Of a stretch of 42,787 bases of DNA, positions 1 through 42,787 are shown piece after piece. The notes under the pieces were generated by a model, which was given only the letters and a program-made list of their open reading frames with translations, made no database searches and was not told where the DNA came from. Every line of letters starts with the position of its first letter. Within the stretch, counting starts at the first letter, position 1. Source of the stretch: Candidatus Eisenbacteria bacterium (lineage in GTDB: Bacteria > Eisenbacteria > RBG-16-71-46); NCBI GenBank assembly GCA_020847735.1, contig JADLBL010000022.1, forward strand, positions 1 through 42,787, in the 5' to 3' direction. The translations under genes were made by a program, and so were the position numbers.

Positions 1-42
1 GCCCAGCAGTGTCGCGTACAGCGTCCGGCTGTCGATCGTCAT
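1..42 (-). CDS. Transposase N-terminus, ISL3-like (partial, runs off the left edge)
   Basis: ATG at 42 reading leftward gives MTIDSRTLYATLLG before the window ends. A GAGGA ribosome-binding sequence lies about 6 bases upstream. ISL3-family transposases commonly begin with a short 'LYxxLLGI..PW' segment, and this fits. The position, close to a terminal-repeat-like sequence and pointing inward, is also as expected for that family. Only 14 residues are visible, so this is a suggestion and not a firm identification. The rest of the gene lies left of the window. Confidence 0.45.
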   Translation of the reverse strand, partial: MTIDSRTLYATLLG

Positions 43-104
43 CGCGCGTCCTCGCGGTCAGGGTCCGCGCGCAGCCTATCAGGCCATCAAGCCGCTGTTC
101 TCAG

Positions 105-125
105 CCACACGAAAGTCGGAAGGCC
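105..125 (-). repeat. Putative IS terminal inverted repeat
   Basis: Minus-strand sequence beginning GGCCTTCCGACTTTCGTG, ending at the junction with the tRNA half. The GG-start and CTTCCG core are like ISL3-family ends. The partner repeat is outside the window. Confidence 0.45.
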
Positions 126-168
126 CATAACCCGAAGGTCGCTGGTTCAAATCCAGCCCCCGCTACCA
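126..168 (+). pseudogene. 3' half of initiator tRNA-fMet(CAU), split by an insertion
   Basis: The 43 bases run from the anticodon CAT through the encoded CCA end. After the anticodon come AACCCGA (3' side of the anticodon arm, with the CCC of initiator tRNAs), AGGTC, a T-arm GCTGG-TTCAAAT-CCAGC with perfect stem pairing, and acceptor strand CCCCGCT-A-CCA. This matches the bacterial tRNA-fMet 3' half base for base except in the T-stem and near position 72. The 5' half (acceptor, D-arm, 5' anticodon stem) is absent upstream: GAAGG sits where TCGGG should be, and no AGCGGGG or CGCGGGG strand is present. The gene therefore looks disrupted by the adjacent IS end. An intron or a chimeric assembly join are alternatives. 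Confidence 0.75.
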
Positions 169-174
169 ACTTGA

Positions 175-204
175 GAGCCCCGGTGGGGTAACCCGCCGGG
201 GCTC
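175..204 (+). terminator. Intrinsic terminator hairpin after the tRNA
   Basis: Perfect 9-bp stem GAGCCCCGG / CCGGGGCTC with an inner GGGGT-AACCC pairing, followed by GTTGTCGTT. It starts 7 bases after the CCA end, as expected for the original terminator of the tRNA gene. Confidence 0.7.
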
Positions 205-243
205 GTTGTCGTTCGGGCGACCCTTCGGCCCGCCCGCTTCCGC

Positions 244-534
244 TCAGCTTCGCGCGGGCCCGTGCTCGGGCGCGGCGGCCGGCGGCGGCTCGTCGCTCTC
301 GCGGAACTCGCTGGCGACGAAGTCGCGGCCCTTGCGCGCGAGCCAGAAGAGCCCGGCGCCGATCAGCGCCAGCGGCAGCAGCGAGAGGAAGATGGTGGTG
401 AGGAAGAACGCCATCTTGTTCCGGCCGTTGCCGACGCCGCAGGCCGCGCAGGCCGCCGCGAGCGAAGGCAGCGAGAGAAGCGCCGCGGTGAGCAGCGCCA
501 CGCCAGGCGCCCGCAGGCCGCGCGGCCCGCTCAC
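244..534 (-). CDS. Small CxxC membrane protein at the end of the oxidase operon
   Basis: This 96-residue protein starts with GTG overlapping the stop of the upstream subunit III gene (GTGA), so it is translationally coupled to it. A hydrophobic signal-like segment (about residues 11-28) ends in AAACAACG with cysteines 29 and 32. A second membrane segment follows at about 44-66 (FFLTTIFLSLLPLALIGAG), then a charged, Pro/Ala-rich tail. I do not recognise a named family. The CxxC pair predicted just outside the membrane, together with its place as last gene of a cytochrome oxidase operon, suggests a role in oxidase assembly, for example copper or thiol handling. That role is inference only. Confidence 0.75.
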   Translation of the reverse strand: MSGPRGLRAPGVALLTAALLSLPSLAAACAACGVGNGRNKMAFFLTTIFLSLLPLALIGAGLFWLARKGRDFVASEFRESDEPPPAAAPEHGPARS

Positions 535-1121
535 AGGTAGACCTTCCAGTAGAGCAGCGGCCAGACGAGCACGACGAAGTACCAGAAAATCTCGACCGCC
601 CCGAGCGCCGATGGGCTCAGGCGCCGGGCGCGCATCGCGGCCACGGCCCAGCCGAGCGCGAAAACGGCGGCCAGCGCGTGCAGGCCGTGCGTGCCGATGA
701 TGACGTAGAAGAACGACCCGAGCTGGCTCGAGGTGAGCGTCAGGCCCTGGCGCAGCAGCGCCACCCACTCGGCGCCCTGCAGCAGAACGAAGGCCCCGCC
801 CAGTCCCAGCGCGGCGAGCATCCACGGCTGCGCGGCGGGGGCGCCCGAGCGCCGGAAGCGCCGCCCGCCGATGAAAAGCGAAACGCCGCTCGCGAGCAGC
901 GCCAGGGTGTTCAGCGCGGTGCGTTCGATGGGCAGCCGCGGCTGGCCGGGCGGCGGCCACATGCCGGGCATCGCCGAGCCCTGGACGATCGCGAACGCCG
1001 AGATGAACCCGGAGAAGAGCATGACCTCGGCGAACACGAACAGGGCCATGCCGATCGTGGCGTGGTGCGTGAACCGCCTGCCCTGTCGGGCGGCGAAGGC
1101 GGATTCCGGGAGAGTCTGCAC
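531..1121 (-). CDS. ctaE: Cytochrome c oxidase subunit III (second copy)
   Basis: This 196-residue, five-helix subunit III-type protein of a heme-copper oxidase supports the catalytic subunit in the inner membrane. Typical features are the 'GMALFVFAEVMLFSGFISAF' helix, 'ALLQGAEW'-like and 'GTHGLHALAA' segments (the last conserved in the family), and the ending 'WYFVVLVWPLLYW'. A longer frame opens at 1181, but I chose the GTG at 1121. An AGGAG site lies just ahead of it, and it begins 7 bases after the stop of the subunit IV gene. This is the second subunit III-like gene in the operon (the other is 1574-2143) and the two are clearly diverged. Short two-piece arrangements of subunit III occur in other caa3-type clusters. 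Confidence 0.9.
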   Translation of the reverse strand: MQTLPESAFAARQGRRFTHHATIGMALFVFAEVMLFSGFISAFAIVQGSAMPGMWPPPGQPRLPIERTALNTLALLASGVSLFIGGRRFRRSGAPAAQPWMLAALGLGGAFVLLQGAEWVALLRQGLTLTSSQLGSFFYVIIGTHGLHALAAVFALGWAVAAMRARRLSPSALGAVEIFWYFVVLVWPLLYWKVYL

Positions 1122-1128
1122 GCTGCTC

Positions 1129-1560
1129 CTACGGTTTCGCGGCCTCGTGCGCTCCGCCGTGCCCCCCACCCGCGCCCCCATGCTCCGCGCCTTCCAGCGG
1201 CTGTGGAGGCAGGTGGTGGTAGCCGGCGTCCTTCTTCCAGTTCTGGCCGTCGCTCTTTTGCACGTCGGGGGCGACGCCCGCGTACAGCAGCACCATGAAC
1301 ATGAGCGCCAGACCGAGCAGCCAGTGGACGATGGGCTTTTCGATGTCGAGGTGCATGAAGTTCTTGGCGACGAGATAGGCCTTCACGAGCGCGACGCCGA
1401 AGGCCGTGATCAGCATGACGACGCGAATGCCGGTCATCGGACCGACGACGCTGATGACCAGCAGCACGACGAGGATGGCCCAGATCTTCACGTAGTTGCG
1501 ATGGTGCCCCGCGGCCCCATGTCCCTGCGTCGCTGCCTGCGTGGTTCCGTGCGCGGACAT
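1129..1560 (-). CDS. ctaF: Cytochrome c oxidase subunit IV
   Basis: This 143-residue membrane protein is of the prokaryotic oxidase subunit IV type (COX4_pro), an accessory subunit that stabilises the aa3/caa3 oxidase. It has a His-rich start, then three membrane segments: IWAILVVLLVISVV; VVMLITAFGVALVKAYLVAKNFMHLDIEK, with the conserved 'KA.LV...FMHL' signature; and IVHWLLGLALMFMVLLYAGV. The C-terminal tail is rich in Gly, His and Ala and probably disordered. The ATG at 1560 follows a GGAGGAG ribosome site and lies 13 bases after the upstream subunit III gene. Position between two subunit III genes supports the call. Confidence 0.9.
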   Translation of the reverse strand: MSAHGTTQAATQGHGAAGHHRNYVKIWAILVVLLVISVVGPMTGIRVVMLITAFGVALVKAYLVAKNFMHLDIEKPIVHWLLGLALMFMVLLYAGVAPDVQKSDGQNWKKDAGYHHLPPQPLEGAEHGGAGGGHGGAHEAAKP

Positions 1561-1573
1561 GCTCTCCTCCGGC

Positions 1574-2143
1574 CTACTTGGCGATGTACAGCAGGGGGAA
1601 CAGGAATATCCAGACGATGTCCACGAAGTGCCAGTAGATGCCGATGTTCTCGACCCGGTGCAGGTCCTGGTTCTTCCGCGCCGAGGCGGCGACCCACAGC
1701 ATGATCACGGCGCCGACGATGACGTGGAACGCGTGCAGCCCGGCCGCGGTGTAGTAGTAGGACCAGAACCCGCCGTCCTGAAGCGTGAAGCCGCTTCGGA
1801 TCTCGTCCGTCCACTCGACGGACTTGATGATGAGAAAGGTGAGCGCGCCGAGGCAGGTCAGATGGAGTAGCTTCGCGGCCTTCGGGCCGTTCCCCTCCTC
1901 CGCCGCGCGGTGCGCGAGCACCGCCGACAGGCTCGAGGTGAGCAGGACGAACGTGTTGGTGGCGCCGAACCACAGGTGCGTGTGCGCGGCCTGCTCGGCC
2001 CACTCGGGCTGGCCGAGCCGGTGCATGACGTACGAGACCAGCAGGCCGCCGAAGATCACGATCTCGGAGACCAGAACCCACCAGACCGCGAGCCGGCCCG
2101 TGGGGATGTTCATGGCGCTGCGCGTCGTCGCGATGGTCTTCAC
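1574..2143 (-). CDS. ctaE: Cytochrome c oxidase subunit III (first copy)
   Basis: This 189-residue, five-helix heme-copper oxidase subunit III sits next to the catalytic subunit gene. Diagnostic stretches are 'WWVLVSEIVIFGGLLVSYV', 'NTFVLLTSSLS', 'KSVEW', 'YYYTAAGLHAFHVIVG' and the end 'WHFVDIVWIFLFPLLY'. The first two helices of seven-helix subunit III are missing, as is usual for this shorter type. The start codon is GTG at 2143, with a GAGGAGG site overlapping the ctaD stop, so translation is probably coupled to ctaD. It should pack against subunit I and may steady proton uptake through the D pathway, as known for the family. Confidence 0.92.
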   Translation of the reverse strand: MKTIATTRSAMNIPTGRLAVWWVLVSEIVIFGGLLVSYVMHRLGQPEWAEQAAHTHLWFGATNTFVLLTSSLSAVLAHRAAEEGNGPKAAKLLHLTCLGALTFLIIKSVEWTDEIRSGFTLQDGGFWSYYYTAAGLHAFHVIVGAVIMLWVAASARKNQDLHRVENIGIYWHFVDIVWIFLFPLLYIAK

Positions 2144-2156
2144 GCCGCGGGCCTCC

Positions 2157-3884
2157 TCAAACCTTCTCGTCCTGCGGCCAGAAGTCCCTCTCCCGGCCGG
2201 GAACGCTGTATTCGTACGGCCCGCGGTGCACCTCGGGCATGACCGCCCAGTTGCCGTGCGGCGGCGGGGAATCGGCCGTCCATTCGAGCGTGTTCGCGTT
2301 CCACGGGTTCTTCCCCACCTTCGGACCCTTGAACATGCTCCACACGAAGTTGATCAGGAACGGAATCTGGAACGCCAGCATGACGACCAGCGACACGGTG
2401 GCGGCGATCCGCATGTCGATCATCCACGGTTTCGACATGTGCTCGAAGTTCGAGTAGTCGAAGATGCGTCGGTGCTCGCCGGCCGCTCCGAGGATGAACA
2501 GCGGAATGAAGATGCCGTTGAACGGAATGATCGTTCCCCAGAAGTGCACCTTGCCCCAGAACTCGTTCAACTGGCGTCCGAACATCTTCGGGAACCAGAA
2601 GGTCACGCCCGACATGACGGCGATGATCGCGATGGGGAAGAAGGTGTAGTGGAAGTGCGCGACCACGAAGTAGGTGTCGTGGAAGAACACGTCCAGACCG
2701 CTCGAGCCGAGGTAGATGCCGGTCACGCCGCCGATCAGGAACTCGGCGATGAACGCGAGCGCCCACAGCATCGGAGTCGTCAGGCGGATCGAACCGCCGT
2801 AGAGCGTCGCGATGTACACGAAGCACATCTCGGCGACCGGAATCGAGATGAGCAGGGTCGTGACCGTGAACACGTTCGCCATGCGCGGGTCGATGCCGGC
2901 CACGAACTGGTGGTGCGCCCAGACGAAGAAGCTGAGCACGCCGGTGGCGATGATCGTGTAGATCACCGTCTTGTAGGCGAACAGCTTCTTGCGGGCGAAC
3001 ACGGTCATCACCTCGGCGACGATGCCCATCGCCGGCAGCATCACGACGTACACCTCGGGGTGCCCGAAGAACCAGAACAGGTGCTGCCACAGCACCGGGT
3101 CGCCGCCCCGGGTGGGATTGAAGAAGCTCGTCCCGAGCAGCTGGTCGAACAGCAGCATGATCGCGCCGGCGACGAGCGGTCCGACCGAGGCGAGGAACAG
3201 GATGCTGGCGATCACGATCGTCCACACGACGATCGGCACGTCGAACGCCTTCATGCCCGGCGCGCGCGAGTTCATCGAGGTGACGATGAAGTTGATGCCG
3301 CCGAGCAGGAACGCCACGAACTCCAGCACGACGGCGATCAGCCACAACGACGAGCCCCAGGGCGTGAGGTTGTAGTGCTTGTCGGCCGACAGCGGCGGGT
3401 AGGCCGTCCAGGCGCCGCCGAATCCGCCGTTCTGCACGAACAACGAGGCGATCAGCACCAGCGCGCTGAGCAGGAACAGCTGGTAACTGAGGCGGTTCAG
3501 GCGCGGGAACACCATGTCGTCCGCGCCGATCATGAGCGGGATCAGGAAGTTGCCGAACCCGGCGATCAGCACCGGCATCGCGACCCAGAAGATCATGATG
3601 CTGCCGTGGTTCGTGATCAGCATGTTGTACTGGCCGGGCGAGACCAGGCCGAAGCCGGGAACCGCGTGGCCCGGAAACGCCAGCTGCATGCGGAACACGT
3701 AGGCCATGAAGGCGCCGAGGAGCGCCATGGCCATGCCGGTGAACATGTACTGCATGCCGATCATCTTGTGATCTGTGGACCAGCAGTACTTCTGGAACCA
3801 GTTCTGGTGGTGATGCGCGTCGTGCGACGCGCCGGCCACATGGGCCGCCTCGTGCGAATGCTGGGCCATGTCGTTCCCCGTCAT
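2157..3884 (-). CDS. ctaD: Cytochrome c oxidase subunit I (heme a/a3-CuB core)
   Basis: Catalytic subunit, 575 residues, which reduces O2 to water and pumps protons. Metal ligands are present: H93 (ITNHG) and the second VAHFHY histidine for heme a, the first VAHFHY histidine for heme a3, and H275, H324 and H325 for CuB. Y279 of GHPEVY is the cross-linked tyrosine. D-channel residues N112, D123, N130 and E277 are also present. The K channel is not normal: the Lys of the usual IPTGxKVFSW is Met353 in IPVAEMCFVY, the Thr is V350, the Ser after the GHPEVY helix is A290, and glutamates appear at 291 and 352. The ATG at 3884 overlaps the ctaC stop (ATGA); ATG 3869 with a GGGG site is an alternative. 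The His-rich N-terminus has no assigned role. Confidence 0.96.
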   Translation of the reverse strand: MTGNDMAQHSHEAAHVAGASHDAHHHQNWFQKYCWSTDHKMIGMQYMFTGMAMALLGAFMAYVFRMQLAFPGHAVPGFGLVSPGQYNMLITNHGSIMIFWVAMPVLIAGFGNFLIPLMIGADDMVFPRLNRLSYQLFLLSALVLIASLFVQNGGFGGAWTAYPPLSADKHYNLTPWGSSLWLIAVVLEFVAFLLGGINFIVTSMNSRAPGMKAFDVPIVVWTIVIASILFLASVGPLVAGAIMLLFDQLLGTSFFNPTRGGDPVLWQHLFWFFGHPEVYVVMLPAMGIVAEVMTVFARKKLFAYKTVIYTIIATGVLSFFVWAHHQFVAGIDPRMANVFTVTTLLISIPVAEMCFVYIATLYGGSIRLTTPMLWALAFIAEFLIGGVTGIYLGSSGLDVFFHDTYFVVAHFHYTFFPIAIIAVMSGVTFWFPKMFGRQLNEFWGKVHFWGTIIPFNGIFIPLFILGAAGEHRRIFDYSNFEHMSKPWMIDMRIAATVSLVVMLAFQIPFLINFVWSMFKGPKVGKNPWNANTLEWTADSPPPHGNWAVMPEVHRGPYEYSVPGRERDFWPQDEKV

Positions 3885-4606
3885 TGACCGGCGGCCGGGG
3901 CCGGGGTGGATTCGGTGGCGGACGCGGCTTCCGCGGGCGTCTCCGCGGCGTGCGCCTGCTCCCAGGCCTGGAAGGCTTCGGGCGTGTCCACGACGAGGAG
4001 CGCTCCCATCACGCCGTGACCGATGCCGCAGATCTCCGCGCACAGGATGTCGTACGAGCCGGTCTTCGTCGGCTTGAACCAGCCCGTGTAGATGCGGCCG
4101 GGATCGGCGTCCTGCTTGAGGCGGAAGGCCGGCACGAAGAAGCTGTGCACGACGTCCTTCGACTCGAGCAGGAAGTGGTACGTCTTGCCGACCTCGACGT
4201 GCAGCTCGTCCGTCGTGCGGATGTCGTCGGGCGTGTCGAGCTTCTGGTCGGGACCCGGATCGGCGAACGTCCACGCCCACTGCTGGGCGACGACCCGAAC
4301 GGTGCGGTCCGCCGGCGGAAGCGTCTGCTTGATCGTCACCCACACCCGGATCGCGGCGACGATGATGACGACGTCGCAGACCAGCACGAGCGCGTGCGGA
4401 ATGTTGATCCACTTCTTGAGGTGCTTCTCCTTGCCCGTGACGTACTGGGCCTTCTCGCCGTCCTTCGCGCGGAAGCGGAAGATCAGCCAGAAGAACATCG
4501 CCTCGGCGGCGATGAACCAGACGCCCACGAGCACGGTGATCAGGACGAACAACCCGTCCACGTCCCCCGAGAAACTCGCGGCGCTGGCGATGAGGTGGTC
4601 AAGCAT
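3881..4606 (-). CDS. ctaC: Cytochrome c oxidase subunit II (CuA)
   Basis: This 241-residue subunit takes electrons from cytochrome c through its binuclear CuA site. Two N-terminal membrane segments (about 18-45 and 70-90) precede a cupredoxin domain. CuA ligands are visible: H154 (VVHSF), C189, E191 (carbonyl), C193, H197 and M200 in CAEICGIGHGVM. The aromatic electron-entry patch is seen as QQWAWTF. There is no cytochrome c domain at the C-terminus, unlike classical caa3 subunit II. Instead it ends in an Ala/Pro/Thr-rich tail, and a separate diheme cytochrome c is encoded two genes upstream. Its stop overlaps the ctaD start. Confidence 0.95.
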   Translation of the reverse strand: MLDHLIASAASFSGDVDGLFVLITVLVGVWFIAAEAMFFWLIFRFRAKDGEKAQYVTGKEKHLKKWINIPHALVLVCDVVIIVAAIRVWVTIKQTLPPADRTVRVVAQQWAWTFADPGPDQKLDTPDDIRTTDELHVEVGKTYHFLLESKDVVHSFFVPAFRLKQDADPGRIYTGWFKPTKTGSYDILCAEICGIGHGVMGALLVVDTPEAFQAWEQAHAAETPAEAASATESTPAPAAGQ

Positions 4607-4624
4607 CGGCGCGGACTCCCTCGT

Positions 4625-4750
4625 TCACTTCAGGATGAAGACGAACACGGCGCCGACGTAGAGCACCGTGAGCACGGCGGTGAAGATGAAGGTCCACTTG
4701 GCCACGTCGTGGCCCCAGTTCTCGGACGGACGATCGTCGTGGTCGGCCAT
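4625..4750 (-). CDS. Small single-span membrane peptide in the oxidase operon
   Basis: A 41-residue frame in the gap between the cytochrome c and ctaC genes: a charged N-terminus (MADHDDRPSENWGHDVAKW), then one membrane helix TFIFTAVLTVLYVGAVFVF, ending ILK. It lies 15 bases after the cytochrome c stop and 18 bases before ctaC, on the same strand, so it is almost certainly co-transcribed. Size and topology resemble the very small accessory subunits of heme-copper oxidases (CcoQ-like or subunit IV-like peptides). There is no motif proving function. Its fit between two well-spaced genes and its clean helix make a real gene likely. Confidence 0.7.
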   Translation of the reverse strand: MADHDDRPSENWGHDVAKWTFIFTAVLTVLYVGAVFVFILK

Positions 4751-4765
4751 CGGGTCTCCGCGGGG

Positions 4766-5407
4766 TCAGTGCGGCAGGGTCTTCACGTACGAGACGACGT
4801 CGTGCATCGCGACGCTGTCGGCGAGCGTGAGGGACATGGCGCGCATCTGCGCGCCGGTGATGTCGTCGGGATTCGAACCGCGCATGCCGGACTGGAACTT
4901 CCGCAGCTGCGCGACCATGTACCAGTCGTGCTGGCGGGTGATCGGCGGCGCGCCGAGCGCCTCGTTGCCCTCGCCGCCCTCGCCGTGGCAGGTCACGCAC
5001 AGGCCCCGGTAGGTCGTCCCGCCCGCGGACGTGTCGGCCATCGCGAAGTCGGGCTTCTCCCAGACGGCCCGCATCTTCGAGACGTGATCGGCGACCAGTT
5101 CGGGATCGTTCGGCCCCAGCAGCGAGCGCGCCATGGGCCGCATGCGGTGGCCTTCCATGTCGTCGGGATGGGCGCCGCGCACACCCTTCTTGAACTTCTC
5201 GAGCTGAGCGAGCACGTACCACTTCGGCAGGCCCGCGATGGCGGGCGCGCGCAGCGCGAGGTTGCCTTCGCCGGAGCTGCCATGGCACGGCATGCAGGTC
5301 TCGTAGAGCTGGCTGCTGCGTTCAGCGGCCGGCTGGGTGCCGCAGCCCGCGACGAACGCGGCCGAAAGCGCGGCTCCGATCAAGGCGGCATAGGCCTTGT
5401 TCAGCAA
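4766..5407 (-). CDS. Diheme cytochrome c lipoprotein (c4-like)
   Basis: Electron carrier of 213 residues with two class I cytochrome c domains, probably the direct donor to the oxidase. A lipoprotein signal with lipobox FVAGC puts the mature N-terminus at Cys22. Heme sites are CMPCH (38-42) and CVTCH (137-141). The two halves repeat the same layout: CxxCHG..GEGN, then W(Y)xxAQL(E/R)KF, then a Met-rich axial segment. A longer frame opens with GTG at 5419, but TTG at 5407 is preferred because GTGGAGG sits 5 bases before it and the signal peptide then begins at once. First gene of the oxidase operon, whose subunit II lacks its own heme c domain. Confidence 0.88.
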   Translation of the reverse strand: MLNKAYAALIGAALSAAFVAGCGTQPAAERSSQLYETCMPCHGSSGEGNLALRAPAIAGLPKWYVLAQLEKFKKGVRGAHPDDMEGHRMRPMARSLLGPNDPELVADHVSKMRAVWEKPDFAMADTSAGGTTYRGLCVTCHGEGGEGNEALGAPPITRQHDWYMVAQLRKFQSGMRGSNPDDITGAQMRAMSLTLADSVAMHDVVSYVKTLPH

Positions 5408-5509
5408 GGCGACCTCCACGACGACGTTGATCAGGAACGGAACGGTGCGGTGCTGCCCGAGGGACAGTTGCCCGCCCCGGCGCGGGGGCGGTCGTGACCG
5501 TGACGGGTG

Positions 5510-5515
5510 TGTATA
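5510..5515 (-). promoter_or_regulatory. Possible -10 box for the oxidase operon
   Basis: Minus-strand TATACA within GTGGTATACACACC, about 100 bases upstream of the cytochrome c start, in the only sizeable gap (5408-5628) before the operon. No convincing -35 element is visible, so this is a weak call. Confidence 0.3.
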
Positions 5516-5628
5516 CCACGGTCGCGGCGGACGTGACTACCCGACATTGACGATTCCCCGATGCGAAGTCGCATGTCCGTCCCGCCCGGGCCGAAGCGGG
5601 CGCGAGCCGGCGGGCCGCGCGACGCTCG

Positions 5629-6531
5629 TCAGCCGGCGCGCAGCCGCAGCCATGCGTCCACCGTCATGCACAGGAAGAGCGCGAACAGGTAAAGGATGGA
5701 AAAGCGGAAGAGCTGCATGGCCCGCGGCACGGACTTCTCGCGCCACAGCCGCACCGCGCCCATGATGAACAGCGCGCCGAGCACGGCCGCCGCCGTCGTG
5801 TAGATCGCGCCGAGCCCGGTGAACGGTCCGATCACGAGCGTCAGCGCCACGAGCACGATCGAGTAGAGCAGGATCTGCCTGCGCGTCTCGGGCTCGCCGT
5901 GCGTCACCGGCAGCATCGGCAGGTTCGCGCGCTGGTAGTCCTCGCGCCGGTAGAGCGCCAGCGCCCAGAAGTGCGGCGGCGTCCACAGGAAGACGATCGC
6001 GGCGATCAGGATCGCGGGTAGCCCGACGTGTCCCGTCACCGCGGCCCAGGCGATGATCGGCGCGGTGGCCCCGGCGCCGCCGCCGATCACGATGTTCTGC
6101 GGCGTGCGCCGCTTGAGCCAGATGGTGTACACGACCGCGTAGTAGAAGATGCTCGCCATCGCGATCAGGGCGGAAAACGGGTTGCAGAAGACGGCCAGCA
6201 CCACGTACGAGGCCCACGACAGCAGCAGCCCGAGCGTCGCCGCGTGCGCCGGCGTGAGGATGCCCGCCGGCAGCGGGCGCGAACGGGTCCGCACCATGAG
6301 CCCGTCAATGTCGCGGTCGTAGTAGTGGTTGAACGCGGCCGCCGCGGCGGCCGACAGCGCGATGCCGATGCCGGCGCCCCAGAAGACGCGCGCCGGCGGA
6401 GAGCCCGATCCCGCGAGCAACGCGGCGGGCAGCCCGGTGAACAGCACGAGCATCACGATGCGCGGCTTGGTCAGCTCGACCCACGCGCGCAGCGTGGCCG
6501 CACGCGTCGGAGCGCCGAGCGCGACGCTCAT
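5629..6531 (-). CDS. ctaB: Protoheme IX farnesyltransferase (heme O synthase)
   Basis: UbiA-family membrane prenyltransferase, 300 residues, which adds a farnesyl group to heme B to make heme O, the first step to heme A. The first Asp-rich motif is NHYYDRDIDGLMVRTRSRPLP (N..YD.D.D..M.RT..RPL, diagnostic for CtaB). The conserved 'LKRRTPQNIVIGG.AGA' follows, then the second loop 'LWTPPHFWALALYRREDY' with 'LPMLPVTHG'. About eight or nine membrane helices are expected. The ATG at 6531 overlaps the ctaA stop (ATGA), so the two are coupled. The frame continues upstream in the ctaA shadow, but the coupled start is the natural one. Confidence 0.96.
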   Translation of the reverse strand: MSVALGAPTRAATLRAWVELTKPRIVMLVLFTGLPAALLAGSGSPPARVFWGAGIGIALSAAAAAAFNHYYDRDIDGLMVRTRSRPLPAGILTPAHAATLGLLLSWASYVVLAVFCNPFSALIAMASIFYYAVVYTIWLKRRTPQNIVIGGGAGATAPIIAWAAVTGHVGLPAILIAAIVFLWTPPHFWALALYRREDYQRANLPMLPVTHGEPETRRQILLYSIVLVALTLVIGPFTGLGAIYTTAAAVLGALFIMGAVRLWREKSVPRAMQLFRFSILYLFALFLCMTVDAWLRLRAG

Positions 6532-7472
6532 CGCGCGGCCTCCGCCAGCGCCGCCCGCGCGTCCGCGCGCGCCGCGGGCTGCGCCGCGAGCCGCAGCGTC
6601 GCGACCAGCGCGATGGCCAGGATCAGCGTGGCGTTGCCGAGATGGATCGCCGACACCCACACGGGAATCCCCATCAGCACGTTCGCGACGCCGATCGCGA
6701 TCTGCAGGATCACCAGGCGCGGCAGCAGGTGGCCCGCGTAGCGCACGACGCGGTCCCCAGCCCTGCCGGCGCGCACGCTGACGACGACCACGAGCACCGC
6801 CAGCGCGTAGCCGGCCCAGCGGTGCGCCATCTGCAGGCCGACAAGTCCCTCGAGCGGCGGGAACCACTCGCCGTGGCAGGTCGGCCAGTCGGGGCAGACG
6901 AGGCTGGCGTGGTGGGTGCTCACCATGCCGCCCAGGACCGCCTGCAGCCACACGAACGCCGTGGTCGCCGAGAACAACGGCAGGTGGTCCGCCGCGCGCG
7001 GACCCGCCGCGGCGAGGGCGGCGGGATCGGCCTCGATGCCGGCCATCACCGCGATCGTGACGAAGGTCGCGAACAGCAGCAGCCCGACCGCGAGGTGCCC
7101 GCTCACGACGGAGGGGTCGAGCAGCTTCCAGACGGTCAGGGCGCCGAGCAGCGCCTGCGAAAAGTAGAGCGCGACCGACAGCGCCGCGACGCCTCCCAGC
7201 TTCGCCCGCGTCTCGCGCCGCGCGAGCGTCACCACCGTGGTCGTCAGCAGCAGCAGGCCGACGAGCAGCGCCAGCAGGCGGTGGAACCACTCCATCCAGA
7301 TGTTGAAGTCGAACGGCGGGATGAGCTTGCCGTGGCACAGCGGCCAGTCCGGGCAGGAAAGCCCCGAGCCCGTGGTGCGGACGATCGAGCCCACGACGAT
7401 GAGCGCGAACATCAGGGCCGCGGTGATGGTGGCGAGCCGCGAGACGGCGCGGAACGCACGCGTGGACGACAT
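6528..7472 (-). CDS. ctaA: Heme A synthase
   Basis: Eight-helix membrane enzyme, 314 residues, that oxidises the C8 methyl of heme O to a formyl group, giving heme A for the aa3 centre. The protein is two homologous halves. Each carries CPDWP(L/T)CHG on an outer loop, near residues 39-47 and again in the middle, and the heme-binding histidines lie in 'WFHRLLAL', 'SGHLAVG', 'MAHRWAGY' and 'SAIHLGNA'. Two Cys pairs are thus present, as in the type with Cys in both loops. The ATG at 7472 has GAGGT 5 bases upstream. It precedes ctaB and the oxidase operon on the same strand, so the biosynthesis genes and the oxidase they serve are adjacent. Confidence 0.96.
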   Translation of the reverse strand: MSSTRAFRAVSRLATITAALMFALIVVGSIVRTTGSGLSCPDWPLCHGKLIPPFDFNIWMEWFHRLLALLVGLLLLTTTVVTLARRETRAKLGGVAALSVALYFSQALLGALTVWKLLDPSVVSGHLAVGLLLFATFVTIAVMAGIEADPAALAAAGPRAADHLPLFSATTAFVWLQAVLGGMVSTHHASLVCPDWPTCHGEWFPPLEGLVGLQMAHRWAGYALAVLVVVVSVRAGRAGDRVVRYAGHLLPRLVILQIAIGVANVLMGIPVWVSAIHLGNATLILAIALVATLRLAAQPAARADARAALAEAAR

Positions 7473-7804
7473 CTGGGGACCTCGGCTGGCCGGTTGGACG
7501 TTGGCCGCGCTCGCGTGCGCCGGTTCGGCGTCCTTCAGGGCGCCGCGCCGGCGGCAGTCGGCGATGGGGCCGGAAAGCCGCGGCGCAAGTTAGCACAGCG
7601 GCCGGTTCGCACGACAGCCGGCCGCACCGCGGCCCGCCGAGCGGGAGCCGACCGCATCACACGCCGCGACGCGGCGGCCGGCCGCACCGTGCCGTGCCCA
7701 CGATCTCCCGCTGCCCGGCGACGGCTGGCGGCGCCGCCCGCTCCGCCGGTTCCGGCTATAGTGCCCGGCGCGCATTCCACCCCCCCGGTCCCGGACGGAA
7801 TCCG
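7473..7804. other. Divergent intergenic region, ctaA / squalene synthase
   Basis: A 332-base gap between two divergently transcribed genes. It should hold promoters in both directions. The only clear element is TATAGT at 7757-7762 facing right. I see no conserved coding frame, RNA gene or repeat; frames open here on both strands are compositional. Confidence 0.6.
7757..7762 (+). promoter_or_regulatory. Putative -10 box of the squalene synthase gene
   Basis: TATAGT in GGCTATAGTGCCC, 42 bases ahead of the start codon at 7805. Similar TANNNT boxes precede several other plus-strand genes here. No good -35 is visible. Confidence 0.4.
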
Positions 7805-8827
7805 ATGGCAGACCTGCCCCCGCCGGCGGAGGCGCGCGAGTACTGCCGCCGCACGCTGCCGCGGGTCTCGCGCACCTTCGCCCTCAACATCGAACTGCTG
7901 AGCGGCTCGTTTCGCGAGTCGGTGCGCGTCGCCTACCTGTTGTGCCGCGCGGCCGACACGATCGAGGACCGCTGGGCAGGGAGCGCGGGCGAGATCGGGG
8001 ACCGCTTCGCCGATTTCGACGCGGCGCTCGCGGGCGACGGGGGCGCGGCGGCGCGCCTGGCCGCGGCGGTGCGCGGCGGGTCGGCCCCGCTCGAAGCGGA
8101 CTTCGAGCTGCTCGCCCACCTGCCGCTGGTGCTGCGGGCGTTCGGCCTGCTCGAGGCCGGCGACCGCGAGGCCATCGCCGAGGGCGTCGGCATTCTCTCG
8201 GCCGGCATGCGGCGCTACGCCGCGCGCGCCGCGCGGCGCGGACCGGGCGTCTGCTACCTGGACGACGAGGCCGAGCTTCGGGAGTACTGCTGGATCGTGG
8301 CCGGCTGCGTGGGTGCGATGCTCACGAAGCTTTACGAGCGGCGCGCCGGCCCGGATCGCGACGCGGCGCTCGGAGAGCGGCGGCGGCGGCTCGCGCCGCG
8401 CGTCGGCGAGGCGCTGCAGCTGACGAACATCCTGCTCGACTGGCCCAACGACGTGCGGCGCGGCCGTTGCTACCTGCCCTCCGCCTGGCTCGCGCCCTTC
8501 GGCCTTTCGCCCGGCGACCTCGCCGGCGGCGACGCGCCCGCCGCGCGGGAGCTGGCGCTGCGGCTCGAAGCGCTCGCGCACGCCGCGCTCGACCAGGTCG
8601 CGGACTACCTCGACACGGTTCCGCCGCGCCACGTGCGCTACCGGCTCTTCTGCCTGTGGCCGGCGCTGTGGGCGCGCGCCTCGCTCCATCTCGCGCACGC
8701 CGATCCCGACTTTCCGCTGCGCGGGCGTCCGAAGCTGACGCGCGCCCGGCTCTGGAGCGTCGCCGCCCGCTCCCTGCTGGTGCTGCACAGCCGCGCCGGC
8801 ACCCGTCGGCTGCTGGCACGCGCCTGA
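7805..8827 (+). CDS. Squalene/phytoene synthase family protein
   Basis: This 340-residue enzyme is of the head-to-head prenyl synthase family and joins two prenyl diphosphates (farnesyl to squalene, or geranylgeranyl to phytoene). Both Asp-rich motifs for diphosphate-Mg binding are present: 'YLLCRAADTIED' near residue 45 and 'QLTNILLDWPNDVRRGRCYLP' near residue 205-225. The opening 'VSRTFALNIELLSG' and the Trp in LDWPND are more like squalene synthases than phytoene synthases. The frame is open upstream to 7694, but 7805 gives the family's usual N-terminus. No other isoprenoid gene is nearby, so the end product (hopanoid or carotenoid) cannot be told. Confidence 0.88.
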   Translation: MADLPPPAEAREYCRRTLPRVSRTFALNIELLSGSFRESVRVAYLLCRAADTIEDRWAGSAGEIGDRFADFDAALAGDGGAAARLAAAVRGGSAPLEADFELLAHLPLVLRAFGLLEAGDREAIAEGVGILSAGMRRYAARAARRGPGVCYLDDEAELREYCWIVAGCVGAMLTKLYERRAGPDRDAALGERRRRLAPRVGEALQLTNILLDWPNDVRRGRCYLPSAWLAPFGLSPGDLAGGDAPAARELALRLEALAHAALDQVADYLDTVPPRHVRYRLFCLWPALWARASLHLAHADPDFPLRGRPKLTRARLWSVAARSLLVLHSRAGTRRLLARA

Positions 8828-8856
8828 CCGCACGCCGCGCCGTTCCCGCGTGCGCG

Positions 8857-8867
8857 TGTGCTAGCGT
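8857..8867 (+). promoter_or_regulatory. Putative extended -10 directly before the MFS gene
   Basis: TG at 8857-8858 and 8859-8860 precede TAGCGT (8862-8867), a TGN-extended -10. Only 9 bases separate the box from the ATG at 8877 and no ribosome-binding sequence is present, suggesting a nearly leaderless transcript. Confidence 0.4.
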
Positions 8868-8876
8868 CGGCGCCCC

Positions 8877-10154
8877 ATGAGTTCCGCTCCGGCGCCGGAA
8901 GGCGTCTTCTCGGGCTTCCGCGCGCTGCGGCACCGCAACTTCCGGCTCTTCTGGTCGGGCCAGGCCGTCTCGCTCATCGGCACCTGGATGCAAAGCGTCG
9001 CCCAGGGCTGGCTCATGCACGAGCTGACCGGCTCGCCGTGGATGCTGGGCCTGCTCAGCTTCATGCAGTTCATTCCAGTGCTGCCGTTCGCGCTGCTGGC
9101 GGGCGTCGTCGCCGACCGGACCGACAAGCGCCGGCTGCTGTTCGGCACGCAGACCGCCTTCCTCGTCCAGGCGACGGTGCTCGCGCTGACGGTGAGCCTC
9201 GGCGTGGTCAAGCCGTGGATGGTGCTGGGACTGGCGTTCGCCTACGGCGTCGCCAACACCTTCGACCTTCCGGCGCGCCAGGCGCTCGTGATTGACCTGA
9301 CCGGACGCGAGGATCTCTCGAACGGCATCGCGCTCAATTCGGCCGCCTTCAACACCGCCCGCATCCTCGGGCCGTCGTTCGCGGGACTGATGCTCGCGAC
9401 CATCGGCGTGGCGGGCTGCTTCTGGATCAACGCCCTGTCGTTCGTGGCCGTGCTGGCCGCGCTCGCGGTACTGCAGGTTCCGCCGCAGGTCGGCGTTCGC
9501 AGTAGCCGGCCGCTCACCCACACGCTCGTCGAGGGCGTGCGCTACGCGTGGGAAACGGCGTCGCTGCGGCACCTGCTCGTGCTGCTCGGCGTCTGCGCCG
9601 GATTCGGGTTCCAGTACAGCGTCCTGCTGCCCGTCTACGCCGACACCCTGCTGCACGAAGGACCGCAGGCCTACGGCGCGCTGCTCGCGGCGTTCGGGGT
9701 CGGCTCGCTGCTGGCGGCGGTGCGCATGACCATGCGCCTCGATCGCTGGGCCCTGCGCCGCCACCTGCTCGTCGGCCTCACCCTGGGCGGGCTGGGCTTC
9801 GTCGGCTTCGCCTGGGTGCGCTCGCTGCCGGTCATGATGCTGATGGGCGCGATCGCCGGCTTCGGTCTCATCCTCTACGTCTCGAGCACCAACGTGCTCA
9901 TCCAGATGACGACGGCCGACGAGTTCCGCGGCCGCGTGATGAGCCTGTACACGCTCATGTTCGTGGGCACCTCGCCCTTCGGCGCGCTGCTCGCCGGCGG
10001 GCTCGCGCAGCGCTTCGGGGCGCCGGTCGCGACCACGGTGTGCGCGCTGTTCATGCTGGGCGGGGCGCTGTGGGTGGCCTTGCGCCTGCGGGCGATCGCC
10101 GCCGGCGAGCGGCCGGTGGTGCCGCCCTCGGTGGACGCGGGCGCCGCACGCTGA
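8877..10154 (+). CDS. MFS transporter (EntS/MFS_3-like exporter)
   Basis: This 425-residue major facilitator transporter has about 12 membrane helices in two halves. The N-terminal signature 'FRALRHRNFRLFWSGQAVSLIGTWMQSVAQGWLMHELTGSP' and the loop 'GVVADRTDKRRLL' (motif A, after helix 2) are typical of the MFS_3 group that includes the enterobactin exporter EntS. 'ALNSAAFNTARILGPSFAG' is the conserved segment at helices 4-5. Substrate is unknown; relatives export siderophores, drugs or other small molecules. The gene stands alone between the prenyl synthase and a glucosidase, with 49- and 59-base gaps. It lacks a Shine-Dalgarno sequence. Confidence 0.9.
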   Translation: MSSAPAPEGVFSGFRALRHRNFRLFWSGQAVSLIGTWMQSVAQGWLMHELTGSPWMLGLLSFMQFIPVLPFALLAGVVADRTDKRRLLFGTQTAFLVQATVLALTVSLGVVKPWMVLGLAFAYGVANTFDLPARQALVIDLTGREDLSNGIALNSAAFNTARILGPSFAGLMLATIGVAGCFWINALSFVAVLAALAVLQVPPQVGVRSSRPLTHTLVEGVRYAWETASLRHLLVLLGVCAGFGFQYSVLLPVYADTLLHEGPQAYGALLAAFGVGSLLAAVRMTMRLDRWALRRHLLVGLTLGGLGFVGFAWVRSLPVMMLMGAIAGFGLILYVSSTNVLIQMTTADEFRGRVMSLYTLMFVGTSPFGALLAGGLAQRFGAPVATTVCALFMLGGALWVALRLRAIAAGERPVVPPSVDAGAAR

Positions 10155-10198
10155 CCGGGCGGGGTCGTTTCGGCTCGCGGGACGCGCACCGGTCGGGC

Positions 10199-10204
10199 TA
10201 ACCT
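10199..10204 (+). promoter_or_regulatory. Putative -10 box directly before the GH1 gene
   Basis: TAACCT in GGCTAACCTGCGG, separated by 9 bases from the ATG at 10214. It has the same spacing as the MFS gene and again no ribosome-binding sequence, suggesting a leaderless or nearly leaderless message. Confidence 0.35.
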
Positions 10205-10213
10205 GCGGCTCGC

Positions 10214-11545
10214 ATGTCCGACACGTCGCTTCGCTTCCCCGAGCGGTTCCTGTGGGGCGCGGCCACCTCGGCGCACCAGGTCGAGGGCGGCAACACGCGC
10301 AACGACTGGTGGCGCTTCGAACAGCTTCCCGGCGTGATTCGCGGCGGCGCGCGCAGCGGCGAAGCGTGCCGGCACTTCGAGCGCTTCGACGAGGACTTCG
10401 CGCTCGCGGCCGCCGACGCGCACAACGCGCACCGCCTGTCGTTCGAATGGAGCCGCATCGAGCCGCGGCCCGGCCGCTTCGATTCCGCCGCGGTCGCCCA
10501 CTATCACGAGGTGCTCGCGTCGCTGCGCCGCCACGGCCTCACGCCGATCGTGACGCTCCACCACTTCACGAACCCGCTGTGGATCGCCGACGCGGGCGGC
10601 TGGGAGTCGGCGGCGACGGTCGAGGCGTTCGAGCGCTTCGCGCGCTTCTGCGCGCGCGAGTACGGGGCCGAGGTGGACTGGTGGTGCACGGTCAACGAGC
10701 CCGAGGTGTTCGCGTTCCGCGGCTGGTCGGAGGGCATCTGGCCGCCGGCCGTGCGCGACAACTCGCGCGCGCTGGCGGTGATCGCGAACCAGCTCGAGGC
10801 GCACGGCCGCGCCTACCGCGTGATCCATACCGAGGACCGCACCGACGCCGACGGCGACGGCCGCGCGGCACGCGTCGGGTTTGCGAAACACTACGTGCAG
10901 CTCGAGCCGCTGCGCGCCTGGCACCCGCTCGACCGGCTGCAGGCGCATTTCGAGCGGCGCGTGTTCGACGACGCCGTGCTGCGCGCCGCCGTGGACGGCC
11001 GCGTCGAGCTGGCGATCCCGGGCGCGACCGCCGTGCGGCGGACGGTGCCGGCGCTCAAGGGAGCGCTCGACTGGATCGGGCTCAACTACTACACGCGCTG
11101 GCGCGTGCGCTCGCTCTCGCCCGTCGCGCACGTCGTGCCCGAAGGCGCGCCCCGCAACGATCTCGGCTGGGAGATCTGGCCCGAGGGCTTCACGCGCGCG
11201 ATCGAGGCGTGCGCGCGACTCACCGGCGCGCCGGTGCTGGTCACCGAGAACGGCTTCGCCGACGAACGCGACGCGTTCCGCCCGGCCGCGATCGTGGACT
11301 TCGTCGCGGCGATGCACCGGGCGATGACCGCCGAGGTGCGCGTGCTCGGCTACCTGCACTGGTCACTGCTCGACAACTTCGAGTGGGCCGACGGCCATCA
11401 CGGTCGCTTCGGGCTCTACGCCGTGGACTTCGCCGACAAGGCCCTCGCCCGCCGCCGCACGCGCGGCGCCGAGGTGTTCGCCCGCATCGCCCGCGCCAAC
11501 GCGCTCGGGCCCGACGCGCGCGCGGCGGTCGAAGCGGGCCGCTGA
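10214..11545 (+). CDS. GH1 family beta-glucosidase/glycosidase
   Basis: Family 1 retaining glycoside hydrolase, 443 residues, a full-length (beta/alpha)8 barrel. The start 'FPERFLWGAATSAHQVEGG' is the family N-terminal signature. The acid/base glutamate is in 'CTVNEPEVFAF', the nucleophile is in 'VLVTENGFAD', and the C-terminal 'LHWSLLDNFEWADGHHGRFGLYAVDF' is the aglycone/sugar-binding signature. There is no signal peptide, so it should act in the cytoplasm on beta-glycosides taken up as short oligosaccharides. Exact sugar specificity (glucose, galactose, fucose) cannot be read off. No linked sugar transporter is present; the upstream MFS gene is of an exporter type. Confidence 0.95.
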   Translation: MSDTSLRFPERFLWGAATSAHQVEGGNTRNDWWRFEQLPGVIRGGARSGEACRHFERFDEDFALAAADAHNAHRLSFEWSRIEPRPGRFDSAAVAHYHEVLASLRRHGLTPIVTLHHFTNPLWIADAGGWESAATVEAFERFARFCAREYGAEVDWWCTVNEPEVFAFRGWSEGIWPPAVRDNSRALAVIANQLEAHGRAYRVIHTEDRTDADGDGRAARVGFAKHYVQLEPLRAWHPLDRLQAHFERRVFDDAVLRAAVDGRVELAIPGATAVRRTVPALKGALDWIGLNYYTRWRVRSLSPVAHVVPEGAPRNDLGWEIWPEGFTRAIEACARLTGAPVLVTENGFADERDAFRPAAIVDFVAAMHRAMTAEVRVLGYLHWSLLDNFEWADGHHGRFGLYAVDFADKALARRRTRGAEVFARIARANALGPDARAAVEAGR

Positions 11546-11647
11546 CCTCGTTCCGCGGCTGGCCCTGCGCCACCACCGGTGCGCCGCGCCCCTGCGACGG
11601 GGGTCCCGCGGGCGGCGTCGTGTTTGCGCGTCGCGCCGGCCGATCGC

Positions 11648-11653
11648 TATTCT
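11648..11653 (+). promoter_or_regulatory. Putative -10 box of the small Cys-rich gene
   Basis: TATTCT in CGCTATTCTGCCC, 30 bases upstream of the ATG at 11684. TTGCGC at 11624-11629 could serve as -35 with an 18-base spacer. Confidence 0.4.
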
Positions 11654-11683
11654 GCCCGTCGCGCTCGAAAGGAGCCCCGTCCC

Positions 11684-11857
11684 ATGTGCCCGTTCTGCAA
11701 GGACCACGAATGCCGGATCGTCGAGCAGCCCAGCGGCCGGATCGCCTGCGAATGCGGCCGGCACTCCTGGCCGAACAGCGGCGCTTACGACGAGTCCTGC
11801 CGCCGGACCAACCTGACGATCGTGCGAACCGTGCACGACTGGACGCAGGCGTACTGA
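11684..11857 (+). CDS. Small cysteine-rich protein, unknown
   Basis: A 57-residue protein starting MCPFCKDHEC, preceded by AAAGGAG with good spacing, which decides this start over the longer upstream frame. Cysteines lie at 2, 5, 10, 22, 24 and 39 with histidines at 8 and 27. The CPFC..H.C and CECG patterns look like a small metal-binding (zinc ribbon or treble-clef-like) fold. The centre 'GRIACECGRHSWPNSGAYDESCRR' and the end 'TIVRTVHDWTQAY' do not match a family I can name. It has its own promoter-like box and stands alone after the GH1 gene. Function unknown. Confidence 0.7.
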   Translation: MCPFCKDHECRIVEQPSGRIACECGRHSWPNSGAYDESCRRTNLTIVRTVHDWTQAY

Positions 11858-11899
11858 CGCGTCCGTTGGCGCGGCCCGGCTCCTGAGAAGCGCCGCGGC

Positions 11900-12769
11900 T
11901 CAGCCGCCCGCGCGCTTCGTGTGCGCGGCCAGACCGCGCAGTTCGCCCGCCACGTCGTCCAGCTCGATCAGCTCGGGCACGAGGCCCCCTGCGCCGTGAT
12001 CGAGCGCGAAACGCGCGGCCTCCTCGAGCGGCACGGTGCCGCCCGCGCACAACTCGGTCGCGAGCACGGGAATGCCCGGGCGTCCGAGCGCCGCCAGCAC
12101 GCTCGCCGGATCGGGCCGCATCGCGAATCCGCGCGGGTTGACCGCGCCGATCACGAAATCCGGCTCGACGCCCCACTCGTGCAGCCGCGCGAGCAACGTG
12201 CCGAGGTTGCGCGTCTCGAAGCCCGCGAGCCCGCCGAATCGCGCGCGGCCCCAGCGAACCAGGCGCTCGAAAGCCCGGGCGTTGCCGGCCGCGAGGGCGA
12301 GGTCGGTGACGCTGGCCGCGAAGGCGACACCCAGCGGCGCGCGCGCCGTGAAGGTCTTCAGCTCGCGCTCGCAACGCGCGACCGCCCGAGCCGCGAGGTG
12401 GCCCGTGAGCGCCGCGGGCAGCAGCGCGAGCCCGGCGAATCCCCCGCGCGCCACCGTGAACGCCCGGGTGGCTCCGCCGTCGGCCTGCTCGTCGAGCGAG
12501 TGCGCCTCGTGTACGTCGTCGTCGGGCGGCGTGAGGGGCAGCCGCACGACCATGGGCACGCCCCGGCGCAGCTCGCGCAGCGCCGCCCGCATCGTCGCCG
12601 AGGGCGGGCCATAGACTCCGTCGGCTCCGGCGGCGAGCGCCTTGACGAGCGTCACCGCGAGCGACTCCGGCTCGCGAAAGCGCGCGGCCACTTCGAGCGC
12701 GCGGTCGCGCGTCGCGACCGCCGGCAGCTCCAGCGACGTCGCGCCGAGCAGCAGCCGCGGCGCGCTCAC
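11900..12769 (-). CDS. Uncharacterised protein, possibly TIM-barrel-like
   Basis: A 289-residue soluble protein whose GTG start overlaps the stop of the Gfo/Idh/MocA gene (GTGA), so the two are coupled. Alternating beta/alpha pieces can be seen: 'SLAVTLVKALAAGADGVYGPPSATM', 'GVPMVVRLPLTPP', 'APLGVAFAASVTDLALAAGNARAFERLV', 'GGLAGFETRNLGTLLARLHEWGVEPDFVIGAVNPRGFAM' and 'GIPVLATELCAGGTVPLEEAARFALDHGAGGLVPELI'. They resemble an aldolase or aldo-keto type barrel scanning for a named return value. I do not recognise the family and will not assign a reaction. The tight pairing with an oxidoreductase-like protein suggests one shared pathway. Confidence 0.7.
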   Translation of the reverse strand: MSAPRLLLGATSLELPAVATRDRALEVAARFREPESLAVTLVKALAAGADGVYGPPSATMRAALRELRRGVPMVVRLPLTPPDDDVHEAHSLDEQADGGATRAFTVARGGFAGLALLPAALTGHLAARAVARCERELKTFTARAPLGVAFAASVTDLALAAGNARAFERLVRWGRARFGGLAGFETRNLGTLLARLHEWGVEPDFVIGAVNPRGFAMRPDPASVLAALGRPGIPVLATELCAGGTVPLEEAARFALDHGAGGLVPELIELDDVAGELRGLAAHTKRAGG

Positions 12770-13833
12770 GGGCGCACCTCGACACGCTCGCCGACGACGC
12801 CTTCACCGGCCGCCGAGCGGCGCAGGGCCTCGAGCACGCGCACGACGCGCAGCGCGCGCGCGGGGTCGAGCGCCGGCTCGGGCGCGCCGGCGAGCGCGTG
12901 GCGGAACGCCATCACCACGGGCGTCGCATCGCCGGCATCGAACGGCAGCGGATCGGCCTCCTCGGCGAGTACGCGGCGGGACTCGCCGGCCTCGTAGCCC
13001 GCGGGCGGAATCGTGAGCTGGGTCTCGAGCGCGTCGTCGGAAGCGATGATCGAACCCCGCTCGCCCTCGGCCTCGACGACCAGCGCCGCGCGCGGATAGC
13101 CGGGCACGCTCCACGAGCCGTCCACGGCGGCGTCGAGACCTTCGTGAAGCTCGAGGGTCGCGTGCACTTCGTCGAGCCGCTCGCCGAACAGGCGGTGCAC
13201 CGAAGCCCGCACCGCGTGCGTCGGGCCGAGCAGTGAATCGAGCAGCCAGAGCAGGTCGGCCATCACGAAGTCGAGCACGTCCCCGCCGCGCGGGTCGGCG
13301 CCCGCGGCGAACACGCGCGAGACGAACGTCGAGGCGCGCACGCGCGCGGGCCGGCCGATGGCGCGGGCGGCGAACAGCTCCTGCGCGCGTCGAAACAGCG
13401 GGTGGAAGAGCGCCGGCACGCCGCAGGAGAGCCGGCCGCCCGCGGCGATGGCGGCCTCGATCGCCGCGGCCTCGGTCTCGTTCGCCGCGGGCACGCCGGT
13501 CACGAGCACCGGCAGACGGCGCCCGAGGGCGGTCGTGACCGCCGCCGCACGTTCCGCGAGAGGAACGCAGACGATCACGGCGTCGAACGCGGTGGTCGCG
13601 GCCAGCGCTTCGAGACCGGCGGCCGAGGGCGCCGTGAAGCCCACTCCGCGCGCGAAGCGCCGCCGGTCGGGGCGCGCCTCGACGAATCCCGCCAGCTCGC
13701 AGCCGGGCAGTCGCGCGGCCGCCATGGCGTGCTCGATGCCGGCGCGGCCCAGCCCGTGCACGACGAGTCGCAGGGCCCCGGCCGCGCGGGCATCCGTCTG
13801 GGTATCCGTCGTGGAGGAGAGGGCAGTGCCCAT
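12766..13833 (-). CDS. Gfo/Idh/MocA family oxidoreductase-like protein
   Basis: This 355-residue protein has an N-terminal Rossmann fold with 'LVVHGLGRAGIEHAMAA' (GxGxxG for NAD(P)) near residue 20, followed by the alpha/beta C-terminal domain of the family (from about 140, 'FHPLFRRAQELFAARAIGRPARVRAS'). The usual EKPxAxN segment, which carries the conserved lysine, reads LVTGVPAANE here, so that lysine seems absent. 'GGDVLDFVMADLLWLLDSLLG' stands where the GG..(D)xGxHxxD catalytic histidine segment is expected, and the His is also missing. It may be catalytically divergent or act on another substrate. The ATG at 13833 is chosen because upstream residues are Arg-rich and atypical. Confidence 0.82.
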   Translation of the reverse strand: MGTALSSTTDTQTDARAAGALRLVVHGLGRAGIEHAMAAARLPGCELAGFVEARPDRRRFARGVGFTAPSAAGLEALAATTAFDAVIVCVPLAERAAAVTTALGRRLPVLVTGVPAANETEAAAIEAAIAAGGRLSCGVPALFHPLFRRAQELFAARAIGRPARVRASTFVSRVFAAGADPRGGDVLDFVMADLLWLLDSLLGPTHAVRASVHRLFGERLDEVHATLELHEGLDAAVDGSWSVPGYPRAALVVEAEGERGSIIASDDALETQLTIPPAGYEAGESRRVLAEEADPLPFDAGDATPVVMAFRHALAGAPEPALDPARALRVVRVLEALRRSAAGEGVVGERVEVRP

Positions 13834-14030
13834 GGAGTTCGTGCCGCGCGACGCCTCCCTGGCGCACCGCGGCGCGCGCGACCGTACAGGGGCGGACGGC
13901 GCGCGGCAAGACCCACCGCGGACCGCCCGGGCAGGGACACGTCCATGGAGCCGGGCGCAGTCGGGCCACACGGTCCGGCACCGCGCGCGGGCGGAGCTCG
14001 TGATCGCGCCCCGACCCCCGGCAACGACGA

Positions 14031-14059
14031 GGGCCCGCGCCGGCAGTCGGCGCGGGCCC
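14031..14059 (-). terminator. Terminator of the lemA-GIDE operon
   Basis: A 12-bp perfect stem GGGCCCGCGCCG / CGGCGCGGGCCC with a five-base loop, about 30 bases beyond the lemA stop on the minus strand. It is followed in that direction by TCGTCGTTGCC. Confidence 0.7.
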
Positions 14060-14088
14060 GTCGGGACGATGTCGTGCGGGAGGGTGGA

Positions 14089-14667
14089 TCAGGCCGTCAT
14101 CTTGAATTCGATCTTCACGTCCTCGCGGTCGCGCTCCTCGATCTTGAACAGCTCGGCGGGCTGCAGGTTCATGCCGCCGGCCACCCAGGTGTCGGGAATC
14201 TGCTGGATGCGGATGTTGAAGATCGTCACCGTGTCGTTGTAGAACTCGCGCCGGTCGGCGATCTGGTTCTCGAGTTCGCTGATGCGCTGCTGCAGCGCCA
14301 GGAACGACGCGTTCGCCTTGAGGTCCGGGTAGTTCTCGGCGACCGCGAAGAACTGGCCCAGCGCGGCCGTGATCTGGTTCTCGGCCTGCGCGCGCTGGCC
14401 GACCGTCCGCGCCGCGGCGGTGGCGCCGCGCGCCTCGCTCAGCTTGTCGAACACGGCGCGCTCGTGCTGCATGTACGCCTCGCAGACCTTCACGAGCTTG
14501 GGCAGCTCGTCGTGCCGCTGCTTGAGCAGCACGTCGATGTTCGCCCACGAGCGGCCGATGTTGTTCTTCATCTCGACCAGCGTGTTGTAGATGGACAGGA
14601 AGTAGCCGACCGAGCCCACCAGCAGGAACCCGATCACGACCGTCCACAGGATCTCACCGGCGTGCAT
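14089..14667 (-). CDS. lemA: LemA family protein
   Basis: A 192-residue membrane-anchored protein with one N-terminal helix (EILWTVVIGFLLVGSVGYFL), then a long helical domain facing the periplasm or cytoplasm. LemA signatures are 'YNTLVEMKNNIGRSWANIDVLLKQRHDELPKLVKVCEAYM', 'ALGQFFAVAENYPDLKAN..F..LQ.RISELENQIADRREFYNDTVTIFN' and 'PAELFKIEE'. Biochemical role in bacteria is unsettled. Start ATG 14667 has GAGGAGG five bases before it. Two GIDE-domain membrane proteins are encoded immediately upstream on the same strand. LemA-GIDE neighbours are common in bacteria and suggest a shared envelope function. Confidence 0.93.
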   Translation of the reverse strand: MHAGEILWTVVIGFLLVGSVGYFLSIYNTLVEMKNNIGRSWANIDVLLKQRHDELPKLVKVCEAYMQHERAVFDKLSEARGATAAARTVGQRAQAENQITAALGQFFAVAENYPDLKANASFLALQQRISELENQIADRREFYNDTVTIFNIRIQQIPDTWVAGGMNLQPAELFKIEERDREDVKIEFKMTA

Positions 14668-14719
14668 CACGACCTCCTCGCATGAAATGGAATGGCCGGT
14701 CGTCCCACCGGCCCCGACC

Positions 14720-15547
14720 TCAACCGAACCAGTGCCCCGACTTCGCCAGCTCGAGCAGACACCACACCCCGAAGACACCCAGCAGCGGGCCGCCGACGAG
14801 TCCGCCGAACGCCTTGAGCCCGTACATCAGCGTTTCCGACTTCTCCGACGACGTGCTGATCAGGAACGCCGGGTCGCTGGAGCCGCGCCGGATGACGCCG
14901 CAAACCTCGTCATCGAGCGTGCGCACGTGCTTCGCGCCGTAGGAGTCGGTGCCGGTCGCCTCGAGCGCCTCCTCGTCGAACGACACGACGCGGGCGATCG
15001 AGCGCGGGTTGGCGCGGCCGAGCACGTACACGGCGCTGCCCTCCTCGAGCCGGCGCTCGCGAAAGCGCATCGGCCCGACCGACCACAGGTGGCGCATCGC
15101 CAGGCCACGGCTCTCCATGAAGTCGGTGTACATCTGCGGCACGCCGAAGCCGTTGGTCTCCTCGACCACGTCGAAGGCGACCTTGCACTCGGCGCCCTGC
15201 GGATAGACGAGCGCGACCCCGGTCTCGTCGCGCAGGTAGAACGGGTGGCCCGAGTCCGCGCGGTGCACGGTGTGCCACGAGCGGGTTCCGCTCTTCGACT
15301 TGTTCGCGAGCGTCTGGATCTCGACGTTCCACCACACGCACGGCCGGCTCGAGAACGGCGCGGTCACGCGGCTGCGCGGCTGCAAGGTGCCGTTGACCTC
15401 GACCAGGCCCATGGCCATCGAGCGCACCCGCGCGGTCGGCGTGTTGCGAATGAGCGACTGGGTGCGCAGCGCCCGGAAGCCGTGGGCGAACATCCACGGT
15501 CCGGCGGCGGTGCACGCGATCCCGAACCCCACCTCGAGCGGGTGCAT
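14720..15547 (-). CDS. GIDE-domain membrane protein (first of two)
   Basis: A 275-residue protein of the family related to the GIDE domain of mitochondrial E3 ligase MUL1/MAPL. It lacks any RING finger, so ubiquitin ligase activity is not expected. A hydrophobic segment near the N-terminus is followed by 'GLVEVNGTLQPRSRVTAPFSSRPCVWWNVEIQ', the core motif (SP.S.RPCVW). Then come a soluble domain with 'PFYLRDETGVALVYPQGAE' and 'RRLEEGSAVYVLGRA', and a final helix GGLVGGPLLGVFGVWCLLEL. Both termini are thus at the membrane, with the domain between them. It starts 2 bases after its paralogue and lies 52 bases before lemA. Confidence 0.8.
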   Translation of the reverse strand: MHPLEVGFGIACTAAGPWMFAHGFRALRTQSLIRNTPTARVRSMAMGLVEVNGTLQPRSRVTAPFSSRPCVWWNVEIQTLANKSKSGTRSWHTVHRADSGHPFYLRDETGVALVYPQGAECKVAFDVVEETNGFGVPQMYTDFMESRGLAMRHLWSVGPMRFRERRLEEGSAVYVLGRANPRSIARVVSFDEEALEATGTDSYGAKHVRTLDDEVCGVIRRGSSDPAFLISTSSEKSETLMYGLKAFGGLVGGPLLGVFGVWCLLELAKSGHWFG

Positions 15548-15549
15548 GC

Positions 15550-16371
15550 TCAGAACCGCCCCGCGATCGTGGTTTCCGCCGCGTGCGCGAGATAGAGCAG
15601 TCCGGTCAGGCTGAGCAACGGTCCGAGCGCCGCCCCGATCATCCGCCAGCCCGAGGGCGCGAAGCGCAGCGCGCTGGCGCTGCCGTCGGCGACGACGTGC
15701 AGATCCAGCGCCTCGTGACCCGTGACGTGCAGGCGCGGCCGGTCGGCCGGTTCGGGCGGATCCGCGAAGGCGGCGCCGTCGGTGCCCGTCGCCTCGAGCC
15801 GGGCGACGTAGGGCAGCGCCGGTGCGTTCGAACGCGCGACGCCGATCACCTCGACGCGCGCTCCGGCCGCGAGCGAGCGCTCGACGATGTGAAGCGGCGC
15901 GCGGCGGACACGCAGCCAGCGCAGCGTCTCGTCCTGATCGAGCAGGGCCGCCATGTTGGCGCTGATCTGCTCGCCCGCCGCGACCGCGCGCTCGGCCGTC
16001 ACGGGCAGCACCCACGCGCCGCGCGAGTCCTCGACGAAGGCGTCGCACTCGCCCGAGACGAGCCGGAAGCCTCGCCGCTGGCCGACGCGGCCCGACATGT
16101 TCGTGTCGGTCGCGCGGACGACGAGTTCGTACCCGGCGCAGGGCCGCTGCGAAAGCGGCGAGAACAGCGGGCTTTCGAGCGCGACCGTTCCCACCAGCTG
16201 CACGAGACCGTTGGTGCCGGGGCCGGCGAGCGCGGGTGAAAGACCGGCCAGCAGGCGGCGCTGGCGCAGCGCGCGCAGCCCGCTCGCGAAGAGCGGGCCG
16301 CCCGCGACCACGCACGCGGCCGCCGCGAGCATGCCGGCGGGGGTTACGGGGACGACGAAGCCTGCGGACAT
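15550..16371 (-). CDS. GIDE-domain membrane protein (second paralogue)
   Basis: This 273-residue protein is organised like its downstream neighbour: N-terminal helix (about 10-35), then 'GLVQLVGTVALESPLFSPLSQRPCAGYELVVR', matching the GIDE core, then a soluble domain with 'DAFVEDSRGAWVLPVTAER' and 'RSLAAGARVEVIGVARSN'. The C-terminal helix is WRMIGAALGPLLSLTGLLYLAH. The two paralogues share layout but little sequence, so the duplication is old. First gene of a three-gene set with lemA. The frame is open further upstream, but that part is Pro/Ala-rich and includes a TATA-like box, so ATG 16371 is preferred. Confidence 0.78.
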   Translation of the reverse strand: MSAGFVVPVTPAGMLAAAACVVAGGPLFASGLRALRQRRLLAGLSPALAGPGTNGLVQLVGTVALESPLFSPLSQRPCAGYELVVRATDTNMSGRVGQRRGFRLVSGECDAFVEDSRGAWVLPVTAERAVAAGEQISANMAALLDQDETLRWLRVRRAPLHIVERSLAAGARVEVIGVARSNAPALPYVARLEATGTDGAAFADPPEPADRPRLHVTGHEALDLHVVADGSASALRFAPSGWRMIGAALGPLLSLTGLLYLAHAAETTIAGRF

Positions 16372-16468
16372 GACGCCGGAGTTATCGGCCCCGGCGGAGC
16401 GCGCGTTGAGCACGGATTCCGCGGCCGCTTCGGGGCGGGGCGGCCCCGCGGGCGGCGTCCCCGGCTCC

Positions 16469-16474
16469 TTTATA
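16469..16474 (-). promoter_or_regulatory. Putative -10 box of the GIDE-lemA operon
   Basis: Minus-strand TATAAA within CCATATAAAGGAGCC, a rare AT run in a GC-rich gap, about 100 bases upstream of the GIDE start at 16371. No clear -35 is visible. Confidence 0.4.
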
Positions 16475-16542
16475 TGGGGTGCGGCCGCACCGGCCCCGCC
16501 GGCGCCGGCCGGGCGGGGATCGGGCGGACCGGCGGGCAACCC

Positions 16543-17319
16543 TCAGCGGGCGCTGGCGAGCGCTCGACCGCCGTCTATGGACATGCTCGCGCCCGTGATC
16601 CAGCCGGCCTGCTCGCTCAGCAGGTACAGCACCAGCGCCGCGACCTCCTCCGCCGTGCCCACGCGGCCGATCGGGTGCGTGACCCTGCCGCGCTCGAGGA
16701 AGGCCGGGTAGTCGGCGACCGCGGCGGTCACGGTGTGCAGCTCGGACACCACGACGCCCGGCGCCACCGCGTTCACGCGAACGCCGAAGGGCGCGAAGTC
16801 GAGCGCCGCGCAGCGCGTGTACATTTCGACCGCCGCCTTGCTCACGCAGTAGGCCGCAAGGTTCGCGTAGGGGCGGATGCCCGCGACCGACGACAGGTTG
16901 ACGATCGCGCCCTTGCGCGCCTTCAGCGCATCGGCGGCGGCGCCGGTCAGCTGCATGACGCCCGTCACGTTCACGTCCATCACTCGCGACCATTCTTCGG
17001 GGGGCGTCGCGAACGCCGTGCCGTTGCCGAGCACGCCGGCCGCGTTGACGAGCCCGTCGAGCGCGCCGAACCGCGCGAGGGCCGCGCTCACCCACGCCGC
17101 GCAGGCGTCCGCGTCGCGCGTGTCGCCGGTCACGACGAGCGTCTCGCCCGCGGCAGCGGCCAGCTCGTTCGCCACCTCGTCGAGGCGCTCGCGCCGCCGC
17201 CCGGCGAGCACCACGTTCGCGCCCTCGGCGCCCAGCGCCCGCGCGCAGGCTCGTCCGATTCCGCTGCTCGCCCCGGTCACCAGCACCGTCCGGCCCGCGA
17301 ATCGCCGCGGCTGCGTCAT
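16543..17319 (-). CDS. SDR family oxidoreductase
   Basis: Classical short-chain dehydrogenase/reductase of 258 residues. The cofactor motif TGASSGIG lies near residue 15, 'NAAG' near 90, the catalytic Ser in 'NLSSVAG', the catalytic YCVSK near 155-159, and 'PGVVVSEL' follows. The basic residues after the second strand (AGRRRERLD) suggest NADP(H) preference. The C-terminus '[13 protein letters not shown]' is typical of FabG-like SDRs. Substrate is unknown. It stands alone, divergent from the hydrogenase operon. Confidence 0.92.
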
Positions 17320-17555
17320 GCTCGCCTCCTCAATGTGAAGGATCGGGATCCGGCGTCGTGAGCGCGCGCAGCCTAGCCCGGGCGCGCGGCGGGCCGCCAG
17401 CGGCCGGGCCCTTGCGCGGGCGCCGTGGCGTCCGCCGCTCGGGCCTTGCCCGGCTTCCGCCCCGCGTGCTCCAATGCGCCGACACGTTCACGCCCACGCC
17501 GCGCGCGGGGCCGACCCCCCGGCGCGGCCGCAGAGACCCCGACCACGGACGGTTC

Positions 17556-19598
17556 ATGTCTCTCCCCGGCCTCGACGGCGCACTGCTGGCGCTCGCGGTG
17601 TGGGGACTCGTGGCGGCGCTGCTGCTGCCCGTGGTCGCCACGCTCGCGCCCGCGCTTCCGCGCGCCCTGCGCCACGCCGCGCCGCGCGCCATCGCGGCCG
17701 CCGCCTGCGCCTTCGCCGCCGCGGCCGGCCTGCGCGCGCTCGCGGGAGCCGAGGCGCCGGCCCTCGCCTGGTGGCCCGGCTTTCCCGGCCAGCCGTTCAC
17801 GCTCGCCGCCGACGCGCTCTCGGCGCCGTTCCTGGTGCTGTTCGGCGCGGTCGGAGCGGTGTCGTTCGCCGCGCACGCGCCGCTCGGCACCGATCGGGGC
17901 GCGTCCGCGCGGCTGTCGCTGCAGGCGGGCTTCGCGCTCGCGCTGCTCGCCGCCTTCGGCGCGCGGCACGCGCTGCTCTTCCTCGTCGCGTGGGAGGCGA
18001 TGACGCTGCTGTCGGCGGCGCTCGTCGCGCACGATCCGCACAGCTCGCGCGGGCGCAGCGCCGCGTGGGTCTATCTCGCCCTCTCGCACGCCGGCGCCGC
18101 CTGCATCGCGCTGGCGCTGTTCACGCTCTCGGCGCGGGCGGGCTCGTTCCAGTTCGAGGCGCTCGCCGCGGCGTACGCGCGGCTGCCGGTGGCCGAAGCG
18201 GCACGCCTGGGCTGGTGGTTCACCGCCGGCTTCGCGGTCAAGCTCGCGCTCGTGCCGCTGCACGTCTGGCTGCCGATGGCCCATCCCGAGGCGCCCGCGC
18301 CGGTCTCGGCGATGCTGTCGGGCGTCATGGTCAAGGCGGGGCTCTACGGCCTGCTGCGCTTCGCGTGGGCGATGCCCGGCGCCCCCCCGCCGCACTGGGG
18401 GACGGTGATGGTCGTCGCCGGCATCGCCTCGATGCTGACCGGCGCGCTCTACGCGGCGGTCGAGCCCGACGCCAAGCGTCTGCTCGCCTGGTCCACGCTC
18501 AAGAACACCGGCGTGCTCGCGCTCGCGGTCGGGCTCGCGGCGCTGCTCGCCGGGGCGGGCCAGCGCGCGATCGCGGGCGTCGCGCTCGCGGCCGCCTTCT
18601 ACCACGCGGTCGGCCACGGGCTCGCCAAGGCGCTCGCCTTCCTGTCGGTCGGCGAAGCGACGCACGCGGGCGGCTCGCGCCAGCTCGACCAGCTCGGCGG
18701 GCTCGCGCGCCGCATGCCGCGGACCTCGCTGGCCGCGCTCGTCTCGACGCTCTCGCTCTGCGGCCTGCCGCTGCTGCCGTGCTTCGCGGGCGAATGGCTG
18801 CTGTTCCAGTCGCTGATCCTCGGCTACTCGGCGGGCGCCGGGCAGCTGCGGCTGCTGGCGCCGTTCGCGGGAGCGGCGCTGGCGCTGGCCAGCGCGCTGG
18901 CGGTCGCGGCGCTGGTCAAGCTCTACGGCATCGCGTTCCTCGGCCGGCCGCGCGGCGCGGCGGCGGCGGCGGCGGGCGATGCGCCCGGCCTCGTCACGCC
19001 GGCGCTGCTGGCGTTCGCGGCGCTGCCGGTGGCCTGGGGCGTCGCCGCGCCGCTGATGACGCTGACGCTGGCGGCGCCGCTCGCCGCGCTGCTGCCTGGC
19101 TTCGACGCCGCGAGCCTCGCCGGCCACGCGGGCTTCTCGCTCCTGCCCGGGCTGGCCGGCGGGGCGAGCATCGCGCCCGCGGTGGTGGCGCTGCTGATCG
19201 GCCTGTTCGCGCTGCTCGCGCTGGCGGCCCTGCGCGTCGCGCGCGGCGAGCGGCGCGCGCTGCGGCGGGCCCCGTCGTGGACGTGCGGCACGCTCCCCGA
19301 CGCCCGCGCCCAGTACACCGCGCTCGGACTGACCAAGCCGCTGCGGCTCGTCTTCGAACCGGTGCTGCGCGCGCGGCGCGAGGTGGAGGTGCTCGAGGAG
19401 GGTTCGCCCTACTTCGGGCGCCGCCTGCGTTACCGCTCGGCCCTGCCCGCGGTCTTCGAGCAGTGGCTGTACCGCCCGTTCGTGCAGACGGTCCTGTGGA
19501 CCTCCGAGCAGGCGCGCCGCCTGCAGACCGGCAGCCTCCACCTTTACCTGGCCTACCTGCTGGCGACGCTGGTGGGTCTGCTGCTGTGGTCCCGATGA
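17556..19598 (+). CDS. hyfB: Hydrogenase-4 subunit B-like (antiporter-type membrane subunit)
   Basis: This 680-residue polytopic protein of the NuoL/MrpA/HyfB antiporter-like family would carry proton or sodium translocation in a group-4 hydrogenase-type complex. Core signatures are '[20 protein letters not shown]', with the key Glu of helix 5, '[45 protein letters not shown]', the characteristic motif with the helix 7 Lys, and '[15 protein letters not shown]' with '[19 protein letters not shown]'. The C-terminal '[30 protein letters not shown]' is HyfB/HycC-like and not NuoL-like. It begins the operon; its TGA overlaps the hyfC ATG. The upstream reading frame is open to 17358 but lacks hydrophobic start features. 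Confidence 0.92.
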
Positions 19599-20536
19599 AC
19601 GCGGGCGTGCTCGTCCTGCAGACGGCGCTGCTGGTGGCGCTGGCGCCCTTGTGGGGCGGCGTCGTCGCGCGCCTCGAGGCGCGGCTGCAAATGCGCCGCG
19701 GCCGGCCGGTGCTGCAGCGCTACCGCGACCTCTTCAAGCTGCCCGGGAAGGAAACGGTCCTCTCGGAGCACGCCTCGCCGCTGGCGCGGGTGGCGCCCTA
19801 CCTCATGCTCGGCGCCGCGCTCACGCTGTGCACCTGGACCCCGGTGCTGACGACGCGGCCCGGGATGGGGTTCGCGGGCGACCTCGTCATGACCGTGGCG
19901 CTGCTCGCGGCGATGCGGGTGCTGCTGGCGCTGCTCGCGATGGAGGCCGGCACGACGTTCGGCGGCATGTCGGCGAGCCGCCACCTGGCGCTCTCGGCGC
20001 TCGCCGAACCGGCGCTCATGCTCGCGGTCTTCACGCTCGCGCTCAACGCCCGCAGCACCGACCTCGCCGGCATCGCCGCCGCCGTCGTCGCGGCGCCGGC
20101 GGCGTGGCTGTCGCCGTCGCACCTGCTGGCGCTGACCGCCGTGTGGATCGTGGTCGTCTCCGAGACCGGCCGGGGGCCGGTGGACAATCCGGACACGCAC
20201 CTCGAGCTCACCATGATCCACGAGGGCATGGCGCTCGACGTTTCGGGCCACCATCTCGCGCTGCTCGAGTGGGCGGCGTCGGTGCGCCAGCTGGTGCTGC
20301 TGACGCTGGTGGCGAACCTGTTCCTGCCGTGGGGCATCGCCGGTTCGCTCGAGCCGAGGGCGCTCGGCGTCGCGCTGCTGGCCTGGCTCGGCAAGCTCGC
20401 GGTCTTCGCGGTGGTCGTCGCGCTCACGGAATCGCTGACCGCGAAGATGCGCCTGTTCCGGGTGCCCGAGTTCCTCGGCATGGCGTTCCTGCTCGCGCTC
20501 ATCGCGCTGGCCTCCGACACGCTGGGGCGCGGATGA
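19595..20536 (+). CDS. hyfC: Hydrogenase-4 subunit C-like (NuoH-type membrane subunit)
   Basis: A 313-residue NuoH/HycD/HyfC-type protein that anchors the peripheral arm to the membrane arm. Family landmarks are '[33 protein letters not shown]', with the conserved R.G.P..QPYxDL.KL pattern, and the acidic loop '[42 protein letters not shown]', matching the E..R.P.DNP.THLELTM.HE segment specific to the hydrogenase-linked branch. About eight helices are expected. The ATG overlaps the hyfB stop and its own stop overlaps hyfE (ATGA each time). This tight coupling supports a single complex. Confidence 0.93.
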
Positions 20537-21207
20537 ACCTGTCCTTTCCCGACTGGCTGCCGCGCAGCAACACGGTGAACCTGCTCGCCGGGGCGTTCCT
20601 GCTCTCGGCGCTGTACGCCGCCGCGCAGCGCCGCCAGCGCGCGGCCATCGCCGCCTACCAGTGGAACTCGATCGCGCTCGGGCTCATCGCCGCGGTGGTC
20701 GCCGTGGTCACCGGCTCGCGGCACATCGCGCTCGCCGCGATTCTCGTGTTCGCCGGCAAGGCGCTCGCGATCCCGGTCCTGCTGCGGCGACAGGTGCAGC
20801 GCGCCGGCGGCGACACGCTCGCCGAGCCGTTCATGGGCGTGCCGGCCGGCATGCTCGCGTGCGGCGCGCTGGTGGTGATCGCGTTCAGCCAGACCCGCGC
20901 GCTGTTCGGCGCCGGCTCGAGCATCCTCGCCTCCTGCCTGCCGGTGTCGGTGGCGGTCACGCTCGTGAGCCTGTTCCTCATGGTCAGCCGCCGGCGCGCC
21001 CTCATGCAGGTGGTCGGGCTCGTGATCGTCGAGAACGCCATCTTCCTCGCCGCCGTCTCGCTCACCTACGGCATGCCCCTGCTCGTCGAGATGGGCGTGC
21101 TGCTCGACCTGCTGGTCGGCGTCGCGCTGCTCGGGCTGTTCGTCGGCCGCATCGAGGAGACGCTGGGCGACTCCGACACGACGCGGCTCACCTCGCTGAA
21201 GGGCTGA
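20533..21207 (+). CDS. hyfE: Hydrogenase-4 subunit E-like
   Basis: This 224-residue membrane protein corresponds to HyfE, whose C-terminal part resembles NuoK/MrpC. About six helices are visible. The final pair, 'VVGLVIVENAIFLAAVSLTYGMPLLVEMGVLLDLLVGVALLGLFVGRI', includes the conserved 'ENAIF' and 'EMGVLLDLLV' Glu residues, the NuoK-like positions used in the ion path. The N-terminal half (NTVNLLAGAFLLSALYAAAQRR) is the HyfE-specific extension. It sits between hyfC and hyfF with a start overlapping the hyfC stop. HyfE is absent from formate hydrogenlyase-1, so its presence marks a Hyf-type complex. Confidence 0.9.
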   Translation: MNLSFPDWLPRSNTVNLLAGAFLLSALYAAAQRRQRAAIAAYQWNSIALGLIAAVVAVVTGSRHIALAAILVFAGKALAIPVLLRRQVQRAGGDTLAEPFMGVPAGMLACGALVVIAFSQTRALFGAGSSILASCLPVSVAVTLVSLFLMVSRRRALMQVVGLVIVENAIFLAAVSLTYGMPLLVEMGVLLDLLVGVALLGLFVGRIEETLGDSDTTRLTSLKG

Positions 21208-21212
21208 GCGCG

Positions 21213-22679
21213 ATGGCCTGGCTCCTGCCGCTGCTGCTGCCCGCCCCGCTCGCCGGCGCCGCCTGCCTGCTGCTCGGCGGCTCGCCGTGGCCGCGGCGCC
21301 TGGCGATCGCCGCGGCCGCCGCGACGCTCGCGGCCGCCCTCGCGCTGAGCGGCCGGGTGCTGAGCGGCGGCGCCTTCACGGCCGCGCACGGCTGGCTGCA
21401 CGCCGACGCGCTGGTCGCGCTGGTCGCGCTCGCCGTCGCCGGAACGGCCCTGCCGTGCGCCTGGTACGGAGCGCATTACATGCCGTTCGTCGCCGGGCGC
21501 GACCGGACGGACGCGCGCTGGCCCGCCGGCCGCTACGAGGCGCTGCTGCTCGCGCTGCTGGCGTTCATGCTGCTCGCGACCGCGGCGAACGACCTCGGGC
21601 TCATGTGGATCGCGATCGAGGGCGCGACGCTCGTCTCGGCCCTGCTCGTCGGCTACTACCGGCGGCCCGGAGCGGTCGAGGCGGCGTGGAAGTACCTGAT
21701 CCTGTGCTCGGTCGGAATCTCGCTCGCGCTGCTGGCGACGGTGCTCCTTTACTATTCGGCCGGTCGGATCTTCGGCGAGGAGGGGGTCGCGCTGCAGTGG
21801 ACGCGCCTGCGCGACGCCGCCGGCCAGCTCGATCCGCGCTTCGTGAAGCTGGCGTTCCTGTTCGCGCTCACCGGCTACGGGGCCAAGGCCGGCCTCGCGC
21901 CGATGCACTGGTGGCTGCCCGACGCCTACAGCCAGGCGCCCGCGCCGGTGGCGGCGCTCATGTCCACCGCGCTGCTCGCGACCTCGCTGTCGGCCCTGCT
22001 GCGGTTCTTCGCGATCGCCGCGGCGTGCGCGGGGCCGGCGTGGCCCGGCGGACTGTTCGCGTTCTTCGGCGCGCTCTCGGTGGTGATGGCGGTGCCCTTC
22101 CTGCTGGTGCAGGGCGAGTACAAGCGCCTGCTCGCCTACTCGAGCATCGAGCACACCGGCCTCGTCACGCTGGCGATCGGGTTCGGAACGCCGCTGGCCG
22201 TGTTCGCGGGACTGTTCCATCTCCTCGCCCAGTCCTTCGCGAAAGCGCTGGCCTTCCTGCTCGCGGGCAGCCTCGGCCGCGGCGCCCACTCGCGCCGGAT
22301 GGATCATGTTCCGGGCGTGCTGACGGCGAGTCCGGCGCTCGGCGCGCTGCTCTTCGTCGCCGGCATCGGGCTCGTCGGCATGCCGCCCGCCGCGACGTTC
22401 GTCTCGGAGTGGCTGGCGCTCGCGGGCGGATTCGCGAGCCGCCATGGCGCCGGCGCGCGGGTCGCGCTGGTCGCCCTGGTCGTCGCGTTCCTGGGGCTCG
22501 CCTTTCACTGGACGCGCATGTTGCTCGGCCGGCCGCGCGAGGACTTCGCCGACCCGCTGCCGGCCGCGTCGCACGCGCCGATGTGGGCGCTCGCGGGCGC
22601 GCTGCTCGTGCTCGGGGTGTTCCTGCCGGCGCCGCTTCGGGCGCTGATCGAGCAGGCCACGAAGGTGGTGCGCCCGTGA
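21213..22679 (+). CDS. hyfF: Hydrogenase-4 subunit F-like (second antiporter-type subunit)
   Basis: This 488-residue NuoN/NuoM/HyfF-type antiporter-like subunit adds a second potential ion pathway. It contains 'NDLGLMWIAIEGATLVSALLVGYYR' (helix 5 Glu region), 'FALTGYGAKAGLAPMHWWLPDAYSQAPAPVAALMSTALLATSLSALLR' (the helix 7 Lys and the HW.PDA.S.AP signature) and 'GEYKRLLAYSSIEHTG'. Starts 5 bases after hyfE and ends overlapping the hyfG GTG. The operon therefore encodes two antiporter-type subunits, HyfB and HyfF, as in Hyf complexes; a separate HyfD gene is missing. Confidence 0.92.
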   Translation: MAWLLPLLLPAPLAGAACLLLGGSPWPRRLAIAAAAATLAAALALSGRVLSGGAFTAAHGWLHADALVALVALAVAGTALPCAWYGAHYMPFVAGRDRTDARWPAGRYEALLLALLAFMLLATAANDLGLMWIAIEGATLVSALLVGYYRRPGAVEAAWKYLILCSVGISLALLATVLLYYSAGRIFGEEGVALQWTRLRDAAGQLDPRFVKLAFLFALTGYGAKAGLAPMHWWLPDAYSQAPAPVAALMSTALLATSLSALLRFFAIAAACAGPAWPGGLFAFFGALSVVMAVPFLLVQGEYKRLLAYSSIEHTGLVTLAIGFGTPLAVFAGLFHLLAQSFAKALAFLLAGSLGRGAHSRRMDHVPGVLTASPALGALLFVAGIGLVGMPPAATFVSEWLALAGGFASRHGAGARVALVALVVAFLGLAFHWTRMLLGRPREDFADPLPAASHAPMWALAGALLVLGVFLPAPLRALIEQATKVVRP

Positions 22680-24277
22680 CGATCGCCGGCGAGCTGTTTC
22701 CGCTCGATCGGGCGCTGCGGGGCATTCGCGACCGCTTCGCCGGCGCGGTGATCGACGCCGACCGGACCTCGATGCGCGAGCACCTCGTGGTGCTCCCCGC
22801 CGAACGGCTGGCCGAGGTGGCGGGCGCCGTCGCGAACGAGTGGGGCGGAACGTTCCTGACGATGTTCGCGCTCGACGAACGCGCCGAGGCGGGACGCTTC
22901 CGCCTTCACGTCATGTTCTCGATGGCGCCCGAGGACGCGATCCTCACGCTGGTCGGCGCCGTACCCGAGCACGCGCCCTCCTACCCCGCCGTCACCACCA
23001 CCGTGCACGCCGCCCACTGGTGCGAACGCGAGCTGGCGGAGCTTCTCGGCGTGACGCCCGCCGGGCACCCGTCCCCGGGCCCGCTCGTCGGGCACGACGG
23101 CTGGCCGGCGGGCATGCACCCGCTGCGTCGGGATTTTTCGCCGCCCGCGGACGTCGCCTGGCCGCCGAGGTTCTCGTTCGTCCCGGTCGAGGGCGAAGGC
23201 GTCTTCGAGATTCCGGTCGGTCCCATCCACGCCGGCGTGATCGAGCCCGGGCACTTCCGCTTCTCGAGCGTCGGCGAGGCGGTCCTCAAGCTCGATCTCA
23301 AGCTCGGCTGGGCGTGGCGCGGGCTCGAGAAGCTCGCCGAGGGCGCGAGCCTGACGCGCGGGCTCGAGATCGCCGAGCGGCTGTGCGGCACCTGCGCCTA
23401 CTCGCACGCCCTCGGCTTCTGCCTCGCGGCGGAGGAGCTGGCCGGCGCCCCGGTTCCGCAGCGCGGTCGGGCGCTGCGCTCGCTCGCGGGCGAGCTCGAA
23501 CGGATCGCGAACCACCTGCTCGACATGAGCGGCATCCTCACCGACGTCGCCTGGCGGGTCGGTGCGGCCGACCTGGCGCGCCAGCGCGAGGTCGTCCAGC
23601 AGGCGTGCGACGCGCTGTTCGGGCACCGCTTCCTGCGCGGCGTGTGCGTGCCCGGCGGGGTCGCCCGCGACCTCGACGACACGCAGCAGCTCTGGCTGCG
23701 CCGCACGCTCGCCGAGGTGCGCGCCGAGGTTCAGCGCGCGAGCCAGCTCGCGACCGCGAACCCTTCGGTCATGGACCGGCTCGTGGGCACGGGCGTGCTG
23801 CCGGGCGGGGTGGCGCGCGACCTCGGCGTCACCGGGGTCGCCGCGCGCGCCAGCGGGCTCGCGATGGACGGCCGCCGCGATCATCCGTACGCGTTCTACC
23901 GCGACCTCGACTTCCAGGTCGTCGGCCGCCAGGCCGGCGACGTGCACGCGCGCTACGAGCAGCGCCTCGCGGAAGTGCACGAGTCGCTGAACCTGGTGGA
24001 CCAGATGATCCTGCGCCTTCCCGGCGGACCGATCGCGCAGCACCTGGGCGAGCTGCCGCCCGGCCGCTGGGGCTTCGGGCTCGTCGAGTCCCCGCGCGGG
24101 CTCGCCTCGCACTGGCTGCGCGCCGACGCGCACGGTCGTATCGGTTCGTGGCGCGTTCGCTCGGCCTCGCACGCGATCTGGCCCGCGGTCGCGCACGTCA
24201 TGCCCGGCAACATCGTTCCCGACTTTCCGCTGATCAACAAGAGCTTCAACCTCTGCTATGCGTGCACCGACAAGTAG
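22676..24277 (+). CDS. hyfG: Group-4 [NiFe]-hydrogenase-like large subunit (NuoC-NuoD fusion)
   Basis: A 533-residue HyfG/HycE-type protein. Residues ~1-150 form the NuoC-like (30 kDa) part, ending 'GWPAGMHPLRRDF', and ~165-533 the NuoD-like catalytic part. Both metal motifs are present: ERLCGTCAYSH (C237, C240, H244) and, at the very end, NLCYACTDK (C527, C530). The usual DPC of the second motif is NLC. The coding sequence stops three residues after the last Cys, at the point where maturation proteases normally cut other large subunits. Four Cys suggest a Ni-Fe site and not just a complex I relative, but activity is unproven. GTG start overlaps the hyfF stop. No maturation genes (hypA-F) are in the window. 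Confidence 0.9.
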   Translation: MTIAGELFPLDRALRGIRDRFAGAVIDADRTSMREHLVVLPAERLAEVAGAVANEWGGTFLTMFALDERAEAGRFRLHVMFSMAPEDAILTLVGAVPEHAPSYPAVTTTVHAAHWCERELAELLGVTPAGHPSPGPLVGHDGWPAGMHPLRRDFSPPADVAWPPRFSFVPVEGEGVFEIPVGPIHAGVIEPGHFRFSSVGEAVLKLDLKLGWAWRGLEKLAEGASLTRGLEIAERLCGTCAYSHALGFCLAAEELAGAPVPQRGRALRSLAGELERIANHLLDMSGILTDVAWRVGAADLARQREVVQQACDALFGHRFLRGVCVPGGVARDLDDTQQLWLRRTLAEVRAEVQRASQLATANPSVMDRLVGTGVLPGGVARDLGVTGVAARASGLAMDGRRDHPYAFYRDLDFQVVGRQAGDVHARYEQRLAEVHESLNLVDQMILRLPGGPIAQHLGELPPGRWGFGLVESPRGLASHWLRADAHGRIGSWRVRSASHAIWPAVAHVMPGNIVPDFPLINKSFNLCYACTDK

Positions 24278-24300
24278 GGCGTGACGGAGGATCCGACGGC

Positions 24301-24870
24301 ATGTGGGAATCGCTGATCCGTTCGCTGCAGCTCGGCAGCCAGGCCGGCCGGCCGGCCGTGTCGCTGCCCGCCGGGCTCGAAGCCGCTCCGCACGAGCCCG
24401 AGGGTGAGGTGCGCGTGCTGGGCGAGGCGCTGCGGACCGAGGTTCGGCGGCTGTTTCGCGGCTCGCTGAAGCTGCGCCACCTCGATGCCGGCTCGTGCAA
24501 CGCCTGCGAGAGCGAACTCCTCGCGCTGCTCAACCCGTTCCACGACCTGCAGCGCTTCGGCGTGGACCTGGTCGCCTCGCCCCGCCATGCCGACGGCCTG
24601 CTGGTGACGGGCCCCGTCACCCGCCATCTCGAAGAGGCGGTGCGGCTGACCGACGAGGCCACGCCGCGCCCGCGGCTGCTGATCGCGGTGGGTGACTGCG
24701 CCTGCGACGGCGGCTTCTGTCGCGACTCCTTCGCGGTCCACCGGGGGGCGGGCGGGATCGCGCCGGTGGACGTGTTCATTCCCGGCTGCCCGCCGCGCCC
24801 GGCGACGATCCTCTCGGCGCTGCTCGAGGCGCTCGGCCGCGAGAGCGTGCGCAACCGCATCGCCGGCTGA
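24301..24870 (+). CDS. hyfI: Hydrogenase-4 small subunit-like Fe-S protein (NuoB-type)
   Basis: A 189-residue NuoB/HyfI-like protein that would hold the proximal [4Fe-4S] cluster next to the large subunit. Ligand candidates are C66 and C69 in GSCNACESE, C133 in GDCACDGG and C163 in PGCPPRP. The GSCN.C.SE form is the hydrogenase type, whereas complex I has CC. The N-terminal ~55 residues form a helical extension with no signature. A GGAGGAT sequence lies upstream of the ATG. It is last in the operon; no ferredoxin-like hyfA or hyfH subunit follows, so the electron entry route beyond this cluster is unclear. Confidence 0.92.
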   Translation: MWESLIRSLQLGSQAGRPAVSLPAGLEAAPHEPEGEVRVLGEALRTEVRRLFRGSLKLRHLDAGSCNACESELLALLNPFHDLQRFGVDLVASPRHADGLLVTGPVTRHLEEAVRLTDEATPRPRLLIAVGDCACDGGFCRDSFAVHRGAGGIAPVDVFIPGCPPRPATILSALLEALGRESVRNRIAG

Positions 24871-24872
24871 CG

Positions 24873-24898
24873 CGGGCGCGGCCCGCCCGGAGCGCCCG
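24873..24898 (+). terminator. Possible hairpin after hyfI
   Basis: CGGGCGC / GCGCCCG, a 7-bp stem with a 12-base loop right after the hyfI stop. No T-run follows, so it could be a weak terminator or chance in GC-rich DNA. Confidence 0.3.
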
Positions 24899-24970
24899 AA
24901 CGTGCGCCGCCTTCGGATCCCCCGTACGCCCGCGGAGGCGGCCGGCCTGACGAGAGGCGCGTGCCGGCCT

Positions 24971-24976
24971 TACAGT
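24971..24976 (+). promoter_or_regulatory. Putative -10 box directly before the sigma factor gene
   Basis: TACAGT only 7 bases ahead of the ATG at 24984. Transcription would start about at the start codon, giving a leaderless message; no ribosome-binding sequence is present. Confidence 0.45.
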
Positions 24977-24983
24977 CGGCCGC

Positions 24984-25604
24984 ATGAACCCTTCCGACGC
25001 GAACGAGTCCGAAGCCGCATCGCCCGCGGCCGCGCTCCGGCCCGCCTCGCCCGAGGTGATCGCGCGGCTCGTGCTCGCGCATCGCGAGTTCCTCGCGTTC
25101 CTCGAAGCCCGGCTCCGCGACCGCGCCGTGGCGGAGGACGTGCTGCAGGCCGCGTTCGTGAAGGCGCTCGAGCGCGGCGGCGCGATCCGCGACGAGGAGA
25201 GCGCGGTGGCGTGGTTCTACCGTCTGCTGCGCAACGCCCTCGTGGATCACTGGCGTCGCCGGGGACGCGAAGCGCGCGTGCTCGACCCCGGGGCGGGCGA
25301 CGACGACGCGATCGCCGAGGATCCCGGGCTGCTCGCGACCGTGTGCCGGTGCTTCGAATCGCTCCTGCCCACACTCAAGCCCGAGTACGCCGAGGTCGTC
25401 CGGCGCGTGGACCTCGGGGGACGCCCCGTCGCGGAGGTGGCGGGCGAGCTGGGGATCACCGCGAACAACGCGAGCGTGCGGCTGCACCGGGCGCGGCAGG
25501 CGCTGCGCCGCAGCCTCGAGGCGAGCTGCGGCACCTGCGCGACGCACGGCTGCCTCGACTGCGAGTGCGGCGGCCCGCAGTCCGGACGGCCCGGCCCCGC
25601 CTAA
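24984..25604 (+). CDS. ECF-like RNA polymerase sigma factor with Cys-rich C-terminus
   Basis: This 206-residue sigma-70 family protein has region 2 (about 30-95: 'FLAFLEARLRDRAVAEDVLQAAFVKALE', 'VAWFYRLLRNALVDHWRRR') and region 4 (about 125-178: 'LKPEYAEVVRRVDLGGRPVAEVAGELGITANNASVRLHRARQALRR', a helix-turn-helix). After region 4 comes a tail with C182, C185, H188, C190, C193 and C195 in CGTCATHGCLDCECGG, a likely metal or thiol sensor. No anti-sigma gene is adjacent. The next gene is a TPR/GWxTD protein, whose -10 box overlaps this gene's stop. The tail may let the factor sense metal or redox state directly. That is inference. Confidence 0.88.
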   Translation: MNPSDANESEAASPAAALRPASPEVIARLVLAHREFLAFLEARLRDRAVAEDVLQAAFVKALERGGAIRDEESAVAWFYRLLRNALVDHWRRRGREARVLDPGAGDDDAIAEDPGLLATVCRCFESLLPTLKPEYAEVVRRVDLGGRPVAEVAGELGITANNASVRLHRARQALRRSLEASCGTCATHGCLDCECGGPQSGRPGPA

Positions 25605-25607
25605 AAT
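25602..25607 (+). promoter_or_regulatory. Putative -10 box of the GWxTD gene
   Basis: TAAAAT, overlapping the TAA stop of the sigma factor gene. The expected start point lies about 56 bases upstream of the next ATG (25670). Confidence 0.4.
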
Positions 25608-25669
25608 CGCCGTTGACCCGGGCGGGTGCCGGGAGTGCAATCCGGTCGCCGGGCGAGCAGGAGGCCGCC

Positions 25670-27574
25670 ATGAAGCACCGGTCGTTCATCCGTGCACTCG
25701 CGTTCGCCGCCACGTTGAGCGCCTTTCCCCTCTTCGTGGTCGCCGCGCCGCCCACCGCCGCGGCCCGGAGCGGGCGTGCCCAGGCGCTCTTCGACTCCGC
25801 GCGCCGGCGCATCGCCGCGGGCTCGCACGAACAGCGCCAGTTCGCGCGGGCCGAACTCGAAGCCGCGGCCCTGCTGGACCCGTCACGAACGGACGTGGCG
25901 CTGCTGCTCGGCCAGCTCTACCTCGAAGCCGACCTGCTCACGAACGCGCGGCGGGTCGCCGAACGGCTCACCGGCTCCGATTCGGCCGGGGCGGGCGCGT
26001 GGACGCTCGCCGGTCGCGTGTGTCGGCGTGAATGGCTGCTCTTCCAGGACGAGATCTCGCGCGATCGGGCGCTCCTGTGCCTCGCGCGCGCCGCGCGGCT
26101 CGACTCCGCGAACGCCGCGATCTGGCTCGAGATGGTGCCGCTGCTCGTGGACGCGGGCGAGAGCGAAGGCGCGTTCCGCGCCGCGGCCTTCGCGGCACGC
26201 CTGTCGCCGGGCGACGCCGCGGCGCAGGTGATGCTGGCGGCGCTCGCGCAGGACACGGGCGACCTCGAAACCGCCGACCGCCTGTTCCGGGCGTCGGTGC
26301 CGCGGCTGCCCGCACCCGTGCGGCATCGCTACGAGGACATCGGCCCGCTGCTTCCGCCGTGGATCGTCGAGGGCTTCGAGGAACTGGAGCCCGACGCGCG
26401 CGCACGATTCACCGAACGCTTCTGGGCGCAGGCCGACCCCGACCCGGTGACGGCGGCGAACGAAGCGCGCCTCGAGTACTGGGCGCGCGTCACGCAGGCC
26501 TGCGCGCTCTACGGCACGTCGCGGCCCGGCGAGTGGGACGTGCGCGCACAGTACTACGTCCGCTTCGGGCGCCCCGACGCCGTGGAGCTGAACCCGATCT
26601 CGAAACCCGAACGTCTCCACAACGGCGACTGGACGACCTGGTCCTACCTGCGGCTCGGCATGCGGCTGTGGATGGGCTCCGGCTCGCGCTACTTCGGCTA
26701 CGGCGAGCGCGTTTCGGGCTGGCCGACCTGGGCGCAGGCCTTCCCCGACTCGCTCGAGCGCCACGGCGAGGTGGACGCGGTGCACCGCGGCTGGGCGGTC
26801 TTTCACCGGCTCCCGCCGGGCGTGGAGGCGCTGGACACTCGGCTCGCGCTCGCGCGGTTCCACGGGGGCGAACGGACGAACCTGCTCGCGCAGGCGGAGG
26901 CGCCCGGCGGACCGGACGACCGCTTCACGGTCGGCTGGGCGGTGCTCGACAGCGCCTTCGCGCCCGTGCTCCGCGAGGAGTCCCCGATGTCTCCTTCGGC
27001 CTGCCGGGCGGACGCGGCGCGCTCGGCGAGCTTCGCGCCATCGCTCTCGCCGGGCCGCTGGCGCGTCGCGATGCAGGTGAGCGACGGGCAAGGCCGTCGC
27101 GGCGTCGCGCATCGCGACCTGATCGTGGCGCCGCCCACGGGCGCGCTCGAGCTCAGCGATCTCGTCGTCACCTGCAGCCCGCCCTCGCAGAGCGTCGTGC
27201 CGGGCTCGGGCGTGCGCCTCGAGCCCGAGACGGGGCTCTTTCCCGCGGGCGGCGATCAGTTGAACGCCTACTTCGAGATCTACCACCTCGCGCTCTCTCC
27301 GCGGGGCGAGGCGAACTTCGTCTACGACTGCACCGTGAGACCCGTGCCCACCGACCGGCGCGGCTGGCTGAGCCGGGCGCTCACGCCGCGCGAAGCGCCG
27401 CCGCCGATCGCGATGAGCCGCGGCGAAAGCACGGCGGGCGCGATGCGCCGCCAGTTCCTGAGCGTGCCCGTGCGCGGGCTGCCGCCCGGACGCTACGAGG
27501 TCGAGGTCATCGTCCGCGACCTCGCGACCGACGCGGTCGCGAAGGCGGTCGCGCGCTTCGAGCGCCGGAACTGA
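25670..27574 (+). CDS. TPR and GWxTD domain secreted protein
   Basis: A 634-residue protein with a signal peptide (MKHRSFIRALAFAATLSAF..VVAAPPTA, cleavage near 30). TPR-like helices span about 35-200 ('RAELEAAALLDPSRTDVALLLGQLYLEADLLTNARRVAERL', 'AAFAARLSPGDAAAQVMLAALAQDTGDLETADRLFRAS'). A GWxTD-type domain follows: 'FWAQADPDPVTAANEARLEYWARV', 'RPGEWDVRAQYYVRFGRPDAVE' and 'WTTWSYL'. The C-terminal half carries beta-rich segments (FEIYHLALSPRGEANF, LPPGRYEVEVIVRDL). GWxTD proteins are of unknown function and found mostly in uncultivated or FCB-related lineages. ATG 25670 follows GCAGGAGG. Placement after a sigma factor gene is suggestive but not proof of control. Confidence 0.85.
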   Translation: MKHRSFIRALAFAATLSAFPLFVVAAPPTAAARSGRAQALFDSARRRIAAGSHEQRQFARAELEAAALLDPSRTDVALLLGQLYLEADLLTNARRVAERLTGSDSAGAGAWTLAGRVCRREWLLFQDEISRDRALLCLARAARLDSANAAIWLEMVPLLVDAGESEGAFRAAAFAARLSPGDAAAQVMLAALAQDTGDLETADRLFRASVPRLPAPVRHRYEDIGPLLPPWIVEGFEELEPDARARFTERFWAQADPDPVTAANEARLEYWARVTQACALYGTSRPGEWDVRAQYYVRFGRPDAVELNPISKPERLHNGDWTTWSYLRLGMRLWMGSGSRYFGYGERVSGWPTWAQAFPDSLERHGEVDAVHRGWAVFHRLPPGVEALDTRLALARFHGGERTNLLAQAEAPGGPDDRFTVGWAVLDSAFAPVLREESPMSPSACRADAARSASFAPSLSPGRWRVAMQVSDGQGRRGVAHRDLIVAPPTGALELSDLVVTCSPPSQSVVPGSGVRLEPETGLFPAGGDQLNAYFEIYHLALSPRGEANFVYDCTVRPVPTDRRGWLSRALTPREAPPPIAMSRGESTAGAMRRQFLSVPVRGLPPGRYEVEVIVRDLATDAVAKAVARFERRN

Positions 27575-27588
27575 GACGCGGCATGCGC

Positions 27589-27837
27589 TCAGTCGCCGCC
27601 CCAGCGCCAGCGCGGCGGCTCGCCCGTCCGCCAGACCACGACGAGCAGCCCGACGACGATGGCCAGCGAGAGGCCCAGGAAGTAGCCGATCTCCCGATCG
27701 GGCGGAAAGAGCAGCGCGTCGGCGCCGAGAAGCAGGAAGAACACCGCGAGCACGACCCACCCCTGCCAGGTCCGCGGCGGCCCCCAGCCCCAGCCGTAGC
27801 GCTTCGCCCGGAACCAGTAGCGGGGCGTTTCGTCCAT
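27589..27837 (-). CDS. Small two-helix membrane protein, unknown
   Basis: An 82-residue protein with 'YWFRAKRYGWGWGPPRTWQGWVVLAVFFLLLGADALLF', then a second helix 'IGYFLGLSLAIVVGLLVVVW' and a short Arg/Trp tail. The RAKRYGWGWG.P.TWQGW start is a recognisable pattern in many small bacterial membrane proteins, but I know no function for it. It follows another small membrane gene by 7 bases. Confidence 0.75.
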   Translation of the reverse strand: MDETPRYWFRAKRYGWGWGPPRTWQGWVVLAVFFLLLGADALLFPPDREIGYFLGLSLAIVVGLLVVVWRTGEPPRWRWGGD

Positions 27838-27844
27838 CTCGCAC

Positions 27845-27997
27845 CTACCTTCCCTTCTCGATCTCCCGCGCGCGCCACTCGCGCTTCTCGTCCGCGCGGC
27901 CCTTGTTGTAGCCGAACTGCCAGACCAGCAGGAAGGCGATCGCGTGCAGCACCCACCAGCCGAGGCTCAGGAACTTGATTCCGTCCGGCAGGACCAT
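27845..27997 (-). CDS. Very small membrane protein, unknown
   Basis: A 50-residue frame: MVLPDGIKFLSLGWW, one helix (WVLHAIAFLLVWQFGY), then a charged tail NKGRADEKREWRAREIEKGR. AAGGGG lies 7 bases upstream of ATG 27997. It precedes the 82-residue membrane gene by 7 bases and lies 19 bases after the Nudix gene, all on one strand, so it is probably co-transcribed with them. Single-span topology with a positively charged cytoplasmic tail; function unknown. Confidence 0.6.
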   Translation of the reverse strand: MVLPDGIKFLSLGWWVLHAIAFLLVWQFGYNKGRADEKREWRAREIEKGR

Positions 27998-28016
27998 GAG
28001 TCACCCCTTCTCGGCT

Positions 28017-28433
28017 CTACTGCGCACGGGCCCCGAGGCCCATCAGGAATTCGCGGTCGCCCTCGAGCACCTCCGCGAGCGACACCTCGCGCGGCTCCAC
28101 CCAGCGCGACGCGTTCACGGCGCCGCTCGGGGTGAACGACGTGGACTCCAGCGTACAGCGAATGAACACGACGTCCACCTGGACGCCGTGCGGGTAGTCG
28201 TGCGAATGAACGCCGAGCGTCTCGTGGGCCGACGCGGAGACGCCCAGCTCCTCGCGCAGTTCCCGGACGAGAGCCGCTTCGGGCAATTCACCCGGTTCGA
28301 GCTTGCCGCCGGGAAACTCCCACTGCAGGCCGAGCGGTCCGCCGGGTGGGCGCTGCGTCATCAGCAGCCGCGGGCCGTCCCAGACCACCGCGGCGACGAC
28401 GCGCACGCGCTTCGTCGCGCGCGCTTCAGCCAA
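28017..28433 (-). CDS. Nudix hydrolase (MutT-like)
   Basis: A 138-residue Nudix protein with box GGKLEPGELPEAALVRELREELGV (G.....E.......RE..EE.G) near residues 42-65. 'RLLMTQRPPGGPLGLQWEFPGGK' is the typical approach in MutT/8-oxo-dGTP diphosphatases, and 'RWVEPREVSL' (W..P.E) is also found there. It may clean oxidised nucleotides, though other Nudix substrates are possible. Start codon TTG at 28433 lies 6 bases after GAGGAGG and overlaps the stop of the upstream gene by 8 bases, so the two genes are coupled. Confidence 0.92.
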   Translation of the reverse strand: MAEARATKRVRVVAAVVWDGPRLLMTQRPPGGPLGLQWEFPGGKLEPGELPEAALVRELREELGVSASAHETLGVHSHDYPHGVQVDVVFIRCTLESTSFTPSGAVNASRWVEPREVSLAEVLEGDREFLMGLGARAQ

Positions 28434-29121
28434 GCACGGCCTCCTCGAGGAGCCGCTCGAAGCGCTGCAGGTAGCGCCGGTCGCCCGCCTCGCGGGCCGC
28501 GAGCGCGAGCCGCGCGCAGTCGGTGAGCAGCCGCGCCTGGCCCGGCCGCAGCTTCGGACGGCGCAGCGCGCGCGGCAACTTCAGGTAGCTCGGCGCGTGA
28601 TCCACCAGCATGGACGAGCGGGCGAGCGCGAACAGATCGCACGAACGTTCGCCGCGCGGCACCAGCCCGCGTGCCTGCAACAAGTGCGTGAACTCGTGCG
28701 CGATCGTGAACAGGTAAAGCCGCCTCGGACGGATCCATACCCCGGGCCGCTCCGGGTCCATCGAACCCCAGCCGAGCACGCCGCGCTTCTGCGCGAGCCC
28801 GACATGAATGGTCACACCCTCCAGCTCGGGAAAGAACCTTCGCGTGAACTCGAGGTGTTCGAGCATGCGCGCCTTGTGCGGCGAACGTTCGGCGAGGCGC
28901 GAGAACGTCCAGCGCGGCCGCGGCGGACCCAGGTCCAGCGCCGTCTGCTCGAGCAGCCGGACACGCGGCCTGCGGCGGCGCGCCGGCGCGGGCCCCGACG
29001 GCCGGCGCCGCCGCGCGGCGCGTGGAGCGTGCAGCGGCGTGGCCACCATGGCGGCGCCCTCGCGCCCGATCCTGCGGGCGGCCCTGGCCAGCCGTTCGAT
29101 GAGCGACGCGAGCCGAAGCAT
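28426..29121 (-). CDS. Putative zinc metalloprotease-like protein (HExxH)
   Basis: A 231-residue protein with an Arg/Ala-rich start and a catalytic-type motif 'TIAHEFTHLLQARGL' in its middle (HExxH, two zinc histidines and a Glu). A downstream acidic third ligand could be in 'CDLFALARSSMLVD', as in SprT-like or similar metalloproteases. 'GVTIHVGLAQKRGVLGWG' and 'RPGVWIRPRRLYLFTIAHE' form the beta-strands leading to the helix. I cannot name a family with confidence. ATG 29121 is chosen over an upstream frame start at 29229 because the extra residues look like chance. The end overlaps the Nudix start. Confidence 0.72.
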   Translation of the reverse strand: MLRLASLIERLARAARRIGREGAAMVATPLHAPRAARRRRPSGPAPARRRRPRVRLLEQTALDLGPPRPRWTFSRLAERSPHKARMLEHLEFTRRFFPELEGVTIHVGLAQKRGVLGWGSMDPERPGVWIRPRRLYLFTIAHEFTHLLQARGLVPRGERSCDLFALARSSMLVDHAPSYLKLPRALRRPKLRPGQARLLTDCARLALAAREAGDRRYLQRFERLLEEAVLG

Positions 29122-29201
29122 CGCGCGGCAGTGAACAGGATTCGGCGGGGCGCGGTCAATGACCCGACTCGCGGACGCACTGCCCGGCTGGGCTGTCGCG
29201 G

Positions 29202-30719
29202 CTACTCGAAGTGCCTTCCTTCGCGCCACGCCGCGCGATAGTCGCCGGTGAACCCGCGACCGATCACGATCGGCAGGTCCCGTTCGTAAGGCATCGCGAG
29301 CGGGTGTCCGGCGACGCCCGCGACCTCGACCGAGCGGAACTCGCCCGCCACCCCGGCGCTGTCGCGCCCGACGAAGATCGCGGTGCCCCCGTCCCAGGCG
29401 GGCGGCCAGTAGAACCAGCTGTTGTGCTGGCAGGCGATCGCCGGCACGCGGCCGGCGCCGAAGCGCTCGAGCGCGCCGGCTTCACCGTAGTTGCCGACGA
29501 CGACGATGGCCCGGGCGCGCTCCGCGGCGGGCAGCGTCGCGGCGACGCGCGCGACCGAGTCCGCCATCTCCGGCCAGCCGAACATGTCGGCCCAGTGCTG
29601 CGGCAGCGCGCCCATGCGGTGGCGCTCCTCGCTGCGCGGCTCCAACCGAAGCGCCCGCTGCCAGGCCATGAATCGCGCGGGCGGCAGGCAGGGCAGCGCG
29701 AACGGCACGAGCGGCAGGGCGAACACGAACGGCAGCACGGCGACGATCGCGCGCGCGAGGCCGCCGCGTCGCTCCCACCAGACGGCTCCGGCCGCGAACA
29801 GCGCCGGCGCGGCGAGCGCGAGGTACTCGGCGCGCGCGCTGCCGTTCACGAGCAGGATCGCGAGCGTCACGAGCCACACGATCGCCAGCGGCCGCCAGCG
29901 CGGCCGGGCGAGCGAAGCGGCGAGCCCCGCGATCCACAGGGGCGCTCCGCCGGGCCCCAGCGCCAGCAGCTGGTCCACGGCGAACGGAACGGCCTCGAGC
30001 GCGCGCATCTTGTGCGCCGAGGCGTTGCGGGCGAACTCGAGCGTCGGCCAGCCGTGCGCGACCTGCCACGCCAGGTTCGGCGCGAGGATCACGCCCGCGA
30101 GCGCGGCTCCGAGCCACGGCCACGGCGTCGCGAGCGATCGCCGTGCGGGCGTGACGACGAGCGCCACCGCGATGCCGGCGCCGAGCCAGGCGACGCTCCA
30201 TTTGTTCAGCAGTCCCAGCCCGAGCACCAGGCCGAGCGCCAGCCAGTCGCGCGGCGCGCCGCGCTGAAGCGCCCGCAGGGCGAACAACGTGCCCGCGAGC
30301 CAGAAGCCGAAGTCGAACACGTTCATGGACCAGTAGTGCCCGGCTCCTAGCAGCAGCGGCGCGAATCCGACGGCGGCCGCAGCCAGGACCTGCGCGAAGC
30401 GGCCACCCCCGAGTTCGCGCGCGAACCACCCCGCCAGCAGCGCCACGCCGGCGCCGGCCAGCGCGGCCACCGCGCGCAGCGCCGCGAGCGAGTCCCCGGC
30501 CAGCGCGCGCACGAGCGCGAGCAGCGCGATCGAGAGCGGCGGCTGATCCACGTAGCCCCACGCCAGGCGCTTCGCGCACGACAGGTAGTAGAGCTCGTCG
30601 CGGAACCAGCCGTACTGCGTGAGAGACAGGGCGTGCGCGGCGAGAACCGCGAGCGCGACGAGCGCGAGCGGTCCGGCGGCGACCGGAGCGCGCGCGGACG
30701 GAACTTCGTGTGCGGTCAA
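29202..30719 (-). CDS. GT39/PMT-like membrane glycosyltransferase
   Basis: This 505-residue protein of the dolichyl-phosphate-mannose protein mannosyltransferase/ArnT-like superfamily has about 10-12 helices. The N-terminal 'YGWFRDELYYLSCAKRLAWGYVDQPPLSIALLALVRAL' carries the acidic DE of the first extracytoplasmic loop and the YVDQPPL motif. 'HYWSMNVFDFGFWLAG' and 'LGLLNKWSVAWLG' follow. The soluble C-terminal part (about 380-505) is 'ARAIVVVGNYGEAGALERFG..NSWFYWPPAWDG'. It would transfer a sugar from a polyprenyl phosphate carrier. TTG at 30719, with CCGGAGG directly before it, is the likely start. The GT2 gene facing away at 30863 could make that carrier sugar. Confidence 0.88.
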   Translation of the reverse strand: MTAHEVPSARAPVAAGPLALVALAVLAAHALSLTQYGWFRDELYYLSCAKRLAWGYVDQPPLSIALLALVRALAGDSLAALRAVAALAGAGVALLAGWFARELGGGRFAQVLAAAAVGFAPLLLGAGHYWSMNVFDFGFWLAGTLFALRALQRGAPRDWLALGLVLGLGLLNKWSVAWLGAGIAVALVVTPARRSLATPWPWLGAALAGVILAPNLAWQVAHGWPTLEFARNASAHKMRALEAVPFAVDQLLALGPGGAPLWIAGLAASLARPRWRPLAIVWLVTLAILLVNGSARAEYLALAAPALFAAGAVWWERRGGLARAIVAVLPFVFALPLVPFALPCLPPARFMAWQRALRLEPRSEERHRMGALPQHWADMFGWPEMADSVARVAATLPAAERARAIVVVGNYGEAGALERFGAGRVPAIACQHNSWFYWPPAWDGGTAIFVGRDSAGVAGEFRSVEVAGVAGHPLAMPYERDLPIVIGRGFTGDYRAAWREGRHFE

Positions 30720-30862
30720 GACACCTCCGGAGGTGCGGCAGCGCGGGCGACGCGGCATCCTGCCGTCCTGCGCCCGGGCGGGCAAGCGCCGCGAGGCCGG
30801 CCGGGGCCGTGCGGGCGCGGTTTGCCCGGCGGGGGCGCGACGGGCATTCTCCGCCGCCTGCC

Positions 30863-31585
30863 ATGGACCCGCGCCCCGAGATCTCGGTCGTCGTTCCGGC
30901 CTACAACGAGGCCGAGAACCTTTCCCCGCTGCTGTCCGAACTGCGCACCGCGCTCGGCTCGATCGGGCGGACCTGGGAGCTGATCGTCGTGGACGACGGC
31001 AGCACCGACGGCAGCGACCGGGCCCTCGCCGCCGAGGCCGGACGCGACGCGCGGCTCGTGCCGCTGGTGCTCGAGAAGAACGCGGGCCAGAGCGCGGCGC
31101 TGGCCGCCGGACTCTCGCGCGTGCGGGGCGACATCGTCGTGACGCTCGATGCCGACCTGCAGAACGACCCGGCCGACCTGCCGAAGCTGCTCGCCGCGCT
31201 GGCGAACGCCGACGTCGTCTCGGGGATCCGGGCGAAGCGGAACGACTCGTGGATGCGGCGCGTCTCGTCGCGCGTCGCCAACGGCGTGCGCCGGGCGGTG
31301 CTCGGCGATCCGGTCACCGACATCGGCTGCTCGTTCAAGGCCTACCGCCGCGAAGCCCTCGAGGGCCTGCCGATGTTCGTCGGCGTGCATCGCTTCCTGC
31401 CCGCGTTGTGCGTGTTCCGCGGCGCGCGCTTCGCCGAGGTCGAACTGGCCCACCGCCCCCGCCGGCACGGCGTCTCCAAGTACGGCGTCGGAAACCGCCT
31501 GTGGCGCGGGCTGGCCGACCTGAACGGCGTGCTGTGGCTGCGCTCGCGGCTCGTCCGCTACCGCGTCCGCGACGGCCGCGGCTGA
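30863..31585 (+). CDS. GT2 family glycosyltransferase (polyprenyl-phosphate sugar synthase-like)
   Basis: This 240-residue GT-A enzyme has 'ISVVVPAYNEAENLSPLLSEL', 'LIVVDDGSTDGS' (DDGS nucleotide-sugar site), 'DIVVTLDADLQNDPADLPKLL' (DxD-type metal site) and 'DIGCSFKAYRREALEGLPMFVGVHRFLPAL'. The pattern is that of dolichol-phosphate mannose or undecaprenyl-phosphate sugar synthases of the DPM1/ArnC kind. 'RRHGVSKYGVGNRLWRGLADL' is also conserved in that group. The usual C-terminal membrane helices are absent (DPM1-like short form). It is divergent from the GT39-like gene, which would be the natural user of its lipid-sugar product. The frame is open upstream to 30710, but ATG 30863 starts the domain cleanly. 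Confidence 0.9.
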   Translation: MDPRPEISVVVPAYNEAENLSPLLSELRTALGSIGRTWELIVVDDGSTDGSDRALAAEAGRDARLVPLVLEKNAGQSAALAAGLSRVRGDIVVTLDADLQNDPADLPKLLAALANADVVSGIRAKRNDSWMRRVSSRVANGVRRAVLGDPVTDIGCSFKAYRREALEGLPMFVGVHRFLPALCVFRGARFAEVELAHRPRRHGVSKYGVGNRLWRGLADLNGVLWLRSRLVRYRVRDGRG

Positions 31586-31861
31586 CCTCGGGTCGGCGCC
31601 GCGGTCGTCCCACGGACCGGCCCGCCGGACACGGCTCGAAGCGCCCGCGGAGCGATGGCGGCTTCCATCGGGATTCCCGATGCATGCGAACGCAACTTTC
31701 TATTTGTTCGAACGACGGTCGCTGGCCATGATCGCGCCGTCGTCCGGGTCGCCGCCCGATGCCGTCGTGGCGGCCACGACGACGGCCTGCCGTTCCGCCG
31801 AACCCCGACGCCCCGCGCGCGCGGCGCGGGCGTCCTGAACTCCCAAATCCCGAGGTGACCC

Positions 31862-32395
31862 ATGAATGCCGCCCGACTCCAGCACGCCATCGCGAGCCTG
31901 ATGGACCCGCGGCCCGAGCAGGGTCGCGACAAGATCTCCTGGCTGGGTGCCCTCCAGGTGCGGGACCTGATGTCGGCGCCCGCGGTCTGCACCGACCCCT
32001 CGAGCTCGCTGACCGCTGCGCACCTGCTGATGCGCGAGCACAACCTGCGCCGGCTGCCGGTGGTGGAGAACGGCCGGCTGGTGGGCATCCTGACGCTGGG
32101 CGACGTGCGGGGCGCGGGGCCGTCCGAGGTCTCGACGCTCAATCGCACGGAGCTCGGCTATCTGACCGAACAGCTCAAGGTGGAGCGGGCCATGTCCCGC
32201 GAGGTCGTGACCACCGCGCCGGATTCGAGCCTCAAGGAAGCCGCCCGGTTGATGGTTCAGCACCGGGTCTCCGGGCTGCCCGTCGTCTCCCCCGCCGGCG
32301 AGCTCATGGGCGTGGTGACCGAATCGGACATCTTCAAGACGATGGTGGACCTGCTGGAGCTCGACGAGCAGCTGGCGGAGCCGAGCGCCTCCTGA
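31862..32395 (+). CDS. CBS domain pair protein
   Basis: A 177-residue stand-alone protein with two CBS domains. The first (about 32-95) is 'VRDLMSAPAVCTDPSSSLTAAHLLMREHNLRRLPVVENGRLVGILTLGDVR'. The second (about 108-165) is 'VERAMSREVVTTAPDSSLKEAARLMVQHRVSGLPVVSPAGELMGVVTESDIF'. Such Bateman modules bind adenosine nucleotides and act as energy or ligand sensors for partner proteins. The partner is not evident here. Between the two lies a linker with 'STLNRTELGYLTEQLK'. GAGGTGACCC precedes the ATG. Two hairpins follow the stop. Confidence 0.92.
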   Translation: MNAARLQHAIASLMDPRPEQGRDKISWLGALQVRDLMSAPAVCTDPSSSLTAAHLLMREHNLRRLPVVENGRLVGILTLGDVRGAGPSEVSTLNRTELGYLTEQLKVERAMSREVVTTAPDSSLKEAARLMVQHRVSGLPVVSPAGELMGVVTESDIFKTMVDLLELDEQLAEPSAS

Positions 32396-32399
32396 GTCT

Positions 32400-32418
32400 C
32401 GGGTCCGCTTCGGACCCG
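32400..32418 (+). terminator. Hairpin after the CBS gene
   Basis: An 8-bp stem CGGGTCCG / CGGACCCG with loop CTT, 5 bases after the stop, then TGTTCGTTCG. It is a plausible intrinsic terminator. Confidence 0.55.
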
Positions 32419-32455
32419 TGTTCGTTCGACACACGACCGCAAACCCGTCATCGGC

Positions 32456-32486
32456 AGCGCCCCGGTCGGACTCCCACCGGGGCGCT
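32456..32486 (+). terminator. Second, stronger hairpin between the CBS and beta-barrel genes
   Basis: An 11-bp perfect stem AGCGCCCCGGT / ACCGGGGCGCT with a 9-base loop, followed by GTCGCG. It lies 61 bases after the CBS stop; probably a terminator. Confidence 0.55.
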
Positions 32487-32568
32487 GTCGCGTGACCGTG
32501 AATCGGATCGGGCCGTCGCCCTTCCGAGTCGTTCCACGCCGGCTGATGCCCGATCCCGGAAACTCCAC

Positions 32569-32574
32569 TACAGT
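32569..32574 (+). promoter_or_regulatory. Putative -10 box of the beta-barrel gene
   Basis: TACAGT in CCACTACAGTGTGCCCC, 38 bases before the GTG start at 32613. No strong -35 is seen. Confidence 0.35.
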
Positions 32575-32612
32575 GTGCCCCGTCCCCGTTCGTACCCCAC
32601 AGGAGGAACATC

Positions 32613-33248
32613 GTGCGCATTCGCCCGTCCGCCGTGATCGGTTTCGCTCTCGTCCTCGTCGTGTCGCTCCCGGCCGCCTCGCTCGCACAGGGCGGTGATC
32701 CTTCGACGCCGGTTCCCGGGCAGGCCACGCCGGCCGCGACGCCGGCCGCGATTCCCGCCGAGGAGCATGGCGGCGTCTCGGGAGTGGACGTCATGACCTC
32801 GACCGTGTTCCAGCAGGGACAGAGCTCGTTCTCGGGGATCGCCCTGCGGCTGCGCCTGCGCTCGAGCGCGCTTCTGCCGGCCATCGAGATCATGCCGGCG
32901 GTGGAGATGTGGCAGAACACGAGCAGCGTCACGATTTACGACCTGAAGACCACGCGCAACGACGCGACCCTCGGCTGCCAGGTGCGCTGGACGTTCCGCC
33001 GCGAGCACTGGGAACCGTACGTCGGCGCCGGCATGGCGGTGCACTTCCTCTCGGACAAGGTCAGCTCGTCGCAGCTTCAGGCCGCGAACCAGCACAACTC
33101 CACGGTGCGTGGCGGCTACACGCTGCACGGCGGCGTGACGTTCCCCATGAACCAGCGCCTGTCGAACTTCGTCGAGCTGGAACACCACGGCGTGAGCCAT
33201 TTCCGCCAGCTCAAGTTCAACACCGGCCTGAGCTGGAATTTCCACTAG
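32613..33248 (+). CDS. Outer membrane beta-barrel-like protein
   Basis: A 211-residue secreted protein with signal peptide 'IGFALVLVVSLPAASLAQ' (cleavage near 26), then a Pro/Thr/Ala linker (27-50). Amphipathic beta-strands follow: 'GIALRLRLRSS', 'LPAIEIMPAVEMWQ', 'DATLGCQVRWTFRREHWEPYVGAGMAVHFLSD', 'GGYTLHGGVTFPM', 'NFVELEHHG' and 'LKFNTGLSWNFH'. Alternating patterns and a C-terminal Phe-His strand fit an OmpW/OmpA-like eight-strand barrel. Function unknown. GTG start with AGGAGGA 6 bases upstream. The next gene begins 19 bases later, so the two may be co-transcribed. Confidence 0.75.
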   Translation: MRIRPSAVIGFALVLVVSLPAASLAQGGDPSTPVPGQATPAATPAAIPAEEHGGVSGVDVMTSTVFQQGQSSFSGIALRLRLRSSALLPAIEIMPAVEMWQNTSSVTIYDLKTTRNDATLGCQVRWTFRREHWEPYVGAGMAVHFLSDKVSSSQLQAANQHNSTVRGGYTLHGGVTFPMNQRLSNFVELEHHGVSHFRQLKFNTGLSWNFH

Positions 33249-33267
33249 CGGAGGGAGGAATCGCGCG

Positions 33268-34131
33268 ATGGGCCGCGCCGAAGCGCTGCGCAGTCTTCGC
33301 GGACTGTCCGTGGGCGACGCGTACGGCCAGTCGCGGGTGCTGCGCGCGTTCCGCATGCCGGTCGGCGGGGATCCGGGCTCGTGGCCGTGGACCGACGCGA
33401 CGCACACGGCCCTGTCGGTGGTCGAGGCGCTGCTCGCCAGGGGCGCGCTCGATCCCGACACGCTGGCGACGGCGCTGGCGCGCCGCTACGGCCAGGAGCG
33501 GCACCGCGGCTACGCGGTCGGCGCGGTCGCGGTGCTCGAAGGGCTGCTCGCCGGCGAGCACTGGAGCACCATCGCGCCGTCGCTGTTCGGCGGGCAGGGC
33601 TCCTACGGAAGCGGCGCGGCCCAGCGCGCGGCCCCGGTCGGCGCGTTCTTCGCGGGCGATCCACCGCGGGCGGCGATGGAGATCGACCGCTCGTCGGTCG
33701 TCACCCACTCGCATCTCGAGGGGCGCGTCGGGGCGGTCGCGGTGGCCGTCGCCGCGGCCATGCTGGCGACGCCCGACCCTCCGCGCGGCGACCCGCTGCT
33801 GCGCGCGATCGTCGCGGGCCTGCCGAAGAGTCGCACGCGCGCCGGCATCGAGGCGGCGGTCCGGCACCCGGCCGCGGACCTCGACGGTGCGGCGTCCGCG
33901 CTCGGCACGGGAAGACAGCTCACGAGCGTGGACACGGTGCCGTTCTGCCTGTGGGTGGTCGCGCGGCACGGCCGCAACTTCGAGCGCGCGGTCACCATGG
34001 CGTGCGAGAAGCCCGGCGCGCACGACGCGCTCGGCGCGATCGTCGGCGGACTCGCCGCGCTGCTCGATCCGCGCATCCCGCCGGAGTGGCTGCGGATGCG
34101 CGAGCCGCTGCCGCGCGCGCTGGAAGGCTGA
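33268..34131 (+). CDS. ADP-ribosylglycohydrolase family relative with altered metal site
   Basis: A 287-residue protein with the fold pattern of ADP-ribosylglycohydrolases (ARH/DraG): 'LRGLSVGDAYGQ' (G...GDA.G), 'RAAPVGAFFAGDPPRAAMEIDRSSVVTHSHLEGRVGAVAVAVAAAM' (R..P.G and S.VTH segments) and 'DALGAIVGGLAALLD' near the C-terminus. The di-metal ligands are changed: the usual TDDT is TDAT, and the usual DTDT before AIxGG reads AHDA. It may therefore be an inactive binder or use another metal arrangement. GGAGGGAGG lies 8 bases upstream of ATG 33268. The neighbour upstream is a beta-barrel with no obvious link; no ADP-ribosyltransferase is nearby. Confidence 0.8.
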   Translation: MGRAEALRSLRGLSVGDAYGQSRVLRAFRMPVGGDPGSWPWTDATHTALSVVEALLARGALDPDTLATALARRYGQERHRGYAVGAVAVLEGLLAGEHWSTIAPSLFGGQGSYGSGAAQRAAPVGAFFAGDPPRAAMEIDRSSVVTHSHLEGRVGAVAVAVAAAMLATPDPPRGDPLLRAIVAGLPKSRTRAGIEAAVRHPAADLDGAASALGTGRQLTSVDTVPFCLWVVARHGRNFERAVTMACEKPGAHDALGAIVGGLAALLDPRIPPEWLRMREPLPRALEG

Positions 34132-34167
34132 GCGCGGGGCGGCCGGGCCTTCCCGAAGGCGCCGCCT

Positions 34168-34944
34168 TCAGTACGTGAAACCCAGCAATCCCGGGTCGGG
34201 CATCATGTCCGGGCTCCACGGGTCGGGCATCAGCTCGACCTCGCAGGGCTGCGCCACGACGCTCTCGGCGGCCGCCTTCACGTCGGCGATGAGCTGCGGC
34301 GCGTACGGGCAGAACGGCGTCGTCAGCATCATGCGCACGAACGTGCGCTGCGGCAGGAAGTGGATTTCGCGCACCAGTCCGAGATCGATGACCGACAGGT
34401 TGATCTCGGGGTCCATCACCGTCTCGAGAGCCGAGCGCACGGCCATCTCCTGCTGCGACGGCATGCTCGAGAACTCGGGCGGCCCGACCGGCTTGCGGGG
34501 CGGCGGCGCCGCGTCCGCGGCCGCGCCCGGGGCGGAGGCCGCGGGTGACGCGGCCGCCACCGGCTCCACCCAGGGCGTGCGTTCGCCGGTATGCGGGTTG
34601 ACCGGGGAGGCGGCCAGCGCGGCCGGATCCAGGCTCACCTGCACGTCGTCGCCCACGACCCGCACCGCGTAGGCCGGAACGGGCCGGGTGGCAGGCAGGC
34701 ACTTCACCGCGCCGGTGCGCACGTCGAACTTCGCGCCGTGACGCGGGCACTCGATGATCGCGCCCTCGAGCGTGCCCTCGGCCAGCGGACCGCCGTCGTG
34801 GGTGCAGATGTCCTCGATCGCCCAGAAACCGTCGTCGAGCCGGAACACCGCCACCATCGTGTCGTACACCTGCGTCACCTTGACGCCGCCCACGGCGATC
34901 TCGCCGGTGCGGGCGACCGTCACGAATCCCAGAGCGTCACTCAC
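34168..34944 (-). CDS. Rieske domain - MIP18/SufT-like fusion protein
   Basis: This 258-residue fusion has a Rieske [2Fe-2S] domain (about 1-105) with ligands in CTHDGG and CPRHGAKF, of the small ferredoxin/NirD type. A Pro/Ala linker (about 115-155) follows, then a DUF59/MIP18 domain (about 160-258) with 'VRSALETVMDPEINLSVIDLGLVREI' and 'MMLTTPFCPYAPQLIADVKAA'. DUF59 proteins such as SufT help assemble or insert Fe-S clusters, and the conserved Cys sits in TPFCPY. It is the last gene of the SUF operon; its GTG start overlaps the sufU stop. A fused Rieske module could pass electrons or itself receive a cluster. That role is inference. Confidence 0.88.
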   Translation of the reverse strand: MSDALGFVTVARTGEIAVGGVKVTQVYDTMVAVFRLDDGFWAIEDICTHDGGPLAEGTLEGAIIECPRHGAKFDVRTGAVKCLPATRPVPAYAVRVVGDDVQVSLDPAALAASPVNPHTGERTPWVEPVAAASPAASAPGAAADAAPPPRKPVGPPEFSSMPSQQEMAVRSALETVMDPEINLSVIDLGLVREIHFLPQRTFVRMMLTTPFCPYAPQLIADVKAAAESVVAQPCEVELMPDPWSPDMMPDPGLLGFTY

Positions 34945-35342
34945 GACGAACCATCCTCGTCTTCACCGGGCCACGGGGCGGTCCCATAGATGCCCGACTT
35001 CAGGGTCTTCAGCGCCAGCAGCGCGCACTTGAGCCGGACCGGCCCGAGCTCGATGCCGAGCATTTCGAGCACGTCCTCGCGCGTCAGCTTCTTCACCTCG
35101 TCGAGCGTCCTGCCCTCGACGTGTTCGCACAGCATGGAGGCCGCGGCCTGGCTGATCGAGCAGCCGTGGCCCGAGAAACGCACCTGACCGATGCGCGAGC
35201 CATCCAGCTTCACGTCCATGCGGATGCGATCGCCGCACAGCGGATTGGCGTCCTCGCAGGAGAGATCCGCGTCCTCGAGCGTGCCCTGGCAGCGCGGGTG
35301 CTGGTAGTGCTCGAGGATGTTCTCGCGGAACAGGTCGTTCAT
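34941..35342 (-). CDS. sufU: SufU-type Fe-S assembly protein
   Basis: A 133-residue protein of the IscU-like SufU family, which passes sulfur from SufS towards the SufBCD scaffold and needs zinc. Key residues are Cys and Asp in 'NPLCGDRIRM', the second Cys in 'SGHGCSISQAAASMLCE' and the third in 'GPVRLKCALLALKTL'. The insert between Cys-2 and Cys-3 is the SufU-type one. The ATG at 35342 overlaps the sufS stop and its end overlaps the Rieske fusion gene. Use of SufU instead of SufE matches Gram-positive-like and many deep-branching SUF systems. Confidence 0.95.
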   Translation of the reverse strand: MNDLFRENILEHYQHPRCQGTLEDADLSCEDANPLCGDRIRMDVKLDGSRIGQVRFSGHGCSISQAAASMLCEHVEGRTLDEVKKLTREDVLEMLGIELGPVRLKCALLALKTLKSGIYGTAPWPGEDEDGSS

Positions 35343-36631
35343 GCGCTCCCCCGCCGGACGAACACGCGCCGCGCCTCGTGCAGGCCGGCGACCAGTTCGT
35401 CCACCTCGTCGCGCTGCGAGTAGCAATGGAACGACGCGCGCGCCGAGGCCGGAACGCCGAGCTGTTCGTGCAACGGCATCGCGCAATGGTGCCCCGCGCG
35501 CACGCACACGCCGCGCTGGTCGAGCACGGTGGCCACGTCGTGCGGGTGGATGCCGTCCATCGTGAACGCGACCAGCCCGCCGCGCCGCTCGGCGGAGGGG
35601 CCCAGCACCTTCAGGCCCGGCACCCCGGCGAGCCGGTCGAGCGCGTAGGTCACCAGCTCGCGGTCGTGCGCGAAGACGCGCTCCATGCCGAGCGCCTCGA
35701 GATAGCGCACCGCCGCGCCCAGCCCGGCCGCTTCGGCGATCGGCATGGTCCCGGCCTCGAACTTCCACGGCAGCTCGTTCCACTTCGAGGACGTCAGCGA
35801 GACCTCGCGGATCATCTCGCCGCCGCCGAGGAACGGCGGCATGGCCTCGAGCAGCTCGCGGCGGCCCCACAGCGCGCCGATGCCGGTCGGGCCGAGCATC
35901 TTGTGGCCGGTGAACGCGACGAAGTCCGCGCCCAGCGCGCGCACGTCGAGCTTCATGTGCGCGGCGCTCTGCGAGGCGTCCACCAGCACCGTCGCGCCGC
36001 GCTCCTTGGCGATGCGCGCGATCTCGGCGGCGGGGTTGATCGTGCCGAGCACGTTGGAGACGTGCACGAACGAAACGAGCCGGACCCGGCCGTCGGCGAG
36101 CAGCCCGGGCAGCGCGTCCAGGTCGAGCTGGCCGTCGGCCGTCATGGGAATGAAGCGCAGCTCCACCTTTCGCCCGGCCGCCAGCAGGTGCCACGGCACG
36201 AGGTTCGAGTGGTGCTCCATGGGCGTCAGGACGATCGCGTCGCCGTCCTTCAGGAACGTCCGTCCCCACGCGTGCGCCACGAGGTTGATCGCCTCGGTGC
36301 TGTTGCGCGTGAACACGATCTCCCGCGGGCTCGCGGCATTGACGAACCCGGCGACGTGCCGGCGCGCGTCCTCGTAGAGCGCCGTCGCCTCCTCGGCGAT
36401 CCGATAGATGCCGCGGTGGATGTTCGCGTTGCACGTGCGGTAGTAGCGGTCCATCGCCTCGAGGACCGCCTCCGGCTTCTGCGAGGTCGCGGCCGAATCG
36501 AGATAGACGAGCGGCTTTTCGCGCGGCGTGGTGAAGATCGGGAAGTCCGCGCGCACACGGGCCGCGTCGAACGCGGCGGCCGCCGGCGCGTCCTGCGGGC
36601 CGGCGACCGCTCCCGTTCGCGTCGCGTTCAT
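35339..36631 (-). CDS. sufS: Cysteine desulfurase SufS
   Basis: A 430-residue PLP enzyme that removes sulfur from cysteine to give alanine plus a protein persulfide. The PLP lysine is in 'FVAFTGHKMLGPTGIGALWG' and the PLP-pocket His in 'PMEHHSNLVPW'. The catalytic Cys loop is 'VRAGHHCAMPLHEQLG', and 'SFHCYSQRDEVDELV' closes the C-terminal domain. The first ~20 residues are a variable Ala-rich stretch. It is group II, SufS-type, in line with the SufU partner encoded next. The ATG at 36631 lies 4 bases after the sufD stop. Confidence 0.97.
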   Translation of the reverse strand: MNATRTGAVAGPQDAPAAAAFDAARVRADFPIFTTPREKPLVYLDSAATSQKPEAVLEAMDRYYRTCNANIHRGIYRIAEEATALYEDARRHVAGFVNAASPREIVFTRNSTEAINLVAHAWGRTFLKDGDAIVLTPMEHHSNLVPWHLLAAGRKVELRFIPMTADGQLDLDALPGLLADGRVRLVSFVHVSNVLGTINPAAEIARIAKERGATVLVDASQSAAHMKLDVRALGADFVAFTGHKMLGPTGIGALWGRRELLEAMPPFLGGGEMIREVSLTSSKWNELPWKFEAGTMPIAEAAGLGAAVRYLEALGMERVFAHDRELVTYALDRLAGVPGLKVLGPSAERRGGLVAFTMDGIHPHDVATVLDQRGVCVRAGHHCAMPLHEQLGVPASARASFHCYSQRDEVDELVAGLHEARRVFVRRGSA

Positions 36632-36635
36632 CGCG

Positions 36636-37975
36636 TCAGCCGATCTTGCGCGCGATCTCGTCGCGCAGCCGGTCGCGCACCGCTTCGAGCGGAATGCGGT
36701 CGAGCACGGGCTCGAAGAACGCTTCCACGATCAGCCGCTGGGCCTCGATCCGCGGCAGCCCGCGCGCCATGAGGTAATACAGGTGCTCGGGCTCGACGTA
36801 GCCGATGGTGGCGCCGTGGGTGCAGCGCACGTCGTTGGCGAGAATCTCGAGTCCCGGGATGCTGTCGGCGCGCGCCTGGTCGGAGAGCAGCAGGTTGCGG
36901 TTCGCCTGGTAGGCGTCGGTCTTCTGCGCGCCCTCGGCCACCTGGATCAATCCCTGGTAGACGCTGCGCGCCTTGTCCTTCAGGCAGCCCTTGATGAGCA
37001 GGTCGCTGGTGCAGTTGGGTTGCAGGTGGCGTTGCAGCGTGTGCAGGTGGAAGTGCTGCCGCTGGTCGCCGAACATGAAGCCGTGCACGTAGGCGCGCGC
37101 GCCTGGTCCGTTCAGGTTGAACCACGCGTTCGCCTTGGTGGCGCGGCCGCCGACCATGACCTGGATCCACTGCAGTTCGGCGTCGCGCGCCAGGTCGGCA
37201 CGCGCGTTCGAGTAGTGGAACACGTTGCGGCTCCAGTCCTGCAGCGAGGCGAACGTCAGCTTCGCTCCCGCGCCGACGAACACCTCGGTGCCGCCGCAAT
37301 GGAACGCCGCCCCTTCCGCCGGCTCGGAAAGCTGCTCGTCGATCACCGTCGCTTCGGCTCCCTCCTCGAGGATCACCAGCGAGCGCGGGGCCGAAACCAC
37401 GCCGGCGCCGCTCAGCCAGTGGAAGAGCCGAATGGGCAGCGCCGCGCGCACGCCCCGGGGCACGTGCACGAACGCCCCGCCCGAATGGATCGCGGCGTTC
37501 AGTGCCGCGTACCAGTCGTAGTCGTCGTGCAGCAGCGAGCCGTAGCGGCCGGCGAGCAGCGCCTCGTGTTCGCGCGTCGCCCGATCGAACGAGCACACCG
37601 TCACGCCCTGGCGCGCCAGCGCGGGATGGGTCTGCTCGAACATCGTGCCCCCGTCACGCTGGACGACGAGGGCGAGGTTGCCCGCCTCGGCCGCGATGCG
37701 CTCGATCACCGCCGCCGGCAGGTCGTCCACGTTGCGGGCGCCGGGTCCGGTCACGCACGGATCGAGCCCCGGCAGGGCCTGCTCCAGCGCGGCGAAGTCG
37801 GTGCGGCGCCAGAGTTCCTCGTCACGCCGTGGCGGACGCAGGGTCGAGAGCGTGCCGGCCGCGGCGCGGCGGCGCTCCGCCGCCCACGCGCCCTCGCGGG
37901 CCTCGCGGGCGTGCCCGGCGGCGCACTCCGCCCAGGCGGCTTCGAATCGGGTCTGGACCGTCGGGGTGGCGGGCG

Positions 37976-37979
<4 letters not shown>
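36636..37979 (-). CDS. sufD: SufD-type subunit of the SUF scaffold
   Basis: A 447-residue SufD-like partner of SufB in the SufBC2D scaffold. The long N-terminal helical part (about 1-120) precedes the right-handed beta-helix core. Typical segments are '[12 protein letters not shown]', '[17 protein letters not shown]', '[54 protein letters not shown]', '[26 protein letters not shown]' and '[11 protein letters not shown]'. The conserved Cys and His of CTHGATIG are present. Its ATG overlaps the sufB stop. It is more divergent than SufB, as usual. Confidence 0.95.
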
Positions 37980-39381
<1,402 letters not shown>

Positions 39382-39385
<4 letters not shown>

Positions 39386-40176
39386 CGCGTCCCCACCTCC
39401 TCGCGGACCCAGTCGTAACCGCGCGCCTCGAGCTCCAGCGCCAGCTCGGGGCCGCCGTGCGTGACGATGCGGCCGTCCTTCATGACGTGCACCCGGTGCG
39501 GCTTGATGTAATTGAGGATGCGGTTGTAGTGCGTGATGACGAGCACGCCCATGTCGGGGCCGGCGAGCGTGTTGACGCCCTCCGAGACGATGCGCAGCGC
39601 GTCAATGTCGAGCCCCGAGTCCGTCTCGTCCATGATCGCGATGACCGGCTTGAGGATCGCCATCTGCAGGATCTCGGCGCGCTTCTTCTCGCCGCCCGAG
39701 AAGCCGTCGTTCAGGTACCGGTTCGCGAACTTCTCGTCCATCTTGAGCAGCGCCATCTTCTGACGCAGCAGCTCGCGGAACTCCTTCGGGGGGATGCCCT
39801 TCTTCTTCGGCATCTTGCCGTCCTCGCCGGCCGTCGGCGCGATGCGCGCGTTGAGCGCGGCGCGCAGGAAGTTCGCGAACGTCAGACCCGGGATCGCGAC
39901 CGGGTACTGGAACGCCATGAACAGGCCCGCGCGGGCGCGTGCGTCGGTTTCCATCTCGAGGACGTTCTCGCCGCGGAACAGGATCTCGCCCGACGTCACC
40001 TCGTACTTCGGGTGGCCCATCAGCGTGTTCGCGAACGTGCTCTTGCCCGAGCCGTTCGGACCCATCAGCGCGTGGATCTCGCCCTTCGCGATCTCGAGCG
40101 AGAGGCCCTTGAGGATCTCCTTGCCCTCCACGGAGACGTGGAGGTCCTTCACCACCAGTTCGGGAGTGTTGCTCAT
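39382..40176 (-). CDS. sufC: SufC ATPase
   Basis: A 264-residue soluble ABC-type ATPase that drives shape changes in the SufBCD scaffold. Walker A is '[17 protein letters not shown]', the signature is '[18 protein letters not shown]', and Walker B is '[20 protein letters not shown]', where SufC has the typical DETDSGLD. The H-loop is '[12 protein letters not shown]'. Compared with typical SufC (about 250 residues), it carries a short basic insert '[24 protein letters not shown]' after the Q-loop. The ATG precedes sufB by an overlap, and 95 bases separate it from the upstream A-type carrier gene. Confidence 0.97.
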
Positions 40177-40271
40177 GTCGTCGGTTTCCCCGCGTCCTTC
40201 GAAGGTCGCGCGTTCGCGAGCGGCGCGAGCGGCTCCGGCGTGGAGCGCGTGCGGCGCGTCGTCGTGTGGGA

Positions 40272-40595
40272 TCAGGCCGAGAAGCTCTCGCCGCAGGCGC
40301 AGCTGTGCTTCACGTTCGGGTTGTTGAATTTGAATCCGGCGCCCATGAGGCCCTCGACGTAATCGATCTCGGTACCTCCGAGCAGTACGGCACTCTTCAG
40401 GTCCACGTAGAGCTTCACGCCGTTCGCCTCGAGCACCTCGTCACCGGGCGACTCCGCCTCGCAGAACTCCATGAAGTAGGAGTTGCCCGAGCAGCCGCCC
40501 CCGCGCACGCCGATGCGCAGTCCGATCTCGGGTGTCCCGCGCTGCGCGAGCAGATCCTGGACCTTGGTCGCGGCGATGGGCGTCAGCGTGATCAT
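40272..40595 (-). CDS. A-type Fe-S carrier protein (IscA/SufA/ErpA family)
   Basis: A 107-residue A-type carrier that delivers clusters to target proteins. Conserved cysteines are in '[15 protein letters not shown]' and the C-terminal '[16 protein letters not shown]' (CxC). It begins '[19 protein letters not shown]' as usual. The internal '[33 protein letters not shown]' is the family core. It overlaps the stop of the MerR regulator gene by 4 bases (ATGA), so regulator and carrier are coupled. Whether it is SufA, IscA or ErpA in function cannot be told. Confidence 0.95.
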
Positions 40596-41221
40596 CTGGA
40601 CTGCTCCTTTCGTGAAGCGGTTCCGGCGGCCTCGGTGCCGGGCATGGAGCCCGCGGCCGTTTCGTTCATGCCCTCGACCCGCACGAAGGCGGGCCTGCTC
40701 GTTCGCGGCGCGCCGTCAGGGGTGCTCCTGATCCCCACGACCAGCGACGGTGCGGAGACGACGCCGTGGTCCTGCTGGCAATTCACGCATGCGTGCACCG
40801 GACCCGGCGCATCGCAGTTCTCGCACGTCTCAAGGTATCGCAGCCCCTCCTCCAGTTCCGTCTCGAGCCGGCGGTGGCGGTGGATCGCCTCGCGCGTCTG
40901 CGCGAGCTTGCGCTGGAACAACTCGCGCAGGTCCGCCATCGCCGCCGGACCCCGATCCGCCGTCCACCAGTTGCGCAACACCTCGCGCATCTCCTGCAGC
41001 GAAAAGCCCAGGCCGTGCAGCGAATCAATCCAGCGCACGCGATCCACGGCCGAGGCGTCGAACAACCGGAACCCGCCGCTCGAGCGCGTCGCCGGCTTGA
41101 GCAGACCGAGCTCTTCGTAAAGACGGATGGCGCGGACGGTCTTGCCGGTTGCCCGGGCGATGTCGCCGACGCGGAGGAGCCCCTGCCGGTCGGTCGTGAT
41201 GGTCTGTGAGGTGGCGCCCAT
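40592..41221 (-). CDS. MerR family regulator with four-cysteine tail, head of the SUF operon
   Basis: A 209-residue MerR-type regulator. The winged helix-turn-helix (about 15-85) is 'LLRVGDIARATGKTVRAIRLYEELGLLKPATRSSGGFRLFDASAVDRVRWIDSLHGLGFSLQEMREVL'. A coiled-coil dimer helix (about 100-132) follows, then C133-ENC-DAPGPVHA-C145-VNC, i.e. C-x2-C-x8-C-x2-C, and a Gly/Ala-rich tail. The cysteines suggest binding of zinc or a Fe-S cluster. It is the first gene of the SUF operon, where IscR or SufR would stand in other bacteria. A palindrome with core ACGTTAACGT lies just upstream. GTG at 41248 is an alternative start but would place that palindrome inside the gene. Confidence 0.88.
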   Translation of the reverse strand: MGATSQTITTDRQGLLRVGDIARATGKTVRAIRLYEELGLLKPATRSSGGFRLFDASAVDRVRWIDSLHGLGFSLQEMREVLRNWWTADRGPAAMADLRELFQRKLAQTREAIHRHRRLETELEEGLRYLETCENCDAPGPVHACVNCQQDHGVVSAPSLVVGIRSTPDGAPRTSRPAFVRVEGMNETAAGSMPGTEAAGTASRKEQSR

Positions 41222-41555
41222 AACCCTTACGTTAACGTTAGAGTCCACCCGGAACCTACGGGGTTCGTGGCCGCTGCGTCAACGTGCCAGCCCTGCAATC
41301 TCGATGTCTGGCTCGGAAGAAGGCCGGCCGGTCCAGGGTCCGTTCGGACACCCGAACCTGGGACCCGACCGGGAGGCACGGCCAACGCCCGCAGGGAGTT
41401 GGCGGAGGCCGCGAAAGAAGCGCCCGGCCCAACTCGGATCTTGAAGCCGCCCGGCCGCCTGGTGGAGAATTTGCCGCCCTCAGACCTCTTCCGCCGCTTG
41501 CCCAGCGGGGAGGGCGTACCCGCACCTCGTCTCCCACATCTCCACGAGGCCCCTG
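41222..41555. other. Divergent intergenic region, SUF operon / secreted repeat protein
   Basis: A 334-base region between the MerR gene and the secreted repeat protein. It holds the palindrome at 41226-41241 and a possible minus-strand TTGACG (41276-41281) as -35 element. The rest shows no recognisable gene or RNA; reading frames crossing it have no supporting ribosome sites. Confidence 0.6.
41226..41241 (-). promoter_or_regulatory. Probable MerR-type operator of the SUF operon
   Basis: Imperfect 16-base palindrome CTAACGTTAACGTAAG (minus strand) with the perfect 10-base core ACGTTAACGT at 41229-41238, a striking AT-containing site in GC-rich DNA, 4 bases upstream of the chosen regulator ATG. 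Similar (C/T)TxACGTTAACGTxA palindromes are known operators of some MerR-family regulators such as LiuR. Autoregulation is likely. Confidence 0.65.
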
Positions 41556-42787
41556 ATGTCGTGCCGCCGACTGCGTTTCGCCACACCCTTCCTGCTGCTC
41601 GCCGCCATTCTGGCCCCCTCCATTACCAATGCAGCGGCCCTGCGCTGGAACAACCCCGCCGGAGGCAACTGGAACGTCCCCGGAAACTGGCTGCCCGCGA
41701 ACCTCCCGACCGCGACCGACACGGCGGTGGTCGACCTGCCGGGCACGTACACCATCACCGTCAACCAGAACGTCTCGATCGCCGGCCTGCGCGTGAACGG
41801 CTCGGCGTCCGGTACCCAGACCCTGACCGCGGTCTCGCGCACGCTCACGTTCTCGAGCCCCGTCACGCTCGGCGCGCAGTGCGTCGCGAACTGGACGAGT
41901 TGCAGCGTGACGGGCGCCGGTGCGATCGCGAACGAGGGCACCTTCAACCTCGCATCCACCTCGATCGCGCAAGCCCTCTCGAACAGCGGCACGCTCGTCG
42001 TGACCGGCACCTCGACGCAGAGCGGCGCGCTGACCACGGTCGGTGGCTCGATGCTGCGCATCTCGGGCACGGCCGCGGCGAACGGCCAGCTCACCGTGGC
42101 GACGGGCTTCACGAACAACGCGACGATCGAGCTGACCAGCTCGGGCGCCGCCACCGCGGCGACGCTGACGCTCACCGCCGGAACGCTCGTCAACGCCCCC
42201 GGCGCGCAGATCAACGCGCTCGCCGGCTCCGGCGGTGCGCGCAACCTGCACGCCCAGTACGACAACCAGGGCACGATCAACGTCTCGCAGGCGCTGTCCA
42301 CCAACCGGGCGTCGACCGACTGCACGAACAGCGGCACGATCAACGTGACGGGCGGCAACTACACGGTCGTGCTCTCGGGCACGACGCCGTCGTGGACCAC
42401 CACCGGCACGATCAACGTCGCCGCGAGCCGTACCCTGACGCTGCAGGGCGTGGTCGCCGGCGGCGCCGGCATGAACTACTTCTACAATGGCGGCACGTTC
42501 GGCGGCGCGGGCACCATCGCGCTGCTCAACTCGACGCTCAACCTGACGAGCGGGATCGCCAGCAGCATGGCGCATCTGGACGGCACGACCTCGATCGTGA
42601 ACGGGCCGTCCACGCTGACGATCAGCGGCGGCACGACCGTGCAGATGACCTCGAGCACGATCAACGCCCCGGCCGTGGTCGAGGCGGGCGCGACGCTGCA
42701 GATGGCGAGCTCGGACTTCACGGGCGCGGTGACCAATCAGGGCCTCGTCGAGTACACCGGCGCGTGCAGCCAGAACGGCGCATTCAC
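41556..42787 (+). CDS. Large secreted beta-repeat protein (N-terminal part, runs off the right edge)
   Basis: An open frame of more than 410 codons continues past the window. A signal peptide 'LRFATPFLLLAAILAPSITNA' (cleavage near 27) is followed by 'LRWNNPAGGNWNVPGNWLPANLPTATDTAVVDLPGTYTITV', a module often found at the start of autotransporter- or PEP-CTERM-like surface proteins. Degenerate repeats with N-x-G-T-(I/L/F)-(N/V)-(V/L) follow, such as IANEGTFNLAS, LSNSGTLVVTG, YDNQGTINVSQ, CTNSGTINVTG and TTTGTINVAA, about 20-30 residues apart, as expected for a right-handed beta-solenoid. It is rich in Thr, Ser, Gly and Asn, poor in Lys. It is probably a cell-surface or exported adhesin-type protein. 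GAGG lies 6 bases before the ATG. Confidence 0.82.
   Translation, partial: MSCRRLRFATPFLLLAAILAPSITNAAALRWNNPAGGNWNVPGNWLPANLPTATDTAVVDLPGTYTITVNQNVSIAGLRVNGSASGTQTLTAVSRTLTFSSPVTLGAQCVANWTSCSVTGAGAIANEGTFNLASTSIAQALSNSGTLVVTGTSTQSGALTTVGGSMLRISGTAAANGQLTVATGFTNNATIELTSSGAATAATLTLTAGTLVNAPGAQINALAGSGGARNLHAQYDNQGTINVSQALSTNRASTDCTNSGTINVTGGNYTVVLSGTTPSWTTTGTINVAASRTLTLQGVVAGGAGMNYFYNGGTFGGAGTIALLNSTLNLTSGIASSMAHLDGTTSIVNGPSTLTISGGTTVQMTSSTINAPAVVEAGATLQMASSDFTGAVTNQGLVEYTGACSQNGAF

Follow-up and report, generated by a model that had tools for sequence, protein, structure and literature searches.

A MerR-type protein at the head of suf and isc operons as a candidate regulator of Fe-S cluster biogenesis in Eisenbacteria and Myxococcota

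Cells must match the production of iron-sulfur (Fe-S) clusters to need, and a review of Fe-S biogenesis lists two families of dedicated regulators, IscR (Rrf2) and SufR, with no 'MerR' in its text (PMC8593673). In IscR, RisR and SufR, all of which bind clusters, it is the holo form that represses isc or suf (PMC9973013, PMC8593673); holo-RisR of Myxococcus xanthus is a repressor of isc as well as of suf and occupies -10/+1 or -35/-10, and the paper describing it does not mention MerR (PMC9973013). SufR, which has an ArsR/DeoR-type helix-turn-helix (HTH), occurs in Cyanobacteria and Actinobacteria, where it controls suf and acts as an autorepressor (PMC8593673). MliR of Bizionia, a MerR-like iron regulator without cysteines and without an effector domain, shares the MerR type and the iron link with the protein described here, but control of suf or isc is not described for it (PMC9478572). 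Among open-access full texts, we found no MerR-type regulator of suf or isc. Within the MerR family itself, SoxR is a [2Fe-2S] protein with a CX2CXCX5C motif, the metal sensors carry a cysteine at the start of the dimerisation helix, and the classic activators have their operator inside a promoter spacer of 19-20 bp.

The gene studied here lies in a window of 42,787 nucleotides (the whole stretch of DNA that was analysed) from a Candidatus Eisenbacteria genome (G000, 99.6% complete) with two MerR_1 matches in total. It spans 40592..41221 on the minus strand, encodes 209 aa and is supported by Pfam and NCBIfam, a predicted MerR fold and close homologues in 25 other Eisenbacteria genomes. The most likely start is the ATG at 41221, because the alternative GTG at 41248, which would give 218 aa, falls at or before the predicted transcription start. 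A Pfam search matched the ORF to MerR_1 (E=5e-13) and MerR-DNA-bind (1e-8), and the protein scores above the gathering thresholds of PF13411, PF00376 and PF09278, which places it in the MerR family; it matches MerR families only and is without the Rrf2 domain PF02082. In an AlphaFold model (metal-free monomer, mean pLDDT 82), the dimerisation helix is formed by residues 91-134, with confidence dropping around the cysteine site (block means 63-84). The best Foldseek matches of the predicted fold are MerR-family structures, including SoxR 2zhg, and the fold search yielded nothing beyond the MerR fold. In NCBIfam the protein stays below all equivalog cut-offs, namely those of CueR, ZntR, CadR/PbrR, MerR and SoxR (36.7 bits for the SoxR model TIGR01950, against a cut-off of 116.9).

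At the operon head, merR occupies the position expected of iscR or sufR. Its stop codon overlaps the start of a gene for an A-type Fe-S carrier (SufA/IscA-like; 40272..40595, minus strand; PF01521 and TIGR00049 above cut-off) as ATGA at 40592-40595, so the coupling of the two genes proposed in an earlier reading of this DNA from its letters only (the sequence-only reading) holds. The sufC-B-D-S-U series named there follows on the same strand, with all five genes above their NCBIfam cut-offs: sufC (39382..40176; TIGR01978, 345.6 bits, cut-off 212.8), sufB (37976..39385; TIGR01980, 735.7 bits, cut-off 346.4), sufD (36636..37979; TIGR01981, 279.7 bits, cut-off 222), sufS (35339..36631; TIGR01979, 558.2 bits, cut-off 475.1) and sufU (34941..35342; TIGR01994, 111.1 bits, cut-off 92.5). 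The last operon gene (34168..34944, minus strand) encodes a fusion protein with a Rieske ferredoxin and a SufT-type (DUF59) domain (PF00355, PF01883), and relatives keep both domains at the operon end. Since sufU is the sole NifU_N-type scaffold in the genome, SUF is probably this cell's only Fe-S assembly system. A genome search returned no Rrf2 match in this genome, which does have one Fur-family gene (G000:C3).

Two further features were seen. SufB in several Eisenbacteria relatives (L036:6206-8674 (-), L041:7558-9957 (-), G025, G027 and G033) has in-frame inserts of ~350 aa whose two sites differ (after residues ~238 and ~297). LAGLIDADG occurs in both, and an intein splicing domain was recognised in L041; the SufB of the window is insert-free. 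Divergent from the operon, at 41556-42787 on the plus strand, a Ser/Thr-rich ORF with a signal-peptide-like start runs off the window and has no Pfam match.

All the cysteines of the MerR protein (C133, C136, C145 and C148) sit in a C-x2-C-x8-C-x2-C tail (40778..40825, minus strand) directly after the predicted dimerisation helix; the sequence-only reading had reported a MerR protein with these four residues, and the ORF from ATG 41221 and the Pfam matches confirm it. They are invariant in 42/42 aligned homologues from Eisenbacteria and Myxococcota. Among the best 80 of 184 homologous stretches, CxxC-x7-9-CxxC is kept in 78; the loop between the CxxC pairs has 8 residues in 67 cases, 9 in 10, 7 in one and 25 in one, and one homologue has CxxxC in place of the first CxxC. 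A wider Myxococcota sample contained five more homologues with CxxxC and one with three of the four cysteines (the isc-linked exceptions are L116, L178, L182, L186, L193 and L197 with CxxxC, L099 with the long loop and L194 with three cysteines).

This pattern separates the protein from the described MerR sensors. Like SoxR, it has a MerR fold and cysteines right after the dimerisation helix, but its CX2CX8CX2C (CX2CX7-9CX2C in 78 of the best 80 of 184 stretches) differs from CX2CXCX5C, it is linked to Fe-S assembly genes and it falls below the SoxR model cut-off. The metal sensors CueR, ZntR, CadR and MerR are closest to it by sequence and fold, but it misses their equivalog cut-offs widely and has no metal-efflux neighbours; their cysteine at the start of the dimerisation helix is also absent, since the first 105 aligned residues are free of cysteine in 77/80 homologues (best 80 of 184 stretches). 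Identity with SoxR or a metal sensor was rejected on these model cut-offs and cysteine positions.

The four-cysteine tail has a wider distribution than Fe-S operons, and its being unique to them was rejected: C4-tail MerR paralogues (~28-44% identity) occur in Myxococcota away from Fe-S genes, beside genes for a deoxynucleoside kinase, a sigma factor, GTP cyclohydrolase and MlaE. The tail alone is therefore no sign of Fe-S control, and sequence comparison points to a sensor or structural module of broader use. In several Myxococcota (L201, L206, L208, L216) such a paralogue follows the deoxynucleoside kinase gene, and in G288:C309 (L249:2524-2545) an exact copy of the operator dyad described below directly follows a deoxynucleoside kinase gene, in the place taken by the MerR paralogue in other genomes; C4-tail paralogues may use the same type of site. 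At L202, L213 and L214, the genes after a more distant C4-tail MerR gene are a divergent cysteine-desulfurase-like gene and one for a carbon-nitrogen hydrolase.

To follow the gene across genomes, GTDB species genomes were scanned with a query keyed to two HTH peptides only and blind to cysteines and gene context. All of the best 80 of 184 stretches, a set that makes the observed spread a lower bound, head suf or isc genes, in agreement with the co-occurrence that the sequence-only reading had put forward as a check. Eighteen of these 80 are Eisenbacteria loci at suf and 62 are at isc-type genes, the latter labelled nearly all Myxococcota or Deltaproteobacteria; many of the homologue records are metagenome-assembled. 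Searching 47 genomes of the phylum in six frames turned up 26 close homologues, our own genome included, and all 26 lie directly 5' of A-type-sufC-B-D-S-U as far as the contig reaches, with sufC following merR without an A-type match in L041. One distant homologue in the phylum (L057) precedes IscS-like and A-type genes. In Sorangium the order is merR-iscS-iscU-iscA-hscB-hscA-fdx. A profile search matched 93 of 284 Myxococcota-phylum genomes, ~8 of these by a low-scoring paralogue only; 24/24 sampled loci from the upper score range (L177-L200) are at isc, and among lower-scoring loci seven are at isc and three stand before another cysteine-desulfurase-like gene. Because the suf-linked MerR proteins form one branch (SH-aLRT 95) in a quick tree with some long branches, a single switch between isc and suf is suggested in the history of the family.

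Within the same phylum, merR takes the place of an Rrf2 gene. In Eisenbacteria suf operons without merR, an IscR-like Rrf2 gene lies directly 5' of sufC or sufB in 7/8 genomes, counting only the eight whose suf upstream region is on the contig, and the seven do not represent seven independent events because the genomes are related. The remaining one (G012) has neither a MerR nor an Rrf2 regulator at suf, and G037 stands outside the count, its contig ending within sufC.

The predicted operator is a 22-bp dyad at the merR promoter, ACTCTAACGTT|AACGTAAGGGT in the minus-strand reading (41223..41244, minus strand), with the general form ACYCTNACGNNNNCGTNAGRGT and 34 bits of information. The palindrome that the sequence-only reading had seen at the start of merR is present at 41229-41238, but its core ACGTTAACGT is the variable, poorly conserved centre of this dyad and not the conserved operator; conservation lies in the outer half-sites, ACYCT.AC....GT.AGRGT. 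A search of related suf promoters, also proposed there, found the outer dyad at 26/26 merR-suf promoters in the 47 Eisenbacteria genomes (25 perfect and one with 1 mismatch, by a pattern fitted to those same 26 promoters). At a score of >=15 of 20, the dyad was called in 87/89 homologue upstream regions, against 0.4% of shuffled regions. Genome-wide counts weigh more, because the seed was picked after the sequences had been seen. Our own genome of 3.66 Mb has a single site at <=3 mismatches. Outside the merR-suf promoters, the 26 genomes hold two perfect dyads, one of which adjoins the same promoter, and the remaining 21 of the 47 genomes have no perfect dyad. Four complete Sorangium/Minicystis genomes (11-16 Mb) have one dyad each, with an extra 1-mismatch site in one of them, and of 32 exact dyads in the 284 Myxococcota-phylum genomes, 29 stand 25-185 bp before the HTH of this MerR protein. 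A larger regulon was sought through these scans of our own, the Eisenbacteria and the Myxococcota genomes and was not found, the dyad being near-unique per genome.

Some sites lie elsewhere. An exact dyad (L250:3133-3154; G221:C12:102632) immediately precedes a cysteine synthase-like gene, after which come JAMM- and MoeB/ThiF-like genes, all named by eye; this may be a second target, linked to the supply of sulfur, and was seen in a single genome. In one Eisenbacteria genome, a perfect dyad (L247:3699-3720; G030:C201:5198) precedes a ribonucleotide reductase gene by 309 nt. A site with 1 mismatch in G019:C133 looks like chance.

Phylogenetic footprinting of the window family delineated three conserved islands, a -35 TTG(A)C block, a -10 TANNTT block at a 17-18-bp spacing, and the dyad. 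In the window, the predicted -35 box TTGACG (41277..41282, minus strand) and -10 box TAGGTT (41253..41258, minus strand) are separated by an 18-nt spacer, and the -10 box lies 8 nt before the operator, a position conserved in f1/f2 Eisenbacteria (exactly 8 nt in 16/19 promoters of these families). From the predicted promoter, the dyad covers ~+1 to +23 in the window family. At most Myxococcota loci it begins between 5 nt inside or before the -10 end and ~17 nt after the -10 box. Such varied positions at promoters of consensus spacing fit a repressor, and so does the placement 8 nt past the -10 box in the window family. Only in family f11 of Eisenbacteria does the operator fall within the spacer, here of 18 bp and flanked by TAGACT-like and TANGAT boxes (7/7 genomes), and the classic arrangement with a 19-20-bp spacer is absent from the window promoter.

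Set beside the described Fe-S regulators, the protein resembles IscR and RisR in the position of its gene at the head of isc or suf operons, a palindromic promoter operator, cysteines in the C-terminal half and the feedback control proposed here, but it belongs to the MerR and not the Rrf2 family, has four cysteines versus three, and has ACYCTNACGNNNNCGTNAGRGT as operator versus TtGGAC-N7-GTCC. With SufR it shares four C-terminal cysteines, a dedicated operator at suf and, as we propose, autorepression; it differs from SufR, which has an ArsR/DeoR-type HTH, C-X12-C-X13-C-X14-C spacing and the operator CAAC-N6-GTTG, in all three of HTH family, cysteine spacing and operator.

The gene heads and co-occurs with suf or isc genes and has its own operator at that promoter, and we consider it very likely from these comparisons that the protein is a dedicated regulator of Fe-S biogenesis, a third type besides IscR and SufR. 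The sequence-only reading had suggested an IscR- or SufR-like role, which is supported by the suf/isc co-occurrence, the operator in related promoters and the replacement of Rrf2. That merR might be a passenger carrying a local autoregulatory site, with suf or isc controlled otherwise (for example by the one Fur-family protein of the genome), would agree with operator and merR always travelling together; however, the whole operon apparently depends on the merR promoter, given the ATGA overlap and the short downstream gaps, and the link spans suf and isc in two phyla, with merR replacing Rrf2. On linkage, replacement and operator evidence, we judged a passenger gene highly improbable. If the protein is a dedicated regulator, it is likely to be a repressor. 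As most members of the MerR family are activators (PMC9478572), it might instead twist a long-spacer promoter and turn suf or isc on when clusters are lacking, and the f11 layout, with its operator inside an 18-bp spacer in 7/7 genomes, is compatible with activation as well as with repression and is the main doubt on the regulatory sign. In f1/f2 and most Myxococcota, spacers are 17-18 bp with the operator on or 3' of the -10 box at varied distances, where a MerR activator is not expected, and classic activation seems improbable overall.

For the dedicated repressor, we propose that it sits as a dimer on the 22-bp dyad, across the transcription start of merR-A-type-sufCBDSU-T, and thereby obstructs RNA polymerase. 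Each subunit would hold a Cys4 site just past the dimerisation helix, in the region of the fold where SoxR has its [2Fe-2S] cluster. The genomic setting and the position of the cysteines make an Fe-S cluster the probable ligand. With plentiful clusters the site would be filled and the operon repressed; when clusters are scarce or damaged, it would empty, lifting repression and raising operon and regulator together. The cluster-loaded dimer is taken as the repressing form by analogy, because holo-IscR, RisR and SufR act in this way. The strongest rival to the Fe-S ligand is zinc, bound by the same dedicated regulator in a structural site or a thiol/zinc redox switch, with the protein responding to oxidants, zinc or some other signal. 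Zinc knuckles and structural zinc sites often have CxxC-x8-CxxC spacing, and paralogues away from Fe-S genes keep the Cys4 tail. Nearly all homologues have four cysteines, as against three in the Rrf2 sensors (PMC9973013). Zinc is nonetheless the unlikely choice: known dedicated regulators heading suf or isc operons bind Fe-S clusters, the metal-sensor cysteine at the start of the dimerisation helix is missing, and a compact zinc knuckle would not usually allow the CxxxC, long loop or three cysteines of some homologues. The full proposal, a dedicated autoregulating Fe-S-sensing repressor of the suf operon, appears reasonably probable to us.

More broadly, we lean modestly towards a third independently recruited family of Fe-S-cluster sensors, of MerR type, with Cys4 in a new spacing, acting as a nearly single-operon feedback repressor of suf in Eisenbacteria and of isc in many Myxococcota. 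The MerR type is present in ~30% of sampled Myxococcota-phylum genomes and most SUF-bearing Eisenbacteria, and culturable Sorangium and Minicystis make this reading directly testable. If true, it would explain isc control in myxobacteria with a MerR gene in place of iscR and, next to SoxR, could add a second lineage of MerR-type Fe-S sensing; Fe-S feedback would then have been invented again on a different protein scaffold and have crossed between isc and suf.
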